NCBI RefSeq assembly: GCF_900312745.1
Contig: NZ_OMPD01000014.1
Span: 3,038,001-3,102,000, forward strand
DNA: 64,000 bases
Reading direction: 5' to 3'
DNA from: Aquimarina sp. AU58
GTDB taxonomy: Bacteria > Bacteroidota > Bacteroidia > Flavobacteriales > Flavobacteriaceae
The notes under the pieces are model-generated. The model saw only the letters and a program-made list of their open reading frames with translations, ran no database searches and was not told where the DNA came from. Shown one piece after another: positions 1 through 64,000 of the stretch (positions within the stretch are counted from its first letter, which is position 1; each line of letters begins with the position of its first letter). The position numbers were made by a program, and so were the translations under genes.

Positions 1-1
1 T

Positions 2-1231
2 ATTGAAGAGCTTATAGATCATAAAGCAGAAATCAATTATGTGAGCAGTAAAAAACAAACTGCATTGGCAATTGCCATTAAAAGCAGAGATAAAGAAGCG
101 GTTAAAATGCTACTAAATCATGGAGCAGATCCTAATATTAAAATTCATAACGAATACACAGCTATCGATTTAGCAAAAGAAGATAACATCAGAGATATTT
201 TAGAAGTATTAAAAGTACCTTATAAAGAACCTTCTGATGGCCCTTACGTAACCGAATCTGAAACAGAACGTATTGCTGTTTGGATAAATGAAGGAAAAAA
301 GCACACAAAAAAAATCAGCAATAAAACTCCTCATGTTATTGAATACAAAGGGATGAAAGCAACCTTATGGGATAGTAATCCTGCCGAAGTAGAAAAACTA
401 GAGTACAATGGTAAATTTAAAATTGCTGCTATTAGTGATATTCATGGGCAATACGATGTATTTATACAATTATTACAACGTAATGGTATTATCGATGAGA
501 ATCAAAAATGGAACTTTGGTAATGGTCATGTTGTCGTTACTGGGGATATTTTTGATCGAGGATCTCATGTGACCGAAGTACTATGGTTTTTGTATGACTT
601 AGAAAAACAAGCAGAAAAAAGAGGAGGAAAACTACATGTATTACTAGGAAATCATGATGTAATGGTTCTCAATGGAAATTTACGCTCTGTGCATCCTAAA
701 TACAAGGACATTGCAAACATACTAGGTAAACCTTTAACATCTCTTTTTGCTAAAGGCAGTGTTCTGGGAGATTGGTTAAGAACACGACCTGTTTTGGTTA
801 AAATAAATAATCTTCTATTTACCCATGGCGGATTTCATCCGGATCTCGTATCAAAAGGGGTTTCAATCGATCAAATCAATAAAGAATTTAAACAACAGCT
901 GGTGGTTAGTGAATTGCCCGAAGCACGTAATGATCTCGGCACTTTTCTACATAGAAATAATGGTCCTATCTATTATAGAGGGTATTTTCAGGGAGAACTG
1001 GCTACTACAAAACAAATTGATCAATTACTACAACATTTTGGGGTAACACATATCATTGTTGGCCATACTACACATAGACAGATAGAAACACGTTACCAGG
1101 GCAAAGTAATTGTGATTGATGCAAATATGAAAAGTGGAAAAATGGGTGAAATTCTATTGTGGCAATCTGGTGAATTTACTCGTGGAACCCTTTCTGGAGA
1201 GAAACTTCCTATGGTGTCCGAAAAAAATTAA
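2..1231 (+). CDS. Ankyrin-repeat / calcineurin-like metallophosphatase, 5' end missing
   Basis: The reading frame is already open at the first bases, so the N-terminus lies outside the window; about 409 residues are visible. The first ~60 residues carry ankyrin-type repeat text (for example the LLNHGADPN turn). A metallophosphatase domain follows with the metal-binding signatures SDIHG, GDIFDRG and GNHD, and later a GHTTH motif. This spacing fits the PPP-like bacterial Ser/Thr phosphatases (Shewanella-like phosphatase group). The ankyrin part presumably recruits a protein partner; substrate and location cannot be read. A GTG lies at position 41, but it falls inside the ankyrin coding sequence and is not the likely start. 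The gene ends 63 bases before the ABC transporter genes and is probably separate from them. Confidence 0.85.
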   Translation: MEELIDHKAEINYVSSKKQTALAIAIKSRDKEAVKMLLNHGADPNIKIHNEYTAIDLAKEDNIRDILEVLKVPYKEPSDGPYVTESETERIAVWINEGKKHTKKISNKTPHVIEYKGMKATLWDSNPAEVEKLEYNGKFKIAAISDIHGQYDVFIQLLQRNGIIDENQKWNFGNGHVVVTGDIFDRGSHVTEVLWFLYDLEKQAEKRGGKLHVLLGNHDVMVLNGNLRSVHPKYKDIANILGKPLTSLFAKGSVLGDWLRTRPVLVKINNLLFTHGGFHPDLVSKGVSIDQINKEFKQQLVVSELPEARNDLGTFLHRNNGPIYYRGYFQGELATTKQIDQLLQHFGVTHIIVGHTTHRQIETRYQGKVIVIDANMKSGKMGEILLWQSGEFTRGTLSGEKLPMVSEKN

Positions 1232-1294
1232 TAGCTAAAAATAACAAAGTACTGTATATCTAATTTAACAACTTCAATCAAAAAACGAACACTT

Positions 1295-2194
1295 ATGGAA
1301 TTAGTCATAAAAAACTTAACAAAGACATATAAAAACGGAGTAAAAGCCATTAACAACCTAAGTCTCGAAATAGGTACGGGAATGTTTGGATTATTAGGAC
1401 CTAACGGTGCTGGGAAATCTACACTAATGCGAACTATTGCAACACTTCAGGAAGCAGATGAAGGTACAATCACTTTTGGGGATTTGGACGTATTAACTCA
1501 AAAAAATGAATTGAGAAAAGTATTAGGGTATTTACCACAAGAGTTTGGAGTATATCCTAAGGTATCTGCAGAAGTACTACTGAATCATTTGGCGGTACTT
1601 AAAGGATTGATAAATACTAAGGAAAGAAAAGAGGTGGTTAAGGCACTTTTATATAAAACGAATTTGTACGAACATAGAAAGAAGAATATGGGCGGTTTCT
1701 CTGGAGGGATGAAACAACGTTTTGGTATTGCGCAAGCATTACTGTCTAATCCAAAACTTATTATCGTAGATGAACCTACTGCTGGTCTTGACCCTGCAGA
1801 AAGAAACCGATTCTATAATTTGCTAAGTGAGTTAGGCGAAAATACGGTTGTCATCCTTTCTACTCATATTGTTGATGATGTTAAAGAATTGTGTACCGAT
1901 ATGGCTATTGTTAATCGGGGAGAGGTACTTCTGAAAGGAAACCCTGTACATGCTATCGAGCAATTAAAAGGAAGGGTATACAAAAAAATAATCAAGAAAA
2001 ATGAATTAGAGAGTTACAAACAGCATCATGTGGTAATTGCAGAAAAATTCTTGTTAGGTAAACCCATCATTCATGTTCTTAGTGATAACGATCCGGGAAA
2101 TGGATTTATACCTATTCAGGCAGATTTAGAAGATGTGTATTTCTCACAGATTTTTGGTGGAGATCAATATCAAAATGCATTCCCATTATCATAA
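1295..2194 (+). CDS. ABC transporter ATP-binding protein
   Basis: This is a 299-residue ATPase subunit of an ABC-2 type exporter. Walker A is GPNGAGKST (residues 35-43), the Q-loop is in YLPQEFG (about 79-85), the signature is FSGGMKQ (135-141), Walker B is LIIVDEP (155-161) and a switch-histidine STH motif follows. The C-terminal ~80 residues form the extra domain common in this exporter class. It lies 44 bases upstream of a permease fused to an M1 peptidase, so the two should form one complex at the inner membrane. The transported substrate is unknown. Confidence 0.95.
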   Translation: MELVIKNLTKTYKNGVKAINNLSLEIGTGMFGLLGPNGAGKSTLMRTIATLQEADEGTITFGDLDVLTQKNELRKVLGYLPQEFGVYPKVSAEVLLNHLAVLKGLINTKERKEVVKALLYKTNLYEHRKKNMGGFSGGMKQRFGIAQALLSNPKLIIVDEPTAGLDPAERNRFYNLLSELGENTVVILSTHIVDDVKELCTDMAIVNRGEVLLKGNPVHAIEQLKGRVYKKIIKKNELESYKQHHVVIAEKFLLGKPIIHVLSDNDPGNGFIPIQADLEDVYFSQIFGGDQYQNAFPLS

Positions 2195-2238
2195 GACAGA
2201 TCTAATATTTTTCATTTCAATCTAATTTCAACAACATT

Positions 2239-5200
2239 ATGTGGTACGAAATACTAAAATTCGAAATAAAGTACAGAGCCAAACGCCCTGATACGTATAT
2301 ATACTTTGCTATTGTGTTTTTATTCTCTCTTGTAGCAGCAGATGTTCTCATGGATGGGAATTCTGGAGCCTTGGGTACAAATTCTGCTCAGGATATAGCA
2401 AGAATAATGGCAATTGTCTCAGCTTTTTTTACAATGATTACTTCTATGATCATGGGAGTAGCTGCTTTAAGAGATTTTGATCATAATATGGAATCTCTGA
2501 TGTTTATAAATCCTATCAAAAAACGAGATTATCTCATCGGGCGTTTTATTGGGTCATTCATCATATTATTATTTATTTTCAGTGGCCTGCTTTTTGGACT
2601 TATGCTAGGTCAATTTATGCCATGGCGTGATGTAAATATTATGTTACCTTTTAATTTCTGGCATTATTTACAACCTTTCTTGTATCTGGTGATACCCAAT
2701 ATATTCTTTTGCGGGGCAGTTTTCTATGTTGGAGGCGCTTTAAGCCGAAAATTAATGGTTGTATATATCCAGGGGGTATTTTTGTTAATGGCGTATATCG
2801 TAACGCTTACATTATTACGAAACCCAGATCATCGTTTTTTTGCAGCTCTTCTTGATCCATTTTCTTTTCAAACTATTAGTATAGTAACTCAATTCTGGAC
2901 CAAAACAGAACAAAGTACGTTAATGCTTCCTGTAGAAGGAGTGCTGCTATATAACAGGTTGTTATGGATAGCAATCGGGATAATTACTTTGGTAATAGGG
3001 TATTATAAGTTTAATTTCAACTTGATTAGAGGTAAAGCTTCAAAAAAGAAATTAATCGCTATTCCTGAAGAAGAAAACAAATCTGCTGTAAACAATATGA
3101 ATAGTCTAGTCCCAAAGGCTTACATATACTTTGGTACCAAAGCTAGTATATTTCAATTTTGGAAACACGTTTTATTTAATTTTAAATCAATTCTTAAAGA
3201 AACTTCTTTCTGGGCCATTGTTCTATGTGGGGTGAGTATAATATTTATCAATTCTATTAATTTAGGAACTGCTTATGGTGTTAATAGTTATCCTGCCACA
3301 TATATTATAGTAGAAGAACTTCAGGAAATGTCAATATATTTCTTCTTAATGATTCTTTTATTTTATTCTGGGGAACTTGTCTGGAAAGAGAGGGACACGA
3401 AATTAAGCGGTATTTATGATACTATTCCCATGTCTGATTTTATCAATTTGGCTGGTAAGTTTGTTGGGCTTATGCTTATATATGTCGTGTTAATGGTGGT
3501 TCTAATACTTTCAGGTATTATTTTTCAAACCCTTAGTGGGTATCACAACTATGAATTGGATGTGTATTTTATAGGGTTTTTTATTGAAATTTTCCCTTTT
3601 CTTATCCTTCTAACATTTGTTTCCTTCTTCTTCCAGGTGCTAACAAACCATAAATTCTTAGGACATATTATGGTTGTTATCTTCTTCTTTGTTGCTTTTA
3701 TTTTATTAGAAGTATTAAAATTAGATCATGGATTATACGCTTTTGGTGGAGGTGATTTAGGCACATATTCAGATATGAATGGTTACGGACATTTTTTATG
3801 GCCTTATATAAGTTTCAAAATATATTGGATATTGTTTTCTATTGTTCTGTTTATTGTTGCTGTCATCTTTTCGGTACGGGGAACAGAAACACAAATGAAA
3901 AAACGTTGGAAACTAAGTAAACAACGATTGACCAAACCTTTGATAAAACTAGGAAGCGTTACTATTTTAATCTTTGCTTTATTAGGAAGTTACATTTTTT
4001 ACAATACTAATATTCTTAATGAATATTCATTTCCGAAGGAAGAGAACATGTATAGAGTAAATTATGAGAAAAAACTTAAGCATTTTGAGTATTTGCCACA
4101 ACCAAAAATTGTAGATGTAAACCTAAAAGTAGATCTTTTTCCATCTGATAGAGATTATACGGCAGAAGGGTATTATGTATTGACTAATACTCATGATACA
4201 GCTATTAATGAGGTTCATGTTCAAAAACTACCAAATTATCAGGTAGCAATCAAATATATAAAATTTGAAAAAGGAGCTACGATAAATAATGATAATGAAG
4301 AGTATAGTTATTATATCTATACATTAAATGAACCACTGAAACCAGGAGATTCTCTTAAAATGGAGTTTAAACAAACATTTACCACAAATGGTTTTGTTGA
4401 GAAATCAGGCACAAGAATTATTTATAACGGAACATTTTTTGATAATTTTCACTTCCCAACATTAGGATATAATAGAAGTCATGAATTACGTGATGATAAT
4501 GAGCGCAAGAAACATGGCCTAAAACCTAGAGGTAGAAGAGCCAAAAGAGATGATCCATACGCAATTAAAGAAGGATTGTCTAAAGGTGATGGAGAAGAAA
4601 TTAATTTTGAAATGGTTATAGGTACTGATAACGGTCAAATCGCTATTGCTCCTGGGTATTTACAGAAAAAATGGAAAGAAAACAATCGTAGTTATTTTCA
4701 TTATAAAATGGATAAACCCATGTCTAATTTTTATTCTATTGTTTCTGCCAGGTATGAAGTATTAAAAGATAGGTGGATACCTACTCATGATAGTTTGGGT
4801 AATGCTGTTAATCTTGAAATTTATTATCATAAAGGACATGAGTACAATTTGAAAAGAATGATGAAAGGAATGAAAATGTCTTTTGATTATTTTAGTACTC
4901 ATTTCGGACCTTATCAATACAAACAAATGCGAATATTAGAATTTCCTCGGTATGAAATTTTTGCTCAATCTTTTCCGAATACAGTACCTTTTTCTGAAGG
5001 GATCGGATTCTTGATGGATATTGATGACGAACATGATGTAGATATGGCTTTTTATGTAACAGCTCACGAACTGGCACATCAATGGTGGGGACACCAGGTA
5101 AACCCTGCTTCTGTGCAAGGAAAATCAATGATATCTGAAGCTTTAGCTCAATATTCTGCTATCATGGTACTAAAAGAAGCTTATCCCGAAGAAAAAGTAA

Positions 5201-5871
5201 GACAATTTATTCAAACACAAATGAACCGTTATCTAACCGGAAGAGCAGGGGAACAAATAAGCGAAATGCCTTTGTCGTTAGTAGAATCTGGGCAAGAATA
5301 TATTCATTATGGTAAAGGATTGGTTAATCTATATGCATTGCAGGATTATATCGGAGAAAACAGCGTAAATCTCGCTTTAAGAAATTTTATTAGAGATTGG
5401 AACAGCTACGATGGCTTATTAAAAACAAAGACAGAAAGATATCCAACTACAATAGATTTACTTGGTTATTTTAGAGAAGTCACACCAGATAATCTACAGT
5501 ATATTATTGTTGATTTATTCGAAACAGTAACGCTATATGAAAATAAGACAACCACAGGAGTATATGAAGAGCTTTCAAAAAATAAATATGAAGTGAACCT
5601 AACGTTAGATGTTACAAAATACCATATTGATAGTACAGGAGTAGAAAAATCAATATCAATACATGATTGGATTGATATTGGAGTATATGGAGAAGGGTCT
5701 GACGGAAAAGAAGAATTAATCTATTTAGAGAAGCACAAAATTACAGATCGGATAATGCAATTAGAAATTCTTGTAAACCAAAAACCAATCAAAGCAGGTA
5801 TTGACCCATTGAATAAACTAATCGACAGAAAAATTGAAAACAATCTGCAAGAGCTTTTAATTAAACAATAA
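2239..5871 (+). CDS. ABC-2 permease fused to M1-family aminopeptidase
   Basis: This 1210-residue protein has two parts. The N-terminal ~590 residues contain two blocks of hydrophobic segments typical of ABC-2 permeases. The remainder is an extracytoplasmic gluzincin domain. The zinc motif HELAH is at residues 943-947, followed by QWWGH, and the third ligand is Glu967 in SEALAQYS; the His-to-Glu gap is 19 residues. The classic GAMEN substrate motif of M1 peptidases is not obvious; a divergent stretch near EFPRYEIFAQSFPN occupies its place. With the upstream ATPase it forms a transporter-peptidase unit. Fusions of this architecture are known in Bacteroidota, but I know of no defined substrate. 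A strong hairpin follows the stop. Confidence 0.9.
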   Translation: MWYEILKFEIKYRAKRPDTYIYFAIVFLFSLVAADVLMDGNSGALGTNSAQDIARIMAIVSAFFTMITSMIMGVAALRDFDHNMESLMFINPIKKRDYLIGRFIGSFIILLFIFSGLLFGLMLGQFMPWRDVNIMLPFNFWHYLQPFLYLVIPNIFFCGAVFYVGGALSRKLMVVYIQGVFLLMAYIVTLTLLRNPDHRFFAALLDPFSFQTISIVTQFWTKTEQSTLMLPVEGVLLYNRLLWIAIGIITLVIGYYKFNFNLIRGKASKKKLIAIPEEENKSAVNNMNSLVPKAYIYFGTKASIFQFWKHVLFNFKSILKETSFWAIVLCGVSIIFINSINLGTAYGVNSYPATYIIVEELQEMSIYFFLMILLFYSGELVWKERDTKLSGIYDTIPMSDFINLAGKFVGLMLIYVVLMVVLILSGIIFQTLSGYHNYELDVYFIGFFIEIFPFLILLTFVSFFFQVLTNHKFLGHIMVVIFFFVAFILLEVLKLDHGLYAFGGGDLGTYSDMNGYGHFLWPYISFKIYWILFSIVLFIVAVIFSVRGTETQMKKRWKLSKQRLTKPLIKLGSVTILIFALLGSYIFYNTNILNEYSFPKEENMYRVNYEKKLKHFEYLPQPKIVDVNLKVDLFPSDRDYTAEGYYVLTNTHDTAINEVHVQKLPNYQVAIKYIKFEKGATINNDNEEYSYYIYTLNEPLKPGDSLKMEFKQTFTTNGFVEKSGTRIIYNGTFFDNFHFPTLGYNRSHELRDDNERKKHGLKPRGRRAKRDDPYAIKEGLSKGDGEEINFEMVIGTDNGQIAIAPGYLQKKWKENNRSYFHYKMDKPMSNFYSIVSARYEVLKDRWIPTHDSLGNAVNLEIYYHKGHEYNLKRMMKGMKMSFDYFSTHFGPYQYKQMRILEFPRYEIFAQSFPNTVPFSEGIGFLMDIDDEHDVDMAFYVTAHELAHQWWGHQVNPASVQGKSMISEALAQYSAIMVLKEAYPEEKVRQFIQTQMNRYLTGRAGEQISEMPLSLVESGQEYIHYGKGLVNLYALQDYIGENSVNLALRNFIRDWNSYDGLLKTKTERYPTTIDLLGYFREVTPDNLQYIIVDLFETVTLYENKTTTGVYEELSKNKYEVNLTLDVTKYHIDSTGVEKSISIHDWIDIGVYGEGSDGKEELIYLEKHKITDRIMQLEILVNQKPIKAGIDPLNKLIDRKIENNLQELLIKQ

Positions 5872-5894
5872 TAAATAAGCTTTTGTTGAGATTA

Positions 5895-5945
5895 TTTAAT
5901 AAAGATACCTCCATAGATATTTGCTGTGGGAGTATCTTTATTAAA
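5895..5945 (+). terminator. Hairpin terminator after the ABC/M1 gene
   Basis: A perfect 14-bp inverted repeat (TTTAATAAAGATAC and its complement) is extended by a few pairs inside and encloses a short loop. It starts 24 bases after the stop codon. The A/T-rich outer stem could terminate transcription in either direction. Confidence 0.6.
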
Positions 5946-6220
5946 TACCCATTCTCTTTCTACAATAAATACCTTCTAATGGGTATTTATTTATAACTAT
6001 ATGTAAAGATCTTTATACATCTAAAAATAAGGGGGATTCACCTCTTTTTTTAGATGTATATTTTCATTAAATTTAAATACTTCAATCGTTTGCAATATTA
6101 CCCCGAATTTATAGTAACAGTAATTAGTTCATTATAGATGGTTAATTATGAACTTGTTTTGTGCTGGCCAGGTGAATAAACCCCTAATTATATTAATAGT
6201 AATAAAAAGTAATTTCTAAA
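5943..6220. other. Non-coding spacer with two further hairpins
   Basis: The rest of this roughly 350-base gap has no plausible gene. It holds two more inverted repeats: AAATACCCATT at 5943-5953 with its complement at 5978-5988, and ATACATCTAAAAA at 6015-6027 with its complement at 6047-6059. With the preceding terminator this makes three stem-loops in a row. The last ~160 bases before the patatin gene should hold its promoter, but I cannot assign one with confidence. Confidence 0.45.
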
Positions 6221-7774
6221 ATGAATATACAAGAACAAATCATGAAGGGCTTTTCTACTACATCTAATATTTCCCTACATGATGAAGAAAATGTAAATAG
6301 AACAACTCGTTTTTTTACTACAGCAAATAAAATTTTAGAAAATGCAATTAATGACCCGCAACGTAAATTAATGAACAAATTTACTGCTGATGGTCTTATA
6401 AAAAAAGAGCTTATATCTGATGCCACTGTTCATGAGAATTATGCAGGGAAACCTATAGAAAGACCAGTTGTCGATTTGGTTCAGCAGGGTGGTGGAATGT
6501 ACGGAATTGCGTTATTAGGATATACTTACATTATGGAAAAGATAGGTATTCGTTTTTATAGTCACGGAGGAACAAGTGCTGGAGCAATCAACGCTTTATT
6601 TTTGGCATCTATTCCTAATGCTATATATACCGAAGATTCAAAATTTCAATATGATGGTAAATCACATCAGGTTACTAAATCCGAAATCCTTACTCATATC
6701 ATTGCAAATACAGATTTTAGTAAGTTCATGGAGAAAAATGGAATAATAGGTTGGTTACAGCAAAAATTACTTAGGAATTACAAGTCTATTATTTTAAAAC
6801 TTTTTTTAGGAGTTTTTTCTATTGGGTTTCTTGTAGGTATATATAGTCTTTTTGGTATTATTTTTAATATTGCAAACGGAATCTCGGGAACAGAACTTCG
6901 ACTTTTTGATTTTATAATAGGAACGCTAAATGTAGCTGCACTTTTACTATTTATTTATATCCTTTTTGTGAAAATATTAGACAAGGATTTCGGTATTAAT
7001 ACTGGGGAAAGATTTTATAGCTGGGCAGAAAACCTTCTATTATCTATAGAAATAGAGACCAAAAACGACCTCACAAAAAGAATGGGACAGGTGCAATTGG
7101 TGAAAGCTAAAAAAGGTGATAAACCAAGATTAGTATTAATTACTTCTAATTTGACTCATAATCGTATTGTGAAATTTCCTGAGAGAGCAGATGATTACTG
7201 GACTTCTCCCGGAAATATAAAACCAGCAGCTTTTTTAAGAGCGACAATGTCAATTCCTTTTATTTATAAAAATTTTACTCCAGGTAAAGAACACTACAAA
7301 AATGATAAGAATACCGAAAATTCAGTAAAACTTAATGCAAGGTTTGTAGATGGAGGAATGCTCTCTAATTTTCCTATTCGTGAATTTCACAGAAAAGACA
7401 ATGTAGTGCCAAGATTTCCAACTTTTGGTGTTCTCCTTAGTGAAAGGGTAGTAGGTAATCAAAAAGAAGATAAAAACCCATCGAAGAGTGTAAAAAAACT
7501 GGAAGATATTACATTGATTGGATATATCACATCCTTCATAAGTACATTCAGAAATTTTTATGATAATGATTTTCTATTTAATAATAAAGAAATAGAGAAA
7601 AGGGTGGTGACAGTAGATACAAAAGATCATAATTGGTTAGATTTTTGGATGGATGATGCAGAAAAAGCAAAGCTATTTAATAAAGGTGTTGATGCAGCGA
7701 TCAGTCAAATTGAACAATTTGACTGGAAAACCTATAAAGACATACGCGAAGAAAAAATTAAAAACCTAAATTAA
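6221..7774 (+). CDS. Patatin-like phospholipase with internal membrane segments
   Basis: This 517-residue protein has the patatin signatures: the oxyanion loop GGGMYG (residues 90-95), the nucleophile elbow GTSAG with Ser119, and the catalytic Asp377 in DGGML. Patatins hydrolyse acyl chains from phospholipids using a Ser-Asp dyad. Between elbow and Asp there is an insertion with two strongly hydrophobic stretches (about residues 185-215 and 228-252), so the enzyme is probably anchored in the inner membrane. There is no signal peptide. The stop overlaps the start of the next gene (TAATG), so the two should be translationally coupled. Confidence 0.88.
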   Translation: MNIQEQIMKGFSTTSNISLHDEENVNRTTRFFTTANKILENAINDPQRKLMNKFTADGLIKKELISDATVHENYAGKPIERPVVDLVQQGGGMYGIALLGYTYIMEKIGIRFYSHGGTSAGAINALFLASIPNAIYTEDSKFQYDGKSHQVTKSEILTHIIANTDFSKFMEKNGIIGWLQQKLLRNYKSIILKLFLGVFSIGFLVGIYSLFGIIFNIANGISGTELRLFDFIIGTLNVAALLLFIYILFVKILDKDFGINTGERFYSWAENLLLSIEIETKNDLTKRMGQVQLVKAKKGDKPRLVLITSNLTHNRIVKFPERADDYWTSPGNIKPAAFLRATMSIPFIYKNFTPGKEHYKNDKNTENSVKLNARFVDGGMLSNFPIREFHRKDNVVPRFPTFGVLLSERVVGNQKEDKNPSKSVKKLEDITLIGYITSFISTFRNFYDNDFLFNNKEIEKRVVTVDTKDHNWLDFWMDDAEKAKLFNKGVDAAISQIEQFDWKTYKDIREEKIKNLN

Positions 7775-8313
7775 TGAAAAAGTTAAGATTTTATAGTAAC
7801 CTATGGAAAATCAGTGTAGTACTAGTTGTAATATTAGGTGTCTTGTTTGCATATATTCCATCAATACAAGTTGAGAATCTTATCAATATTCAATTTTCTA
7901 ATTCTTTAATAGAATTTAATGAATTAGTAAAAAATCCACTGTATTTCAAGAATAATACATATTATGATTTTGTTTTTATTATAGCATATTCATTTCTTTT
8001 TTATTATTCATTACGAGTTTTTGAACACACTTTAAGTTTAACACTTAAACCCTGGTTTTTTATAGTTTGCTTTATCCCCGGGCTATTAGATTGTATAGAA
8101 AATATATCTGGTTTGTATTTAGTGGATTTGATTGGTAATAGCACTAGTGAAAATACATCCAATATATTTTCTGTTTTTTATTGGTTTGTTAGGCTGAAAT
8201 GGGTTTTTGTTATCTTCTTTATATTAATGACAGTAACGATTTCACTTTACTATTTTGTATTAACTATGGAAAGATGGATCGAGATTCTTTTTTTTCCTAA
8301 AAAAGCAAAGTGA
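7774..8313 (+). CDS. Small membrane protein coupled to the patatin gene
   Basis: This 179-residue protein has about four hydrophobic segments (near residues 10-28, 65-85, 92-112 and 145-168). I recognise no family. Its start codon overlaps the stop of the patatin gene by one base, which suggests coupled translation and a shared role, perhaps as a membrane partner or regulator of the phospholipase. A hairpin about 40 bases downstream marks the end of the operon. Confidence 0.75.
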   Translation: MKKLRFYSNLWKISVVLVVILGVLFAYIPSIQVENLINIQFSNSLIEFNELVKNPLYFKNNTYYDFVFIIAYSFLFYYSLRVFEHTLSLTLKPWFFIVCFIPGLLDCIENISGLYLVDLIGNSTSENTSNIFSVFYWFVRLKWVFVIFFILMTVTISLYYFVLTMERWIEILFFPKKAK

Positions 8314-8354
8314 TTAAATGTCTTTTATCTATAAATATTAACCCCGAATCTCAT

Positions 8355-8386
8355 ATCAAAAACACCTTTTTATTGGTATTTTTGAT
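8355..8386 (+). terminator. Hairpin terminator after the patatin operon
   Basis: ATCAAAAACACC pairs with GGTATTTTTGAT (11 of 12 positions) around an 8-base T-rich loop. Confidence 0.55.
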
Positions 8387-8448
8387 GTAATACACTGAAA
8401 ACAGTCTATTAAATTAATAAACCAACTACAAAATATAAATATATAAGC

Positions 8449-8799
8449 ATGAAAACATTTAAAATGAGTACTAATTCTGAGGTAAAACTTAATCTAAAGA
8501 TTAGTACTGAAGCCTTGGTAGGTACCAATGTTAAATTAGATAGTAAGATCTTAAAAAAGAGTAGCACGTACAACTTCTCTACGAATTTGGGTAATAGTAC
8601 TGATATCGTAAATAAAAAACTTAATGTAGTAACAAATTGCTTTGTAACCGATGAAAACATTGATCCAATCTTAGAAAATACGGTTTTTAAGATTACTCTA
8701 AAAGATGATGGAAATGAACAAAGTTATGAAGGTAAAAAACTGAAAATTGATGATGAGTTTTTCATTGTTTTTATTGTTGTTGAACTAGTAAAAAATTAA
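8449..8799 (+). CDS. Hypothetical protein, 116 aa
   Basis: I do not recognise this protein. It has no signal peptide or clear membrane span, although the last ~15 residues are hydrophobic (FFIVFIVVELV). The composition (alternating polar and hydrophobic residues, many Thr/Ser/Asn/Lys) suggests a beta-rich fold. The next gene starts 4 bases after its stop, so it is probably co-transcribed with the envelope protein that follows. Confidence 0.7.
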   Translation: MKTFKMSTNSEVKLNLKISTEALVGTNVKLDSKILKKSSTYNFSTNLGNSTDIVNKKLNVVTNCFVTDENIDPILENTVFKITLKDDGNEQSYEGKKLKIDDEFFIVFIVVELVKN

Positions 8800-8803
8800 A
8801 ATA

Positions 8804-9940
8804 ATGAACCACAAATCTATCTTATATATAATTCTATGTGTATGCCTATCATTTTCTGGTTGGACACAAGAAGGCAAAACGGATCAAAACCTGAGTGATT
8901 TTACAATGAGTAATCCAAGTTCTCCTGCGTTTTTATTAGTAGGAGAATCTCCGACAGAAATTTATACACCTACTAATCTTAAAGCATTAGCGCTACATGT
9001 ATTCAATAATTTTGGAGAAAGCTTTTCTATAGAAGTAGCTCCTTACTTTTTTATCAATCGAAAGAGTAAGAACAGAACCTATTATAAATATATCGGTATA
9101 GAAGAGGATCAAACTACAGGAGCGGTGAAACAAAAACCATTTAGAGGATTAAACACGACAACTTTATCTTTTGCTTATGTTGATAAAGAATTTGAAGGTA
9201 TTGTTGGTAAAAGAAAAACCTATGCAGTAGGACTACGTACAACTTTGTTACGTTTTTATGATAAAGACAAAATATATGAAGAAGCAAAAAAAGTTGGTAA
9301 TATCCTTAAAAACCTAGATAACCCTCCTGTTGATGTATTAGCAGATGCTAGCGGAGATGATCCTGTAAAACGAGCAATAGCAGAGAAAGCTATTATCGAG
9401 CATTATAAAAAAGAAAAAGAGAGAATACGCCCACAATTAAAAGAGTTTAAAAAAACTGTTAAACCCTATGTTAGTGTAGATGGTGCTATTGGATATAGTG
9501 CATTGTTTAAGGGAGATAAAATAGATTCTGGTACAGCTAATCGCCTAGGGAGTTGGATTACAGGACAAGGAAGTTTGGTTCTAAATGAAGGGTCAGATAG
9601 TGAACGAAATAACTATCTAAATGTATTAGTAACTGCCAGGTATATTGAGGATGAATTTAATATTGATGCGAATGACCAATTCTTTAAAACATTTTATCGG
9701 GATTTGGGAGCAAAAGTAGAACTTGAAATAGATCGATTTTCACTGGCATACGAATATATTTCTCGTAACGGAAGCATAAATAGTGAACGTTCTGTAGGAA
9801 CTTTAAAATACACACTTTCAAAAGATATCACATTAATTGGTGGCTTTGGAAAAGATTTTCCTGTAGATGATAATTTGGTTACCGTATTTGGAATAAATTG
9901 GGGAGTGAATTTTGGAGGTAAAGTTGCAATGAAGGAGTAA
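8804..9940 (+). CDS. Secreted/outer-membrane hypothetical protein, 378 aa
   Basis: A signal peptide is clear (hydrophobic ILYIILCVCLSFSGW, cleavage likely near residue 22). The mature part contains alternating aromatic/polar strands separated by charged loops, and a Lys/Glu-rich helical insert in the middle (about residues 155-220). The final strands end in GINWGVNFGGKVAMKE. This resembles an outer-membrane beta-barrel with a helical loop, but I recognise no named family. It follows the 116-aa gene by 4 bases. Confidence 0.75.
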   Translation: MNHKSILYIILCVCLSFSGWTQEGKTDQNLSDFTMSNPSSPAFLLVGESPTEIYTPTNLKALALHVFNNFGESFSIEVAPYFFINRKSKNRTYYKYIGIEEDQTTGAVKQKPFRGLNTTTLSFAYVDKEFEGIVGKRKTYAVGLRTTLLRFYDKDKIYEEAKKVGNILKNLDNPPVDVLADASGDDPVKRAIAEKAIIEHYKKEKERIRPQLKEFKKTVKPYVSVDGAIGYSALFKGDKIDSGTANRLGSWITGQGSLVLNEGSDSERNNYLNVLVTARYIEDEFNIDANDQFFKTFYRDLGAKVELEIDRFSLAYEYISRNGSINSERSVGTLKYTLSKDITLIGGFGKDFPVDDNLVTVFGINWGVNFGGKVAMKE

Positions 9941-10008
9941 TTTGTGATAGCTATTATAACCCGTAAATAATCAATGTTTTAATAGAAAAAAAACAGAAAT
10001 ATAACCTT

Positions 10009-10380
10009 ATGAATACTGTACACCAGTTAATTCAAACTATTGATTCTGCAATTACCAGTATCCAAAATCGTGATGATTATAAAACTATAAAATTTAATAC
10101 AGAGAAAAATGAATTAACAGCCTCAGAAGTTGTTATTTACTTTAATCAACTTAAGCAAGCCGTTTTAGTATCACAAGAAACCCGAAAAAACATATCGAAT
10201 ACTCAATTACAAGAGACTTCTATAATTACAACTACTATTATTAAAAGTAACCAGTTAATAATATCTGATGGGCAACTAGATCTTAATCGTACAATTTCAC
10301 CAAGCTTTGCAATAGAAGAAAATCTAACCTTACAAGTTTTGCTTACTGCTATTCAAGAGTACAAAAATGTATACCCCTAA
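10009..10380 (+). CDS. Hypothetical protein, 123 aa
   Basis: I do not recognise this small soluble-looking protein. It has no signal peptide and no membrane span; the text suggests mainly helices with a Thr/Ile-rich centre. It lies 68 bases after the 378-aa envelope gene and could be the last member of that transcription unit. The following ~190 bases are very AT-rich and separate it from the peptidase gene. Confidence 0.6.
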   Translation: MNTVHQLIQTIDSAITSIQNRDDYKTIKFNTEKNELTASEVVIYFNQLKQAVLVSQETRKNISNTQLQETSIITTTIIKSNQLIISDGQLDLNRTISPSFAIEENLTLQVLLTAIQEYKNVYP

Positions 10381-10573
10381 ATTTCTACACATGATTCTTT
10401 AATACTACTCATTCATACAGATAAAACGGTAATATGGAATGTGTTGTTTTAGAACAATAAATAGGTATGGAAGGTAATAATTATATTTTTTTTATATATT
10501 TTTTACATTTTATAATCTAAATTGTGGCAACAATTTTAAAAGAGGCTTATTAAAAACTAATTTTAAATACTTT

Positions 10574-12754
10574 ATGAAAACTAAATTCATTTATTCACTT
10601 CTAATTTTTACAATGTTTTTTATGGCATGTAAGACAGAAAAAAAACCTGATTTAGAACCAGAACCCTATAAATCTATTGAGGCTCCTGTAGCCAAGAAGG
10701 TTGCCGAAGAGTTAAAAGCGCACGGAGATACACGTATTGATAATTACTTTTGGATGCGTCTAAGTGATAAGCAAAAAAATGCTGAAACACCCGATGCGCA
10801 AACTCAGGATGTACTAGATTATCTTAATGCAGAAAACCACTACAAGGATGGAGCAATGAAACATACAGAAGGTTTACAGAAAAAACTGTATGATGAAATT
10901 GTAGGACGTATTAAAAAAGACGACTCTTCTGTTCCTTACAATGATAATGGTTACTCGTATTATACTCGATATGAAAAAGGCATGGATTATGCTTTATATT
11001 GTCGTAAGAAATTAGAAGACAATAGTAAAGAAGAAATTATGCTTAATGGACCAGAACTGGCAAAAGATCATGCTTACTATGCTATTGGAGGCCGATCAGT
11101 AAGCCCGGATAATAAACTTTTGGCCTATAGTGTAGATACCGTTTCACGACGTCGTTATGTAGTTTATTTTAAGAACCTAGAATCAGGAGAAATACTTTCT
11201 GATGAACTTAAAAATACAGGAAGAGGAGCTGTGTGGGCAAATGATAATAAAACTGTTTTTTATGCTTCTAAAGACCCTGTAACACTTAGACAAGATAAAA
11301 TATATAAACATGTATTAGGAACAGATCAATCTGAAGATGAGTTAGTTTTTCATGAAAAAGATGAAACCTTTAGCTGTTTTATATTTAAATCCAGATCAGA
11401 TAAATATCTTATGATCGGTAGTGATCAGACACTATCTACAGAGTATCAATATTTAGATGCCAATACTCCTAATGATGAATGGAAGATCATTCAGCCTAGA
11501 GAAAGAGATTTAGAATATGGTGTTGATCATTATGATGGTCATTTTTATATAAGAACAAATCTTGATGCTAAGAATTTTCGTTTAGTAAAAACACCTGTTA
11601 CAGCTACTACCAAGGAAAACTGGGTAGATGTTATTCCACATCGCGAAGATATTCTACTACAGAGTTTTGTACTCTTTAAAGAACATTTGGTTTTACAAGA
11701 ACGTGTTAATGGATTACGTACTATTCGTATTATGAAATGGAATGGAGATAATGATCATTATATCGAGTTTAATGATCCGGCATATGTGTCATATCCTACT
11801 ACTAATCTAGATTTTGACACCAATATTTTACGATATGGATACACCTCTTTAACGACTCCTAATAGTACTATCGAGTATAATATGGATACTAAGGAACGAA
11901 AAGTATTAAAAGAAGAAGAAGTAGTAGACCCAAATTTTTCTAAAGATAACTATGTATCAGAACGTCTTTATGCAACAGCTAGAGATGGTGTAAAAGTTCC
12001 TATTTCTTTAGTATATAAAAAGGGAGTACAAAGAAATGCTAATACTCCTTTGTTACTCTACTCTTATGGTTCATACGGAAGCAGTACTGAGCCATTTTTT
12101 AGATCTAACAGACTTAGTTTATTAGATAGAGGTTTTGTATATGCCATGGCGCATATTAGAGGAGGACAAGAAATGGGAAGACATTGGTATGAGGATGGAA
12201 AGCTACTTAAAAAGAAAAATACATTTACCGATTTTATTGATTGTGGAGAATTTTTGGTAAAAGAAGGTTTTACAAGTGCAGAACATATGTATGCAATGGG
12301 AGGTAGTGCCGGTGGTTTATTGATGGGGGCGGTGTTAAATATGAAACCCGAACTATGGAACGGTGTTGTAGCAGCTGTACCCTTTGTTGATGTAGTTTCA
12401 ACTATGATGGACGAAACTATACCACTAACCACTTTTGAATTTGATGAGTGGGGAAATCCTAAAAATAAAGAATATTATGAGTATATGAAATCATACTCTC
12501 CTTATGATAATGTTGAAGCAAAAGCGTATCCGAATACGTTAATCACAACAGGATATTGGGATAGCCAGGTACAATACTGGGAACCTGCAAAATGGATTGC
12601 TAAGCTGCGAGAATTGAAAACCGATGATAACCTCCTTATTATGGATTGTGATATGGAAACAGGTCACGGAGGTGCTTCAGGACGTTTTCAACGTTACAAA
12701 CGTACTGCTCTTTCTTATGCCTTTATGATGGATCTTGAAGGAATGAAAGAATAA
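10574..12754 (+). CDS. Prolyl oligopeptidase family serine peptidase (S9A, oligopeptidase B-like)
   Basis: This 726-residue lipoprotein has the lipobox FFMAC at its N-terminus, so it is exported and lipid-anchored. The N-terminal ~420 residues correspond to the beta-propeller. The C-terminal alpha/beta-hydrolase domain has the nucleophile in GGSAGG (Ser578), Asp663 in YWDSQ and His698 in GHGG. The family cleaves oligopeptides after Pro or basic residues; the specificity cannot be assigned from sequence alone. The gene stands alone, with a strong terminator 20 bases after the stop. Confidence 0.92.
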   Translation: MKTKFIYSLLIFTMFFMACKTEKKPDLEPEPYKSIEAPVAKKVAEELKAHGDTRIDNYFWMRLSDKQKNAETPDAQTQDVLDYLNAENHYKDGAMKHTEGLQKKLYDEIVGRIKKDDSSVPYNDNGYSYYTRYEKGMDYALYCRKKLEDNSKEEIMLNGPELAKDHAYYAIGGRSVSPDNKLLAYSVDTVSRRRYVVYFKNLESGEILSDELKNTGRGAVWANDNKTVFYASKDPVTLRQDKIYKHVLGTDQSEDELVFHEKDETFSCFIFKSRSDKYLMIGSDQTLSTEYQYLDANTPNDEWKIIQPRERDLEYGVDHYDGHFYIRTNLDAKNFRLVKTPVTATTKENWVDVIPHREDILLQSFVLFKEHLVLQERVNGLRTIRIMKWNGDNDHYIEFNDPAYVSYPTTNLDFDTNILRYGYTSLTTPNSTIEYNMDTKERKVLKEEEVVDPNFSKDNYVSERLYATARDGVKVPISLVYKKGVQRNANTPLLLYSYGSYGSSTEPFFRSNRLSLLDRGFVYAMAHIRGGQEMGRHWYEDGKLLKKKNTFTDFIDCGEFLVKEGFTSAEHMYAMGGSAGGLLMGAVLNMKPELWNGVVAAVPFVDVVSTMMDETIPLTTFEFDEWGNPKNKEYYEYMKSYSPYDNVEAKAYPNTLITTGYWDSQVQYWEPAKWIAKLRELKTDDNLLIMDCDMETGHGGASGRFQRYKRTALSYAFMMDLEGMKE

Positions 12755-12774
12755 ATAGTATAGTAAATAAAAAC

Positions 12775-12810
12775 AAAAAGCCAGTAAGAATGTGTTCTTA
12801 CTGGCTTTTT
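12775..12810 (+). terminator. Strong rho-independent terminator after the prolyl oligopeptidase gene
   Basis: A perfect 16-bp stem (AAAAAGCCAGTAAGAA and complement) with a TGTG loop ends in a T run. The stem's own A and T tracts make it potentially bidirectional. Confidence 0.9.
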
Positions 12811-13022
12811 GTTTTCATCTTTATTTTATAATTATAAAGAAACCAAAAGATTATCTATATGATATAAATACCGTTATGGAATATGCTCTAAGACTAATTA
12901 AAAAAATGTAATGGAACCCTGTTGTAAAAATCATGATATAGAAAAGAGGTGTTAAAGTTTGTGTTAAAAACAACTGTGCTACAGATAACTAATTACTCTA
13001 AATAGATACTTTTGTTCATACA

Positions 13023-13400
13023 ATGAATCTTTCCTTTGGTAAATATTGTTTATTAAGAGCACTAATAACTCTGATATTTGCACTTTTTTTTGGTAATAAA
13101 ATTAGTGCAAATAGTACTACTTCTTATTACAATTTAGTAATCGAATCTTTTTCTATACATAGTATAGATAATGAAACAGATTATGAGCATGATGGTCAAA
13201 CGTTTATCGATAGCCTGGACTTAAATGAACTTGAAGACAGGGAAGAGGAAGAAGAATATGTGAAATGCGCTTTTTGTGCATTTCAAGACAAAAAGATTAT
13301 TACTAAAAATAATGATAATTTTAATCAAAAAAATTATCAATTTCCCACTGCAAAAGGCAAATACTATATTCTGTACTGCTGCCTAAAAGTATATTCATAA
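13023..13400 (+). CDS. Small exported hypothetical protein, 125 aa
   Basis: I recognise no family. The N-terminus has a hydrophobic segment (ALITLIFALFFG) ending near SAN, consistent with a signal peptide or anchor. The middle contains an acidic cluster (EDREEEEE) followed by a CAFCAF cysteine pair and a basic region. It lies 82 bases upstream of the DUF2490 gene and runs in the same direction, so it may be the first gene of a small operon ending with the carbonic anhydrase. Confidence 0.55.
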   Translation: MNLSFGKYCLLRALITLIFALFFGNKISANSTTSYYNLVIESFSIHSIDNETDYEHDGQTFIDSLDLNELEDREEEEEYVKCAFCAFQDKKIITKNNDNFNQKNYQFPTAKGKYYILYCCLKVYS

Positions 13401-13482
13401 AGTTATTATTTATAAGTCTTAAATGTTAGGAATTAACTTTTGTTAGTTCCCGATTTTGATATTTAATTTTAATAATAATATT

Positions 13483-14190
13483 GTGAAATATATAAAAATC
13501 ATACTGTTTATTATTCCAATAACAGTATTTAGTCAAAACCCGACTACAGAAAAAAGTTATAGTTCCTGGAATTCTCTAATTATCGATTATACTATAAACA
13601 ATAAGGTTTATATAAAAAATGAAGCTCATTTTAGGCGAACAGACTTTTTAAAAAATTGGCAACAAATATTAATTAGACCATCTATACATTATAAATTCAA
13701 TACAACTCTGGATTTTGGAATTGGCTATAGTTTTGCTAAGAATTATAGGGCTACGCATAATTTTAATGAAAACAATGTTTGGGAACAGGTAACATTATCT
13801 CATACATCAGGAAAGTCTAATTTCAAACATCGATTTAGATTTGAACAACGTTTCATTGAACAGTTTGTAGAAGTAACGCCTAATGTTTTCAAAGCAAATG
13901 AAACAGATTATAAAATGCGATTTAGATATCGTTTTACATTTCAGATTCCTTTGTTTACAGTATATAATAACACAAAAATAAAAGCAGCTGTTTTTGATGA
14001 AATTTGGTTGAATACTGATTCGGGAATTGTTCCTAAATCTTTAAATCAAAACTGGTTTTATGTTGGATTATCATATCCTATACTTAAAAACACATCTATA
14101 GGACTTGGTTATATGAATGATTATATGCCAATAGCAGATCATTTTAGAAGTAACCACATTTTACAAACAACACTTAAGTTCCACATTTAA
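13483..14190 (+). CDS. DUF2490-family outer-membrane protein
   Basis: The start is set at a GTG because it gives a compact signal peptide (KYIKIILFIIPITVFSQ); the frame extends 9 codons further upstream to a TTG. The mature protein matches the DUF2490 pattern: a conserved opening SSWNSLIIDYTINNK, repeated amphipathic strands, and a C-terminus typical of outer-membrane barrels. Function is unknown. It ends 11 bases before the carbonic anhydrase gene, which suggests co-transcription. Confidence 0.8.
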   Translation: MKYIKIILFIIPITVFSQNPTTEKSYSSWNSLIIDYTINNKVYIKNEAHFRRTDFLKNWQQILIRPSIHYKFNTTLDFGIGYSFAKNYRATHNFNENNVWEQVTLSHTSGKSNFKHRFRFEQRFIEQFVEVTPNVFKANETDYKMRFRYRFTFQIPLFTVYNNTKIKAAVFDEIWLNTDSGIVPKSLNQNWFYVGLSYPILKNTSIGLGYMNDYMPIADHFRSNHILQTTLKFHI

Positions 14191-14201
14191 ATATAAAAGA
14201 A

Positions 14202-15032
14202 ATGAAAACCACTAATAATATGGTATTTATAGCTGTAATTACGGCTATACTAGTATCCTCTTGTACGAATACAAAAGAAAAAATTAAAAGAGAGCATTCT
14301 ATAGAAGTTGCTAAAGAAAAAACTACTTCGACAACTGATCATGCAAAAAAACATTGGAGTTATGTAGGGGAAACAAGTCCAGAACATTGGGCAGAAATTG
14401 AAAAGAACTCAGAATGTGGAGGAAAATTTCAATCTCCTATAAATATTGTGAGTTTAGATGCAATCGTCGATCCTAATTTAAAACCTTTAGCTATTCATTA
14501 TGTATCTAATACCAAAATACATGATGTAGTTAATAATGGTCACTCCATTCAATATAATTTTGAAGAAGGAGATTATCTTATGTACAAAGGTGATAAATAT
14601 GATTTGAAACAAATTCATTTTCACGAATCTTCAGAACATACCATAAATGGTATTAGATATCCAATAGTAATACATATGGTACATACTAATTCTAAAGGCG
14701 AATACTTAGTGCTTGCTGTAATGGCAAAAGAAGGTCAGACCAGTGCTCCTTTCAGATTTTTAGAAAGCTATTTGCCTCTTAAAAAAGGAGAAACTAAAGC
14801 TATAGGAAAACCATTTAATCTTAGTTACAACCTTCCAAAAGATAAAGAATATTATACCTATGTTGGATCATTAACCACACCACCATGTACTCAAGGTGTA
14901 AACTGGGTTATTTTTAAAGAACCCATCACAATATCTTTAGAACAAGTAAATATCTTAAGAGATCTGATGCCTTTAAATAATTATAGAAATGAACAACCAT
15001 TAAATGGAAGAGAAGTGAAAATGACAAAATAA
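14202..15032 (+). CDS. Alpha-class carbonic anhydrase, lipoprotein
   Basis: This enzyme interconverts CO2 and bicarbonate in the periplasm or at the cell surface. The lipobox LVSSC places the acylated Cys at residue 21. The domain begins with HWSYVGETSPEHW and has the zinc ligands His139 and His141 (QIHFHESSEH) and His158 (IHMVH). The Thr-containing substrate loop is in YVGSLTTPPCTQGVNW. The length of 276 residues is normal for bacterial alpha-CAs. It is directly downstream of the DUF2490 gene and ends the operon. Confidence 0.95.
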   Translation: MKTTNNMVFIAVITAILVSSCTNTKEKIKREHSIEVAKEKTTSTTDHAKKHWSYVGETSPEHWAEIEKNSECGGKFQSPINIVSLDAIVDPNLKPLAIHYVSNTKIHDVVNNGHSIQYNFEEGDYLMYKGDKYDLKQIHFHESSEHTINGIRYPIVIHMVHTNSKGEYLVLAVMAKEGQTSAPFRFLESYLPLKKGETKAIGKPFNLSYNLPKDKEYYTYVGSLTTPPCTQGVNWVIFKEPITISLEQVNILRDLMPLNNYRNEQPLNGREVKMTK

Positions 15033-15078
15033 TCGGGCCAAAACAAAAAAGAGAAAAGAGCTTGTTATTATAGTAAGG

Positions 15079-15135
15079 AATGAGGCCAGAATCCATTTTT
15101 AGTAATATATAAAACTGATGGATTCTGGCCTCATT
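15079..15135 (+). terminator. Long hairpin after the carbonic anhydrase gene; rest of spacer empty
   Basis: A perfect 18-bp inverted repeat (AATGAGGCCAGAATCCAT and complement) encloses a 21-base loop, 46 bases after the stop. It is much more GC-rich than the surroundings. It lacks a long T tract, so it could be a terminator or a 3'-end stabilising structure. The remaining ~220 bases before the porin gene are AT-rich and I see no gene there. Confidence 0.55.
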
Positions 15136-15356
15136 CATACTAAAACCTATAAATGAAGGTCATAAAATACATTATGCACATATCGAGTGTAAAGCATTGA
15201 AAATTAAGTTTTTTATAAGAGTTGTATGTATAAAAACCTGCTTTGTTTTTTGTATATTTATATGTGGTTCATTTCATTTCGTACTAATTAAGATTGTTTT
15301 TTTGATATAGATTGGATTATCAGAAATATAATAGAATATTACAATGACCTTCGGAT

Positions 15357-17120
15357 ATGACTACTCTTATAAAACCAAACCTATTAAACTGTCTCAGTAA
15401 ACAATTAGTTTTATTAAGAATTACAGTTTTTATTTTCACACTTTCTTTTGGCACTACCATTGCTCAGGGTGTCGGAGATGTTGATCCTTACCATAATAAA
15501 AGAATTGAAGAAGTTAAAATCATAATTACTAACCCATCAAATGATTCTATACTTAATAATCGGATTCGTGACAAAATACGTCAAGATTTAAAGACTTTTC
15601 CTGATAATCGATTTTTAAGAAATCATATCGAATTTTCTTTATCTCGATCACGTCAAGATCCTAAGATTGCCACAACCAAAATAGAAGTAGGGTTTGGGGC
15701 AATTGGGGGAATTATACTTACCATTAATGTAACTTTAGGAGATCAGGTTGGCGAATCGACAAAAACCGGATTTGTAACGTCAGGAAAAATTAATGACCTT
15801 CCAAAGCTATACAATTTTGGATCTACATTTATTCGCTTAAAACTTGAAGCGCTTGCAATTCATTATAGCAATACGAATGCATGGTACGGTAGACCCGACG
15901 CACTTCTCGATGGTAACCCATTAGTATCGGGGATACCCTCGGGAGATGGATATGACGATTGGGTCGAAGGATTTACTCATTTGGGAACTTATGGAATTAC
16001 TCCATTACATAATAATCTTCATATATATGCTGGTCTTAGTGCAATAGTAAGTGGTTCTAAAGGACAAGAGCTATTCACAAACAAGACAAGAGGTTATATC
16101 GGTGTTGAGGATGCATATATTGGTTTAATTACAGGAAAAACCTGGGAAAATGGTAATCGACTTGTAGTAAATGCCTCTATTGGTCGACAACGCTTTACCC
16201 TTGGAGATGGGTTTCTTATCATAAATACCTCGGCAAATGGTAGTAAAAGAGCAGCATTACAATCTAATCCTCGTTGGGCAGCAGATATGGTGGCTCGTGG
16301 TAGTGTAAAATACAATAACACCTTATTAGAATTATTCTATCTCGACCCAGATGAATTACCGGTAGTAGATTCTAAAACAAGGATCACAGGAATTAATGTA
16401 GAAGCACAACCTGTAAAAGGACTCTCTGTAGGAGCGAGTTTATTGTATATACCAAAGTCTGATTTTGGTTATTTTACATCAGCAGAAGTTCTTAGTCGAG
16501 AAGGCTTACAAGTTGTAGATGCACGTTTTCGTTGGCAACCCAAACCGCCTGGAAATTCAGGTTTTTTTATTACGGGAGAAGGTGGGTTGCAAAGAAATAA
16601 AAATTTTCCAATGCGCGCATATGGCTACTTTGGTGAGTTTGGTTGGAGTTTTTCAAAACTTCCCTGGACACCAACCTTAAGCTATCGGCATGCTCGTTTT
16701 TCTGGTGATGATCTAAATACCGATCGATTTGAGCGATGGGATCCTCTATTATCTGGTGGAAACGGAGAACAATGGGTACAAGGAATAAATCATTTTAAAG
16801 TCGTGCAGATTTCAAATGTAGTTGCACACAAGTTTCAATTACGTGTACGCCCAATCCCAAAACTTGAACTGGTACCTCAATTTTGGTTATTTAAAGCAGA
16901 TGATCTAACAAATTTAGGAGGAAATCCAGCACTCTCATTTTTAGAATCCAAAGATTATGGGGTAGAGGGTAATTTAACTTTTAAAGTGTTTTGGTCGCGT
17001 AAGGTTTATATCCAGGGACATGTGGCAGTTACATTTCCCGGTGAAGCCGTAAACAGGGCCTTAATAGAAGATCCATCAAATTGGTGGAGTACTATGCTAT
17101 TTATACGATACGCACTTTAA
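15357..17120 (+). CDS. Alginate-export-like outer-membrane porin
   Basis: This 587-residue protein has a signal peptide (hydrophobic LLRITVFIFTLSFGTTIAQ). About 90 residues resembling a POTRA-type fold come next (RIEEVKIIITNPSNDSILNNR onward). The rest is a large beta-barrel with the regular strands and RQRFTLGDGFLI-type text of the alginate-export (AlgE-like) family. It probably exports or imports a polysaccharide or other small polar molecule, but the substrate is not evident. An SDR gene with an export-like N-terminus starts 46 bases downstream in the same direction. Confidence 0.75.
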   Translation: MTTLIKPNLLNCLSKQLVLLRITVFIFTLSFGTTIAQGVGDVDPYHNKRIEEVKIIITNPSNDSILNNRIRDKIRQDLKTFPDNRFLRNHIEFSLSRSRQDPKIATTKIEVGFGAIGGIILTINVTLGDQVGESTKTGFVTSGKINDLPKLYNFGSTFIRLKLEALAIHYSNTNAWYGRPDALLDGNPLVSGIPSGDGYDDWVEGFTHLGTYGITPLHNNLHIYAGLSAIVSGSKGQELFTNKTRGYIGVEDAYIGLITGKTWENGNRLVVNASIGRQRFTLGDGFLIINTSANGSKRAALQSNPRWAADMVARGSVKYNNTLLELFYLDPDELPVVDSKTRITGINVEAQPVKGLSVGASLLYIPKSDFGYFTSAEVLSREGLQVVDARFRWQPKPPGNSGFFITGEGGLQRNKNFPMRAYGYFGEFGWSFSKLPWTPTLSYRHARFSGDDLNTDRFERWDPLLSGGNGEQWVQGINHFKVVQISNVVAHKFQLRVRPIPKLELVPQFWLFKADDLTNLGGNPALSFLESKDYGVEGNLTFKVFWSRKVYIQGHVAVTFPGEAVNRALIEDPSNWWSTMLFIRYAL

Positions 17121-17166
17121 TTAGATGTAACAAACATATTCTAGTAACTCAATAAAACATAAAATC

Positions 17167-18192
17167 ATGAATCGAAGAAACATGTTAAAAAACACAACGC
17201 TTGCTACTATAGGTGCCAGCGCTGGTATGGCTTGCGCTAACGACTCTAGAGGATCTGAAACTGCTTCAGCATTATTAGCCTCAGAGAATATAGTAGGAAA
17301 AAAAGATGTTAACCCGGTTAATCCGGCATATTTCATTCCAAATCGCTTTAAAGACAAAACAATTATTATTACCGGATGCGCAAGAGGAATGGGTAAAGCA
17401 GCAGTAAAAAGGGCAGCTCTAGAAGGTGCAAATATTGTAGGTGTAGACTGGCTTAAAGAAGAAGGAAATGCGGTTATAAATGAAATTGTTAAAGATGGTG
17501 GTTCTGCAAAATTCGTTTATGGTGATGTTTCTACTAATGAGACCTGTAAAGAAATGGTTAAAACAGCAGTAGATTCTTATGGTAAATTAGATTATGCCAT
17601 AAATAATGCAGGTGTAATGGATGCAATATTTCCCGGAGACCCTATAAACTATGAAAAACAAAAACACCTTACATTTAGTCGATGTCATGAAGCAACAGAT
17701 GAGTATTGGGATGTAGTGATGCGAGTAAATACAACAGGAGTATTTAAATGTATGCGTGAAGAATTAAAACAAATGGTAGCACAAAATCAAGGTGGTGCAA
17801 TCGTTAATGTCGCATCGGTTGCAGGGTTACGAGGTTTTTCGGGAACTCCCTCATATGTCGCAAGCAAACATGCCGTTAATGGGCTAACAAAAAATGCAGC
17901 GATAGATTATGCAGAATATGGTATACGAATCAATTCTGTGTGTATGGCCAATACTGCAACACCAATGGTAGAGCGAGCTTATCAACTTGTCATGGCTAAG
18001 GTAAAAGCTAGTGGAGGTAATGCTGGCATGGGAAATATTAAAACCAAAAGCCTTCTGCAGTATACAGATTCTAACCATCGAGACGCAACACCAGAAGAAC
18101 AGGTAGCAATTATGTTATTTTTATTGTCTGAAGAAGCATCTAATATCACTGGAGCAAATTATGCTACCGATGGTGGGTTTACTGCGTATTAA
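17167..18192 (+). CDS. Short-chain dehydrogenase/reductase with export-like N-terminus
   Basis: This 341-residue protein has a classical SDR core: the cofactor motif TGCARGMG (residues 69-76), the NNAG motif, and the catalytic Tyr230/Lys234 in YVASK. Before the core there is a ~55-residue extension starting MNRRNMLKN and continuing ATIGASAGMACAN, which looks like a twin-arginine signal with a lipobox-like end. If functional, this would place the oxidoreductase in the periplasm with its cofactor already bound. The substrate is unknown. The upstream neighbour is the porin gene. Confidence 0.85.
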   Translation: MNRRNMLKNTTLATIGASAGMACANDSRGSETASALLASENIVGKKDVNPVNPAYFIPNRFKDKTIIITGCARGMGKAAVKRAALEGANIVGVDWLKEEGNAVINEIVKDGGSAKFVYGDVSTNETCKEMVKTAVDSYGKLDYAINNAGVMDAIFPGDPINYEKQKHLTFSRCHEATDEYWDVVMRVNTTGVFKCMREELKQMVAQNQGGAIVNVASVAGLRGFSGTPSYVASKHAVNGLTKNAAIDYAEYGIRINSVCMANTATPMVERAYQLVMAKVKASGGNAGMGNIKTKSLLQYTDSNHRDATPEEQVAIMLFLLSEEASNITGANYATDGGFTAY

Positions 18193-18263
18193 AGTAGTTG
18201 TACTTATGTATACAATCGATAACTACGAATAAAAACTAATATTAATTTTTAAATCATTATATA

Positions 18264-18563
18264 ATGGAAACATTAACTATTACAGAATCAATTCTTGAAG
18301 ATTTATGTAGAGGAATTAGTTCTAGATTAGAAAAGGAAACTAATCGAGAGAAAGCTGCAGATTCTTTTATAGAAATACTTGTAAAAGACTTAAAAGAATT
18401 ACAAGAAGATCATGCTATCTCTTTATCTGTTCAAAAAAGAAGCGCGGGAGAATATGTTAACGAAAGGCGTTATCATGGTGTGCGAAAGGGGTCTGATGGG
18501 AAACCACTATATTGTGCAGTTCTCAATACTCATTTCAATTTTCAAATAGCACTTTTAGAATAA
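18264..18563 (+). CDS. Hypothetical protein, 99 aa
   Basis: I recognise no family. This soluble protein is helical in its first half (acidic/basic alternation, EDLCRGISSRLEKETN) and probably beta in its second half (ERRYHGVRKGSDGKPLYC). There is no signal peptide. It lies 71 bases after the SDR gene and converges on the LytTR regulator gene with only 7 bases between the two stop codons. Confidence 0.6.
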   Translation: METLTITESILEDLCRGISSRLEKETNREKAADSFIEILVKDLKELQEDHAISLSVQKRSAGEYVNERRYHGVRKGSDGKPLYCAVLNTHFNFQIALLE

Positions 18564-18570
18564 CAAAAAA

Positions 18571-19266
18571 CTACAAATCAGATATATTCATTTTGTAATT
18601 ATCCCCAATGGGAATTTCAATGGTATTAATTTCAATATCCTGTTTTGTATACGCCGTAATTTTATCCCGATTTACGATGTAAGATCGATGTGTTCTTATA
18701 AATCGTTCATCTAATCTATCTTCAAATGCAGTTAAGCTATATTTTATAAGTCGGGTTTTATTAGACAAATGAATCTTAATATAATCTTTTACGCTTTCTA
18801 TATATAGAATATCATCATAGAAGACTTTTACTTGTTTTCGATCCTCGCGTATAAAAATAAAATCATCCTTTTTTGGGATAGTCTTTTCAATTTCGGTAGA
18901 GGCTGATCGCGTATTTTGTAACGAAATGAATTTTTCGGTTGCCATAAAAAACCTACTAAAAGTTATAGGTTTTAAAAGATAATCAACAGCATTCAATTCA
19001 AATCCATCAAGAGCATAATCTCTATACGCTGTTGTAAATATTACATGAGGCTTAACAATAAGGTTTTTAAAAAAATCCGTGCCTTTTAATACAGGCATTT
19101 CTATGTCGAGAAAAAGTAAATCAATTGATTGTTGCTGTAATATTTTACTAGCTTCTATAGCACTATTACAAGATGCCACTAATTCAAAACCATCTAACTG
19201 TTTCAAATGCGTTTCTATTAGCTCTCTGGCTAATTCTTCATCATCTACTATTAAACACGTATACAT
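18571..19266 (-). CDS. LytTR-family response regulator
   Basis: This 231-residue protein has a receiver domain (acidic pocket D8/D9, phospho-acceptor Asp54 in LFLDIEMP, Lys in DYLLKP). Its C-terminal LytTR DNA-binding domain contains FIRTHRSYIVN. It acts in the cytoplasm and is switched by phosphorylation. The start codon overlaps the stop of the sensor kinase gene by one base, so the two form a coupled pair. Targets are unknown; the divergent DUF5916 gene unit is a candidate. Confidence 0.95.
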   Translation of the reverse strand: MYTCLIVDDEELARELIETHLKQLDGFELVASCNSAIEASKILQQQSIDLLFLDIEMPVLKGTDFFKNLIVKPHVIFTTAYRDYALDGFELNAVDYLLKPITFSRFFMATEKFISLQNTRSASTEIEKTIPKKDDFIFIREDRKQVKVFYDDILYIESVKDYIKIHLSNKTRLIKYSLTAFEDRLDERFIRTHRSYIVNRDKITAYTKQDIEINTIEIPIGDNYKMNISDL

Positions 19267-20330
19267 TATTTAGCTTCCAAAATTAAACGAACACAATATT
19301 TATCACTTTCTTCCTTAATATCCAAAGAATAATCATCTCCATACAGTAAATCTAATTGTTTTTGAACATTACTCAATCCTATACACCTCTGATTTTTATT
19401 TTCAACAGATATCGTTGATTTAGAATTTTCAATATTAAAAATAATATGATTGCTATCCGAACTAATTGTGATTGAAATAAAAGCTTCCTTTAGTTCCTGA
19501 GTCACACCATGTTTAAAAGCATTTTCTATAAAAGTTAATAGTAACAAAGGAGCTATTTTTGAATCCTCTGTGCTATTATTTTTAAAAGAAATACGAACTC
19601 TGTTGCCATACCGTATTTTTTCTAAAGCAATATAATTCTCGATCAACTCAATTTCTTTTTGGATGGATACAAATTTGCTATTACAGCGATACAACATATA
19701 ATCCAAAATATCAGATAGTTTTTCAATCACTTCTGGTGCATGATCTGATTTTTTTATGGCCAGAGCATACAAATTATTTAATGTATTGAATAAAAAATGC
19801 GGATTTAATTGATTTTTCAAAGCAGTCAATTCAGCTATTTTTTTTTGCTCATTTAGTTTTAAATAATTCTGCTGGTTTTTATAAAACCTAAACATTAAAA
19901 GTAGGGCAGTAGGAGTTAAAAATTTAATACTCTTACTCAAAAAAACCGAAAAACTTAGAAGTCTTTCCCAAAAAGATTGTTTCGCATAATGTTGAACTAT
20001 TGGGCTATAGTAGTCAAAATACCTTACATCATAATAGTATATTCTATAATATATATACATGGCGTACATAACAAACAATAGAATAATCAACCATAGAACA
20101 AACCAACCTGTTTTTCCTTTATTCAAAAAATTTGGTACCAAATAGTATAGACAAGTGTATGCTATTAGTATTTGTATGGCAATGAAGATGATATAAGATT
20201 CAAATAGTTGTAGATAGCTACCATTATAATTATCAATATTAGCAGATAATGTGAAATACAAGAATATACCTATCCAGAACAATACGTGTCGTATTTCTGT
20301 TTTGTCAAAGTATGTTTTTAAAGACTTCAT
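19266..20330 (-). CDS. LytS/YehU-type sensor histidine kinase
   Basis: This 354-residue protein has four hydrophobic segments in the first ~150 residues, then a short coiled region. The His_kinase domain carries the phospho-acceptor His178 in NPHFLFNTLNNLYAL and an ATPase part with TFIENAFKHG. It has no large periplasmic sensor domain, so the signal is probably sensed in or near the membrane. It is first in a two-gene operon with the LytTR regulator and divergent from the 168-aa gene, with ~200 bases between them. Confidence 0.93.
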   Translation of the reverse strand: MKSLKTYFDKTEIRHVLFWIGIFLYFTLSANIDNYNGSYLQLFESYIIFIAIQILIAYTCLYYLVPNFLNKGKTGWFVLWLIILLFVMYAMYIYYRIYYYDVRYFDYYSPIVQHYAKQSFWERLLSFSVFLSKSIKFLTPTALLLMFRFYKNQQNYLKLNEQKKIAELTALKNQLNPHFLFNTLNNLYALAIKKSDHAPEVIEKLSDILDYMLYRCNSKFVSIQKEIELIENYIALEKIRYGNRVRISFKNNSTEDSKIAPLLLLTFIENAFKHGVTQELKEAFISITISSDSNHIIFNIENSKSTISVENKNQRCIGLSNVQKQLDLLYGDDYSLDIKEESDKYCVRLILEAK

Positions 20331-20530
20331 AAAGAAAATAACAAATATAGCTTATACTAGTCGTATAATGATTATTTATCTACCAAGCTAGTATTTAAGG
20401 CTATAAATAGGTGAAAAACAACTACAAAAACCTAAAAAGGTCTTAATAGACTGAACTTCCTCTTCGGTCTACTTTTAAAAAAACATAAGAGTATCAACCA
20501 TAGTTTTGATTAAACTTAAAATATAAATCT

Positions 20531-21037
20531 ATGAAACGTCTATTTTTTACTACGTTCCCTTTTTGTTTTTTACTTGTTTTATCACAATACAAGATGATGA
20601 ACCATGATAAAACTATTATAAACAACGATACACTTCTTTATAAGAGTACAAACGAAATAGTCAAAACAAACCATTCATTTTCAGAAAAGGAAATGATTGA
20701 AAAAACGCTTAATAATTATATTCAAGGGAGTTCTTACAATGAATTAGAAAAACTAGAAAGTGCTTTTGCTGCAGATGCATCTTTATACCTTACAGTAAAA
20801 GGTACCTTTAAAAGATTAACTCCAGTAGATTATATCAATTATTTTAAGAATAAGAAAAAAGGAGTCTATAACGGACGAACAGGAAATATTCTATCAATCG
20901 AGATATATCGTGATATAGCTACAGCCAAAGTCGAAATTTTTATTCCGGAGAGAAAAACAAAACTAATGGATCTTTTTCTATTAAAAAAGCTGAAAGGTGA
21001 TTGGAAAATAATTACTAAAACAGCTACAAAGCTATAG
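20531..21037 (+). CDS. Exported NTF2-like / putative lumazine-binding domain protein
   Basis: After a hydrophobic N-terminus (LFFTTFPFCFLLVLSQ) comes an ~115-residue SnoaL/NTF2-like domain. It starts EKEMIEKTLNNYIQGSS and ends DLFLLKKLKGDWKIITKTA, the pattern of the putative lumazine-binding family. Such domains are small-molecule binding cups; the ligand is unknown. A TAGTTTTG element at 20501-20508 resembles a Bacteroidota -7 box, but I see no good -33 partner. The DUF5916 gene follows 17 bases later. Confidence 0.75.
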   Translation: MKRLFFTTFPFCFLLVLSQYKMMNHDKTIINNDTLLYKSTNEIVKTNHSFSEKEMIEKTLNNYIQGSSYNELEKLESAFAADASLYLTVKGTFKRLTPVDYINYFKNKKKGVYNGRTGNILSIEIYRDIATAKVEIFIPERKTKLMDLFLLKKLKGDWKIITKTATKL

Positions 21038-21054
21038 GTTTCTAAATTTTATAT

Positions 21055-23217
21055 ATGAAAAAAATATTTTTGATAGCACTTTGTTTCCTATCTACTTTCC
21101 ATACTCTGGCACAAACAAAAACCATTCAATTTAAAAAGGCTACAATTACCATAGATGGCCAGTTAGATGAATCTATCTGGAAAGAACTTCCTGAGTATTC
21201 TGGTTTTTATAATTATATGCCAATAGATGAAGGTTTAGCAGAAAATCAAACATCTGTACGACTATTTCATAATGGAGAATATTTATACGTGAGTTTAATT
21301 TATAATGATACTACACCAAAAACACAGGTTAGTTCTTTAAAAAGAGATGTTCCTATTGGATTAAGTGATGGGTTTGCCATGGTTTTAGATACACAAAATC
21401 AACAACAAAACGCATATTATTTTTCTGTAAATAGCTATAGTACACAAATAGATGGTATTGTTGAACGTATTAATGAAGGATATGATTTTAGCACAAGTTG
21501 GAATACGATATGGAAAGCTAAAGCCTTTATGAATGGTAAGCAAAAACAATACGAAATAGCTATTCCTTTAAAAGCCTTAAATTTTGACACGAATAATGCT
21601 ATTTTCGGAGTTCAGTTTTATGTTAGGGATATTAAAAAGAATTCCTGGACTATTTTTAAAAATGTAAAACGTAATTATCGTCTTTTTGATTTGCGATTTA
21701 CCGAAAAAATGACCGTTGAAGCTTTACCTAATACATCAACTTCACGTTTTACAACAACACCATCTATTACTGCAAACTATCAGAACGATGTGGTAGAAGA
21801 TGATACAGAAACTACATTTAAACCAAGCCTGGATGTGCAATACAATGTTACTTCTTCTCTTCGATTAGATGCGACAATAAATCCTGATTTTTCACAAATC
21901 GACATTGATCAACAAGTAACAAACCTAACCCGATTCTCAGTTTTTTTCCCAGAAAGGCGTAATTTTTTTCTCGAAAACTCTGATCTATTTTCAAATCTGG
22001 GTGTTGATGGTGTGAATCCTTTTTACTCAAGACGTATAGGAGCAAAATCAGATATTCAATTTGGGTTAAAATTATCAGGAAATGTATCTCCAAAAACCAG
22101 AATCGGAATTCTAAACGTACAAACCGATAAAGAAAATGAAATCGCTTCAGAAAATTTTGGAGCTCTTGTTACCGAACAACAACTATCAAAAAACTTTACC
22201 ACAACTGGTTTTTTTATCAATCGACAACAAACCGATAAATTTGAATTCACAAATGACTATAATCGAGTAGCAGGTATTAATATAAATTATAAATCTGATA
22301 ATAATAAGTGGCTTGGCCTGGCAAATTTTGGAAAAAGTTTTACTGATGGAATTTCTAAAGACAATAACTTTTATAATGCAGGAATTTGGTTTAACAAAAG
22401 AGGATTAGAATGGAATGCTGCAATCAAAAATGTAGGCAAAAATTATATAACCGATGTTGGTTTTACACCAAGATTGTATAATTATGATGCTATTAATGAT
22501 GTTGTGGTAAGAGAAGGATATACCCAAACCACAGCAGGAATAGAATACCAAAAGTTTTACGAAAAATCAAAAACAATAAACTCTGTTCGTTATTTAAATT
22601 ATAGTAATGACACCTATCTGGATGAACATGGTAAATTGAATCAGTCATCACATTTCTTAAATTCAGCTGTATTCTTTAAAAATCTATCAGCTTTATATTA
22701 TGTATTTAGATATGAGTATGTGGATTTAAGGTATGGTTTTGATCCATTAGGAAATGGTAATTCTTTAATCCCAAATGAATATCGCTTTGGGATTTTAAAA
22801 ATCGGATACAACTCTGCAAATAACCAAAAATTTAGATATCGTTTCAATATACAAAAAGGAAATTACTATAGCGGAAAAAGAATGGCAGCAGGAGCTTATC
22901 TAAATTATCAGTTATTACCATTTGCAAATTTAGAAATGAGATATGATATTAATAAAATTGATTTGAATCTGTTAGGAAAAGAAACTTTTCATTTAGCTCG
23001 TTTTACGGGACAAATTTTCTTTTCTAATCGATTAAACTGGACAACCTATGTGCAATACAATACACAACGAGATAATTTTAATATCAACAGCAGGTTACAA
23101 TGGGAATATAAACCTTTATCATATATTTATTTGGTTGTTTCTGATAATTATAACAAAGATATTGCCCGCACAAATTGGGGAGTTGCCTTTAAAATGAATT
23201 ATCGTTTTGATTTTTAA
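21055..23217 (+). CDS. DUF5916 protein with N-terminal CBM9-like domain
   Basis: This 720-residue exported protein has a signal peptide (FLIALCFLSTFHTLAQ). The N-terminal domain (about residues 25-200) has the carbohydrate-binding family 9-like pattern (ITIDGQLDESIWKELPE). The rest is the DUF5916 region, read as an outer-membrane beta-barrel ending in a typical terminal strand (NWGVAFKMNYRFDF). It is common in Bacteroidota and its role is not established. It shares a transcription unit with the lumazine-binding-like gene and ends at a clear terminator. The LytTR/LytS pair is divergent, a hint at regulation only. Confidence 0.88.
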   Translation: MKKIFLIALCFLSTFHTLAQTKTIQFKKATITIDGQLDESIWKELPEYSGFYNYMPIDEGLAENQTSVRLFHNGEYLYVSLIYNDTTPKTQVSSLKRDVPIGLSDGFAMVLDTQNQQQNAYYFSVNSYSTQIDGIVERINEGYDFSTSWNTIWKAKAFMNGKQKQYEIAIPLKALNFDTNNAIFGVQFYVRDIKKNSWTIFKNVKRNYRLFDLRFTEKMTVEALPNTSTSRFTTTPSITANYQNDVVEDDTETTFKPSLDVQYNVTSSLRLDATINPDFSQIDIDQQVTNLTRFSVFFPERRNFFLENSDLFSNLGVDGVNPFYSRRIGAKSDIQFGLKLSGNVSPKTRIGILNVQTDKENEIASENFGALVTEQQLSKNFTTTGFFINRQQTDKFEFTNDYNRVAGININYKSDNNKWLGLANFGKSFTDGISKDNNFYNAGIWFNKRGLEWNAAIKNVGKNYITDVGFTPRLYNYDAINDVVVREGYTQTTAGIEYQKFYEKSKTINSVRYLNYSNDTYLDEHGKLNQSSHFLNSAVFFKNLSALYYVFRYEYVDLRYGFDPLGNGNSLIPNEYRFGILKIGYNSANNQKFRYRFNIQKGNYYSGKRMAAGAYLNYQLLPFANLEMRYDINKIDLNLLGKETFHLARFTGQIFFSNRLNWTTYVQYNTQRDNFNINSRLQWEYKPLSYIYLVVSDNYNKDIARTNWGVAFKMNYRFDF

Positions 23218-23314
23218 TCATTGATTTTTTATAAAGAAATCTAATCACAAAACCAATACACCAAAATTTGAAATAATAGAAGCAATTAAAGAAAAGAAAT
23301 AAGGAAATGCATAT

Positions 23315-23354
23315 AAAAGGTTACACGTTAAACTCTAATTTGTAACCTTTTTTT
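23315..23354 (+). terminator. Rho-independent terminator after the DUF5916 gene
   Basis: AAAAGGTTACA pairs perfectly with TGTAACCTTTT across a 15-base loop and runs into a T tract. Confidence 0.85.
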
Positions 23355-23419
23355 TAATCATCTTGTCAAATACATGTGAATTCACAATACATAGTTACTC
23401 ACATCTAAAATTTGATAAA

Positions 23420-24526
23420 ATGAATCAATTAAAGCAAATTTCTATAGTATATATATTGTTATTCATAACAATGTCAGGAATATCTTTTGGACAAACTAAT
23501 TCTGAATTTATAAGAGTTCCCGATGGAAGAAATATTAATGTTTTTAAACTTAACCAACATATAGAAAAAGCAATGGACTCCATAGGAGTGCCAGGCCTTT
23601 CTATTGCTATAGTGAATAATAACAAAATTGTATATCATAATACATTTGGAGTTGTAAATAATAAGACACAGGAACCTGTAACCAAACAAACTATCTTTGA
23701 AGCAGCCTCTCTCTCTAAACCATTGTTTGCATATTTTATAATGAAAATGGCAGAAATGGGTAAGATTGATATAGATAAACCAATTTATCCATATCTTAAA
23801 ACTATATTTCCTGCAGGAGTTATTGCTAAAGAATCTTTTGAAGCGTATCAGACTTTAACTCCTCGCATTATAATGTCTCATGGAACAGGAATTCCTAATT
23901 GGGTCAAAGGGCCTATCAAAATAGCCTTTAAACCTGGAACAGGTTTTTCTTATTCTGGTGAAGCATATCAACATTTAGGAGCCGCTTTTGGGACAAAATT
24001 AGATATTGGGTGGGGCAGTGCACTAGATTCTCTTTTTCTTAAAGAAGCAGCGCACCCCATCGGTATGAATAAAAGTTTTTATACTTGGAATGATATATTA
24101 GAAAACCATGCAGCTAAGGGACATATGAAAGGTAAAGTAAACCTGGAAATGCATAGGGGTAAAAAAGTAGGACCTGGATATAGTTTGCAATCTGATGCCC
24201 AGGATTATGCTTTATTTTTGATAGAAATGATGAATCCCAAGAATATAAAAAAGCATACTCGAGACGAAATGCTTAAAGAGCATAATCATTTTAAATCTGA
24301 TAGCAAACTTTTAAAAGAGACAGGGCAAACAGGTTGGGGGCTCGGTTTTGCTCAGAAACCTACACCACATGGAATGATGCATTTACATACGGGAAACAAT
24401 CAAGATTTTCAGGCATATACCATGTTTATCCCCGATCAAGAATACGGGTTTGTAATGTTTGGGAATTCGGATAATTTGTTTCCTTTACTAGAAACAATAG
24501 AACAACTTTTAGGAGAACATTTTTAA
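23420..24526 (+). CDS. Beta-lactamase-fold serine hydrolase (class C-like)
   Basis: I start this gene at the ATG preceding a clean signal peptide (MNQLKQISIVYILLFITMSG); the frame extends 19 codons upstream to a TTG that would spoil the signal. The protein has the penicillin-binding fold motifs: SLSK (Ser97/Lys100 with this start), YSG for the Tyr motif, and HTG in place of KTG. This group includes D,D-peptidases, esterases and beta-lactamases; the true substrate cannot be read. The next gene starts 10 bases downstream, making it first in a probable four-gene operon ending with a sigma factor and a membrane protein. Confidence 0.88.
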   Translation: MNQLKQISIVYILLFITMSGISFGQTNSEFIRVPDGRNINVFKLNQHIEKAMDSIGVPGLSIAIVNNNKIVYHNTFGVVNNKTQEPVTKQTIFEAASLSKPLFAYFIMKMAEMGKIDIDKPIYPYLKTIFPAGVIAKESFEAYQTLTPRIIMSHGTGIPNWVKGPIKIAFKPGTGFSYSGEAYQHLGAAFGTKLDIGWGSALDSLFLKEAAHPIGMNKSFYTWNDILENHAAKGHMKGKVNLEMHRGKKVGPGYSLQSDAQDYALFLIEMMNPKNIKKHTRDEMLKEHNHFKSDSKLLKETGQTGWGLGFAQKPTPHGMMHLHTGNNQDFQAYTMFIPDQEYGFVMFGNSDNLFPLLETIEQLLGEHF

Positions 24527-24535
24527 GATAATCAT

Positions 24536-24865
24536 ATGAACAATTTAGATGAATTTTTAGGATTTATTACCATTATTATAGCAGCAATACTTCTTGTTTT
24601 CATAATTGCCAGATATAACTATCTCATTAAAAAAGCAATGATAGAGAAAGGAATGTACCTGGATCAAAAAACTAATAAATTTAAATACCTGGATATTGGG
24701 TGTATTGTATTTGGATTAGGAATAGGGTTGTTGGTTTCATCTCTGTTTACTACAATGAATTTATTAGAAGACACTGCAGATTTATTAGTTTGGGGTACGA
24801 TTTTAATTTTCGCTGCTGGTGGATTAGTAGTTGCTCATTTTATAAGAAAAAAACTTGAGAAATAA
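24536..24865 (+). CDS. DUF6249-type small membrane protein
   Basis: This 109-residue protein has three hydrophobic stretches (residues 8-25, 53-72 and 83-102) separated by short charged loops. It fits the DUF6249 pattern often found next to ECF sigma factor genes in Bacteroidota. It sits between the serine hydrolase gene and the sigma factor gene and overlaps the latter by 11 bases. A role in the same regulatory circuit is inferred from position only. Confidence 0.8.
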   Translation: MNNLDEFLGFITIIIAAILLVFIIARYNYLIKKAMIEKGMYLDQKTNKFKYLDIGCIVFGLGIGLLVSSLFTTMNLLEDTADLLVWGTILIFAAGGLVVAHFIRKKLEK

Positions 24866-25427
24866 TCCTACACAACAGGATTACGAGCTAATTCGTAAAA
24901 TAAATAAAGGTGATACATCTGCTTTTAGACAACTTGTCTATATATATAAAGATGTATCACTTTCTTTGGCGTCTTCTATTATAAAAGATTCAAGTATTGC
25001 AGAAGATGTAGTGCAAGATGTATTTATTAAAGTGTATCATAAATTAGATACGTTTAGCTTCAAATCTTCATTTGCTACTTGGTTATATCGAATTGTTGTT
25101 AATACATGTTATAATCAATTAAAAAAACAAAAACAGAATGTACCCCTAAAAGTTATTGAGGATACAGCTATTATCATTTCAGAAGAAAAGAATATACTAA
25201 ATGAAGCCGATCAAAAGAAATATATCAATCTGGCATTACAAAAATTACGCTCGGATGAGTCTTTATTATTACGACTTTTTTATCTCTGTGAGCTAAGTAT
25301 TAAAGAAATAGAAGAGATTACTGGTTTTAAACCTTCAAAAATCAAAGTCGATTTACATAGAGGTAGAGAAAATATACATTTTCAATTAAAACGATTACTA
25401 GGAAACGATTTAAAACATTTACTATGA
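24855..25427 (+). CDS. ECF-type RNA polymerase sigma factor, TTG start
   Basis: This 190-residue sigma-70 family protein has region 2 with DSSIAEDVVQDVFIKVYHKLDTF and WLYRIVVNTCYN, and region 4 with LFYLCELSIKEIEEITGF followed by KIKVDLHRGRENI. No ATG or GTG is available upstream of region 2 in this frame, so the start should be the TTG that overlaps the end of the DUF6249 gene by 11 bases. This indicates translation coupled to that gene, possibly at low level. The stop overlaps the next start (ATGA). Target promoters are not identifiable here. Confidence 0.9.
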   Translation: MRNNPTQQDYELIRKINKGDTSAFRQLVYIYKDVSLSLASSIIKDSSIAEDVVQDVFIKVYHKLDTFSFKSSFATWLYRIVVNTCYNQLKKQKQNVPLKVIEDTAIIISEEKNILNEADQKKYINLALQKLRSDESLLLRLFYLCELSIKEIEEITGFKPSKIKVDLHRGRENIHFQLKRLLGNDLKHLL

Positions 25428-25777
25428 AAGAAGAAGAATTAAAAAAAATCATGAGTAAGAGTACCATAGAAACCTCAGATGATTTTATAAATACACTTAT
25501 GAATACTATTGAAGTAGATCAAGAAATTAAGGTAACGTCGTTTTGGTGGTCATTTAAGCCTATTTTGATTACATGTTCAGTATTAATATTAACCATAACA
25601 TTTATTCTTTTTAAATTTTTAAACTATAGTAATATTTCTTTAAATGTACTAGCCAAAATTCCTAGAACACCAGTATTTGTTGTTGTTACATTAGTACTCT
25701 TATTTTATATAAATTCTATTATAAGATTAAACGAATATCGCAGTACAAAAAACAGATTTGGTAATGAATTTAAATAA
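25424..25777 (+). CDS. Membrane protein, probable anti-sigma partner
   Basis: This 117-residue protein has a soluble helical N-terminus (about 40 residues, EEELKKIMSKSTIETSDDF) followed by two hydrophobic segments (about 45-68 and 82-100). The size, the topology and the ATGA overlap with the sigma factor gene make a membrane-bound anti-sigma factor the best guess. I recognise no zinc-binding anti-sigma motif, so this rests on context. Confidence 0.7.
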   Translation: MKEEELKKIMSKSTIETSDDFINTLMNTIEVDQEIKVTSFWWSFKPILITCSVLILTITFILFKFLNYSNISLNVLAKIPRTPVFVVVTLVLLFYINSIIRLNEYRSTKNRFGNEFK

Positions 25778-26000
25778 TGTCTAATTAAGATTGGTAGCTA
25801 ACGAAGAATAAATGTGCATAAAAGGAAATTATTCATTTTTGGTGTACGAATAATTACTATTTTTTATAAATAGTTACTTGTTAAAAGTATGTATATTTAC
25901 CCCATCCTACATTTTTAAAACTACATATTATACCTCAATTTAGAATATTTAGGAATCATTTTCAATATAGTTAAGTATTAAGAATAAGAAAATTGCACTA

Positions 26001-26894
26001 GTGAAAGTATTTATTTCTCTAATTTTATTGGTTTTTACCTATTCTTTTAGTTTAGGACAAACCATGATTCATGATCCGGGAGGAAATTTGTCCCAACGCT
26101 GGCAAATCAATAATGATACTATTAAGCTTTTTAAAATAGTACCCTATAAGCCAGTTTATTTTTTACTGGCCAATTATACTAGCGATATAAATAATCAACC
26201 TCTAAGTGATAATCCAATAAATTCTGTAGATGAACCTTCTGATTTTACTAATACCGAATTAAAATTTCAACTTAGTTTTAAAACCAAGGCAATACGAAAT
26301 ATATTAGGTAAAAAGATTGGTGGGGATTTATGGGTTGCCTATACGCAGTCATCACGCTGGCAGTTATATAGTGCACATATTTCAAGACCTTTTAGAGAAA
26401 CTAATTATGAGCCAGAGTTTATGTTAACCTTTCCTACAGCTTATAAAATATGGGGATTAAATGGTGTATTTGCAGGCATTGGTATTAATCATCAAAGTAA
26501 TGGGAGATCAAATCCCTTATCCAGAAGTTGGAACAGGGTTATTTTACAGGTTGGATGGGAGACTCCTTCTTTAAGCATTGTATTGAAACCCTGGTGGCGT
26601 GTACAAGAAACTCCCATAGAAGACAACAACCCGGGAATAGAGAATTACCTAGGGCGTGTTGAACTTTTATCTGCATTCTCAAAAGGAAGACATGATATAA
26701 GTATAATAGCAAGACATTCTCTGCGAGGAGGGAGTAGAAATCGAGGTAGTATTAGATTAGATTATGCAATTAAAGTACTAGACCTATTACAAATTCATGC
26801 TCAGGTATTTCATGGGTACGGAGAAAGTCTTATTGATTATAACCATAAGCAAACTACTGTTGGGGTAGGGCTATCCCTTTTGCAATGGAGGTAG
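26001..26894 (+). CDS. pldA: Outer-membrane phospholipase A (OMPLA)
   Basis: This 297-residue beta-barrel enzyme hydrolyses phospholipids in the outer membrane. The catalytic residues line up exactly with the family: His164 and Ser166 in NHQSNGRS, and Asn178 in RSWNR, the same 2- and 12-residue spacing as in E. coli OMPLA. The start is a GTG giving a signal peptide (KVFISLILLVFTYSFSLGQ). The gene is not obviously in an operon; about 220 AT-rich bases lie upstream and 200 downstream. Confidence 0.93.
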   Translation: MKVFISLILLVFTYSFSLGQTMIHDPGGNLSQRWQINNDTIKLFKIVPYKPVYFLLANYTSDINNQPLSDNPINSVDEPSDFTNTELKFQLSFKTKAIRNILGKKIGGDLWVAYTQSSRWQLYSAHISRPFRETNYEPEFMLTFPTAYKIWGLNGVFAGIGINHQSNGRSNPLSRSWNRVILQVGWETPSLSIVLKPWWRVQETPIEDNNPGIENYLGRVELLSAFSKGRHDISIIARHSLRGGSRNRGSIRLDYAIKVLDLLQIHAQVFHGYGESLIDYNHKQTTVGVGLSLLQWR

Positions 26895-27101
26895 TGTTTT
26901 TTAGAGTAGTGTATGTAATGATTTAATTACTGCAATTAACTGAAATATAAATGGTTTGATTTTTTTGATAAAAACCTCTATCTCTGGAGTATACTTATAT
27001 GAAACTATAAAGTAGTTGATAGGAGCTCTTTTACTTTAAAATAATTTACTATCTTTTCATACGTTTATAGATCATCTAATATAATCAACCAAGACCTCCC
27101 T

Positions 27102-28418
27102 ATGGAAATTTTCTCTTCTTACAATGTTATTATAGGAATTTCGCTTATTATAATCTTATCCTTTATTTTTAATGGAGTTGCCAAAAAAACTAATGTTCCT
27201 GCGGTACTTTTATTAATTATTCTGGGGATTATCATACAATATATTCTTAAAGCTTTTGGTGGGGATACGATTGATTTTTTTCCAATGCTTGAAGTGTTAG
27301 GTATTGTTGGGTTGATTATGATCGTTCTCGAGGCAGCCTTAGAATTAGAGTTAAAAAGTGATAAACTCATGCCCATTCTTAAATCGATGGCCATTGCTTT
27401 AATTGGATTAATTGCCTCTACATTTATAGCAGCTGTAATTTTAAAAGCGTTAGTAAAAGGGATGACAATGCAGTCTGCATGGTTGTATGCTACACCACTA
27501 TCTATATTATCCAGTGCAATTATTATACCCAGCGTATCATCACTACCCATTGCAAAAAAAGAATTTCATATCTATGAAAGTACGTTTTCGGATATTCTGG
27601 GAATTATGTTGTTTTATTTCCTTACAGGAAGATTAAATCCGGCAGAAGATTCGGGAGTAGGTGGTTTTTTCCTTAACCTAATACTTACGATTGTGATTTC
27701 ATTAGTAGCTAGTTATGCTATTATCCTAATATTTCAGAAAATTAAAAGTCAGGTAAAGCTGTTTTTACTTATTGCTGTACTATTACTATTGTATGCTTTA
27801 GGGAAAAAAATGCATTTATCATCATTAATAATTATTTTGATCTTTGGATTAGTAATTGCCAATATGAAATTATTTTTTCAAGGAAAACTTAGAGGATACC
27901 TTCATCTCGAAAAAGCAAAATCTATTTATCACGAGCTACACGTAATTACTGCCGAAACAGCCTTTGTAGTACGTACATTATTCTTTGTGATTTTTGGGAT
28001 AACCATTGTACTTTCTTCTTTATTAAGTCTAAAAGTTACACTAATTAGTCTTTTGATATTAATCTCTATTTACGTTATACGATATGGTTTGCTACGTCTT
28101 TTTATGGGAAAAGATATTTCACCTCAATTGTTTATTGCACCAAGAGGGTTAATTACAGTACTTTTATTTTATGCTATCCCTGCAGAAGCTATGATTGAAG
28201 GATTCGAACCGGGAATATTGTTATTTGTAATTATAGGGACCAGCTTGATTATGACAGGAGGGATGATAAGAGATAAAAAAATGAACCCAAATCAAGAATT
28301 GGAAACAGCAGAACCCAAAGAAAGTATAGAAGAAACCGAATATTTTATTAATAATACAACAGATCTAAGTGAAATTGATGATGCTTTGCCATCATCTGAT
28401 GAACATGAAACCGAATAA
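27102..28418 (+). CDS. Cation:proton antiporter (CPA-type)
   Basis: This 438-residue membrane protein has about 12 hydrophobic segments and the general text of Na+/H+ exchangers. These include a conserved acidic pair region (IVLEAALELE) and the IAPRGLITVLLFY motif in the C-terminal half. The cytoplasmic tail (last ~55 residues) is strongly acidic. It would exchange protons for Na+ or K+ at the inner membrane. The WYL regulator gene overlaps its stop codon by one base. Confidence 0.88.
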   Translation: MEIFSSYNVIIGISLIIILSFIFNGVAKKTNVPAVLLLIILGIIIQYILKAFGGDTIDFFPMLEVLGIVGLIMIVLEAALELELKSDKLMPILKSMAIALIGLIASTFIAAVILKALVKGMTMQSAWLYATPLSILSSAIIIPSVSSLPIAKKEFHIYESTFSDILGIMLFYFLTGRLNPAEDSGVGGFFLNLILTIVISLVASYAIILIFQKIKSQVKLFLLIAVLLLLYALGKKMHLSSLIIILIFGLVIANMKLFFQGKLRGYLHLEKAKSIYHELHVITAETAFVVRTLFFVIFGITIVLSSLLSLKVTLISLLILISIYVIRYGLLRLFMGKDISPQLFIAPRGLITVLLFYAIPAEAMIEGFEPGILLFVIIGTSLIMTGGMIRDKKMNPNQELETAEPKESIEETEYFINNTTDLSEIDDALPSSDEHETE

Positions 28419-29134
28419 TGAAACGTTTACATCGATTAACAGCCATATTAGTAAAGCTACAATCTAAAAAAGTTGTTCAGGCGGCAGAATTAGCAAATAA
28501 GTTTGAGGTGAGTTTACGTACCATATATAGAGATATGCAAGCGCTCACCGATGCAGGAGTGCCAATCGGAGCCGAAGCAGGAACAGGATACTATCTGGTA
28601 GATGGATATTCCTTGCCACCCGTTATGTTTACAGAAAAGGAAGCAAATGCATTACTTACTGCTTCTAAGATCATAAAAACTAACAATGACCAATCCTTGA
28701 TTAATGAATATCAGGAAGCTATAGATAAGGTAATTGCAGTACTTAAAACTACACAAAAAGAAAAACTCAAAATTCTAGAAGAACGCGTTTTTACGTATAA
28801 CAGGACTGCAATTCACCCAAGTACTTCTTTATCTGTCATTCAACAAGCAATTACAGATTTTAGAGTGCTCGAAATCCAATATACCAAAGCGTCCGGGGAG
28901 TATAGTAAAAGGTTGATTGAACCACTTGGAGCTTATTTCACTAACAATACGTGGATTATGATTGCTCATTGTAGATTAAGAAAAGATTATCGTGAGTTTA
29001 GAACAGATCGAATTGTTAATCTTATTGAAACTCAAAAGCTTTTTTCTCCAAAACATTTTAGCCTCGAGGATTATTACAAAAAAAGAGCCGAAGAGTGTGA
29101 TTTTTCAACTTTTCCAAAAGAAAAATACTACTGA
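28418..29134 (+). CDS. YafY-type transcriptional regulator (HTH + WYL)
   Basis: This 238-residue protein has an N-terminal winged HTH (RLTAILVKLQSKKVVQAAEL to SLRTIYRDMQALTDAGV) and a C-terminal WYL domain (EIQYTKASGEYSKRLIEPLG to NTWIMIAHCRLRKDYREFR). WYL domains bind ligands, often nucleic acid or nucleotides. The start overlaps the antiporter stop (TAATG), so it is expressed with the antiporter and may control it. Confidence 0.9.
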   Translation: MKRLHRLTAILVKLQSKKVVQAAELANKFEVSLRTIYRDMQALTDAGVPIGAEAGTGYYLVDGYSLPPVMFTEKEANALLTASKIIKTNNDQSLINEYQEAIDKVIAVLKTTQKEKLKILEERVFTYNRTAIHPSTSLSVIQQAITDFRVLEIQYTKASGEYSKRLIEPLGAYFTNNTWIMIAHCRLRKDYREFRTDRIVNLIETQKLFSPKHFSLEDYYKKRAEECDFSTFPKEKYY

Positions 29135-29166
29135 CATAGGGTTGTCACAGGTGTGATTTAGTTTTG

Positions 29167-29574
29167 ATGAAAATCATAAATCATAAACAATTAATCCTAA
29201 TCATTATGATAAGCCTATTGTTTAATTGTGCAACAAAACCAAATCAAAACCCTGTATTAATGAAAACCAGAAGTAAAGTAGTAGAAGTTGTATTGTTTGA
29301 AGTCAATCCCGGATACTCACAGAAAGAAGCTGAAAGAGCATTAGCTTCTCTAAATGATGTATTAAAATTATATTACGGATTTATAGAAAGAACCACAGCA
29401 AAAAATGGAGAAGGTAAATACATCGATATTGTATATTGGAGCGACATGAAATCTGCCAAAGATGCCGCTTCTGGTATTATGAAAAACGATATAGCAACTT
29501 CTGCTTTTAGTATCATTAAACAAGAATCCGTTCAAATGCATCACTTTGATACATTTAATCACTTTGAAGAATAA
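29167..29574 (+). CDS. Small lipoprotein with a ferredoxin-like (ABM-type) domain
   Basis: The start is taken at the ATG; the frame also has a TTG one codon earlier. The lipobox LLFNC follows a hydrophobic stretch. The mature part (VVEVVLFEVNPGYSQKEAER ... YIDIVYWSDMKSAKDAA) looks like the dimeric alpha/beta barrel fold seen in antibiotic-biosynthesis-monooxygenase-like proteins. No catalytic residue can be assigned. It lies 32 bases after the WYL regulator gene. Confidence 0.7.
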   Translation: MKIINHKQLILIIMISLLFNCATKPNQNPVLMKTRSKVVEVVLFEVNPGYSQKEAERALASLNDVLKLYYGFIERTTAKNGEGKYIDIVYWSDMKSAKDAASGIMKNDIATSAFSIIKQESVQMHHFDTFNHFEE

Positions 29575-29653
29575 TATCAAAAATCGATCATGTCAATATT
29601 TATTTTGGATATGATTCTTTTTAGCAAGATTTTCTAATCAAAAATTAAAACGG

Positions 29654-29699
29654 TTTAAACAATAAGGCATTATAAATTTATAATGCCTTATTGTTTAAA
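29654..29699. repeat. Perfect 46-bp palindrome
   Basis: Two 23-base arms are exact complements with no spacer; the centre is at 29676/29677 and the core reads CAATAAGGCATTATA. It lies 80 bases after the lipoprotein gene and would fold as a hairpin in RNA from either strand, so a bidirectional terminator is the simplest reading. Seventeen bases of one arm recur after the glycogen operon at 39716-39732. Confidence 0.85.
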
Positions 29700-30277
29700 T
29701 AAAATTATTACCTAAAAATAAACAAAAGCAGAATAAAATTCTTTTATTAGTTAAATAAGTGGATTTAATACCTGATTATGGAGTTTTATTGGAACTTCAT
29801 TATTTTATAAAGCACTATACACAAGTATTTTACATCAGTATAATAATATACTTTGTTTGCTTTTTTTTAGATATTGGACTTTGATTTTGGTAGTAAAAGA
29901 TATTATTATATTATGACTTCTTCTCTCATCAAAAAGTAAGTAAAATGTTTTTTTACCTAAAAAAATAACATTTCAATTTATAAATAAAATAGAAAAAGAC
30001 TAAAAAGTGTTTATGTGATCATAAGAGATTATACAGAATTTTGTATCTATCTTATGGCGTGTATTTAAGCATTTTACGGGAAGTGTTTGTAATTTTTTAT
30101 GACAACTTATTGTATTGTTTTTTTATATTTCTCAAGAATAATAATGATGATAATGGAGGTTGTAATAATGTATAAGAAAATGAATGTATATATGTTTTTT
30201 ACTCACAATTAATTTAGAATATTTTTCTAGATAGATAATTTGTATTGGAATATTTTTCTTTTAGGTTTGCTTTGTAA
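29700..30277. other. AT-rich spacer without a recognisable gene
   Basis: No coding frame of credible length or composition is visible on either strand. The stretch is rich in A and T runs. It should contain the promoter of the following monooxygenase gene, but I cannot pick a convincing TTTG/TAnnTTTG pair. A small RNA is possible but not supported by a clear structure. Confidence 0.4.
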
Positions 30278-31432
30278 ATGGCTAAAAGAAAAAAAATGAA
30301 TACATATAGAGATGCAAACCAGATTTTAGATTCAATAATAATAGGGGCGGGGCAAAGTGGATTAGCAGCAGCATACTATCTTAAGCAATTAAACAGAAAT
30401 TTTGTTGTAATAGATAGCAACTCTGAAATAGGAGAATCTTGGTTAAAAAGATGGTCATCATTAAAACTATTTACACCTTCTCAATATAATAATTTACCTG
30501 GGTATGATTTTCCCTCGCCTAAAGGGCATTATCCAAATAAATATGAAGTAGCAGAATATCTAAAAATGTATGCAAAAAAATTTGAGTTTACCGTGTTGTT
30601 CAATAGAACGGCTTCAGCTATTAAAAAAGAAAAAGGTGTTTTTGAAATATTTTGCCAGGACGAAATATTTTATGCGCAAGAGGTAATTGTAGCAAGTGGA
30701 CCATTTCATATTCCATTTGTGCCAGGTTTTTCGAAAAATGTCTCTAATGATGTTATTCAAATACATAGTAAACAATATTTGAATCCAGATCAGTTAAAAG
30801 AAGGAAATGTATGTGTGGTGGGCGCAGGAGATAGCGGTGTTCAAATCACTAAGGAAATTGCTGAAACAAACCGCAAAGTATATCTGTCATGTGCAGAAAA
30901 TACTTTTACGACGTTCCCTCAAGAGTTTTTAGGTAAAACACTATGGTGGTGGTTGAAGATATCGGGATTACTTTCTATAAGAACAGGTTCGTTTCTGGGG
31001 AAATATATTCAAAATAGACAACAACCAATTATTGGTACAGATGTAAAAGCATTACTCAATAAGTCCAATGTTTTCAAAGTCGGTTTAACTACAAATTATA
31101 AAGACAACAAACTTCATTTTCAGGACACTTCTACAGAAGTATCTAATATAATATGGGCAACGGGGTATAAACCAGATTTTGGTATGCTGAAATTTCCAAA
31201 TATTTTGAATGTCAATGGATATCCAAAAAACAAAAGAGGAGTTTCAGAGATTTACGGCCTTTATTTTATAGGGTTACCCTGGATGCAGACAAGAGGTTCT
31301 GCAACTCTTGGGGGTGTAAAAAAAGATGCTAAATACCTCTTTGAGTATCTGAAAAAACAAAATTTAAAACCTATGAAATCTACAGTACAAGTTGATAAAA
31401 AGAAAGAAGAAGTATTAGAAGTTGTGAATTAA
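30278..31432 (+). CDS. FAD/NAD(P)-dependent flavin monooxygenase
   Basis: This 384-residue protein has two Rossmann motifs: GAGQSGLAAAYY (residues 23-34) for FAD and VVGAGDSGVQ (about 180-190) for NAD(P)H. Conserved text includes GESWLKRWSSLKLFTPSQYNN and an ATGYKPDF motif near the C-terminus. This matches the CzcO/YUCCA-like flavoprotein monooxygenases, which oxygenate small hydrophobic or sulfur/nitrogen compounds. The substrate is unknown. The gene stands alone between two AT-rich spacers. Confidence 0.88.
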   Translation: MAKRKKMNTYRDANQILDSIIIGAGQSGLAAAYYLKQLNRNFVVIDSNSEIGESWLKRWSSLKLFTPSQYNNLPGYDFPSPKGHYPNKYEVAEYLKMYAKKFEFTVLFNRTASAIKKEKGVFEIFCQDEIFYAQEVIVASGPFHIPFVPGFSKNVSNDVIQIHSKQYLNPDQLKEGNVCVVGAGDSGVQITKEIAETNRKVYLSCAENTFTTFPQEFLGKTLWWWLKISGLLSIRTGSFLGKYIQNRQQPIIGTDVKALLNKSNVFKVGLTTNYKDNKLHFQDTSTEVSNIIWATGYKPDFGMLKFPNILNVNGYPKNKRGVSEIYGLYFIGLPWMQTRGSATLGGVKKDAKYLFEYLKKQNLKPMKSTVQVDKKKEEVLEVVN

Positions 31433-31554
31433 AGTGAGGAAAACTCATATATCCTTTCTATGCATAAAGCAAAATCTAATAAGAAAAAATCGTATGTGTT
31501 CTGTTTTTTTTTTTTATTAATTTTGATAACACTTATCGTTTGATACTTATATAG

Positions 31555-32355
31555 ATGATCCCAGAACATATTCTTAATAGAAAAGGAGCCAGAAGTTTTA
31601 AAGACCTTGATGATGAAGTTATATCTTATTTAAATAAAGGATTAATCCAAACAGCAAATCTTATGGAGTGGCTTACCGTAGACCAGTTGGCACTCTTAAA
31701 AAAAATCCTTGATGATATAAAAAAACCGGATTGGTATGATAATTTTTATGAAGCGGTATCTGCCCAAAAAAAACCTTCTGCTAATGCTAATACCAAAGTT
31801 ATAGGAACGACTTTTCTAGAGCTAACCAATGATCAAAGTATTATTGATTACCTTTCTAATCATATTTCTGATGTTCCCAGATGTTGGGTTGCCTATTGGG
31901 CAGGTCTTAGAGAAAGTAAAATTGATAAAAAACTTGAGGCTATTGCTCCTTATGCAGCAGATGTACACTTTGGAGTTAGAGAAGTAGCTATATTTTCTTG
32001 TAAAGAAGGTATTATAGAACATCTTGATATGGCTATTGATGTTTTATCAGAATGGACTTCTAGCAATGATGAAAATATTAGGCGATATGCAGTAGAAGCT
32101 ACACGCCCTATAGGAGTGTGGACTAAAAAAATAGACGAACTCAAAGAACACCCAGAAAAAGGAATCTCACTATTAGATCCTCTTAAATCTGATCCTTCTA
32201 AATACGTTAGAGATTCTGTGGGTAATTGGCTCAATGACGCCAGTAAATCTAAGCCAGAATGGGTTAAAAATGTATGTTCAAGGTGGGAAAAAGAATCTAC
32301 TACCAAAGAAACACGGTATATTCTAAAAAAAGCATTACGAACTATTAATAAGTAA
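31555..32355 (+). CDS. AlkC/AlkD-like HEAT-repeat protein (putative DNA alkylation repair)
   Basis: This 266-residue all-helical protein carries the signature text of the HEAT-like DNA glycosylase superfamily: NIRRYAVEATRPIGVW and SDPSKYVRDSVGNWLNDASK, closest in feel to AlkC. Such enzymes remove alkylated bases or simply bind DNA. I cannot verify the catalytic residues from sequence alone. The gene stands by itself, 122 bases after the monooxygenase gene and 276 bases before the glycogen operon. Confidence 0.75.
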   Translation: MIPEHILNRKGARSFKDLDDEVISYLNKGLIQTANLMEWLTVDQLALLKKILDDIKKPDWYDNFYEAVSAQKKPSANANTKVIGTTFLELTNDQSIIDYLSNHISDVPRCWVAYWAGLRESKIDKKLEAIAPYAADVHFGVREVAIFSCKEGIIEHLDMAIDVLSEWTSSNDENIRRYAVEATRPIGVWTKKIDELKEHPEKGISLLDPLKSDPSKYVRDSVGNWLNDASKSKPEWVKNVCSRWEKESTTKETRYILKKALRTINK

Positions 32356-32631
32356 AGTTCTTTATTGCGACAAAATAGCTGTTTTTTACTTTTTTACACG
32401 ACCTGATTTTGAATATATCAATAGTTAGAAAATGATATAATCTAACCCGTTCTATTGCGAATTCTTCATCGAATGTTGATAATGAAATTTTTTGGTTATT
32501 TTTTTATTAAATAATCATTAACACTGCTTGTTTTTGAGATAACTTCAACCGGTATCTATTGGGTTTTTCATAGTTTTAAATGATTTTTAAATCAATAAAA
32601 ACAGATTAAAAAAAATAGGTTCGTTTTATTC

Positions 32632-34041
32632 ATGAATATTTTTCATATAAGTTTTGAGTGTTATCCCATTGCCAAAGTTGGAGGGCTTGCAGATGTTGTA
32701 GGTGCTTTGCCAAAATATCAAAACAAAATGGAGCATACAACTAGTGTAATAACTCCGTTTTATGACAATCAGTTTGTCAAAGATTCGAAACAAAAAACTA
32801 TATATAAAAGCACAATACGGTTAGGAGAAATCACATATCCATATAGCATAGAGAAAGTACAATCTTCTGATATTGTGTTCAATGCATACTTGGTATACAT
32901 CAAGGATATGTTAGATAGACCTAATGTGTATAATCATGAAGATGATGCAGAACGATGCATTACTTTTCAATTAGCGGTTCTAGACTGGATAACTGTTCTA
33001 GAAAAGATGCCCGATATAGTTCACTGTCATGATCATCATACTGCATTGATGCCGTTTTTGATGACTCATGCAGATCCATATACAAATCTTCAGGAAATAC
33101 CTACGATTTTAACCATTCATAATGCACAATATCAAGGGCAGTTATCGTATGATAAATTACATTATTTACCTGCTTTCGATAGAGATAAAATAGGACTACT
33201 AGATTGGGATAACTGTATTAACCCTCTGGCTTCGGGAATAAAATGTGCCTGGAGAGTGACTACAGTTTCCCCAAGTTATATGGAAGAGCTGCAAGAAAAT
33301 GCAAATGGTCTGGAAAGGCTATTAAGACATGAAAGAAAAAAATGTATCGGAATCCTCAATGGAATTGACACCTATACTTGGGATGCCGAGACAGACCCAA
33401 TGATAATTAGTAACTACCAAAGAGCCAATGTAGTTTCTGGCAGAAAGGAAAATAAAAAATGGATTTGTAATCATTTTGATCTAGATATAAACAAACCTCT
33501 TTTTGGCTTCATAGGACGATTAGTAGGAGAAAAAGGAGCAGATCTATTACCAGATATCATAAAAGAATCACTACATACTACCGATATAAACATTATGATT
33601 TTGGGTTCAGGAAATTCTGAAACCGAAGAACAATTACAGGTATTACAAGAAAAATTTGCTGGTAGATATAATACATACATAGGGTATGACGAAAAATTAT
33701 CTCATATCATTTATGCAGGAGTAGACTTTTTATTAATGCCATCTCGTGTAGAACCTTGTGGCCTTAATCAGATGTATGCATTACGATATGGTGCCATTCC
33801 TATAGTTAGAAGAATAGGAGGACTTAAGGATACGGTTATAGATATAGGAGAAGAAGGTTTTGGAATATGTCATGATAATGCTTCTGTACAAGAGGTTTGC
33901 TATGCGATAAAACGTGCGGTAGTTCTATATGAGGATCAAAAAAAATATAAAGAAATACAAAAACAGATTATGAAAATCGATCATTCATGGGATCGATCTG
34001 CTCATCAATATATCGCCATATATGAATCACTAATACCATAA
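32632..34041 (+). CDS. glgA: Glycogen synthase (ADP-glucose type)
   Basis: This 469-residue GT5 glycosyltransferase elongates alpha-1,4-glucan from ADP-glucose. The nucleotide-sugar motif KVGGLADVVGALP begins at residue 15. The C-terminal GT-B domain has FIGRLVGEKGAD and the conserved PSRVEPCGLNQMYALRYG. It is the first gene of a tightly packed operon: glgC starts one base after its stop. The cell would use it to store carbon as glycogen. Confidence 0.96.
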   Translation: MNIFHISFECYPIAKVGGLADVVGALPKYQNKMEHTTSVITPFYDNQFVKDSKQKTIYKSTIRLGEITYPYSIEKVQSSDIVFNAYLVYIKDMLDRPNVYNHEDDAERCITFQLAVLDWITVLEKMPDIVHCHDHHTALMPFLMTHADPYTNLQEIPTILTIHNAQYQGQLSYDKLHYLPAFDRDKIGLLDWDNCINPLASGIKCAWRVTTVSPSYMEELQENANGLERLLRHERKKCIGILNGIDTYTWDAETDPMIISNYQRANVVSGRKENKKWICNHFDLDINKPLFGFIGRLVGEKGADLLPDIIKESLHTTDINIMILGSGNSETEEQLQVLQEKFAGRYNTYIGYDEKLSHIIYAGVDFLLMPSRVEPCGLNQMYALRYGAIPIVRRIGGLKDTVIDIGEEGFGICHDNASVQEVCYAIKRAVVLYEDQKKYKEIQKQIMKIDHSWDRSAHQYIAIYESLIP

Positions 34042-34042
34042 A

Positions 34043-35314
34043 ATGATCAACAAAAAAATTCTTGCCATTATTTTAGGAGGAGGTCAGGGAACCCGATTAT
34101 CCCCTCTTACAGACCAACGATCTAAACCTGCAGTATCTATAGCTGGAAAGTACAGATTAGTAGATATTCCAATTTCTAATTGTATACATTGTGATATAAA
34201 AAGAATGTTTGTGCTTACCCAGTTTAACTCTGCATCCCTAAATAGGCATATTAAGAATACGTATATTTTTAGCAATTTTAGCGATGCTTTTGTTGATATT
34301 CTGGCAGCAGAACAGACTCCGGATAATAAAACATGGTATCAAGGTACTGCAGATGCAGTACGCCAATCGATGTATCAATTATTAAATCATGAGTTTGAAT
34401 ATGCATTGATCTTATCTGGTGATCAGTTATATCAAATGGATTTTAATGAGATGTTAGATGCTCATGTAGATAAAGGAGCTGATATATCAATTGCAACTAT
34501 ACCTGTTAAATCGAAGGAAGCTACCCAGTTTGGAATCCTAAAAACAGATGAGAATAGTTTTATCTCTTCTTTTGTAGAAAAACCAGAGCTGAAAGAACTT
34601 TCTGGATGGGAGTCTGAAGTAAGTGATGAAATGAAAAATGAAAATAGGCACTATCTGGCATCTATGGGAATTTATATATTTAATAAACAACTCCTGGTTG
34701 ATATTTTATCTAATTCTGATACTATTGACTTTGGAAAAGAAATTATTCCTCAGGCAATTTCAAAAAATAAAGTATTGGCATATCAATATGAAGGATATTG
34801 GACAGATATCGGAAATGTACCCGCTTTTTTTGAAGCAAACATTAACTTAACCGATGATATTCCTCAGTTCGATTTGTTTAACAAAGAAAATTCGGTTTTA
34901 ACCAGGCCACGTATACTTCCTCCTTCAAAAATTTCGGGTACCCGATTAAACAAATCCATGATTGCCGAAGGCTGTATTATTAATGCCAAAGAAATAGAAC
35001 GCTCTGTAATTGGTATTCGCTCAAGAATTGGAAACGATACAATGATCAAAAATACCTATATGATCGGAAGTAACACTTATCAAAATATGAGTGAATTAGA
35101 AAATGATCATAACAATGGGATTCCGCCGATCGGTGTAGGAGACCGATGTACTATTACCAATACTATTATCGATAAAGATGCCAGGATAGGAAATGATGTT
35201 GTTATTAATGGAGGAACTCATCTTGAAGACACCGAACAAGATTCATATGTAGTAAGAGAAGGTGTTGTTGTTATAAAAAAAGGAACTGTAATCCCTGATG
35301 GATTTAAATTATAG
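34043..35314 (+). CDS. glgC: Glucose-1-phosphate adenylyltransferase (ADP-glucose pyrophosphorylase)
   Basis: This 423-residue enzyme makes ADP-glucose, the committed precursor for glycogen. The nucleotidyltransferase motif GGGQGTRLSPLT starts near residue 12 and continues into QRSKPAV. The C-terminal third has the hexapeptide-repeat left-handed beta-helix that forms the allosteric region. It sits between glgA (1-base gap) and glgB (5-base gap), so its supply is co-regulated with the polymerising enzymes. Confidence 0.96.
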   Translation: MINKKILAIILGGGQGTRLSPLTDQRSKPAVSIAGKYRLVDIPISNCIHCDIKRMFVLTQFNSASLNRHIKNTYIFSNFSDAFVDILAAEQTPDNKTWYQGTADAVRQSMYQLLNHEFEYALILSGDQLYQMDFNEMLDAHVDKGADISIATIPVKSKEATQFGILKTDENSFISSFVEKPELKELSGWESEVSDEMKNENRHYLASMGIYIFNKQLLVDILSNSDTIDFGKEIIPQAISKNKVLAYQYEGYWTDIGNVPAFFEANINLTDDIPQFDLFNKENSVLTRPRILPPSKISGTRLNKSMIAEGCIINAKEIERSVIGIRSRIGNDTMIKNTYMIGSNTYQNMSELENDHNNGIPPIGVGDRCTITNTIIDKDARIGNDVVINGGTHLEDTEQDSYVVREGVVVIKKGTVIPDGFKL

Positions 35315-35319
35315 TATGT

Positions 35320-37257
35320 ATGGGTAGTGTAACTCCTTGTAGTTTCTTTTCAGAATTTGATATAAACCTTTTTAAAACAGGTAAACACTATCGTCTATAC
35401 GAAAAATTCGGTTCCCATATCACTACAATTAATGGAGTAGAAGGTACCTATTTTTCTGTTTGGGCACCTTCTGCAAAATCAGTTTCTGTAATAGGAGATT
35501 TTAATCGTTGGGTAGAAGGAAAACATCAATTATATGTACGATGGGATGAGTCCGGAATATGGGAAGGCTTTATTCCAAACATAGGAAAAGGAAGTGTGTA
35601 TAAATATAAAATCCACTCTAATCATAATGATATCAAGACAGAAAAGGCAGATCCTTATGCCCGGCGGTGCGAACATCCTCCAAAAACAGCTTCTGTTGTC
35701 TGGGATGATAGTTATAATTGGGAAGATGCAGCATGGATGAAGAAACGTAAAGAGTACAATGCTCTTGATGCTCCTTATTCTATTTATGAAGTGCATTTGG
35801 GTTCTTGGAAAAAAAAGATAGAAGAAAATCGGTCTTTATCATATATAGAACTGTCTGATGAATTAGTTTCTTACGTTAAAGAAATGCAGTTTACTCATGT
35901 AGAATTGATGCCAGTGATGGAGTACCCTTATGATCCTTCATGGGGATACCAGATTACTGGATATTTTGCGCCTACGTCTCGTTTTGGATACCCAGAAGAA
36001 TTTAAAGTATTAATTGATAAGCTTCATCAAAATGATATTGGAATTATCTTAGACTGGGTACCATCACATTTTCCCGAGGATACTCATGGTCTTGGTTTTT
36101 TTGATGGAACATGCCTCTATGAACACCCTGATAAGAAAAAAGGATATCATCCAGATTGGAAAAGTCTAATATTTAACTACGGAAGAAATGAGGTAAAAAG
36201 CTTTCTGATTAGTAATGCTATTTTTTGGTTGGATCAGTATCATGCTGATGGATTAAGAGTAGATGCTGTGGCCTCTATGTTATTTCTTGATTATTCTCGT
36301 GAAGATGGAGAATGGGAACCCAATATATATGGCGGGAGAGAAAACCTCGAAGCTATTGCTTTCATGAAAGAATTAAATGAAGAAGTATATCATAGTTTTC
36401 CCGATGTACAAACCATAGCAGAAGAATCTACATCGTTCCCTATGGTTTCTAAACCTGCCTATCTGGGAGGGTTAGGTTTTGGGATGAAGTGGATGATGGG
36501 ATGGATGCATGATACATTACAGTATTTTGCAAAAGAACCTATTTACAGAAAACACCATCAGAATGATCTTACCTTTAGTATGACCTATGCCTTTACCGAA
36601 AATTTTATGCTTCCACTATCACATGATGAAGTCGTTCATGGTAAAAGCAGTATAATCGGAAGAATGCCAGGAGATGAATGGCAGCAGTTTGCTAACCTTA
36701 GACTGTTATATGCCTATATGTTTACACATCCGGGAGCAAATCTGCTTTTTATGGGAGCAGAACTAGGACAGCGAGAAGAATGGAATTTTCAGAATAGCTT
36801 AGATTGGTATATACTTCAGTATACATACCATTCTGGAATTCAGAAAATAATAAAAGATTTAAATATATTATATAGAAAATATCCTGCATTATATCAACAA
36901 CAATTTAGTACTTCTGGTTTTGAATGGATAAGTTATGATGATCATGAGAATTCGGTAATTGCATATATCAGAAAAGGAAATGATAAAGAAGATCCTTTGA
37001 TTATTGTTTGTAATTTTACGCCAATACCAAGAACAAATTATCGCATAGGACTGCCAAATAAAGGAAAATTAATACCATTATTTAATAGTGATGCTACAGT
37101 ATATGGAGGTAGTGGTATTTCTAACCAAAAAGAAATAACTATAGAAGAGAAAAAATGGCATTATCGAAAATATTCTGTAGAGATTATCATTCCTCCATTA
37201 GCAGTTGTTGTATTTAAAATCAATACTCAAGTATATAATAATTTTATAAGCAATTAG
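35320..37257 (+). CDS. glgB: 1,4-alpha-glucan branching enzyme
   Basis: This 645-residue GH13 enzyme introduces alpha-1,6 branches. An N-terminal CBM48-like domain (GTYFSVWAPSAKSVSVIGDF) precedes the TIM barrel. Catalytic residues can be placed: nucleophile Asp315 (DGLRVDAV), acid/base Glu368 (AEEST) and Asp436 (SHDEVVHGK). The length is typical for the shorter branching enzymes without an extra N1 domain. It is the third gene of the glycogen operon. Confidence 0.96.
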   Translation: MGSVTPCSFFSEFDINLFKTGKHYRLYEKFGSHITTINGVEGTYFSVWAPSAKSVSVIGDFNRWVEGKHQLYVRWDESGIWEGFIPNIGKGSVYKYKIHSNHNDIKTEKADPYARRCEHPPKTASVVWDDSYNWEDAAWMKKRKEYNALDAPYSIYEVHLGSWKKKIEENRSLSYIELSDELVSYVKEMQFTHVELMPVMEYPYDPSWGYQITGYFAPTSRFGYPEEFKVLIDKLHQNDIGIILDWVPSHFPEDTHGLGFFDGTCLYEHPDKKKGYHPDWKSLIFNYGRNEVKSFLISNAIFWLDQYHADGLRVDAVASMLFLDYSREDGEWEPNIYGGRENLEAIAFMKELNEEVYHSFPDVQTIAEESTSFPMVSKPAYLGGLGFGMKWMMGWMHDTLQYFAKEPIYRKHHQNDLTFSMTYAFTENFMLPLSHDEVVHGKSSIIGRMPGDEWQQFANLRLLYAYMFTHPGANLLFMGAELGQREEWNFQNSLDWYILQYTYHSGIQKIIKDLNILYRKYPALYQQQFSTSGFEWISYDDHENSVIAYIRKGNDKEDPLIIVCNFTPIPRTNYRIGLPNKGKLIPLFNSDATVYGGSGISNQKEITIEEKKWHYRKYSVEIIIPPLAVVVFKINTQVYNNFISN

Positions 37258-37296
37258 GAGTTTCCCAAATCTAACTAATCGAAAAAAGAGAACAGT

Positions 37297-39702
37297 ATGA
37301 TTATCAATACAGAACTAGAACAAAAAGGAAATTTATTTCCTGGTAAGATCATTTCCTTTTCCCAACATGTAGATACTCTAAATTTTACCACAGAAAACGG
37401 AGTAATTCTACAGGTTACTATTCTAAGAGGAAGTGTAATTCGTTTTCGATATGCGACCGATAATAATTTTGAAAAAGACTTCTCTTATGCTATAAGTGAA
37501 ACAGGAGCCAGGGGGTATAGTATGCTAAAAGTGATTGAGACTGATGTAGAATATACTATTACAACTTCAAAAATTAGTATTTGTATTACTAAAGCAAATA
37601 TTCATGTAACTATTTATGACAATGAAAGTAATATTATCTGTAAAGATGATTGGGGTTTTCATTGGGAGCAAAGCTATGAGTATGGAGGGAATATTGTGAA
37701 AATGAGTAAATCTGCACCTCAGGGTGAGTGTTACTACGGCCTTGGAGATAAACCAATGCACCTTAATCTAAAAGGAAAACGTGTAGAAAATTGGGCAACC
37801 GATCAATATGCTTTTGGCAAAGACCAGGATCCACTATATAAGAGCGTTCCTTTTTATATCGGGATGTATGAAGAAAGAGCCTATGGGATATTTTTTGACA
37901 ATACCTTCAAAACCTTTTTTGATTTTTGTCATGAGCGACGTAATGTAACTAGCTTTTGGGCTCAAGGAGGAGAGATGAACTATTATTTCTTTTATGGTCC
38001 TAATATGCAAGATGTGGTTACACGATATACAGATCTAACCGGTAAGCCCGAGTTACCACCACTATGGGCTTTGGGGTATCATCAATGTAAATGGAGTTAT
38101 TATCCAGAGAAAAAAGTAAAAGAAGTAACTCACAAGTTCAGAGAACTTCAAATCCCTTGTGATGCTATATATCTTGATATCGATTATATGGATGGTTTCA
38201 GGTGTTTTACCTGGAATAAAGAATATTTTCCTGATCCCAAACGTATGGTAGCAGAGTTGGCAGAAGATGGGTTTAAAACAGTGGTTATCATTGATCCCGG
38301 AATTAAGATTGACGACGAATACTCTGTATATCAGGAAGCGATGAAAAATGATTATTTCTGTAAAAGAGCCGATGGCCCCTATATGCGAGGAAAAGTATGG
38401 CCAGGAGAATGTTTCTTCCCAGATTTCACCAATCCAAAAGTAAGAGAATGGTGGGCTGGATTATTTAAAGAAATAATTGATGAAATAGGAGTAAAAGGAG
38501 TGTGGAATGATATGAATGAACCTGCTGTGATGGAGGTTCCTGGAAAAACATTTCCAGATGATGTACGCCATAGTTATGATGGTAATTATTGCAGCCACAG
38601 AAAGGCACATAATATATATGGTACTCAAATGGCCAGAGCGACCTATGAGGGTGTAAAACGATTTGCATACCCTAAGCGACCTTTTATCATCACACGATCT
38701 GCGTATTCTGGAGCACAACGATATACTTCTTCATGGACAGGAGATAATGTGGCTACCTGGGAGCATCTGTGGATTGCCAATATCCAGGCACAGCGTATGA
38801 GCATGAGCGGGATGTCTTTTACGGGTAGTGATATTGGAGGGTTTGCAGAGCACCCAACAGGAGAACTATATGCCCGATGGATTCAACTGGGAGTATTTCA
38901 TCCGTTCTGTCGTACACACTCCTCTGGAGATCACGGTAATCAGGAACCGTGGACTTTTGGAGAAGAAGTTGTAGATGTAACCAGAAAATATGTAGAATTG
39001 CGATATCAACTATTGCCATATCTATATACCATGTTCTGGGAATATGCAGAGGCAGGAATCCCCATGCTAAAATCTTTGGTATTGTATGACCAGGAAGATT
39101 TGCAAACCCATTATAGGACCGATGAATTTATATTTGGAAACCAAATTCTGGTATGCCCAATACAAGAGCCTAATGCCAAAGGTAGAAGAATGTATATTCC
39201 TAAAGGATATTGGTATAACTACTGGACCAGAACATATGTAAAAGGAGGAAAAGAACAATGGGTAGATGCTGATCTGGATATTATTCCATTATTTATTAAA
39301 GAAGGAGCAATTATACCTAAATATCCAATACAACAGTATGTAGGAGAAAAGAAGATAGAAGAATTAAAACTAGAAGCATACTATAAACTAGGAAATAAAG
39401 AGGTGTCCAAAATTTATGAGGATGCCCAGGATGGGTATGATTATGCCAAAGGAAGATATAGTCTTAGGAGTTTTTCTTTTACAGGGAAAGAAAATGAAGT
39501 TATTATTCAGCAACATAAAGATGGTAGTTATATTACCGAATATGAAACGATGCAAATAGAACTGATAGGGCTTCCGTTTAAAATAAATGAAATCGAAATT
39601 GACAATGTTGTAGTTTCATTTGAAAGTGTAGGTTTTGATACCAAAAATAATATACTAACTGTGCCTAAAAGTTTTACAGAACTTCATATTATAGCCAAGT
39701 AA
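37297..39702 (+). CDS. Glycoside hydrolase family 31 alpha-glucosidase
   Basis: This 801-residue protein has an N-terminal beta-sandwich, then a TIM barrel with the GH31 nucleophile Asp405 in WNDMNEP and the acid/base Asp483 in SWTGDNVATW. FTGSDIGGF and the C-terminal beta domains follow. There is no signal peptide, so it acts in the cytoplasm on alpha-glucans or maltooligosaccharides. It lies 39 bases after glgB and probably handles glucan turnover in the same operon; no phosphorylase or debranching gene is adjacent. Confidence 0.93.
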   Translation: MIINTELEQKGNLFPGKIISFSQHVDTLNFTTENGVILQVTILRGSVIRFRYATDNNFEKDFSYAISETGARGYSMLKVIETDVEYTITTSKISICITKANIHVTIYDNESNIICKDDWGFHWEQSYEYGGNIVKMSKSAPQGECYYGLGDKPMHLNLKGKRVENWATDQYAFGKDQDPLYKSVPFYIGMYEERAYGIFFDNTFKTFFDFCHERRNVTSFWAQGGEMNYYFFYGPNMQDVVTRYTDLTGKPELPPLWALGYHQCKWSYYPEKKVKEVTHKFRELQIPCDAIYLDIDYMDGFRCFTWNKEYFPDPKRMVAELAEDGFKTVVIIDPGIKIDDEYSVYQEAMKNDYFCKRADGPYMRGKVWPGECFFPDFTNPKVREWWAGLFKEIIDEIGVKGVWNDMNEPAVMEVPGKTFPDDVRHSYDGNYCSHRKAHNIYGTQMARATYEGVKRFAYPKRPFIITRSAYSGAQRYTSSWTGDNVATWEHLWIANIQAQRMSMSGMSFTGSDIGGFAEHPTGELYARWIQLGVFHPFCRTHSSGDHGNQEPWTFGEEVVDVTRKYVELRYQLLPYLYTMFWEYAEAGIPMLKSLVLYDQEDLQTHYRTDEFIFGNQILVCPIQEPNAKGRRMYIPKGYWYNYWTRTYVKGGKEQWVDADLDIIPLFIKEGAIIPKYPIQQYVGEKKIEELKLEAYYKLGNKEVSKIYEDAQDGYDYAKGRYSLRSFSFTGKENEVIIQQHKDGSYITEYETMQIELIGLPFKINEIEIDNVVVSFESVGFDTKNNILTVPKSFTELHIIAK

Positions 39703-39715
39703 TTACCTTTTATCG

Positions 39716-39776
39716 AACAATAAGGCATTATATAGATTTTTTGAAAGAAATATTAGCTATTGTTTTTTGATGATAG
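39716..39776 (+). terminator. Weak hairpin after the glycogen operon sharing 17 bases with the 29.65-kb palindrome
   Basis: AACAATAAGGCATTATA (39716-39732) is identical to part of the perfect palindrome at 29654-29699. Here only a shorter complementary stretch (GCTATTGTT followed by T5) is present downstream, giving a bulged 7-9 bp stem. It starts 14 bases after the GH31 stop and may serve as the operon terminator. Confidence 0.4.
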
Positions 39777-39829
39777 CCTGTTATTTTCGTAATTTTAACA
39801 AAATTGAAAATTCAAGATAATATTAATAT

Positions 39830-40651
39830 ATGAACACGCGAAAATCTATAATCCTATTAGGAACTGTTTTATTATTTATGTCCTGTGCGACAAACCCATT
39901 TACTGGTAAACAGACATTGGCATTAGTCCCTAATTCTCAGATATTACCAATGGCTTTTCAGCAGTATAATCAATTCTTAGGAGAGAATAAGGTTATAAAA
40001 GGAACATCTGACGCACAAATGATCACTCGAGTTGGCCAAAAAATAGCAAAAGCATCAGAACGCTGGTTAAATGCTAATGGTTATCAAGGGTACCTTAAAG
40101 ATTATAAATGGGAGTATAATCTTGTAGAAGATAAAAATGTAAATGCCTGGTGTATGCCAGGAGGTAAAATTGTATTTTATACTGGGATTTTACCGATTGC
40201 AAAAAACGAAACTGGTATAGCTGCTGTAATGGGGCATGAGGTTGCTCATGCATTAGCAAATCATGGTCAACAACGAATGAGTGCTGGTCAAATCCAACAA
40301 GTAGCAGGAGCAGCAACTGCAATTGCAGTAAGTGGGAAAGATCAAAAAACACAACAAATCGTTGGTACAGCATTTGGTTTAGGAAGTCAATTTGGAGTAA
40401 TGCTGCCTTTTAGTAGAAGTCATGAAACAGAAGCTGACCGTATAGGATTACAATTAATGGCAATTGCTGGTTACAATCCTGATGAAGCTGCAGAATTGTG
40501 GAAACGTATGAAAGCAAATAGTGGAGGACAAGCTCCGCCAGAGTTTATGAGTACCCATCCATCAAGTGATACGCGTATTGCTAATCTAACAGCATGGGCT
40601 CCTGCAGCAAGGGCGGAAGCCAAAAAATTTGGGGTGACCTCTTTTAAATAA
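39830..40651 (+). CDS. M48-family metallopeptidase, lipoprotein
   Basis: This 273-residue protein has the lipobox LLFMSC and then TNPFTGKQTLALVPN, typical of the LoiP/YcaL type M48 proteins of the outer-membrane quality-control group. Zinc ligands are His136 and His140 (HEVAH) and Glu201 (ETEAD). It probably degrades or processes misfolded envelope proteins in the periplasm. The gene stands alone and ends at a strong terminator. Confidence 0.93.
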   Translation: MNTRKSIILLGTVLLFMSCATNPFTGKQTLALVPNSQILPMAFQQYNQFLGENKVIKGTSDAQMITRVGQKIAKASERWLNANGYQGYLKDYKWEYNLVEDKNVNAWCMPGGKIVFYTGILPIAKNETGIAAVMGHEVAHALANHGQQRMSAGQIQQVAGAATAIAVSGKDQKTQQIVGTAFGLGSQFGVMLPFSRSHETEADRIGLQLMAIAGYNPDEAAELWKRMKANSGGQAPPEFMSTHPSSDTRIANLTAWAPAARAEAKKFGVTSFK

Positions 40652-40692
40652 TTGTAAAGTTTATAATCTTAAAAAGATTATACTTACTTTAG

Positions 40693-40727
40693 AAGCTGTT
40701 CTGAGCAAATTCAGAACAGCTTTTTTT
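40693..40727 (+). terminator. Rho-independent terminator after the M48 gene
   Basis: AAGCTGTTCTGA and its perfect complement (12 bp) flank a 6-base loop and are followed by a T run. Confidence 0.92.
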
Positions 40728-40800
40728 ATATAAATTGTTATATTAAATCACTACTCGAAGTGATTGTAATCTGATGGATATATCTTAACTTTATAAGTAA

Positions 40801-42120
40801 ATGAGTAAACTACTACCAAAAGGGCATAAAAAATTATTAAATGCCTGGGCTTTCTACGATTGGGCAAATTCAGTATATAATTTAACGATTTCTTCAGCGG
40901 TTTTTCCCATTTTTTGGGGAGCACTCACTATAGTTAGAAATGATCAGGGAGAAATTGTTAATGATACAGTACGCTTCTTAGGGTACGATTTTAATAATGA
41001 TTCTTTAATAAGTTATGTTACTGCTTTAGCATTTCTAACCGTATCTATAATTAGTCCATTACTTTCAGGGATAGCGGATTATGTAGGGAATAAGAAGAAC
41101 TTTCTTAAATTCTTCTGTTATTTAGGTGCATTATCATGTATTGGTCTTTATTGGTTTAATCTCGAACACCTTTGGTTTGGATTACTGTGCTACTTCTTGG
41201 CCTTAATTGGTTTTTGGGCTAGTTTGGTATTTTATAATTCGTATTTACCAGATATAGCATTTCCAGAGCAACAAGATGCTATTAGTGCCAAGGGATATTC
41301 CCTAGGATATATAGGAAGTGTAATTTTATTGATTATTAATCTTGTTATGATCTTAAAATATGAATGGTTTGGTTTTGAAAGTGAAGGTGTACCAACCAGA
41401 TTATCTTTTATTATGGTAGGAGTTTGGTGGATCGGGTTTAGTCAATACACATATTATTATCTACCGAGAGGGAATAAGAAAGATGTAATAACCAAAGCTG
41501 TAATTTTTAATGGCTTTAAAGAGCTGAAAATGATATGGAAAGCGCTTCAGAACGATATACGACTTCGTAGGTATCTAAGTGCGTTTTTTGTGTATAGCAT
41601 GGCAGTACAAACCATTATGCTTATTGCTACCTATTTTGGAATCGAAGAATTAGACTGGGGAGAACAAAACCCAACTACCGGGTTAATCATAAGTATCCTA
41701 CTAATTCAGCTTGTTGCTGTATTTGGAGCATACCTTACTTCTAAAGCGTCTTCAAAATTCGGAAACATACAAACATTGATTGTAATTAACTTTATCTGGA
41801 TTGGTATTTGTGTCTATGCGTATACAATTACCACACCATATCAATTTTATGTTACTGCAGCAATTGTAGGCCTTGTTATGGGAGGTATTCAAGCATTATC
41901 AAGATCTACATACTCAAAGTTATTACCAGAAGACGCAGTTGATACAGCCTCATACTTTAGTTTTTATGATGTATCAGAAAAAATAGGTATTGTAATCGGG
42001 ATGTTTTCATATGGAATTATCGCTCAGGTAACCGGAAGTGTACGATATTCGATTCTTTTCTTAATCCTCTTCTTTGTGGTTGGTCTTGTCTTATTATTCA
42101 GAGTACCAAAAACAAAATGA
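40801..42120 (+). CDS. UMF1/Atg22-like MFS transporter
   Basis: This 439-residue membrane protein has about 12 hydrophobic segments. It begins with the conserved AWAFYDWANSVYNLTISSAVFP and contains LSGIADYVGNKK and GGIQALSRSTYSKLLPE, features of the UMF1 (Atg22-like) branch of the major facilitator superfamily. The substrate is not established for bacterial members. The gene is monocistronic between two terminators. Confidence 0.88.
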   Translation: MSKLLPKGHKKLLNAWAFYDWANSVYNLTISSAVFPIFWGALTIVRNDQGEIVNDTVRFLGYDFNNDSLISYVTALAFLTVSIISPLLSGIADYVGNKKNFLKFFCYLGALSCIGLYWFNLEHLWFGLLCYFLALIGFWASLVFYNSYLPDIAFPEQQDAISAKGYSLGYIGSVILLIINLVMILKYEWFGFESEGVPTRLSFIMVGVWWIGFSQYTYYYLPRGNKKDVITKAVIFNGFKELKMIWKALQNDIRLRRYLSAFFVYSMAVQTIMLIATYFGIEELDWGEQNPTTGLIISILLIQLVAVFGAYLTSKASSKFGNIQTLIVINFIWIGICVYAYTITTPYQFYVTAAIVGLVMGGIQALSRSTYSKLLPEDAVDTASYFSFYDVSEKIGIVIGMFSYGIIAQVTGSVRYSILFLILFFVVGLVLLFRVPKTK

Positions 42121-42129
42121 TTACATACT

Positions 42130-42148
42130 AAAACCTTGTAAGGTTTTT
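42130..42148 (+). terminator. Compact hairpin after the UMF1 transporter gene
   Basis: AAAACCTT-GT-AAGGTTTTT starts 9 bases after the stop. The loop is only two bases in the perfect pairing, so the real loop opens a pair or two. It may act with the larger hairpin just downstream. Confidence 0.5.
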
Positions 42149-42159
42149 ATAATAATAAG

Positions 42160-42200
42160 AAAAAGGGTAAAGGCAAATAAAAATCTTTTATCCTTTTTTT
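42160..42200 (+). terminator. Second terminator after the UMF1 transporter gene
   Basis: AAAAAGGGTAAA pairs with TTTATCCTTTTT (one G-U pair) and ends in a T tract. Confidence 0.65.
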
Positions 42201-42320
42201 GTGTATTTCATCTGGTTTTTAAGATTATTTGGTCTGTGATAATTAAATATCATTTTGAAATATAATAATATTGGAAACGTTATCGTTATTAGCTATTTTT
42301 ATATAATAAAACTCACGACA

Positions 42321-42800
42321 ATGAAAAAACTTATGTTAGCGTTGGTAGTTGTACTACTGGCTTCCTGTAATACTACTCAACAAACCGTTATTGCAGCAAA
42401 AAAGACCCTGAAAGGGGAGTGGTCTCTTGACAAAATCTCTTATGACCGTCAGGGGATATTTGAAGTAAATCTATATAATGATGCCTCTGCCGAATGTTTT
42501 ACAGGAAGTGTCTGGAAATTTATCCCAAATAATAATACCGGAAAATATGAAGTAAATCAAAGTAGTTGTGTTTCTACAGGAGCAAGAAACTTTAGATTTA
42601 CAATTCCTAAGCCCGAGGGTAATGGAGCGTATTATTTTATGTTTAAACCCATAAACGAAAAGAAAAAAAGTACAAATAATAATGCTGGTTACAGAATGCT
42701 TTTGGATCACCTTGATGATACTACTATGACATGGAAAATGACTGTAAGCCTAGAGGGGAAACCTTTTGTAATCACCATGAATTTTAATAAATTACAATAA
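42321..42800 (+). CDS. Lipocalin-like lipoprotein
   Basis: I use the ATG that gives a clean lipoprotein signal (KKLMLALVVVLLASC); the frame continues 22 codons upstream to a TTG. The mature ~140 residues (LKGEWSLDKISYDRQGIFEV onward) fit the lipocalin-like family of small beta-barrels in Bacteroidota. It lies 14 bases upstream of the OmpA lipoprotein gene, a recurrent pairing that suggests a joint role in the outer-membrane/periplasm interface. Confidence 0.82.
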   Translation: MKKLMLALVVVLLASCNTTQQTVIAAKKTLKGEWSLDKISYDRQGIFEVNLYNDASAECFTGSVWKFIPNNNTGKYEVNQSSCVSTGARNFRFTIPKPEGNGAYYFMFKPINEKKKSTNNNAGYRMLLDHLDDTTMTWKMTVSLEGKPFVITMNFNKLQ

Positions 42801-42814
42801 ACTCAAATCGATAA

Positions 42815-43510
42815 ATGATGAAGACAAATCTTAAAAAAATAGTGGTTGCCGTAATGGCTGTTGCAATTTTAACAAGTTGTGAAGCTGTTAAAAACTCAAA
42901 TAACACACAAAGAGGAGCAGTAATTGGTACTGCAGCTGGAGCTGTGATAGGAGGAATTATAGGAAATAATGTCAAAAACAAGAACTCTGCACTTGGTGCT
43001 GTCATCGGTGGTGTCGTTGGAGGTGTTGCTGGTGGTGTAATCGGTAAGCAAATGGATAAACAAGCTCAGAAAATTGAGTCAGAAATACCAGGAGCCGAAG
43101 TAACAAGAGTAGGAGAAGGTATAGATGTAGTATTTGATGAAAATAGTGGAGTATATTTTGCTACAAATAAATCTACTCTTAATTCGAAGTCTAAAACTAA
43201 TCTTAATAAATTAGCTGGTATTTTTAAAGAATATCCAGATACTAATATTATTGTAGAAGGACATACAGATAGTACAGGTGATGATAATTATAATATGTCA
43301 TTATCTCAAAAAAGAGCAAATGCTGTTACAAACTATTTAATATCTCAGGGAATAAGCAAGAGTCGTTTAACGACTTATGCTCACGGAGAGACACTTCCAA
43401 AATATGATAATGCGACTCCGGCAGGAAGAGCTAAAAATAGAAGAGTTGAGCTTGGTATTGTTGCTAATGATAAGATGAAGCAAGATGCACAAAAGCAAGT
43501 AAAGCAATAA
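42815..43510 (+). CDS. OmpA-family lipoprotein with glycine-zipper segment
   Basis: This 231-residue protein has a lipobox (VAILTSC) and then a Gly/Ala/Val-rich glycine-zipper region (GAVIGTAAGAVIGGIIG and a second repeat). The C-terminal OmpA domain (about residues 110-220) binds peptidoglycan; its signatures are VEGHTDSTGDDNYN and SQKRANAVTNYL. It should tether the outer membrane to the cell wall. It is co-transcribed with the lipocalin-like lipoprotein and ends at a terminator. Confidence 0.93.
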   Translation: MMKTNLKKIVVAVMAVAILTSCEAVKNSNNTQRGAVIGTAAGAVIGGIIGNNVKNKNSALGAVIGGVVGGVAGGVIGKQMDKQAQKIESEIPGAEVTRVGEGIDVVFDENSGVYFATNKSTLNSKSKTNLNKLAGIFKEYPDTNIIVEGHTDSTGDDNYNMSLSQKRANAVTNYLISQGISKSRLTTYAHGETLPKYDNATPAGRAKNRRVELGIVANDKMKQDAQKQVKQ

Positions 43511-43530
43511 ATTTTTGTAATAAAACATTT

Positions 43531-43560
43531 AAAATCCCTACTATACAGTCGGGATTTTTT
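43531..43560 (+). terminator. Rho-independent terminator separating the OmpA gene from the PKS operon
   Basis: AAAATCCC pairs with GGGATTTT around a 12-base loop, followed by T residues. It lies 15 bases before the first gene of the biosynthetic operon, so that operon's promoter must overlap or lie just beyond this element. Confidence 0.8.
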
Positions 43561-43575
43561 TATGCTTAATTTTTA

Positions 43576-44721
43576 ATGTATCTTCAATACTTGGACACGT
43601 ATTCACACATAATAATCATTGGCGGAGGGCTTGCCGGACTAACCAATGCTATTCACTTAGCTAAGGCAGGTATTCCTGTTACACTTGTCGAAATGAACAC
43701 GTATCCAAAACACAAAGTATGTGGCGAATATATATCTAATGAAGTACTACCATATTTTGAATTTTTAGATATAGATATCAATGCTTTACAGCCTACCAGA
43801 ATTTCAAAATTTATTATAAGTACACAAAAAGGAAAATCTATACAAAGTACATTGCCTTTAGGAGGTTTTGGAGTTAGTAGATATGCTCTTGACTATTACC
43901 TATGGAAAAAAGCAGCGGCAGCAGGAGTACAGCTAATACAAGATCAGGTAACCGATGTACATTATCATAATAATCGTTTCCAAATTAAAACAGCAGGCGA
44001 TCGTATCCTAACCAGCGATTATGTTATTGGTGCATATGGAAAACGGACTCAACTTGATAAAACTTTAAAACGAGATTTTAGTTATAGAAAATCTCCCTGG
44101 TTGGCTGTTAAGGCTCACTACAAGGCAGATTTTGATTCAAATACAGTCTCGTTACATAATTTTGAAGGAGGATACTGTGGTCTTTCTATGGTAGAAAACA
44201 ACATCGTAAATGCGTGTTATTTGGCTACTTATGACAGTTTTAAAAAATATAAAGATCTAGATACCTTTCAAAAGGAGGTTCTGTGTAATAACCCACATTT
44301 ATGTACATTTTTTAAGAAGGCCGAATCATTATTTGATATTCCTATTACGATAAGTCAGATAAATTTTGATAAGAAAAACCCTGTTGAAGATCACGTTTTT
44401 ATGACCGGAGATGCTGCTGGTTTAATTCACCCCCTTTGTGGTAATGGTATGGCAATGGCAATACAAAGTGCTCAGATACTTAGCGAGCTACTAATACATA
44501 ATTATAATCAGGGTTTAATAACTCCCCGAAAAATAATAGAAATAGAATACACCAAACAATGGAATAAAGCATTCTCTAAAAGATTGTATACCGGTAGAGC
44601 ATTACAAAAAGTCTTATTAAATGGTAGATTACAACAGCTTTCTTACACAATAGCTAATACTATACCGGCTATTGTACCCAGAATTATAAAACAAACCCAT
44701 GGAGAGCCTTTGATATGTTAG
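43576..44721 (+). CDS. FAD-dependent oxidoreductase of the type III PKS operon
   Basis: This 381-residue flavoprotein has the dinucleotide motif GGGLAGL at residues 16-22, the ribose-binding Glu39, and the second FAD motif GDAAG (278-282) in MTGDAAGLIHPLCGNG. This is the aromatic-hydroxylase / geranylgeranyl-reductase-like group. In Streptomyces griseus the type III PKS gene srsA is accompanied by a methyltransferase (srsB) and a flavoprotein hydroxylase (srsC) that turn alkylresorcinols into methyl ethers and quinones. Here the same three functions are adjacent, so a ring hydroxylase role is inferred. It overlaps the methyltransferase gene by 7 bases. Confidence 0.88.
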   Translation: MYLQYLDTYSHIIIIGGGLAGLTNAIHLAKAGIPVTLVEMNTYPKHKVCGEYISNEVLPYFEFLDIDINALQPTRISKFIISTQKGKSIQSTLPLGGFGVSRYALDYYLWKKAAAAGVQLIQDQVTDVHYHNNRFQIKTAGDRILTSDYVIGAYGKRTQLDKTLKRDFSYRKSPWLAVKAHYKADFDSNTVSLHNFEGGYCGLSMVENNIVNACYLATYDSFKKYKDLDTFQKEVLCNNPHLCTFFKKAESLFDIPITISQINFDKKNPVEDHVFMTGDAAGLIHPLCGNGMAMAIQSAQILSELLIHNYNQGLITPRKIIEIEYTKQWNKAFSKRLYTGRALQKVLLNGRLQQLSYTIANTIPAIVPRIIKQTHGEPLIC

Positions 44722-45434
44722 CAAATTTACAATATAGAAGTAATGAGGTAGAACTCATGGATAATCCAGAGATTGAAGAAAAGGCTTTGCAAATAGCATT
44801 ATCCGATATTTCTAGGGTAAACAAATGGTTGGGAGGCAATGCAATTACTAGTAAGGCTGTACACACTTTGGTCAAAAATCTTAATCCTTCACAAGAGATT
44901 ACAATTCTTGATTTAGGTTGTGGTGATGGTGAGATGTTAAGGGCAATTGCAGATTCGTTTAGAAAAGAAAAAAGGAATATAAAATTTATAGGTATTGATC
45001 TGAATAATAAATGTTTAGATTACGCTACTAAAACAAGTACTTCATATCCTGAAATATCCTTTTTTAACAAAAACATTTTAGAAATAGAAGCTTCAGAATT
45101 TTCTTGTGACATCATTATTTGTACGTTAACATTACATCATCTTAGAGACGAGGAGATTAAAAAAATTATTAAAAAAGCTGTTAACCTGGCAAAAACTGCA
45201 GTGGTAATTAACGATCTTCATCGTAGTGCATTGGCATATTATCTTTTTAAAATATTTAGCTTCTTTTTTATTAAAGGGTATGTGGCAAAAAATGACGGAT
45301 TGGTTTCTATAAAAAGAGGATTCAAAAAACAAGAGTTGTTATATTTTGCCAAAGCACTTCATCTACAAGATTACAAAGTGGATTGGAAATGGGCCTTCCG
45401 GTATCGGTGGATTATAAAAACTGCAAGTAAATAA
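44715..45434 (+). CDS. Class I SAM-dependent methyltransferase
   Basis: This 239-residue enzyme has the SAM-binding motif ILDLGCGDGEML (residues 64-75), an acidic ribose-binding loop (FIGIDLNNKCL) and a TLTLHHL motif. A hydrophobic segment near residues 174-188 suggests membrane proximity. Sandwiched between the FAD oxidoreductase and the type III PKS, it most likely methylates the polyketide ring or its hydroxyl groups. Substrate assignment is by context only. Confidence 0.9.
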   Translation: MLANLQYRSNEVELMDNPEIEEKALQIALSDISRVNKWLGGNAITSKAVHTLVKNLNPSQEITILDLGCGDGEMLRAIADSFRKEKRNIKFIGIDLNNKCLDYATKTSTSYPEISFFNKNILEIEASEFSCDIIICTLTLHHLRDEEIKKIIKKAVNLAKTAVVINDLHRSALAYYLFKIFSFFFIKGYVAKNDGLVSIKRGFKKQELLYFAKALHLQDYKVDWKWAFRYRWIIKTASK

Positions 45435-45454
45435 AATTAAAAAAGTAAGAAAAA

Positions 45455-46507
45455 TTGAGTGTAAAAATAACTGCTGTAACCAAACAACTCCCACAATACA
45501 TGCGGGAGACAAAAGAAATATTACCCTTTGTTTCTGAATGGTTATCGGGCCAGAATGAACGTTTCAGACGTAAGGTGATTAAGATTTTTGAAAATGCAGC
45601 AGTAGATCGACGTTATGGGATCATGAGTATCGAAGAAGTATTTTTGGCAACTTCTTTTGAGGAGAAAAACGATATCTATATCAGAGAAATAAAGAAATTA
45701 GGGACTTCTGTTTTAAAAAAAGCCTTAGAAAAAGTCGATTGGGATCCTAAATCTCTTGATTACATCATTACTGTAAGTTGTACGGGCATTATGATTCCTT
45801 CTATTGATGCATTTATTATTAATGATCTTAATCTCAAACAAGATATTGTGAGGTTACCAGTTACAGAAATGGGATGTGCAGCAGGTGTTTCTGGGATTAT
45901 TTATGCAAGAAACTTTCTGCAAGCTAATCCGGGAAAGAGAGCTGCGGTAATTGCCATAGAATCACCTACAGCAACATTTCAGTTAGATGATTATAGCATG
46001 ACTAATATGGTAAGTGCTGCTATTTTTGGTGATGGAGCGGCGTGTACATTATTATCATCTGAAGAAGATGCTATAGGTCCAAAAATTATAGGAGACGAAA
46101 TGTATCATTTTTATGATGCAACAACAATGATGGGTTTTAAACTAACTAACGGAGGCTTACAAATGATATTAGACCCTAAAGTGCCGGAAACCATTGCCGC
46201 CCATTTCCCTAATGTTATCCATCCTTTCCTTGCAAAATATAACAAAACTATTGAAGAAGTAGATCATCTTATTTTTCATCCTGGTGGAAAAAAGATAGTA
46301 CAGACCGTAGAAGAGCTTTTTGGACATTTAGGAAAGAATATAGAGGATACAAAAGCTGTTCTGATGGAATACGGTAATATGAGTAGCGCCACTGTGTTGT
46401 ATGTGTTAGAACGATTCATAGAACAAAACCCGGCGCCAGGAGAAACAGGACTTATGCTTAGTTTTGGGCCAGGATTTTCTGCACAAAGAATATTGCTGGA
46501 ATGGTAA
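45455..46507 (+). CDS. Type III polyketide synthase (chalcone/stilbene synthase family), TTG start
   Basis: This 350-residue enzyme has the complete catalytic triad: Cys141 (EMGCAAG), His275 (FHPGGKK) and Asn308 (YGNMSSAT), plus the C-terminal FGPG loop. Type III PKSs extend an acyl-CoA or acyl-ACP starter with malonyl units and cyclise it to resorcinols, pyrones or phloroglucinols. The only start before the conserved N-terminus is TTG. It follows the methyltransferase gene by 20 bases. The dedicated fatty-acid enzymes downstream suggest a long-chain acyl starter. Confidence 0.95.
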   Translation: MSVKITAVTKQLPQYMRETKEILPFVSEWLSGQNERFRRKVIKIFENAAVDRRYGIMSIEEVFLATSFEEKNDIYIREIKKLGTSVLKKALEKVDWDPKSLDYIITVSCTGIMIPSIDAFIINDLNLKQDIVRLPVTEMGCAAGVSGIIYARNFLQANPGKRAAVIAIESPTATFQLDDYSMTNMVSAAIFGDGAACTLLSSEEDAIGPKIIGDEMYHFYDATTMMGFKLTNGGLQMILDPKVPETIAAHFPNVIHPFLAKYNKTIEEVDHLIFHPGGKKIVQTVEELFGHLGKNIEDTKAVLMEYGNMSSATVLYVLERFIEQNPAPGETGLMLSFGPGFSAQRILLEW

Positions 46508-46549
46508 AAAAGACTATTTTTCATTTCCGAGAAGTCGAAACTTTTTTAA

Positions 46550-47350
46550 ATGAAACGCGTGAATAAAGATTTTATAGATAAAAATGAATGGGCACTCATC
46601 TTGGGTGGCAGTAGTGGTTTGGGCTTAGCCTCTGCCAAAAAACTAGCTTTACATGGCATGAATATTATCATTGTGCATCGCAATCGTAAAAGTGAAATAA
46701 ATCATATTGAAGCTGATTTTGAAACAATAAGAGAAACAGGAGTTGGTTTTCTTTCATTTAATATAGATCTTTTGAAACCAGAAAAACGAATAGGGGTTAT
46801 TGCCGAAATAAAAGATGCCATAGATGAAGGGCGCATAAAAACAATTGTACATAGCGTTGCAAAAGGAAATCTAAAGCCTATGATTGATGCCGAACATGTA
46901 TTAAAGAATGATGATTTTCATTTAACTATTGATGCTATGGCAATTAGCCTTTATGATTGGGTTACATCGATTTTTAAAGCAACATTGTTTGCAGAGGATA
47001 CAAGAATTATTTCTTTTACCAGTGAAGGAAATACCAAATCCTGGAAAAATTATGCAGCTGTTTCTGCTGCCAAAGTAGCCCTCGAAGCCATTACCAGAAG
47101 TATAGCACTAGAATTTGCACCTTACGGTATTAAAGCCAATTGTCTGCAACCTGGAGCAGTAGATACTCAATCATTACGAATGATACCTGGTCATGAACAG
47201 ATTGTGAAGCATAGTATAAAGCGTAACCCGTTTAATCGAATTACAACACCAGAAGATGTAGCGAATGTAGTGTATCTGCTATGTAAAGAAGAAGCCTCCT
47301 GGATTAATGGTTGTGTGATACCTGTAAATGGAGGTGAACATTTAAACTAA
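46550..47350 (+). CDS. Enoyl-ACP-reductase-like SDR (Tyr-X6-Lys)
   Basis: This 266-residue SDR has the cofactor motif GGSSGLG near residue 19. Its catalytic pair is spaced as Tyr168-X6-Lys175 (YAAVSAAK), the spacing of FabI/FabL enoyl reductases rather than the YxxxK of ketoreductases. In the operon it would reduce the enoyl-ACP double bond made by the FabZ-like dehydratase. A dual or ketoreductase role is not excluded, because no separate ketoreductase is present. Confidence 0.82.
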   Translation: MKRVNKDFIDKNEWALILGGSSGLGLASAKKLALHGMNIIIVHRNRKSEINHIEADFETIRETGVGFLSFNIDLLKPEKRIGVIAEIKDAIDEGRIKTIVHSVAKGNLKPMIDAEHVLKNDDFHLTIDAMAISLYDWVTSIFKATLFAEDTRIISFTSEGNTKSWKNYAAVSAAKVALEAITRSIALEFAPYGIKANCLQPGAVDTQSLRMIPGHEQIVKHSIKRNPFNRITTPEDVANVVYLLCKEEASWINGCVIPVNGGEHLN

Positions 47351-47364
47351 TTATAGAAATAGAT

Positions 47365-47847
47365 ATGAAAAACATGTTAATTCTGTGTCTCCCAATTATG
47401 CTTTACATTCTGTCTTGTAAAGAAGATAGTAATAATACAGGAGATGTAGTTACCGATGCAGATGATAATAAAGCAGAGATTATCAGTGTCGAAGTAACAG
47501 GAGAAGAGGGTAAGTACTCTTTTAATGTTGGTATTAAGAGTCCGGACAAAGGCTGTAATCAATATGCAGATTGGTGGGAAGTTATTTCTGAAGATGGAGA
47601 ATTGTTTTATAGAAGAATTTTAGGTCATAGCCATGTGAGTGAGCAACCTTTTGTACGATCAGGCGGGCCAGTTCCTATTAAAAAAGATCAAATAGTGTAT
47701 GTGCGTGCACATATGAACACAAGTAAATATGGTGATAAAGTATTTAAAGGTAGTGTAGCTGTAGGGTTTACAGAAAGTACTTTGGAGAGCGAATTTGCAG
47801 ATAATTTAGGAACAAAACAACCGCTTCCGGATGGATGCGCATTTTAA
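47365..47847 (+). CDS. Lipoprotein of unknown function inside the PKS operon
   Basis: I do not recognise this 160-residue protein. It has a lipoprotein signal (LCLPIMLYILSC) and an Asp/Asn-rich linker. A compact domain follows with CNQYADWWEVISEDGELFYR, a HSHVSEQPF histidine motif and a C-terminal Cys (GCAF), so a disulfide is possible. Its last 17 bases overlap the start of the dehydratase gene, so it is an integral member of the operon. An export or surface role for the product is a guess. Confidence 0.8.
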   Translation: MKNMLILCLPIMLYILSCKEDSNNTGDVVTDADDNKAEIISVEVTGEEGKYSFNVGIKSPDKGCNQYADWWEVISEDGELFYRRILGHSHVSEQPFVRSGGPVPIKKDQIVYVRAHMNTSKYGDKVFKGSVAVGFTESTLESEFADNLGTKQPLPDGCAF

Positions 47848-48298
47848 AACTCATTTAATTTTGGATATAGAAGATATTATACAAGAACTACCCTACAGCA
47901 AACCCTTTTTGTTTGTAGATGAAATTCTGGAGATTGATGATCATCATATAAAAGGGAGTTATACATTTCTAAAGGATGAATATTTTTATGAGGGACATTT
48001 TAAAGACAATCCCATTACTCCTGGAGTAATACTTACCGAATGTATGGCTCAAATCGGGATGGCGTGTTTTGGGATTTATCTTTTGAAAGGAGAATGGAGT
48101 AAAACCAATTTTGGAGTAGCAATGACCAGTAGTGATGTTAATTTTTACCACCCTGTTTATCCTGAAGAGAAAGTGACTGTAATTGCTACTAAAGAATATT
48201 TTAGATTTAATAAGTTAAAATGTAAGGTTGTCATGTATAATTCTGAGGACGTGTTGGTTGCTAAAGGAATTGTAGCAGGGGTAGCTTTTAAAAAATAA
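47831..48298 (+). CDS. FabZ-like 3-hydroxyacyl-ACP dehydratase
   Basis: This 155-residue hot-dog-fold protein opens with ELPYSKPFLFVDEILE and carries the catalytic pair His56 (YEGHFKDNP) and Glu70 (LTECMAQ), the same 14-residue spacing as E. coli FabZ. It would dehydrate 3-hydroxyacyl chains on the operon's acyl carrier protein. It overlaps the upstream lipoprotein gene by 17 bases and ends 3 bases before the hydrolase gene. Confidence 0.9.
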   Translation: MDAHFKTHLILDIEDIIQELPYSKPFLFVDEILEIDDHHIKGSYTFLKDEYFYEGHFKDNPITPGVILTECMAQIGMACFGIYLLKGEWSKTNFGVAMTSSDVNFYHPVYPEEKVTVIATKEYFRFNKLKCKVVMYNSEDVLVAKGIVAGVAFKK

Positions 48299-48301
48299 AA
48301 G

Positions 48302-49204
48302 ATGAGTAGTATAGGATATTCGTTAGTAAAATTAGTACTTAGACTGAAAGGAGAAAAGAAATCCTGGTCTCAAGATCCTATTGAATACCATAAAAAAAGA
48401 AAACAAGATATACACACCCCTAATACAAAGCTTTTATTAGGTAGTACCTTTGAAACTAAAGAGGTATACAATAGTAAAGTAACCAGTATTGTCCCTAAAA
48501 ATACCAATACAGATTTTTTGTTATTGTATTGTCACGGAGGAGCCTTTGTTTATGGTCCTACCCGAGAAAACTGGTTAGCAATCACTAAGATCGCAAAACA
48601 AGCACGTTCTCATGCCTGGATGGTAGATTACCCAAAAGCACCAGAAAACACTATTAAAACAATAACAGAAAGCATATATCAAGTGTATCTCGAAGCGATA
48701 AAAACATACGATCCATCCAAAATCATTCTAATCGGTGATTCTGTAGGCGGGAATTTGATAATGACTCTTACGCAACGATTGCTAAAAGAAGAATCTAAAT
48801 TACCAAATAGGTTAATAGCGATTACACCAATGATGGACGCCAGCTTAACAAACCCAAAAATTAAGGAAATTGATTTGATAGATCCTATTCTTAGTGTGAA
48901 AGGAGTGAAATCTGCAAAGAAGATGTGTGCAGGTCAATTATCGTTAAAAGATCAGATGATTTCCCCAGTATACGGTGATTTTAACGATTTCCCACCAATG
49001 CACCTATTTACTGCTACAAATGACATCTGTACGCCTGATCAAGAGGTGCTAATAGATAAAATAAAAGAGGCACAAGGTAAAATAGAAGTTATTAAAGGAA
49101 AAGGAATGCCACATATATGGCCAATACTACCTATACTATCTGAAGCTAAAATTGCTATAAAGGAAATAGTATCGATTATTAACTCAGCTATGAATGATAA
49201 ATAG
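48302..49204 (+). CDS. Alpha/beta hydrolase, hormone-sensitive-lipase type
   Basis: This 300-residue hydrolase has the oxyanion motif HGGAF (residues 78-82) and the nucleophile elbow GDSVGG with Ser147. Plausible acid/base residues are Asp241 (ATNDICT) and His271 (MPHIWP). In this setting it could release or trim the acyl product or hydrolyse misprimed thioesters. Its final codons overlap the ketosynthase start by 11 bases. Confidence 0.88.
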   Translation: MSSIGYSLVKLVLRLKGEKKSWSQDPIEYHKKRKQDIHTPNTKLLLGSTFETKEVYNSKVTSIVPKNTNTDFLLLYCHGGAFVYGPTRENWLAITKIAKQARSHAWMVDYPKAPENTIKTITESIYQVYLEAIKTYDPSKIILIGDSVGGNLIMTLTQRLLKEESKLPNRLIAITPMMDASLTNPKIKEIDLIDPILSVKGVKSAKKMCAGQLSLKDQMISPVYGDFNDFPPMHLFTATNDICTPDQEVLIDKIKEAQGKIEVIKGKGMPHIWPILPILSEAKIAIKEIVSIINSAMNDK

Positions 49205-50471
49205 AAGGCGTGTAGTTATAACAGGTTTAGGTGTAGTCGCTCCAAATGGAACGAACGTTTCAATGTTTAAAAAACATGTTCGTGATGGAGTAAGTGGTAT
49301 ACAATATATAGAAGAATTAAATCATCTTAATTTCTCTTGTCAACTAGCTGGTTTACCATTATATAAAGAAGATTATTTAAATAATTACTTTAACTCTATT
49401 CAATTGCGTGGATTGAATGCTTCTGGTATGGAATATGGAGTTATTGCAGGTATGGATGCTTGGAAAGATTCCAAGTTGCCTATCAATGATTCTGAAACAC
49501 CACTTTGGGATGCTGGTGTTATTTTTGGAACCGGAATATTAGGTGTCGATAAATTTAGAGAAGCAATTTATAAAGTAGACGAAGGCAAAGTAAGACGGTT
49601 GGGTAGTACCACAGTTACGCAAACTATGGCCAGTGGTATTAGTGCTTTTTTAGGCGGTATATTAGGATGCGGAAATGTGGTTACTACTAATTCTTCGGCT
49701 TGCAGTACAGGTACCGAAGCTATTTTGATGGCTTATGACCGGATAAGTGATGGTAAAGCAGAAATCATTCTGGCGGGTAGTACAAATGATAGTGGTCCCT
49801 ATGTGTGGGGAGGCTTTGATGCTATGCGTATTCTCCCATATAAGTATAATGATAATCCTACTAGTGCTTCGCGACCTATGAGTGCCACAGCTAGTGGTTT
49901 TGTACCTGGGAGTGGAGCAGGGGCTTTGGTTATCGAAAGCCTGGATAGTGCCCAAAAAAGAGGAGCTACAATCTATGCAGAGATTTTGGGCGGACATGTA
50001 AATAGCGGTGGGCAACGTAAAGGGGGAAGTATGACAGCTCCTAATAGTGAAGCGGTACAGCATTGTATTCGTAAAGCGGTAGCGGATGCAGGAATAGATC
50101 CGGGAAAAATCGATGCAATCAATGGTCATCTAACCGCTACAACGATGGATAGTGTCGAAATACAAAATTGGTGCATCGCCTTAGAACGAAAAGGACAGGA
50201 TTTTCCGTATATCAATTCACTTAAGAGTATGGTAGGGCATTGCCTGGCAGCTTCTGGTAGTATAGAAAGCGTAGCTACTGTATTGCAATTAAAAGAGGAC
50301 TTCATCTTTGGAAATACAAATTGTGAAGATTTACATCCCGAAATAGAAAATTGGGTATCCAGGGATCGAATCCCTACCAAAACATTGGATTATGCTCCCA
50401 ATATTATCGCAAAAGCTAGTTTTGGATTTGGAGATGTAAATGCTTGCGTTATCTTTAAAAAATACACATAA
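49194..50471 (+). CDS. FabF-like beta-ketoacyl-ACP synthase
   Basis: This 425-residue condensing enzyme has the full active site: Cys170 (SSACSTG), His312 (INGHLTAT), Lys344 (SLKSMVG) and His349 (GHCLAAS). The spacing matches FabF (KASII). The segment after the first His reads GHLTAT instead of the usual HGTST order, so it is a divergent member. It should elongate acyl chains on the ACP encoded next, 45 bases downstream. Confidence 0.92.
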   Translation: MINRRRVVITGLGVVAPNGTNVSMFKKHVRDGVSGIQYIEELNHLNFSCQLAGLPLYKEDYLNNYFNSIQLRGLNASGMEYGVIAGMDAWKDSKLPINDSETPLWDAGVIFGTGILGVDKFREAIYKVDEGKVRRLGSTTVTQTMASGISAFLGGILGCGNVVTTNSSACSTGTEAILMAYDRISDGKAEIILAGSTNDSGPYVWGGFDAMRILPYKYNDNPTSASRPMSATASGFVPGSGAGALVIESLDSAQKRGATIYAEILGGHVNSGGQRKGGSMTAPNSEAVQHCIRKAVADAGIDPGKIDAINGHLTATTMDSVEIQNWCIALERKGQDFPYINSLKSMVGHCLAASGSIESVATVLQLKEDFIFGNTNCEDLHPEIENWVSRDRIPTKTLDYAPNIIAKASFGFGDVNACVIFKKYT

Positions 50472-50516
50472 AAGAATAGTATCAAAAATAAATATTGAAT
50501 CAACTCTAATTAAATT

Positions 50517-50771
50517 ATGACAAAAGAAGAATTACTTTCTAAATTAAAAACAATCATAACGCCGTATGTGCAAAATGAAGAAGGGCTTAATACCCTTACC
50601 GAAAACACTGATTTTATAAAAGATCTGGAAATTAATTCTGCAAATCTGGTAGATGTAGTACTTGATGTTGAAGATGAATTCGATATTGAGATTGATAATG
50701 AATCGATGGAGAAGATGTTAACTATTAAAGCTTCAATAGCCGTTATAGAAGATAAATTAGCGTCCAAATGA
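50517..50771 (+). CDS. Acyl carrier protein
   Basis: This 84-residue acidic four-helix protein has its probable phosphopantetheine site at Ser41 in LEINSANLVD; the common DSL motif is replaced by NSA. Helix II is typical (VDVVLDVEDEFDIEIDNE). It is the scaffold for the dedicated KS/DH/ER set and overlaps the phosphopantetheinyl transferase gene by 4 bases (ATGA type), consistent with activation by that enzyme. Confidence 0.92.
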   Translation: MTKEELLSKLKTIITPYVQNEEGLNTLTENTDFIKDLEINSANLVDVVLDVEDEFDIEIDNESMEKMLTIKASIAVIEDKLASK

Positions 50772-51310
50772 TTGGTAATGATATTGTAGATCTTCAATTG
50801 GCCAAAGCCCAGAGTAACTGGCAGAGAAGAGGGTGGCTTCAAAAAATATTTACCATACAGGAACAACAGTATATTTTTGCTTCAGAAAAAATAGAATTGC
50901 AGCTCTGGCAGTTTTGGAGTATGAAAGAGGCGGCATATAAAGCTCACCAGAGGCGATTTAATCTTTCTCGCAGGTATAACCCCAAAAATTTTGAATGCAC
51001 ACCAAATAGAGAGGTCTATGTTGGTAATTACAGTTATAAAACACATACAGAGACGCAAAAGGAATATGTGTATAGCATTGCAGTGGTATCTGATGTAGAT
51101 TATCACTCTTCAGTATATGATAAAGCAATGAATACACGTTCTAAGTTAAAAGAAACAATTTCTGAAAAACTAAATATAGATTCGTCTCTCATTTATTTTA
51201 CTAAAAATAGTAGAGGAATTCCCTTAGTACATATTGATCAAAAAACAATACAATTACCGCTGTCACTAACACATCACGGAAAATACTCGGCATTTGTCGT
51301 TTCAATTTAA
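50768..51310 (+). CDS. 4'-phosphopantetheinyl transferase
   Basis: This 180-residue enzyme has the AcpS/Sfp superfamily motifs GNDIVDL (residues 3-9) and WSMKEAAYKA (50-59), which bind Mg2+ and CoA. It converts apo-ACP to holo-ACP. Its size and position directly after the ACP gene suggest it serves the operon's own carrier protein. It is the last gene of the ten-gene unit and converges on the DUF4132-locus genes. Confidence 0.92.
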   Translation: MIGNDIVDLQLAKAQSNWQRRGWLQKIFTIQEQQYIFASEKIELQLWQFWSMKEAAYKAHQRRFNLSRRYNPKNFECTPNREVYVGNYSYKTHTETQKEYVYSIAVVSDVDYHSSVYDKAMNTRSKLKETISEKLNIDSSLIYFTKNSRGIPLVHIDQKTIQLPLSLTHHGKYSAFVVSI

Positions 51311-51355
51311 CAATTTGTCGTTAATTGAATTAGATTTCAACAGTAATAGGATCTA

Positions 51356-51372
51356 AAAAGCAATTAAGCTTT
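51356..51372. terminator. Short hairpin between convergent operons
   Basis: AAAAGC-AATTAA-GCTTTG lies in the 86-base gap between the PKS operon and the convergent 182-aa gene. The stem is only about 5 bp, so this is a weak candidate. Confidence 0.3.
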
Positions 51373-51396
51373 GTTTCTTATTCTTTTATACACAAC

Positions 51397-51945
51397 TTAC
51401 TGATAAAATTTACCCCTATCGCACCATTTATCCCGTTCTTTTTTATCAAAAAAGAGGGTTAATTGCGGGAATCCTAATATTGGATCGGTGTCTTCATCAA
51501 TAATTTTGACAGCAGCCATACTTACATCTTTTTCATTCCTGAAATGCAGTTCTACATCATGAGGGTAATCTGTATTCGATTTTGGGTTTCCAAATGTACA
51601 TTTACTTTTATAAATAAACTTCCAGTTTAAAAAAACCGATGTTATTTCCTCTCCAAGATAGGACTGCCAGTGAGGGGATGCATCATATATCTTTCTAAAG
51701 TATTTCTTTTCTCTTTCCCAATACCTGATTCTCTTAATATATACCCCTTGTAAAAACCCAAGTTTTAATTCATCTGCGGTATAGATATGAAATACCTCAC
51801 CATCGGTACACTGTATAAAAATTCCTTCCTGTATCGCATGATACGTTGTATTGATACTAAACACACCTTTGTACCACACTTTCTCAATAGTGGTATGTTT
51901 CAAAGCCAAAAAAGCAATTTCGAGATCTGTTTTAACCTTACTCAT
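51397..51945 (-). CDS. Hypothetical protein coupled to the WGR-DUF4132 gene
   Basis: I recognise no family in this 182-residue soluble protein. It is rich in aromatic residues (KYFRKIYDASPHWQSYLGEE) and acidic/basic pairs, and ends in a DKKERDKWCDRG motif. There is no signal peptide or membrane span. It overlaps the 3' end of the large WGR-LRR-DUF4132 gene by 8 bases, so it is translated as its partner. A regulator, adaptor or immunity role would be inference only. Confidence 0.75.
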   Translation of the reverse strand: MSKVKTDLEIAFLALKHTTIEKVWYKGVFSINTTYHAIQEGIFIQCTDGEVFHIYTADELKLGFLQGVYIKRIRYWEREKKYFRKIYDASPHWQSYLGEEITSVFLNWKFIYKSKCTFGNPKSNTDYPHDVELHFRNEKDVSMAAVKIIDEDTDPILGFPQLTLFFDKKERDKWCDRGKFYQ

Positions 51946-54900
51946 CAGGTTCCATTATAAATCTGATATCTGCCAAAGCTTCAGAATATACAATTGGTGG
52001 TACATCTTTAAAAGGTATTAATCTTTTATCTGTTGCCGATGTAGGGTTGTCATAAACATAACTCCCGGTTTGCACAGCATCTTTAACTACAAAATAAAAT
52101 GCTCCTGAATCCATATTCTCTTGATAACTTTCTCTAACCGGAAGATTATTGGTATCTATAAAAGCATCGATGTTATCTGCAGAAAATGTTTTCTTATACG
52201 AAGTTACACCACCACCGTCTGTCACAGATCCTCTTTTCCAGCCTTTTTTCATCGCTCGGTATCTAAAAATACTTACTTGTTGGTGTTTTTCAGTGAATAT
52301 TTTGGATAGGGTTGTTTCTTTATGCTCTTCTGTGAGTTTTTCAATAGTTCTTTCTAATTGTTTAAAAGTTGATGTAATATTTTTAGTACTAAAATACGCT
52401 AACCAACTTTTGGTAAGATCTACACCTAAAGGTAAAGGATGCGCTAGCATTATTTTATCGGTATCTTTTAGTAAAATGGTGTTAGAACATACATCTACAA
52501 AAGAACCATCTTCGAGAACAATGAAGCTTTCTTGGGTATCATTCTTAACCCACACAGCACTTTGAGAAAAGGCAAAAGCAACGGGATTCTCCATAAAAAA
52601 CGCTTTCCAGTCGGCTGCGGGCCAATGTCGTTGTGTAACCAAATGCATCTCCATCGACTGTGCAAATTGTTTTGCTACATCATTAAGTATTTTTGTGTTT
52701 TCTTTTATAACTTTCTTAAAATCAGCAGAAGCTTTAGGTACTGTTCGTATAATTTTTCCTGTATCATTTCTAAATTTAAATTGAAGATTTACATCAATGA
52801 GCATAGTGTACGTTGCTCTGCCTTCATGTATCTGTAGTTCACGACCAGGAAAATCAAAATCAGGAATCATACGCTCTTGCAATTCAAGGAAGGTTAGATC
52901 CAAATGATCAGCAATAGTTATAAGAGCTTCCTCTGCCGTTGCAGCAACGCTATATCTATCACGGTATTTTTTCATGATTTTATCTAGTACCAGTGCTGCA
53001 TCATATGAACTCATAAGGCCAAGTAATTGGCAAGCCGCATCGCTTCGCTTTTTTAATCCTTCTTCTTCCAAAGCCTTAAGTATATCGGCTCCTCCAAAAA
53101 GTCCTATTGCAGCAAAAGCTGGTTTGTTTTTGGCAACCAACCCTTTGTTTTTTTGCACTTTATGCCATACTACAGTAGCAAACTCCTGGGATTTCTTTTT
53201 ATCTACAAGTAAATACAATGGTGAGGCTTCAATATCTGGTTCTACAGTATTGCTGCATTTTTGTTTATAAAAGATATAGTCGATCTCTTTTTTTGTAAAC
53301 TTAGAACCATCAGCCCAATAAAGAGCAGGAAGTTTATTTGCCCAGCTAAATACTGGTTTTTTGAGTTTGCCTAAAGCTTCAATTTCTTTAATTCTATTCT
53401 TCATTTCTAGAATAGTAACAGTACTGGAATTTTGCTCTTTATAAACAAGTTCTATAACAATCTCCCGTATGGTATCATTTTTCTCGGTTTTGAGTAATTC
53501 TGAAAAAACGGTACGTAATGCAATATTTTCTTGTTTATCTTCTAAAAATAGTAAAGCCTTAACCGCTATTAGTCTATCTGCATCTTTTTTAGATTTTAGC
53601 AATTGTAAAGCTTCATTTATGATTATAGTATCCTGATATAGTCGAGATAGCTCAAGACAAGCCATTTTTGAGATACTTTCATTTTTAGCCTTTACTAATT
53701 CCCAAACCTTTTGGTGATACTTAGTATAGTCTATTTTATCAATTATCTTAAAAAGATATCTAAAATGTTCTTCAGAACGTGAACTATCCGGATTTATGTT
53801 TAGGGCTTCTCCAACAATATCTACAGCTTCCTGACCAAAATGTTGTATTGCTATTCTCGTGATGTTAAGGTCAATCACTTTTACGCTTTTAACATACTCA
53901 AAAACAGTATCCTTAAGCTCTAATACGAATAGTTCTAATGCCCAATCAATAAATTCTGGTGTGCAATCAAAATACCGACGACCTAATGACCATGAAAATT
54001 TAAAACTTGCATCATTTTTCTTTTCTGCAGAGATGATTTTTAGGGTTTCCTGTACCTTTATAAATGTTTCTGCCTGATATTTTTCTTTGGCATGGTAGAT
54101 CAATATTCGATAGCACTCCATAATGCATTCATGACAATCTGTTTGCTGTAATAAATCATGAATATAACCTTCATATGATTCGAAATCAAAATCACATAAT
54201 GTTTCCAGTAAATAGAAAGGGATATGACGTTGCGCACCACCAGAACCTTTATATTCCCCAATGAATAGAAGTTTAGAGAGGTGAATATCTAGTAATTCCC
54301 TGTTATTTTTTAGCATGAAAGTAATAAACGGAGTTCGTATACGATAGGTAATTACCTGATCAAAAACAGAATTAGCATCCTCTTCTAATCTCGCCAAAAG
54401 GTATCTACCAACAGAGTTTGGGGTTTCATTAGAGAGACTAAACGAGGTTTCTGAAGACATTTCTGATAAAAAAGCAGAAAAGCATGTTTGCTCATTAATC
54501 CCTACAGTTGCTAAACGTTCTAGTATTATACTAAACAAATCCTGATCCGGTTCTTCTTTCTCTAACTGAGGAATGAACCATTTAGAGAAAAAATCTTCAT
54601 GGTAGCCTCTATATGAAGGGCCATCAATAAAACGGTTTTGTTTCTCAAAATAAAAGGCGTCCTGGCAAATGAAACAAAGGATTCTATAATCAATAAAATT
54701 CCAATCGGTAATAGGAGCAAGAAGGGTAATAATAGGTTCATGATCATTATAATTGATTCTCTTTGCTTCTGGTAATTCATCAGATTCACCTAGTATAAAT
54801 TTTTGTAATACCTCTACATTAGCCTGTTCACTTTCATAAACATCATCCTTTATCTCATCAAAAACTTCGGTTATTTTATCTAATCTTTCTGAAACTAGTT

Positions 54901-55990
54901 CGGATTTATTAGCTGGGACTTCTGGGATATTGATTATTTTTTCTTCTTTCTCTTCTTTGGATAAAAATTCTCTAATCCCTGAAATATCTATAAAAAAACT
55001 ACTCCCAATAATATCCTTTGGAATATTCTTAATATTATCTATCTCTATTTCAAAATCTTCTAATTCGGTAAGATTGACAAATTCCTTTGGGATTGCAGTT
55101 ATTTTTTTACAGTAATCCAATTCTAATGTTTCTAAAGCGTCTAACTCACAAATGCTGAGCGGAAAATGATCAAAGTGGTTTACATTAAGTTTTAATTCTG
55201 TAAGATTTTTAAGCTTTCCGATTTCTGCAGGCAAAGCGGTTAAACAATTTCCTGACAGGTCGAGTGATTCTAAAGCTGTTAAATCTCCGATTTCTTTCGA
55301 AATTATTGGTGCTTGAGGAAGCGGAGCTCCATAGGTTTCTGTTCTGTTACTCTTAAAAACTAACAATTTTAGTTGCGATAATTTACCGATCGATACGGGT
55401 AATCCTTCAATATTAGGAAGGCTATCTAACTTTAATATAGTTAATTTAGACAGTTGATCTATTTTAGATATACTAGAATAATTAGCACTTCTTATAGATA
55501 GTTCCTCTAAATTTTTGAGTTCCATAATAGTATCAGGAATCTTGACTTTTTGAAAATAATCACCTTCTATGTCAAGTATCCTCAAATTTGTTAAGTTTCC
55601 TATTTCTTTAGGAATATTATCTTCAAATCCACTTATTCGTAATTCTTCTAATCCTGTACATTTACAAATTAGCGGAAGCAATCTGGGATCCTTTTTTTTA
55701 AACACATTTTCGGTTAAATCCAGAGTTTTACTTTTTTCGTGTAATGCCTGTTGGACTTTAAACAAAGTATCGGGTTCTACACCAGGAATATGAAGTGTAA
55801 GTTCGGTATATCCTCCTTTTATTTTTGATTGTACAGCTTTTTCAGCTTCTTTTTTGCATTTTTCTTCAGACTCAAAATCTTTCTTATTTGTGCGTAGTGT
55901 ATTTCCAATACCACCATAAGCTACTTTATAAGATGTACCACTGGTTTCTATTTTCCAGATTTTGGTATCATTAACCAATTGTTTTTTCAT
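51938..55990 (-). CDS. WGR - leucine-rich repeat - HEAT - DUF4132 protein
   Basis: This 1350-residue cytoplasmic protein has several domains. Residues 1-75 form a WGR domain (KIWKIETSGTSYKVAYGGIG), a nucleic-acid-binding module known from PARPs and MolR-like proteins. Residues ~90-330 are leucine-rich repeats (LTALESLDLSGNCLTALPAE). A long helical HEAT-like region spans ~400-1000. Near ~1045-1240 is a DUF4132 domain (RHWPAADWKAFFMENPVAFAF). E. coli MolR/YehI are known relatives of DUF4132. Function is unestablished; the layout suggests a sensor-scaffold. It is first in a two-gene operon. Confidence 0.85.
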   Translation of the reverse strand: MKKQLVNDTKIWKIETSGTSYKVAYGGIGNTLRTNKKDFESEEKCKKEAEKAVQSKIKGGYTELTLHIPGVEPDTLFKVQQALHEKSKTLDLTENVFKKKDPRLLPLICKCTGLEELRISGFEDNIPKEIGNLTNLRILDIEGDYFQKVKIPDTIMELKNLEELSIRSANYSSISKIDQLSKLTILKLDSLPNIEGLPVSIGKLSQLKLLVFKSNRTETYGAPLPQAPIISKEIGDLTALESLDLSGNCLTALPAEIGKLKNLTELKLNVNHFDHFPLSICELDALETLELDYCKKITAIPKEFVNLTELEDFEIEIDNIKNIPKDIIGSSFFIDISGIREFLSKEEKEEKIINIPEVPANKSELVSERLDKITEVFDEIKDDVYESEQANVEVLQKFILGESDELPEAKRINYNDHEPIITLLAPITDWNFIDYRILCFICQDAFYFEKQNRFIDGPSYRGYHEDFFSKWFIPQLEKEEPDQDLFSIILERLATVGINEQTCFSAFLSEMSSETSFSLSNETPNSVGRYLLARLEEDANSVFDQVITYRIRTPFITFMLKNNRELLDIHLSKLLFIGEYKGSGGAQRHIPFYLLETLCDFDFESYEGYIHDLLQQTDCHECIMECYRILIYHAKEKYQAETFIKVQETLKIISAEKKNDASFKFSWSLGRRYFDCTPEFIDWALELFVLELKDTVFEYVKSVKVIDLNITRIAIQHFGQEAVDIVGEALNINPDSSRSEEHFRYLFKIIDKIDYTKYHQKVWELVKAKNESISKMACLELSRLYQDTIIINEALQLLKSKKDADRLIAVKALLFLEDKQENIALRTVFSELLKTEKNDTIREIVIELVYKEQNSSTVTILEMKNRIKEIEALGKLKKPVFSWANKLPALYWADGSKFTKKEIDYIFYKQKCSNTVEPDIEASPLYLLVDKKKSQEFATVVWHKVQKNKGLVAKNKPAFAAIGLFGGADILKALEEEGLKKRSDAACQLLGLMSSYDAALVLDKIMKKYRDRYSVAATAEEALITIADHLDLTFLELQERMIPDFDFPGRELQIHEGRATYTMLIDVNLQFKFRNDTGKIIRTVPKASADFKKVIKENTKILNDVAKQFAQSMEMHLVTQRHWPAADWKAFFMENPVAFAFSQSAVWVKNDTQESFIVLEDGSFVDVCSNTILLKDTDKIMLAHPLPLGVDLTKSWLAYFSTKNITSTFKQLERTIEKLTEEHKETTLSKIFTEKHQQVSIFRYRAMKKGWKRGSVTDGGGVTSYKKTFSADNIDAFIDTNNLPVRESYQENMDSGAFYFVVKDAVQTGSYVYDNPTSATDKRLIPFKDVPPIVYSEALADIRFIMEPDE

Positions 55991-56101
55991 GAATGCGCAA
56001 TATTTAAAACTCTATCTAAGAGCTTCAAATATATAATTAACGGTAAGAAATAGCACCACTGTTTTCAGTGAAAAAATGGAGGTAATTAAATACTAAAAAA
56101 A

Positions 56102-56689
56102 CTATCTAAGTATCGGAAAATAAAAACGAATATCTAATTTGTTTTGCTCTCGTTTGTCGTGAATATTAACATCAAAATCACTAGAGTGAATCGTAGTTTT
56201 GCCTAATAATTTTTTGTCATCAAGAGAGAACGTGATAATCACTTCTTTTTGTATTCCCTTAATAGTAAGGTTGCCAATAACTTTATAAGTATTGGTGTCA
56301 AAAGCAACTACATCGGTACTCACAAATCTTATTTTTGGGTATTTTTTTCTATAGAAGAATTTTTCCCACATTAAATGCCCGTCACGCAAAAAATTATCGG
56401 TATCTAGTGTATTAATAAGTGCAGTACCTTTAAAACTTGCGTTCTCCGGGTCTTTAGGGTTGAAATTAATCTTAAAGTCTAAACCTGCAATAGTACCAGA
56501 AGTTTTATCTTTTATAAAATCAAAAGAAACTCTTGACTTTTCTTTATCGAAAACGATGCCTTGATAGTCATTGATTAAGGCATAATCAGAAGTCGGGCTG
56601 GTTGGTAATTGTGTAGCGTTAGGAATAATATCTTGCCCAAATCCTTGAGCATACAAAATACCAATCAATATGTAGAGAAAAGTTCTCAT
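56102..56689 (-). CDS. YceI-like periplasmic protein
   Basis: This 195-residue protein has a signal peptide (RTFLYILIGILYAQGFG) and a YceI-like lipocalin fold: SRVSFDFIKDKTSGTIAGLD, a central FLRDGHLMWEKFF, then VIGNLTIKGIQKEVIITF. YceI-type proteins bind polyisoprenoid or amphiphilic ligands. It lies 111 bases upstream of the WGR-DUF4132 gene on the same strand, and divergent from the protease gene. Confidence 0.85.
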   Translation of the reverse strand: MRTFLYILIGILYAQGFGQDIIPNATQLPTSPTSDYALINDYQGIVFDKEKSRVSFDFIKDKTSGTIAGLDFKINFNPKDPENASFKGTALINTLDTDNFLRDGHLMWEKFFYRKKYPKIRFVSTDVVAFDTNTYKVIGNLTIKGIQKEVIITFSLDDKKLLGKTTIHSSDFDVNIHDKREQNKLDIRFYFPILR

Positions 56690-56823
56690 AGGGATAATTA
56701 TAATGTTACTAAGTTAGAAATAATCAAGAACCATTCCAAGGGTTTATTTACCCCAATTGTATACCATCATTCAACTATAAAGCTAACAGGTATTTAACCT
56801 TTTGATTTACAGCTTTTTAACTC

Positions 56824-56854
56824 TTTACAGAAAGTATGGTTATTTATACTTTTG
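56824..56854 (+). promoter_or_regulatory. Bacteroidota-type promoter for the acidic protease gene
   Basis: TTTA (56824-56827) and TACTTTTG (56847-56854) are separated by exactly 19 bases, matching the -33/-7 consensus TTTG-N19-TAnnTTTG except for one base. Transcription would start near 56861, leaving a leader of about 80 bases before the protease ATG. Confidence 0.55.
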
Positions 56855-56942
56855 CTCTTAATAAAATTGCAATTTTAAAAGAAGTAGAGGGAAACTATGC
56901 ATAAGAACTCTCGATATAACAAATTTTATAAAAACACAGATC

Positions 56943-58034
56943 ATGAAGAAAAATGGAATATATGAAGATCAGAATACAGATGAAACAACGGTTATCGAAG
57001 AGGCTTTTGAAGGAACTGGAGATATAATAGAATCCGAAGAATTCGATGATACCTTGGGAGAGGAAACAGAAGAATCTGCCAATGACTACTTAGAGGTGAG
57101 TAGTGAAAATAGTGGGGGTGATCAGGATTTTGAAGACCTTGAAACTCCTTTTGAAGGTAATGAAAGTGGCATAACAGAAGGTTCTCAAACCGAAGAAGGA
57201 ACTCTGGAAAAAGTTTCGGGCTACGACTACTCGGTGTTAGAAGAGCAAGAAAGCGAAGAAGAGGATGAAGAAAATCTTTTGGATGCATATTATGCAGAGT
57301 TTGGAGATCCTACTGCAGCAATGCTAATGCGTAGCGAAAGTGGTAAGAAAATGATGCAGGAAGTTGTTATCGGTAAAGATGATCGTAAACAAATTAAGGG
57401 AACAACCAAGTATCCCTGGCGTGCTATCTGTTCTTTAAGAATTAAAGCGAAAGATGGTACTAATTGGATTGGCACAGGATTTCTTATTGGTCCCAGAACA
57501 GTTATTACGGCGGGCCATGTGGTCTATATGCATAAGCATGGTGGCTGGGCCAAGAGTATCGAAGTAATCCCAGGAAGAAATGGTAGTAAAAAACCATACG
57601 GATCATGTAAGTCTTCTCATTTCCATTCGGTTAAAGGATGGACTAAGAGTAAAAAGAGAAGTCATGACTATGGAGCAATCATATTACCAAAAAACTGTAA
57701 GTATGGTAACAAAGTAGGATATTTTGGATATGGAAATTATGGTTTCTTTGATTTATTGGGACTAAAAGTAAACCTTTCTGGATATCCTGGGGATAAACCA
57801 GCAGGTACACAATGGTGGCATGCCAGAAAAATTAAAACCGTTACATCCAGAACATTAGTATACAATATTGATACTGCAGGAGGACAAAGTGGTTCTCCGG
57901 TATGGCGAATCAAAAATGGTAAACGCTATGCTGTAGGAATCCATACCAATGGATATTCTTTGGGGAACTCTGCTACTCGAATTACAAAACCAGTGTTTAA
58001 GAATCTCAAAAACTGGAAAAACAAATACAAATAG
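56943..58034 (+). CDS. Trypsin/V8-like serine protease with long acidic N-terminus
   Basis: This 363-residue protein has a first part (~1-110) that is strikingly Glu/Asp-rich with no hydrophobic signal peptide. The sequence VIGKDDRKQI then introduces a chymotrypsin-fold domain of the V8/glutamyl-endopeptidase type. Its complete triad is His192 (TAGHVV), Asp242 (HDYGAI) and Ser316 (GQSGSPV), and a VGIHTNG stretch resembles the family's specificity region. The acidic part may be an inhibitory propeptide or a binding tail. Without a signal peptide it is either intracellular or leaves by a non-Sec route. Two small genes follow. Confidence 0.88.
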   Translation: MKKNGIYEDQNTDETTVIEEAFEGTGDIIESEEFDDTLGEETEESANDYLEVSSENSGGDQDFEDLETPFEGNESGITEGSQTEEGTLEKVSGYDYSVLEEQESEEEDEENLLDAYYAEFGDPTAAMLMRSESGKKMMQEVVIGKDDRKQIKGTTKYPWRAICSLRIKAKDGTNWIGTGFLIGPRTVITAGHVVYMHKHGGWAKSIEVIPGRNGSKKPYGSCKSSHFHSVKGWTKSKKRSHDYGAIILPKNCKYGNKVGYFGYGNYGFFDLLGLKVNLSGYPGDKPAGTQWWHARKIKTVTSRTLVYNIDTAGGQSGSPVWRIKNGKRYAVGIHTNGYSLGNSATRITKPVFKNLKNWKNKYK

Positions 58035-58051
58035 TAAGTAAAACAAAAAGG

Positions 58052-58087
58052 ATGAGCATTTTTATAAAAGAGAATGCTCATTCTTTA
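58052..58087 (+). terminator. Hairpin between the protease and the downstream small gene
   Basis: ATGAGCATT (58052-58060) pairs perfectly with AATGCTCAT (58073-58081) across a 12-base loop, followed by TCTTT. It ends about 20 bases before the next ATG, so it could terminate, or attenuate, transcription into the small genes. Confidence 0.6.
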
Positions 58088-58107
58088 AAAAACAAATATA
58101 AGTACTA

Positions 58108-58368
58108 ATGGCAGCTACAATTAGAGGAAAAATAGTAGATCAAAAATCTAAAAAACCTGTAGAAGAAGCAGTAATAACTTTAACGATCACCGGGATGACA
58201 CGATTAGTAGATATAGCACAAGTAACCGATGATGCTGGAGCTTTTTTCTGGAATGATCTGACTCCAGGAAAATACGATATACTCATTATCGCAGGGGGGT
58301 ATGCAAACAGAAAAATTTCAATCCTACTAAATACAAACGAAGAACAGGAAATTTTTATTGAACTCTAA
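58108..58368 (+). CDS. Stand-alone carboxypeptidase-regulatory-like domain protein, 86 aa
   Basis: The whole protein is one transthyretin-like/CarboxypepD_reg beta-sandwich: GKIVDQKSKKPVEEAVITL, then DDAGAFFWNDLTPGKYDILI. In Bacteroidota this domain is usually the N-terminal part of secreted or TonB-linked proteins. Here it stands alone and lacks a signal peptide, just like the protease upstream. It may be an adaptor or accessory subunit of that protease; this is inferred from position. Confidence 0.8.
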   Translation: MAATIRGKIVDQKSKKPVEEAVITLTITGMTRLVDIAQVTDDAGAFFWNDLTPGKYDILIIAGGYANRKISILLNTNEEQEIFIEL

Positions 58369-58505
58369 ATCCTAAAAGAAGGATTGTTCGTACGTATCTT
58401 AAAATAAATATAAAGTACTACAAATGAGTAGACTAAAATTAAAAAAAATGATAACTTAGAAAGAGAATTAATTGTTAGTCGCGTGATTCACTAAAACTTT
58501 CCACT

Positions 58506-58664
58506 ATGAGTAGTAAAGAAAAAACCACTAGAAAAAGACGATTCGCAGATTTCCAGAATAAATACCGTAGGTCTTCAAATTTTGGATACGGATCAAAGAG
58601 AGATCAGTTCGCCATTGCCGGAAATGGTGATCTATCTATACCAGATGACCCTAAAAAAGCATAG
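58506..58664 (+). CDS. Small basic protein, 52 aa
   Basis: A 52-codon frame begins MSSKEKTTRKRRFADFQ and ends LSIPDDPKKA. It has a strongly basic first half (Lys/Arg-rich, FQNKYRRSSNFGYGSKR) and a neutral-acidic second half. The codon use resembles its neighbours and it is the only sizeable frame between the 86-aa gene and the efflux pump gene. I recognise no family. It could be a nucleic-acid-binding peptide, a protease partner, or a ribosomally made precursor peptide; none is shown. Confidence 0.5.
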   Translation: MSSKEKTTRKRRFADFQNKYRRSSNFGYGSKRDQFAIAGNGDLSIPDDPKKA

Positions 58665-58685
58665 TGATCAACACAAGTAATCACT
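58663..58685. terminator. Short hairpin between convergent genes
   Basis: AGTGAT pairs with ATCACT across an 11-base loop in the 28-base gap between the 52-aa gene and the convergent efflux pump gene. The short stem and missing T tract keep confidence low. Confidence 0.3.
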
Positions 58686-58692
58686 CTGTTAA

Positions 58693-59901
58693 TTAAGTAG
58701 CACGTTGTTGTTTTACAGATACTTTTAGATATACCAGAATTATAATTGAAAGTAGTGCACAGACCAAAAACCCTATAAATAGAGGTAGGGTAGTACCCGA
58801 AACAAATCTTCCTATATAAGTGCTAATAGGGACTGCCATAATAGTAGAAACAAAACCTGTGATTGCAGCACCTATTCCCGCAATATGACCAATAGGTTGC
58901 ATGGCCAACGCCCTTAAATTTCCAAATAAAAAACCAATAGCAAAAAATTGCATTCCGAAGAAAAGCAATAATATACCTACGCTTGGATTTGAAGAATCAT
59001 AAAATAATACAATATACAAAAGTGAAATCGCAAAAAATGCGAGTAGAGAAGTGGTAACCAGTTTCTCCATACCATATTTTAAAACCAGTGTTCCGTTTAA
59101 GAAAATAGCAGAACCTATAGAGATTGCCAAAAGACCAAATATATACGGAAATTCTTCTTTTAATTGATATTGCTGTTCAAAAATTTGTTGAGAAGTACTA
59201 AGATATACCATAAAAGACCCCACAATGAAGCCCGAAATAAGCGTATAGCCCATGGTTGTTTTGTATTGCATTAATTCCTTCAGGCCATCTATAAAAATAG
59301 TAGATGTAAATTTTATACGTTTAGATATTTCGAGGGTTTCGGCTTGTCGTTTCCAAAACCAAAAAGAGACTAGTATACTAAATAGTACTTGTACATAAAA
59401 AATGGTTTGCCAATCATAATGATCTAATACAAATTTACCTAATGCAGGAGCAATAATAGGCACCAAAAGAAATACTACAGTAATAAATGACATGATACGT
59501 GCCATATAATCTCCGCTATAAATATCTCGAATCATGGCAATAGCAATAGTTCTGGGAGCAGATAATCCGATACCTTGCAGAATTCGACCCAATACCATCA
59601 TTTCTATACTTGTAGCAAAAACGCAGATAAAGCTTGCGATAATAAAAAGTAATAGTCCCATATATACAACAGGTTTTCTTCCTATACTATCTGATATGGG
59701 ACCAAAAAATAACGGACCAATACCAAGGCCCAGAAAAATCATGGTTATTAATAACTGATTGTCTGCGACTTGCCGGGTGCCAATAGTAATCCCAATAATA
59801 TCTAACGCAGGTAAAAGTGCATCTATAGCCAAAGCTACGATAGACATTAGAGATGCCATAAGGGTTACAAATTCGAACTGGGCTAACTTATTTTTTTGCA
59901 T
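58693..59901 (-). CDS. Bcr/CflA-type MFS drug efflux transporter
   Basis: This membrane protein of about 402 residues has 12 hydrophobic segments. It has the MFS motif GPISDSIGRKPVVYMG after TM2 and the antiporter text VLGRILQGIGLSAPRTIAIAMIRD in TM4-5, which place it in the Bcr/CflA drug-resistance branch. I prefer the ATG giving MQKNKLAQFEF; a GTG nine codons earlier and another ATG in between are alternatives. It is divergent from the small barrel gene, with palindromic sequences between them. Confidence 0.88.
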   Translation of the reverse strand: MQKNKLAQFEFVTLMASLMSIVALAIDALLPALDIIGITIGTRQVADNQLLITMIFLGLGIGPLFFGPISDSIGRKPVVYMGLLLFIIASFICVFATSIEMMVLGRILQGIGLSAPRTIAIAMIRDIYSGDYMARIMSFITVVFLLVPIIAPALGKFVLDHYDWQTIFYVQVLFSILVSFWFWKRQAETLEISKRIKFTSTIFIDGLKELMQYKTTMGYTLISGFIVGSFMVYLSTSQQIFEQQYQLKEEFPYIFGLLAISIGSAIFLNGTLVLKYGMEKLVTTSLLAFFAISLLYIVLFYDSSNPSVGILLLFFGMQFFAIGFLFGNLRALAMQPIGHIAGIGAAITGFVSTIMAVPISTYIGRFVSGTTLPLFIGFLVCALLSIIILVYLKVSVKQQRAT

Positions 59902-59940
59902 CTGGCAAAAGTAATGCATTTGGCCCACAAAGGTTTAAAG

Positions 59941-59967
59941 CAGAATGTTATATTCTGTAACGTTACA
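59941..59967. promoter_or_regulatory. Overlapping palindromes in the divergent efflux-pump promoter region
   Basis: CAGAAT-N5-ATTCTG (59941-59957) is immediately followed by the perfect 12-base palindrome TGTAACGTTACA (59956-59967). Both lie upstream of the efflux gene and of the divergent barrel gene. They look like regulator-binding sites, but no regulator gene is adjacent. Confidence 0.45.
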
Positions 59968-60026
59968 CCATTTTTAATAGTCTTTTATGTGAATTGTACT
60001 TTTTTAACCAATACCATCACTTAATT

Positions 60027-60605
60027 ATGAGAAATAGTGACACTTTAACATATAATAGACAAAGGTTAAAACTGTTTCGAATACTTAGAAGAAGGCGTTA
60101 CGTACTTGTAATAGGAGTTGTATGTTCTGTTTTCTTATCCGGAAAACAAATATATGCTCAGGAAAAAGAAACAGATGCAAATGGGGTAGCAGATAAGAAA
60201 TCAAAGTTAGCAATTGGTGGATTTTCGTATTCTGGACTATCAAGTCGTGAACAGCATGCATATTTTACAATTGACTACCAAGTAAATTCAAATTTGTTTA
60301 TAGAAATACAGGGGTATAATGATACATATCTTTCTGCAGATGTTTTTAAAATGCCGATTAGAGGAAAATTACAATTAACAAATAAATTTCATCTTTATTC
60401 TGGTTTGGAAATAGAACTCACACGAAATGTAGATATCTATGATATAGAAGTTCCTTTACAGACCAAGTTTATATATGGTATGGGGTATGATTTTGATACT
60501 AATTTTTCTTTAGAGGTAAATCATAATCTAAACTTTGGCACATCTGAGTTTGGATATTATGGAACCCCAAATTTATTATATGTCCGAGGAAGGTATAGGT
60601 TTTAG
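60027..60605 (+). CDS. Small outer-membrane-like hypothetical protein
   Basis: I start at the ATG giving MRNSDTLTYN; a TTG lies 11 codons upstream. The 192-residue protein has a basic N-terminus (RILRRRR), then a hydrophobic signal (YVLVIGVVCSVFLSG) with cleavage likely near YAQ. Alternating strands follow that end in LLYVRGRYRF, typical of a small beta-barrel. I recognise no family. It is divergent from the efflux pump gene. Confidence 0.65.
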   Translation: MRNSDTLTYNRQRLKLFRILRRRRYVLVIGVVCSVFLSGKQIYAQEKETDANGVADKKSKLAIGGFSYSGLSSREQHAYFTIDYQVNSNLFIEIQGYNDTYLSADVFKMPIRGKLQLTNKFHLYSGLEIELTRNVDIYDIEVPLQTKFIYGMGYDFDTNFSLEVNHNLNFGTSEFGYYGTPNLLYVRGRYRF

Positions 60606-60721
60606 AAGCTAAAATTTTCTACTTATAATCTGATTCACTGAAACTTATGTTAAAAAAACGTATTGATATTTAAAAAAATGGTATATTATTTGATGCAATA
60701 ATTAGTAATATAATCATAAAA

Positions 60722-61294
60722 ATGAAAACTCTTTTTATACTACTTACAAGCTGTTTACTAATGAGTTGTGGAAGTTCACAAAATCTGGCGGTATCTACAG
60801 AGCAAAGTAAAGCATTAGATGAATTAGTAGCGCAAAAAAAACTCGAGATTATATCGGATTGGGCCTCACCAGTAGCGAGCAATAGTTTTAACGCATTGGC
60901 CAATAGCGGGTTACTACCTGTAGGAAGTACAGGGAATAATATAAACCTAATCGGAAATTTTAATCATTTTAGAATCCTGGGAGATAGCATCTCTGTGGAT
61001 TTGCCATACTATGGAGAACGTCAAATGTCTGCAGGTTTCAATAATAAAAATAATAATATAGAATTTGATGGTGTACCAGAACATGCTAAAGTTACATATA
61101 ATGAAAAAAAGCAACGGTATTCGATGAATTTTGAAATTAGGAACGCTACAGAATGGCTTAGAATATCGATAATACTATATCCAAGTTTGAGAAGTGAAAT
61201 TATGATACAGAGCAATTACCGAACATCGATACGATATAGAGGTATAGTATCAAAATTAGAAGATAAGAATCATACTGCAGTATCGAATAATTAG
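60722..61294 (+). CDS. DUF4251-family lipoprotein
   Basis: This 190-residue protein has the lipobox LLMSC. The mature part (KKLEIISDWASPVASNSF ... SISVDLPYYGERQMS ... NFEIRNATEWLRISI) matches the DUF4251 pattern common in Bacteroidota. Function is unknown. It is the last ordinary-looking gene before the long non-coding stretch. Confidence 0.8.
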   Translation: MKTLFILLTSCLLMSCGSSQNLAVSTEQSKALDELVAQKKLEIISDWASPVASNSFNALANSGLLPVGSTGNNINLIGNFNHFRILGDSISVDLPYYGERQMSAGFNNKNNNIEFDGVPEHAKVTYNEKKQRYSMNFEIRNATEWLRISIILYPSLRSEIMIQSNYRTSIRYRGIVSKLEDKNHTAVSNN

Positions 61295-61324
61295 TCTGAT
61301 TGAATCAATAGTAGAGAAGCATTC

Positions 61325-61356
<32 letters not shown>

Positions 61357-61489
61357 TACAAATATATAATATGAGTAAAACAGCGAATAGAACTTTTTCT
61401 GTTCTATTTTACATAGATGCAGATATAGCGCCTTTAGGTCTATATCGTCAGCATTTATGTAACAGCTGTTTTACGACCTAAGTTTCAAT

Positions 61490-61555
61490 TTATATTCGTA
61501 GCTATAATGTTCCCAGCCACATCAACCCGCAGCTTTTTATATTTGTAGCTATAAT
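61490..61555. repeat. 19-base direct repeat pair
   Basis: TTATATTCGTAGCTATAAT at 61490-61508 and TTATATTTGTAGCTATAAT at 61537-61555 differ by one base, with start-to-start spacing of 47 bases. Confidence 0.75.
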
Positions 61556-61907
61556 TTACTTACAAGGTTAATATTTTTTTAGATGAGTTCGTGATATGCT
61601 TCGCAGTTGCCGTTATGTAAAATTGCCGCTGCCTATGCGCTCGATTGTTTTATAAAAATTAAAATGCCTGATATGGCATTTATTTTTACACACAATATCC
61701 AACCCGCATAGCCCACACCAAAAAAAGCAAATACTTTTAGGTAGCTTACAAATCGCGTATTTGATAAAATATACGTGCAAAAAGTTTTTATGCGATTCTC
61801 GTGACGTTGCCGCATAAGCATAAAATTACTCTAACGAGATAATTTCTATGCACATGCTAGCCACAGAACACAGATTAAACATTTTAAAGGTTTGCATATC
61901 TTTTTGT

Positions 61908-61982
61908 CTTGACCCTTCGATAAACTCAGGGTAAATGTCAAAAGAACAAAAAAACCTGTGCTGAGCTTGTCGAAGTATCAAG
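61908..61982. repeat. Imperfect 22-base inverted repeat of dispersed-repeat type
   Basis: The left arm (61908-61929, contains CTTCGATAAACTCAG) and the right arm (61961-61982, contains CTGAGCTTGTCGAAG) are complementary at 18 of 22 positions. From memory, words like CTTCGACAAGCTCAG are dispersed REP-like repeats in many bacterial genomes. The hairpin would have a 31-base loop. Confidence 0.7.
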
Positions 61983-62174
61983 GCTGCACAAAACTTTAGA
62001 AACAATGTACGGCTCAATCGCTATATTTTAGAAAACATTGTAACTCGTTAAGATTCCTTTGAACTAGCCTTAAACACTAGAACTATTAATAAAAGGTATT
62101 ACTAGCCCTCTAAAATATGTACGCTCTCTCGCCTATTGTTTTACCAAAGTTTTATGAGGCCGTTTTAACTATGA

Positions 62175-62591
62175 TTAAGCTTTTAGTTTGTCAATCATAT
62201 TTTCTAATGCGAATTTGCTTAGTTCTGGAATGGTATTACTAGATACTTTAATCTCCCAATTAGATAAACTAGGCATTAAACTCACTTCGTTTTCTATAAA
62301 GATATTACTATGAGACTGTGATAATTGTTTTGATGGGATTAAATAAATAACCTTCGGTTTTTTATCTATTATTAAAACTAAAGCGACAAACAAGCTATCT
62401 TTTAATTCTCCTAAATCTTGTTTGGATATTTTAATACTGCGTTGTGTAGTATCTAAATCTATTGATTTTAGATATAAATGGTTAGTTCCAATTAAAAAAT
62501 CAACCTCTTCCCTCCCATCGAGTTTTGCTGTTAATTCTATGTCAAAACTTGTTAATTCAGATTTTAGGAAATCTATAATTAAAGAAGACAT
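62175..62591 (-). CDS. Hypothetical protein coupled to the XRE regulator, possible nuclease-like fold
   Basis: I recognise no named family in this 138-residue protein. The stretch EEVDFLIGTNHLYLKSIDLD (Asp31 ... Lys42) resembles the beta-hairpin of PD-(D/E)xK nuclease-like domains. The usual Glu/Gln before the Lys is replaced by Tyr-Leu, so an intact nuclease site is doubtful. The start codon overlaps the stop of the XRE regulator gene by one base, so the two genes form an operon. A regulator/effector pair is possible but unproven. Confidence 0.7.
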   Translation of the reverse strand: MSSLIIDFLKSELTSFDIELTAKLDGREEVDFLIGTNHLYLKSIDLDTTQRSIKISKQDLGELKDSLFVALVLIIDKKPKVIYLIPSKQLSQSHSNIFIENEVSLMPSLSNWEIKVSSNTIPELSKFALENMIDKLKA

Positions 62592-62812
62592 TAGATTTCT
62601 TCTTTTAATTTAAGGTCTTTACAAACTTGTTTAAATACTTCACAAGGGTCAACATCTATTGCTAAAGCAATTAGATATAATTCATCTGCTCTAAGCTTAG
62701 TACGTTCATTATTAGCTAACTCACTAAGTCTAGTCTTGCTAATTCCTGTTTTTCTAGAAACATCGGAACGATTAACTGATTTTCTTGATAGGAATAAACC
62801 TAATTCGGTCAT
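62591..62812 (-). CDS. XRE-family HTH regulator
   Basis: The whole 73-residue protein is a lambda-repressor-like HTH: LFLSRKSVNRSDVSRKTGIS, then KTRLSELANNERTKLRADEL and AIDVDPCEVFK. It should bind operator DNA, probably the inverted sites just upstream, and repress its own operon and/or the divergent 63-aa gene. It is coupled to the 138-aa gene by a one-base overlap. Confidence 0.9.
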   Translation of the reverse strand: MTELGLFLSRKSVNRSDVSRKTGISKTRLSELANNERTKLRADELYLIALAIDVDPCEVFKQVCKDLKLKEEI

Positions 62813-62857
62813 TATTGTCTGTTTTTAAGAACATAAATTTACATAATAAGATAAATT

Positions 62858-62927
62858 ATTCCGATTTTATGAACTCTTGATTTTTATTTTATCCGTATTT
62901 ATGTATATTTGTTCTGATAATCGGAAT
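62858..62927. promoter_or_regulatory. Divergent control region with an inverted operator pair and a promoter
   Basis: ATTCCGATT (62858-62866) and its exact complement AATCGGAAT (62919-62927) lie 52 bases apart between the XRE gene and the divergent 63-aa gene. Between them is a -7-like TATATTTG (62904-62911) reading right; a TTG at 62877-62879 is a possible -33, though 24 bases away is long. A repressor bound at both half-sites would cover this promoter. A TAAATTTA at 62834-62841 could be the leftward -7. Confidence 0.5.
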
Positions 62928-62949
62928 ATTTAATCTTAAAACAAGAATA

Positions 62950-63141
62950 ATGCCAAGTTCAAGATATACAAAAGCACAGCTAGAACAGATAGTACATACG
63001 CAATTAGATAATTTAAATGCGATTCATGACTTATTACGTATTATGAAGCTTCAAAATGAATTAATTGAAAATGCTAATAAAAAATTAAAGGATGAAGTAA
63101 TTGATTTTAAGAAACGAGTTAATTATGGGAGTGGTAAATAA
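62950..63141 (+). CDS. Small hypothetical protein, 63 aa, divergent from the XRE regulator
   Basis: I recognise no family. The protein is almost entirely helical and highly charged (KAQLEQIVHTQLDNLNAIHD, then KLQNELIENANKKLKDEVID), suggesting a coiled coil or dimer. It faces away from the XRE gene behind a TATATTTG promoter element. This arrangement is typical of phage-like or toxin-antitoxin control regions, but no toxin is recognised. Confidence 0.6.
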   Translation: MPSSRYTKAQLEQIVHTQLDNLNAIHDLLRIMKLQNELIENANKKLKDEVIDFKKRVNYGSGK

Positions 63142-63229
63142 TAATATAAATATTGATTTATTCATCATTTCCTTTTCTTCCTTTACCAAATAAATAAATA
63201 AATTAATACAACACTTGACAATGATAATA

Positions 63230-63556
63230 TTATGATAGAATAAAGTATAACAGTTTGTTAAGTTTTTCTTCTAATTCATTTATTATATTTTCCCAATGTT
63301 CTTGCCATCTTTTACTCCCTCTATTTACAAGATACCAAGCAAAAGAAAAAAAACAGCCAATAGAACAAATAATTAAAATATATTCAATATCAATTTTATT
63401 TTCTTTGCTATAAGCTATTAATGAAGCAAAAAAACCTGCATAAATTACAGCAAGAAACCCCCAAAAATACTGAGCTCTTTTCCAGTAATGCGTTATTTCA
63501 AAATCACGAAGCTCATACGCTCTTTTTAATTGTTCTTCAAGCTTTTCTTCAGTCAT
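63230..63556 (-). CDS. RipA-like two-TM membrane protein, short C-terminus
   Basis: This 108-residue protein has a helical start (EEKLEEQLKRAYELRDFEIT), two hydrophobic segments (about residues 31-49 and 58-76) and the tail RGSKRWQEHWENIINELEEK. From memory this resembles the RipA family of octameric membrane proteins, whose members usually extend further at the C-terminus; here the protein ends soon after, so it may be trimmed. Its ATG overlaps the stop of the upstream partial gene (ATGA). Confidence 0.65.
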   Translation of the reverse strand: MTEEKLEEQLKRAYELRDFEITHYWKRAQYFWGFLAVIYAGFFASLIAYSKENKIDIEYILIICSIGCFFSFAWYLVNRGSKRWQEHWENIINELEEKLNKLLYFILS

Positions 63557-64000
63557 TTCTTTTTTTTTTGAGTTAAATCAATTAATTCTTTTAATTCGAT
63601 TAAGTTTTTTAAGTTTACATTATCTTCTACGTAATAAGAATCACAATATTTTTTTATATCCTTTGCATAATTTATAGCAAATACTTCTAATTGTTTTATT
63701 TTAATAATAATTGTACCTAAATCTTGTGTTAGTTTTTCTATACCGTCAATTTCAAAAGGCACACGATTTTTTTGCAACAATAATAACTCGTTAAATAATG
63801 GTTCATAATATGTGATTTTTAAATCTGTTAAATCAGAATCAATTGTAGAGTTATTAATACTATTATTTATATAATCTGTATAGTTTCTATAATTTAACCA
63901 AAAATCTGTTAATGATTTAAAATAAGGAAAATTAAAAAGGTTATAAGGAGGTATGTGATAAGTCTGAATGTATTTATTTCTAATGTTATGTAAGTCTGTA
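63553..64000 (-). CDS. Hypothetical protein, 5' end beyond the window
   Basis: The leftward frame is open without a stop to the window edge, giving about 148 visible C-terminal residues; a TTG near 63780 is internal to it. Visible text is helical and rich in Asn, Tyr, Ile and Lys (for example IKQLEVFAINYAKDIKKY), ending in QKKKK. There is no recognisable domain. It overlaps the RipA-like gene by 4 bases, so they are translated together. Confidence 0.7.
   Translation of the reverse strand, partial: TDLHNIRNKYIQTYHIPPYNLFNFPYFKSLTDFWLNYRNYTDYINNSINNSTIDSDLTDLKITYYEPLFNELLLLQKNRVPFEIDGIEKLTQDLGTIIIKIKQLEVFAINYAKDIKKYCDSYYVEDNVNLKNLIELKELIDLTQKKKK

Follow-up and report, generated by a model that had tools for sequence, protein, structure and literature searches.

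Operons that unite a methyltransferase, an FAD-dependent oxidoreductase and a type III polyketide synthase (PKS) are known from the hierridin genes hidABC and from Planctomycetota, and the products of their PKSs are long alkylresorcinols that are methylated further (PMC10896814, PMC8086630). As described in these sources, such operons have another gene order than the locus reported here and include no ketosynthase (KS), dehydratase (DH), enoyl reductase (ER), acyl carrier protein (ACP) or phosphopantetheinyl transferase (PPTase). Expressed planctomycete PKSs, those of three-gene operon types included, gave pentadecyl- and heptadecylresorcinols in a host without such an acyl module, which is thus not needed for alkylresorcinols as such; co-expression left the function of the FAD enzyme unexplained and suggested that the methyltransferase acts on carbon (PMC10896814). 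A dedicated acyl supply is found in the ars system of Azotobacter vinelandii, where the fatty acid synthase (FAS) ArsA passes acyl chains directly to the type III PKSs ArsB and ArsC (PMC6274091). The dar/flexirubin systems of Bacteroidota likewise yield a resorcinol lipid, but their ring is formed by the KSIII-like DarB and not by a type III PKS. One study covering nine Aquimarina genomes catalogued a type III PKS cluster in each (PMC9323603), and three of its strains or species (L034, L053, L061) carry the cluster analysed here; an Aquimarina type III PKS cluster was reported without product or MIBiG match (PMC9860996), and antiSMASH called a related Aequorivita locus a 'T3pks-arylpolyene' cluster (PMC6139392). 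These Aquimarina families share genus and enzyme class with our locus, and the accounts available to us give neither gene-level detail nor a product. The original prediction knew of no characterised product for this gene set; this holds for the open-licence literature, in which we found no type III PKS cluster of Bacteroidota with an assigned product, although the class of cluster had been seen before.

The window, a stretch of 64,000 nucleotides from Aquimarina sp. AU58, contains a run of ten genes (g1 to g10; Table 1) separated in order by -7, 20, 42, 14, -17, 3, -11, 45 and -4 bases. The predicted single-strand arrangement with overlaps is confirmed, and nine of the ten assignments are backed by Pfam above the gathering score (FAD_binding_3, Methyltransf_25, Chal_sti_synt N and C, adh_short_C2, FabA-like, Abhydrolase_3, ketoacyl-synt N and C, PP-binding and ACPS), the exception being the lipoprotein. 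None of the ten genes reaches a curated NCBIfam cut-off (for g1 and g4, among the best 25 of 118 and the best 25 of 219 matches, respectively). A perfect 8-bp inverted repeat with a loop of 12 bases and a T-run (43531-43561) sits at the end of the gene upstream of g1, 14 bases 5' of the g1 ATG, so the real start of g1 may be a TTG at 43591. Since scans for sigma-70-like promoters (26 sites versus 34.6 expected) and for TAnnTTTG (92 versus 97.9) gave counts below expectation, no promoter is claimed.

Table 1. Features of the type III PKS locus (positions within the window)
Feature	Position	Strand	Basis
Ten-ORF operon	43576-51310	+	ORF list
g1, FAD-dependent oxidoreductase (proposed ring hydroxylase)	43576..44721	+	PF01494, 57 bits
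g2, SAM-dependent methyltransferase (O- versus C-methylation not decidable)	44715..45434	+	PF13649, 58 bits
g3, type III PKS; TTG start; C141/H275/N308, F228	45455..46507	+	PF00195/PF02797
g4, FabL-like enoyl-ACP reductase (putative), Y168-X6-K175	46550..47350	+	PF13561, 145 bits
g5, lipoprotein, predicted mostly beta, accessory	47365..47847	+	no Pfam match
g6, FabZ-like hot-dog dehydratase, H56/E70	47831..48298	+	PF07977, 52 bits
g7, alpha/beta hydrolase, hormone-sensitive lipase type, accessory	48302..49204	+	PF07859, 130 bits
g8, dedicated FabF-like ketosynthase, own motifs GHLTAT and GFGDVN	49194..50471	+	PF00109/PF02801
g9, acyl carrier protein, S41	50517..50771	+	PF00550, 22.1 bits (cut-off 20.8)
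g10, 4'-phosphopantetheinyl transferase	50768..51310	+	PF01648, 47 bits
YceI-type lipid-binding protein, recurrent neighbour (two extra genes between)	56102..56689	-	PF04264, 85 bits

Conservation was assessed in 299 genomes of the family, 104 of which carry the PKS. These gave 100 regions, the omitted ones being the host itself (G000), G072 (28% identity), G150 (PKS split over two frames) and G066 (tiny contig). A second set comprised 70 named loci, that is 80 best PKS matches, biased to close relatives, minus ten with short flanks. Genes were called with profiles built from the named loci at score thresholds of our own choosing, so diverged PPTases or ACPs may escape. The FAD enzyme and the methyltransferase adjoin the PKS in all 100 family regions, joined by DH, KS and ACP in 95 regions each, ER in 91 and PPTase in 30; in the named loci, FAD enzyme, methyltransferase, DH, KS and ACP accompany the PKS in 70/70 and PPTase in 65/70. 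The conserved unit is therefore FAD-MT-PKS-(ER)-DH-KS-ACP: only seven of the genes that had been predicted to form one ten-gene unit are widely conserved. The lipoprotein and the hydrolase are Aquimarina extras, present in 1/100 and 0/100 family regions, as expected from a sample with a single other genome of the genus (G177), and in 25/70 and 17/70 named loci, all 17 of the latter labelled Aquimarina. The gene-neighbourhood comparison that had been recommended also found that further families of the class keep the core genes together, although no ACP could be recognised next to the KS of five relatives (L308, L313-L316).

The KS occurs in 101 of the 299 genomes, each of which also carries the PKS (hypergeometric 3e-77, not corrected for descent), and at least four genera include one species with both genes and another with neither. 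DH, KS and ACP can be unlinked from the PKS yet remain together: they lie 355 kb away in G190, and a different contig bears them in G144 and in G276, where the PPTase is with them. Contexts were read for 16 of 140 distant-PKS genomes, for G072 and for three near ones, and for 8 + 19 KS genes, with the PKS adjoining the KS in 13 of the 19. Streptomyces srsABC had been suggested as the parallel for the tailoring triad; hidABC and the Planctomycetota operon are closer (PMC10896814). The three enzyme types of hidABC are found together in 100/100 family regions and 70/70 named loci. Other Bacteroidota have PKS-MT-FAD triads (L276-L280) whose FAD enzyme and methyltransferase are 36-42% and 31-33% identical to g1 and g2, but whose PKS is just 28-30% identical to g3, holds another position in the tree and carries W where g3 has F228; in about 15 kb around these triads, genes for fatty-acid enzymes were not recognised.

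We propose, with a probability of about 60%, that the locus encodes a pathway to a resorcinol-type lipid, in which an acyl-ACP module feeds the PKS and the ring is then hydroxylated and methylated. The cluster ACP, which in some species comes with a PPTase of its own, would bear an acyl chain that is lengthened by the dedicated KS, DH and ER, the ketoreductase and malonyl transferase steps being borrowed from primary fatty-acid synthesis. As the operon has neither a KSIII nor an acyl-activating ligase, the KS is most likely primed from primary fatty-acid synthesis, and the acyl-ACP would hand its chain directly to the PKS; such an ars-like transfer is consistent with the lack of a Pfam match to an acyl-CoA or acyl-AMP ligase among the operon genes. 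The PKS would add about three malonyl units to the acyl starter, and aldol condensation of the tetraketide would give a 5-alkylresorcinol, which hydroxylation by the flavoprotein and methylation by g2 may convert into a methoxylated alkylphenol or alkylquinone. The original prediction had likewise joined an acyl-ACP supply to a type III PKS and oxidising and methylating enzymes; the conservation of the core genes and the restriction of the KS to PKS-bearing family genomes support this association, the product itself being a proposal still.

The assignment of g3, the only PF00195 match in the genome, as a type III PKS is based on PF00195/PF02797 scores above the gathering threshold and on the Cys-His-Asn triad. 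Residue conservation (PKS, KS, DH, ER and ACP) was scored in the window plus the loci above self-chosen score thresholds. The predicted catalytic residues are where they had been placed and are retained in relatives, C141/H275/N308 in 183/183 PKS sequences (180 distinct, three being duplicates), and also in the PKSs of L269 and L270, which the score excluded from this set. F228, which we take to correspond to ArsB W281 from our own alignment through chalcone synthase G256, is F in 183/183 PKSs. In the ars system W281 of ArsB goes with resorcinol and G284 of ArsC with pyrone, and single-residue changes switch the two enzymes (PMC6274091). The nearest solved structure to g3, Pks11 (E 3.8e-50), goes by the name of alpha-pyrone synthase and carries W at the position of F228; an aromatic side chain at this site is therefore no guide to the product. 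Both this relationship and the single-residue switches of ArsB and ArsC are in line with a PKS that takes the same starter and lactonises to a pyrone, the flavoprotein and methyltransferase then acting on an alkylpyrone. We regard this as rather unlikely: the invariant F228 speaks against it, if less so given W in Pks11, a phenol substrate more readily accounts for a flavoprotein that resembles ring hydroxylases, and the Planctomycetota enzymes with similar partner genes yield resorcinols (PMC10896814).

Among NCBIfam models, the closest to g3 is DpgA (NF042429), but with 171.6 bits for a cut-off of 425, g3 was not accepted as a DpgA. DpgA, a 3,5-dihydroxyphenylacetyl-CoA synthase, uses no fatty chain and its partners dpgB/C/D are crotonases; no operon gene gave a crotonase-type Pfam match of this kind. 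With a DpgA-like PKS the ring would come first, a small aromatic acid being loaded onto the ACP and extended by KS and DH into an aryl-alkyl or, where ER is missing, an aryl-polyene product. An unlinked ER was rejected for the ER-lacking genomes, as 11/11 tested hold no ortholog elsewhere at E<=1e-30 (4/4 ER-carrying controls matched), which fits this order of events, as does the 'T3pks-arylpolyene' call (PMC6139392). The distance of g3 from the DpgA cut-off, the presence of ER in 91/100 family regions and the lack of a Pfam match to an aryl loading enzyme, ketoreductase or second KS among the ten genes nevertheless make ring-first synthesis quite unlikely. That the operon would include neither ketoreductase nor malonyl transferase had been anticipated.

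KS residues C170/H312/K344/H349 are retained in 174/174 sequences (171 distinct), and at least 97% of the sequences possess DH H56/E70 (n = 176), ER Y168/K175 (n = 143) and ACP S41 (n = 172). The g8 KS scores 277.6 bits with the FabF NCBIfam model (cut-off 493.75), is at most 31.3% identical to the four full-length KSs of the host and is separate from them in the tree (support 0.82). With its Tyr-X6-Lys motif and FabL as top NCBIfam match (155 bits, cut-off 328; among the best 25 of 219 matches), g4 looks like an enoyl reductase rather than a ketoreductase. Whereas Azotobacter employs a multidomain type I FAS, these are discrete single-domain type II-like proteins, without ketoreductase or malonyl transferase.

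The predicted structure of g1 (pLDDT 90.5) has as its nearest folds 3NIX, flavin halogenases, 3-hydroxybenzoate 6-hydroxylase, a geranylgeranyl reductase-like protein, UbiI and PHBH; the model is closest to aromatic hydroxylases and halogenases, which favours the proposed pathway. Flavin-dependent halogenases bear a WxWxIP motif; g1 lacks it and was rejected as a halogenase despite the fitting fold. Counting against the proposed pathway, the top NCBIfam match of g1 among the best 25 of 118 is a reductase family (geranylgeranyl reductase, 106.5 bits, cut-off 158.8), in keeping with the general shortfall from NCBIfam cut-offs. The methyltransferase g2 matches PRK06202 with 145.9 bits (cut-off 243).

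The acyl module is also found outside type III PKS clusters. An ER-DH-KS-ACP-PPT module adjoins darB in two genomes of two families (G675 and G394), two cases only and both divergently transcribed; the DarB proteins score 614.7 and 634.8 bits (cut-off 550), and of the further genes tested darG is present in one and darH in the other, both over their cut-offs. Its presence beside DarB-type resorcinol genes strengthens the case for a dedicated acyl supply. Against the KS model of the cluster, KSs of the module reach at least 534 bits and the host's own dar-locus KSs (L301) 60-145 bits. Without a PKS, the module lies three times beside a GNAT-like gene and a GT2 glycosyltransferase (L292-L294), and in other loci too, so its partner need not be an enzyme that forms a ring. 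The acyl-ACP might then not be the PKS starter, its chain being attached instead to the finished phenol as an ester, or to another acceptor, with joint use in one final molecule. The GNAT/glycosyltransferase loci, the extra hydrolase of Aquimarina and the dar-linked modules, flexirubins being esters of dialkylresorcinol (PMC3992019), are compatible with such an attachment, but the conserved core genes include no acyltransferase and we consider it very unlikely.

Among the accessory genes, the predicted structure of the lipoprotein g5 (pLDDT 78.5) had no match at E<=0.001 in a fold search, and in L307 an MMPL gene follows the cluster. The neighbouring YceI-type protein, whose PDB matches are named polyisoprenoid-binding protein, occurs in 33/100 family regions (versus ~1.1 expected from its density in the host) and 43/70 named loci, a linkage that may be inherited synteny. 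We tentatively suggest a broader scheme that is possible rather than probable. DH-KS-ACP, often with ER and PPTase and marked by the KS motifs GHLT[AS]T and GFGDVN, could be a portable Bacteroidota acyl-ACP module plugged into unrelated systems: type III PKS/FAD/MT, dar/flexirubin and GNAT/glycosyltransferase. In about one third of the sampled Flavobacteriaceae it might feed the PKS to give an undescribed phenolic or quinone lipid, carried through the envelope by YceI-type proteins and acting either as an antioxidant of the membrane or as an auxiliary electron carrier.

If this is right, one acyl module next to resorcinol-forming enzymes of two chemically unrelated kinds would represent natural modular reuse that is directly testable and usable for engineering phenolic lipids. 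The pathway would correspond to the FAS-type III PKS hybrid of Azotobacter, with discrete enzymes in its place, and an uncharacterised lipid would be made by a large share of a bacterial family that is widespread in sea and soil.

Based on profile searches, genome comparisons and phylogeny, the operon is composed of two parts with separate histories, a PKS/tailoring triad (PKS, methyltransferase MT and FAD oxidoreductase) and an acyl module (dehydratase DH, ketosynthase KS and ACP, often with an enoyl reductase ER and a PPTase). ORF calls and Pfam and NCBIfam searches match the ten genes of the original prediction, several of which overlap; the active sites of the operon enzymes are intact, and the reductase is probably enoyl-reducing. 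The true start of the FAD gene (g1) may be TTG 43591. In the 6.19-Mb host genome the operon PKS, up to 97% identical to its closest named records (Aquimarina), is the only PF00195 match. Elsewhere the host encodes a FabF-like KS, fifteen KS domains within giant ORFs and, by similarity to the dar-linked module loci L290 and L291, a dar-like locus; four other full-length KSs of the host share no more than 31.3% identity with the operon KS. The fifteen-KS region may encode a trans-AT PKS like that of the cuniculene cluster, which PMC9860996 reports for Aquimarina. The strongest host FabA/FabZ domain lies in a 469-aa protein, probably the primary dehydratase; given these other host enzymes, the operon KS and dehydratase are therefore extra copies.

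Coordinates of the operon and of features mentioned in the text
Feature	Location	Strand
Operon, ten ORFs	window, 43576-51310	+
Inverted repeat and T-run, 3' of the upstream OmpA-like gene, ending 14 bases before the annotated g1 start	window, 43531-43561	
182-aa protein without Pfam match and 1350-aa WGR/leucine-rich-repeat/DUF4132 protein, separating operon from YceI	window, 51397-55990	-
YceI gene	window, 56102-56689	
Fifteen KS domains in giant ORFs	G000:C2:544184-620346	
PKS of a relative, split over two frames	G150:C1:841123-842162	
MMPL-family gene immediately after the cluster of one relative	L307:9150-11429	+

Among 299 genomes of Flavobacteriaceae, the family inferred from the named records, the PKS occurs in 104 (E<=1e-20) and the KS in 101 (E<=1e-80), all 101 being among the 104 (hypergeometric value 3e-77, shared descent ignored). 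Three PKS genomes are without KS: G072, with a PKS of 28% identity, G293, in which the contig breaks off within the KS gene, and G138, in which the reductase is followed by other genes over about 9 kb, with part of a dehydratase at the contig edge. At least four genera include one species with both genes and another with neither; thus, the unit was gained or lost together. The ten genes do not form one conserved unit: across 100 regions around family PKSs, every region contains FAD and MT, 95 each contain DH, KS and ACP and 91 contain ER, but PPTase occurs in 30, the lipoprotein in 1 and the hydrolase in 0. KS and ACP are absent from L205, L223, L235 (G138), L237 (G190) and L257 (G144); L205 and L223 are contig ends, and G190, G144 and G276 (L223) carry a DH-KS-ACP block elsewhere. 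DH is absent from L223, L235, L237, L257 and L260 and present in L205. Named loci with enough flank (n=70) all contain FAD, MT, DH, KS and ACP, with PPTase in 65, ER in 41, lipoprotein in 25 and hydrolase in 17. The split G150 PKS is possibly a frameshift or an assembly error.

Beyond the family, a class-wide search located the KS in 32/395 genomes. At 13 of the 19 KS places read (L302-L308, L313-L318) a PKS adjoins it, 51-72% identical (families f3, f10, f56, f59, f80); ACP was not recognised in L308 and L313-L316. In the phylum search all 38 KS genomes (of 395) have a PKS match, yet such matches occur in 173/395 overall, and in 5/38 the PKS is of the distant type and located away from the KS. 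Seventeen distant PKS loci (~27-35% identical) were read, five of which (L276-L280) are triads with no fatty-acid genes recognised, their FADs 36-42% identical to g1 and their MTs 31-33% to g2. At L288 there is an MT-like match, while the FAD match is trivial; the remaining 11 PKSs have neither beside them. A 41-sequence PKS tree unites the 24 FAS-linked enzymes (those beside the module) and the lone L270 with support 1.0; support is only 0.44 for the node that excludes L270, and is weak at deeper nodes. The position matching ArsB W281 is F in 23 FAS-linked PKSs and Y in one, W in all five triad PKSs, and W (11) or Y (1) in the other twelve. The tailoring pair thus accompanies PKSs from two parts of the tree, the acyl module those from only one.

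The operon encodes discrete enzymes, among them a probably elongating KS and a dehydratase, and a carrier protein; as predicted, ketoreductase and malonyl transferase are not among its genes by Pfam and NCBIfam, nor were KSIII or an acyl ligase found there. A primer from primary metabolism would be lengthened by the module and the acyl-ACP handed to the PKS, for which the transfer of acyl chains from ArsA to ArsB and ArsC, described in PMC6274091, serves as model. The aligned residue F228 is a weak pointer to a resorcinol, since the site is aromatic in Pks11 as well. The predicted flavoprotein structure (pLDDT 90.5) most closely resembles aromatic hydroxylases and halogenases; a GG-reductase-like protein is another near neighbour. 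Counting against this mechanism, PMC10896814 states that in planctomycetes the role of the FAD enzyme was not found and the MT seemed to methylate carbon.

YceI genes lie in 33/100 family regions, in 24 downstream and oppositely oriented and in 9 upstream and co-directional, versus ~1.1 expected if the five YceI matches of the host set the density; the two figures rest on different score criteria, and the regions are related. Many other Aquimarina loci have YceI closer behind the operon than in the window. Psychroserpens/Winogradskyella loci (L069, L072, L086, L090 and others) have a same-strand 150-aa gene upstream of FAD (c14, GreA-like by eye), often also with YceI upstream, unlike Aquimarina. 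The Saltatorellus ferox PKS operon likewise has lipoprotein and lipid/isoprenoid-binding genes (PMC10896814). The YceI linkage would fit a lipid crossing the envelope; it may instead be inherited synteny. The MMPL gene of L307 is suggestive of product export.

The module also occurs in other contexts. Its KSs carry GHLT[AS]T and GFGDVN where the host FabF-like KS has THGTST and GFGGHN (L293: GHLTGT and AFGDTN), and form their own group in a tree (support 0.82) that includes few other KSs. In G675 and G394 (L290 and L291) the order ER-DH-KS-ACP-PPT is divergent from dar genes, with DarB at 614.7 and 634.8 bits (cut-off 550), DarG at 197.8 (cut-off 170, L291) and DarH at 443.1 (cut-off 300, L290); DarA is labelled from position and similarity, with no model behind it. 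A GNAT-like gene and a family 2 glycosyltransferase flank DH-KS-ACP in L292 and L294 and lie on the same side of ER-DH-KS-ACP in L293; only the L292 GNAT-like gene has a Pfam match, a weak one. Six of the 19 class-wide KS places have no adjoining PKS: L309 (a short contig), L310 and L311 (one genus), L312, L319 and L320. Module neighbours in L319 and L320, named by eye from sequence starts, are dioxygenase-like, glycosyltransferase and asparagine-synthase-like genes, and look glycan-related.

Earlier studies place type III PKSs at 9% of clusters predicted for Flavobacteriaceae (66 genomes; PMC7440613), catalogue product-less Aquimarina examples (PMC9323603, PMC9860996) and describe the PKS-MT-FAD triad in cyanobacteria and planctomycetes (PMC10896814, PMC8086630). 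Among open-licence papers, our search turned up no account of the triad combined with a type II-like module, or of the acyl module being reused beside dar genes. The sharing of an acyl module between pathways is put forward as a testable modular hypothesis.
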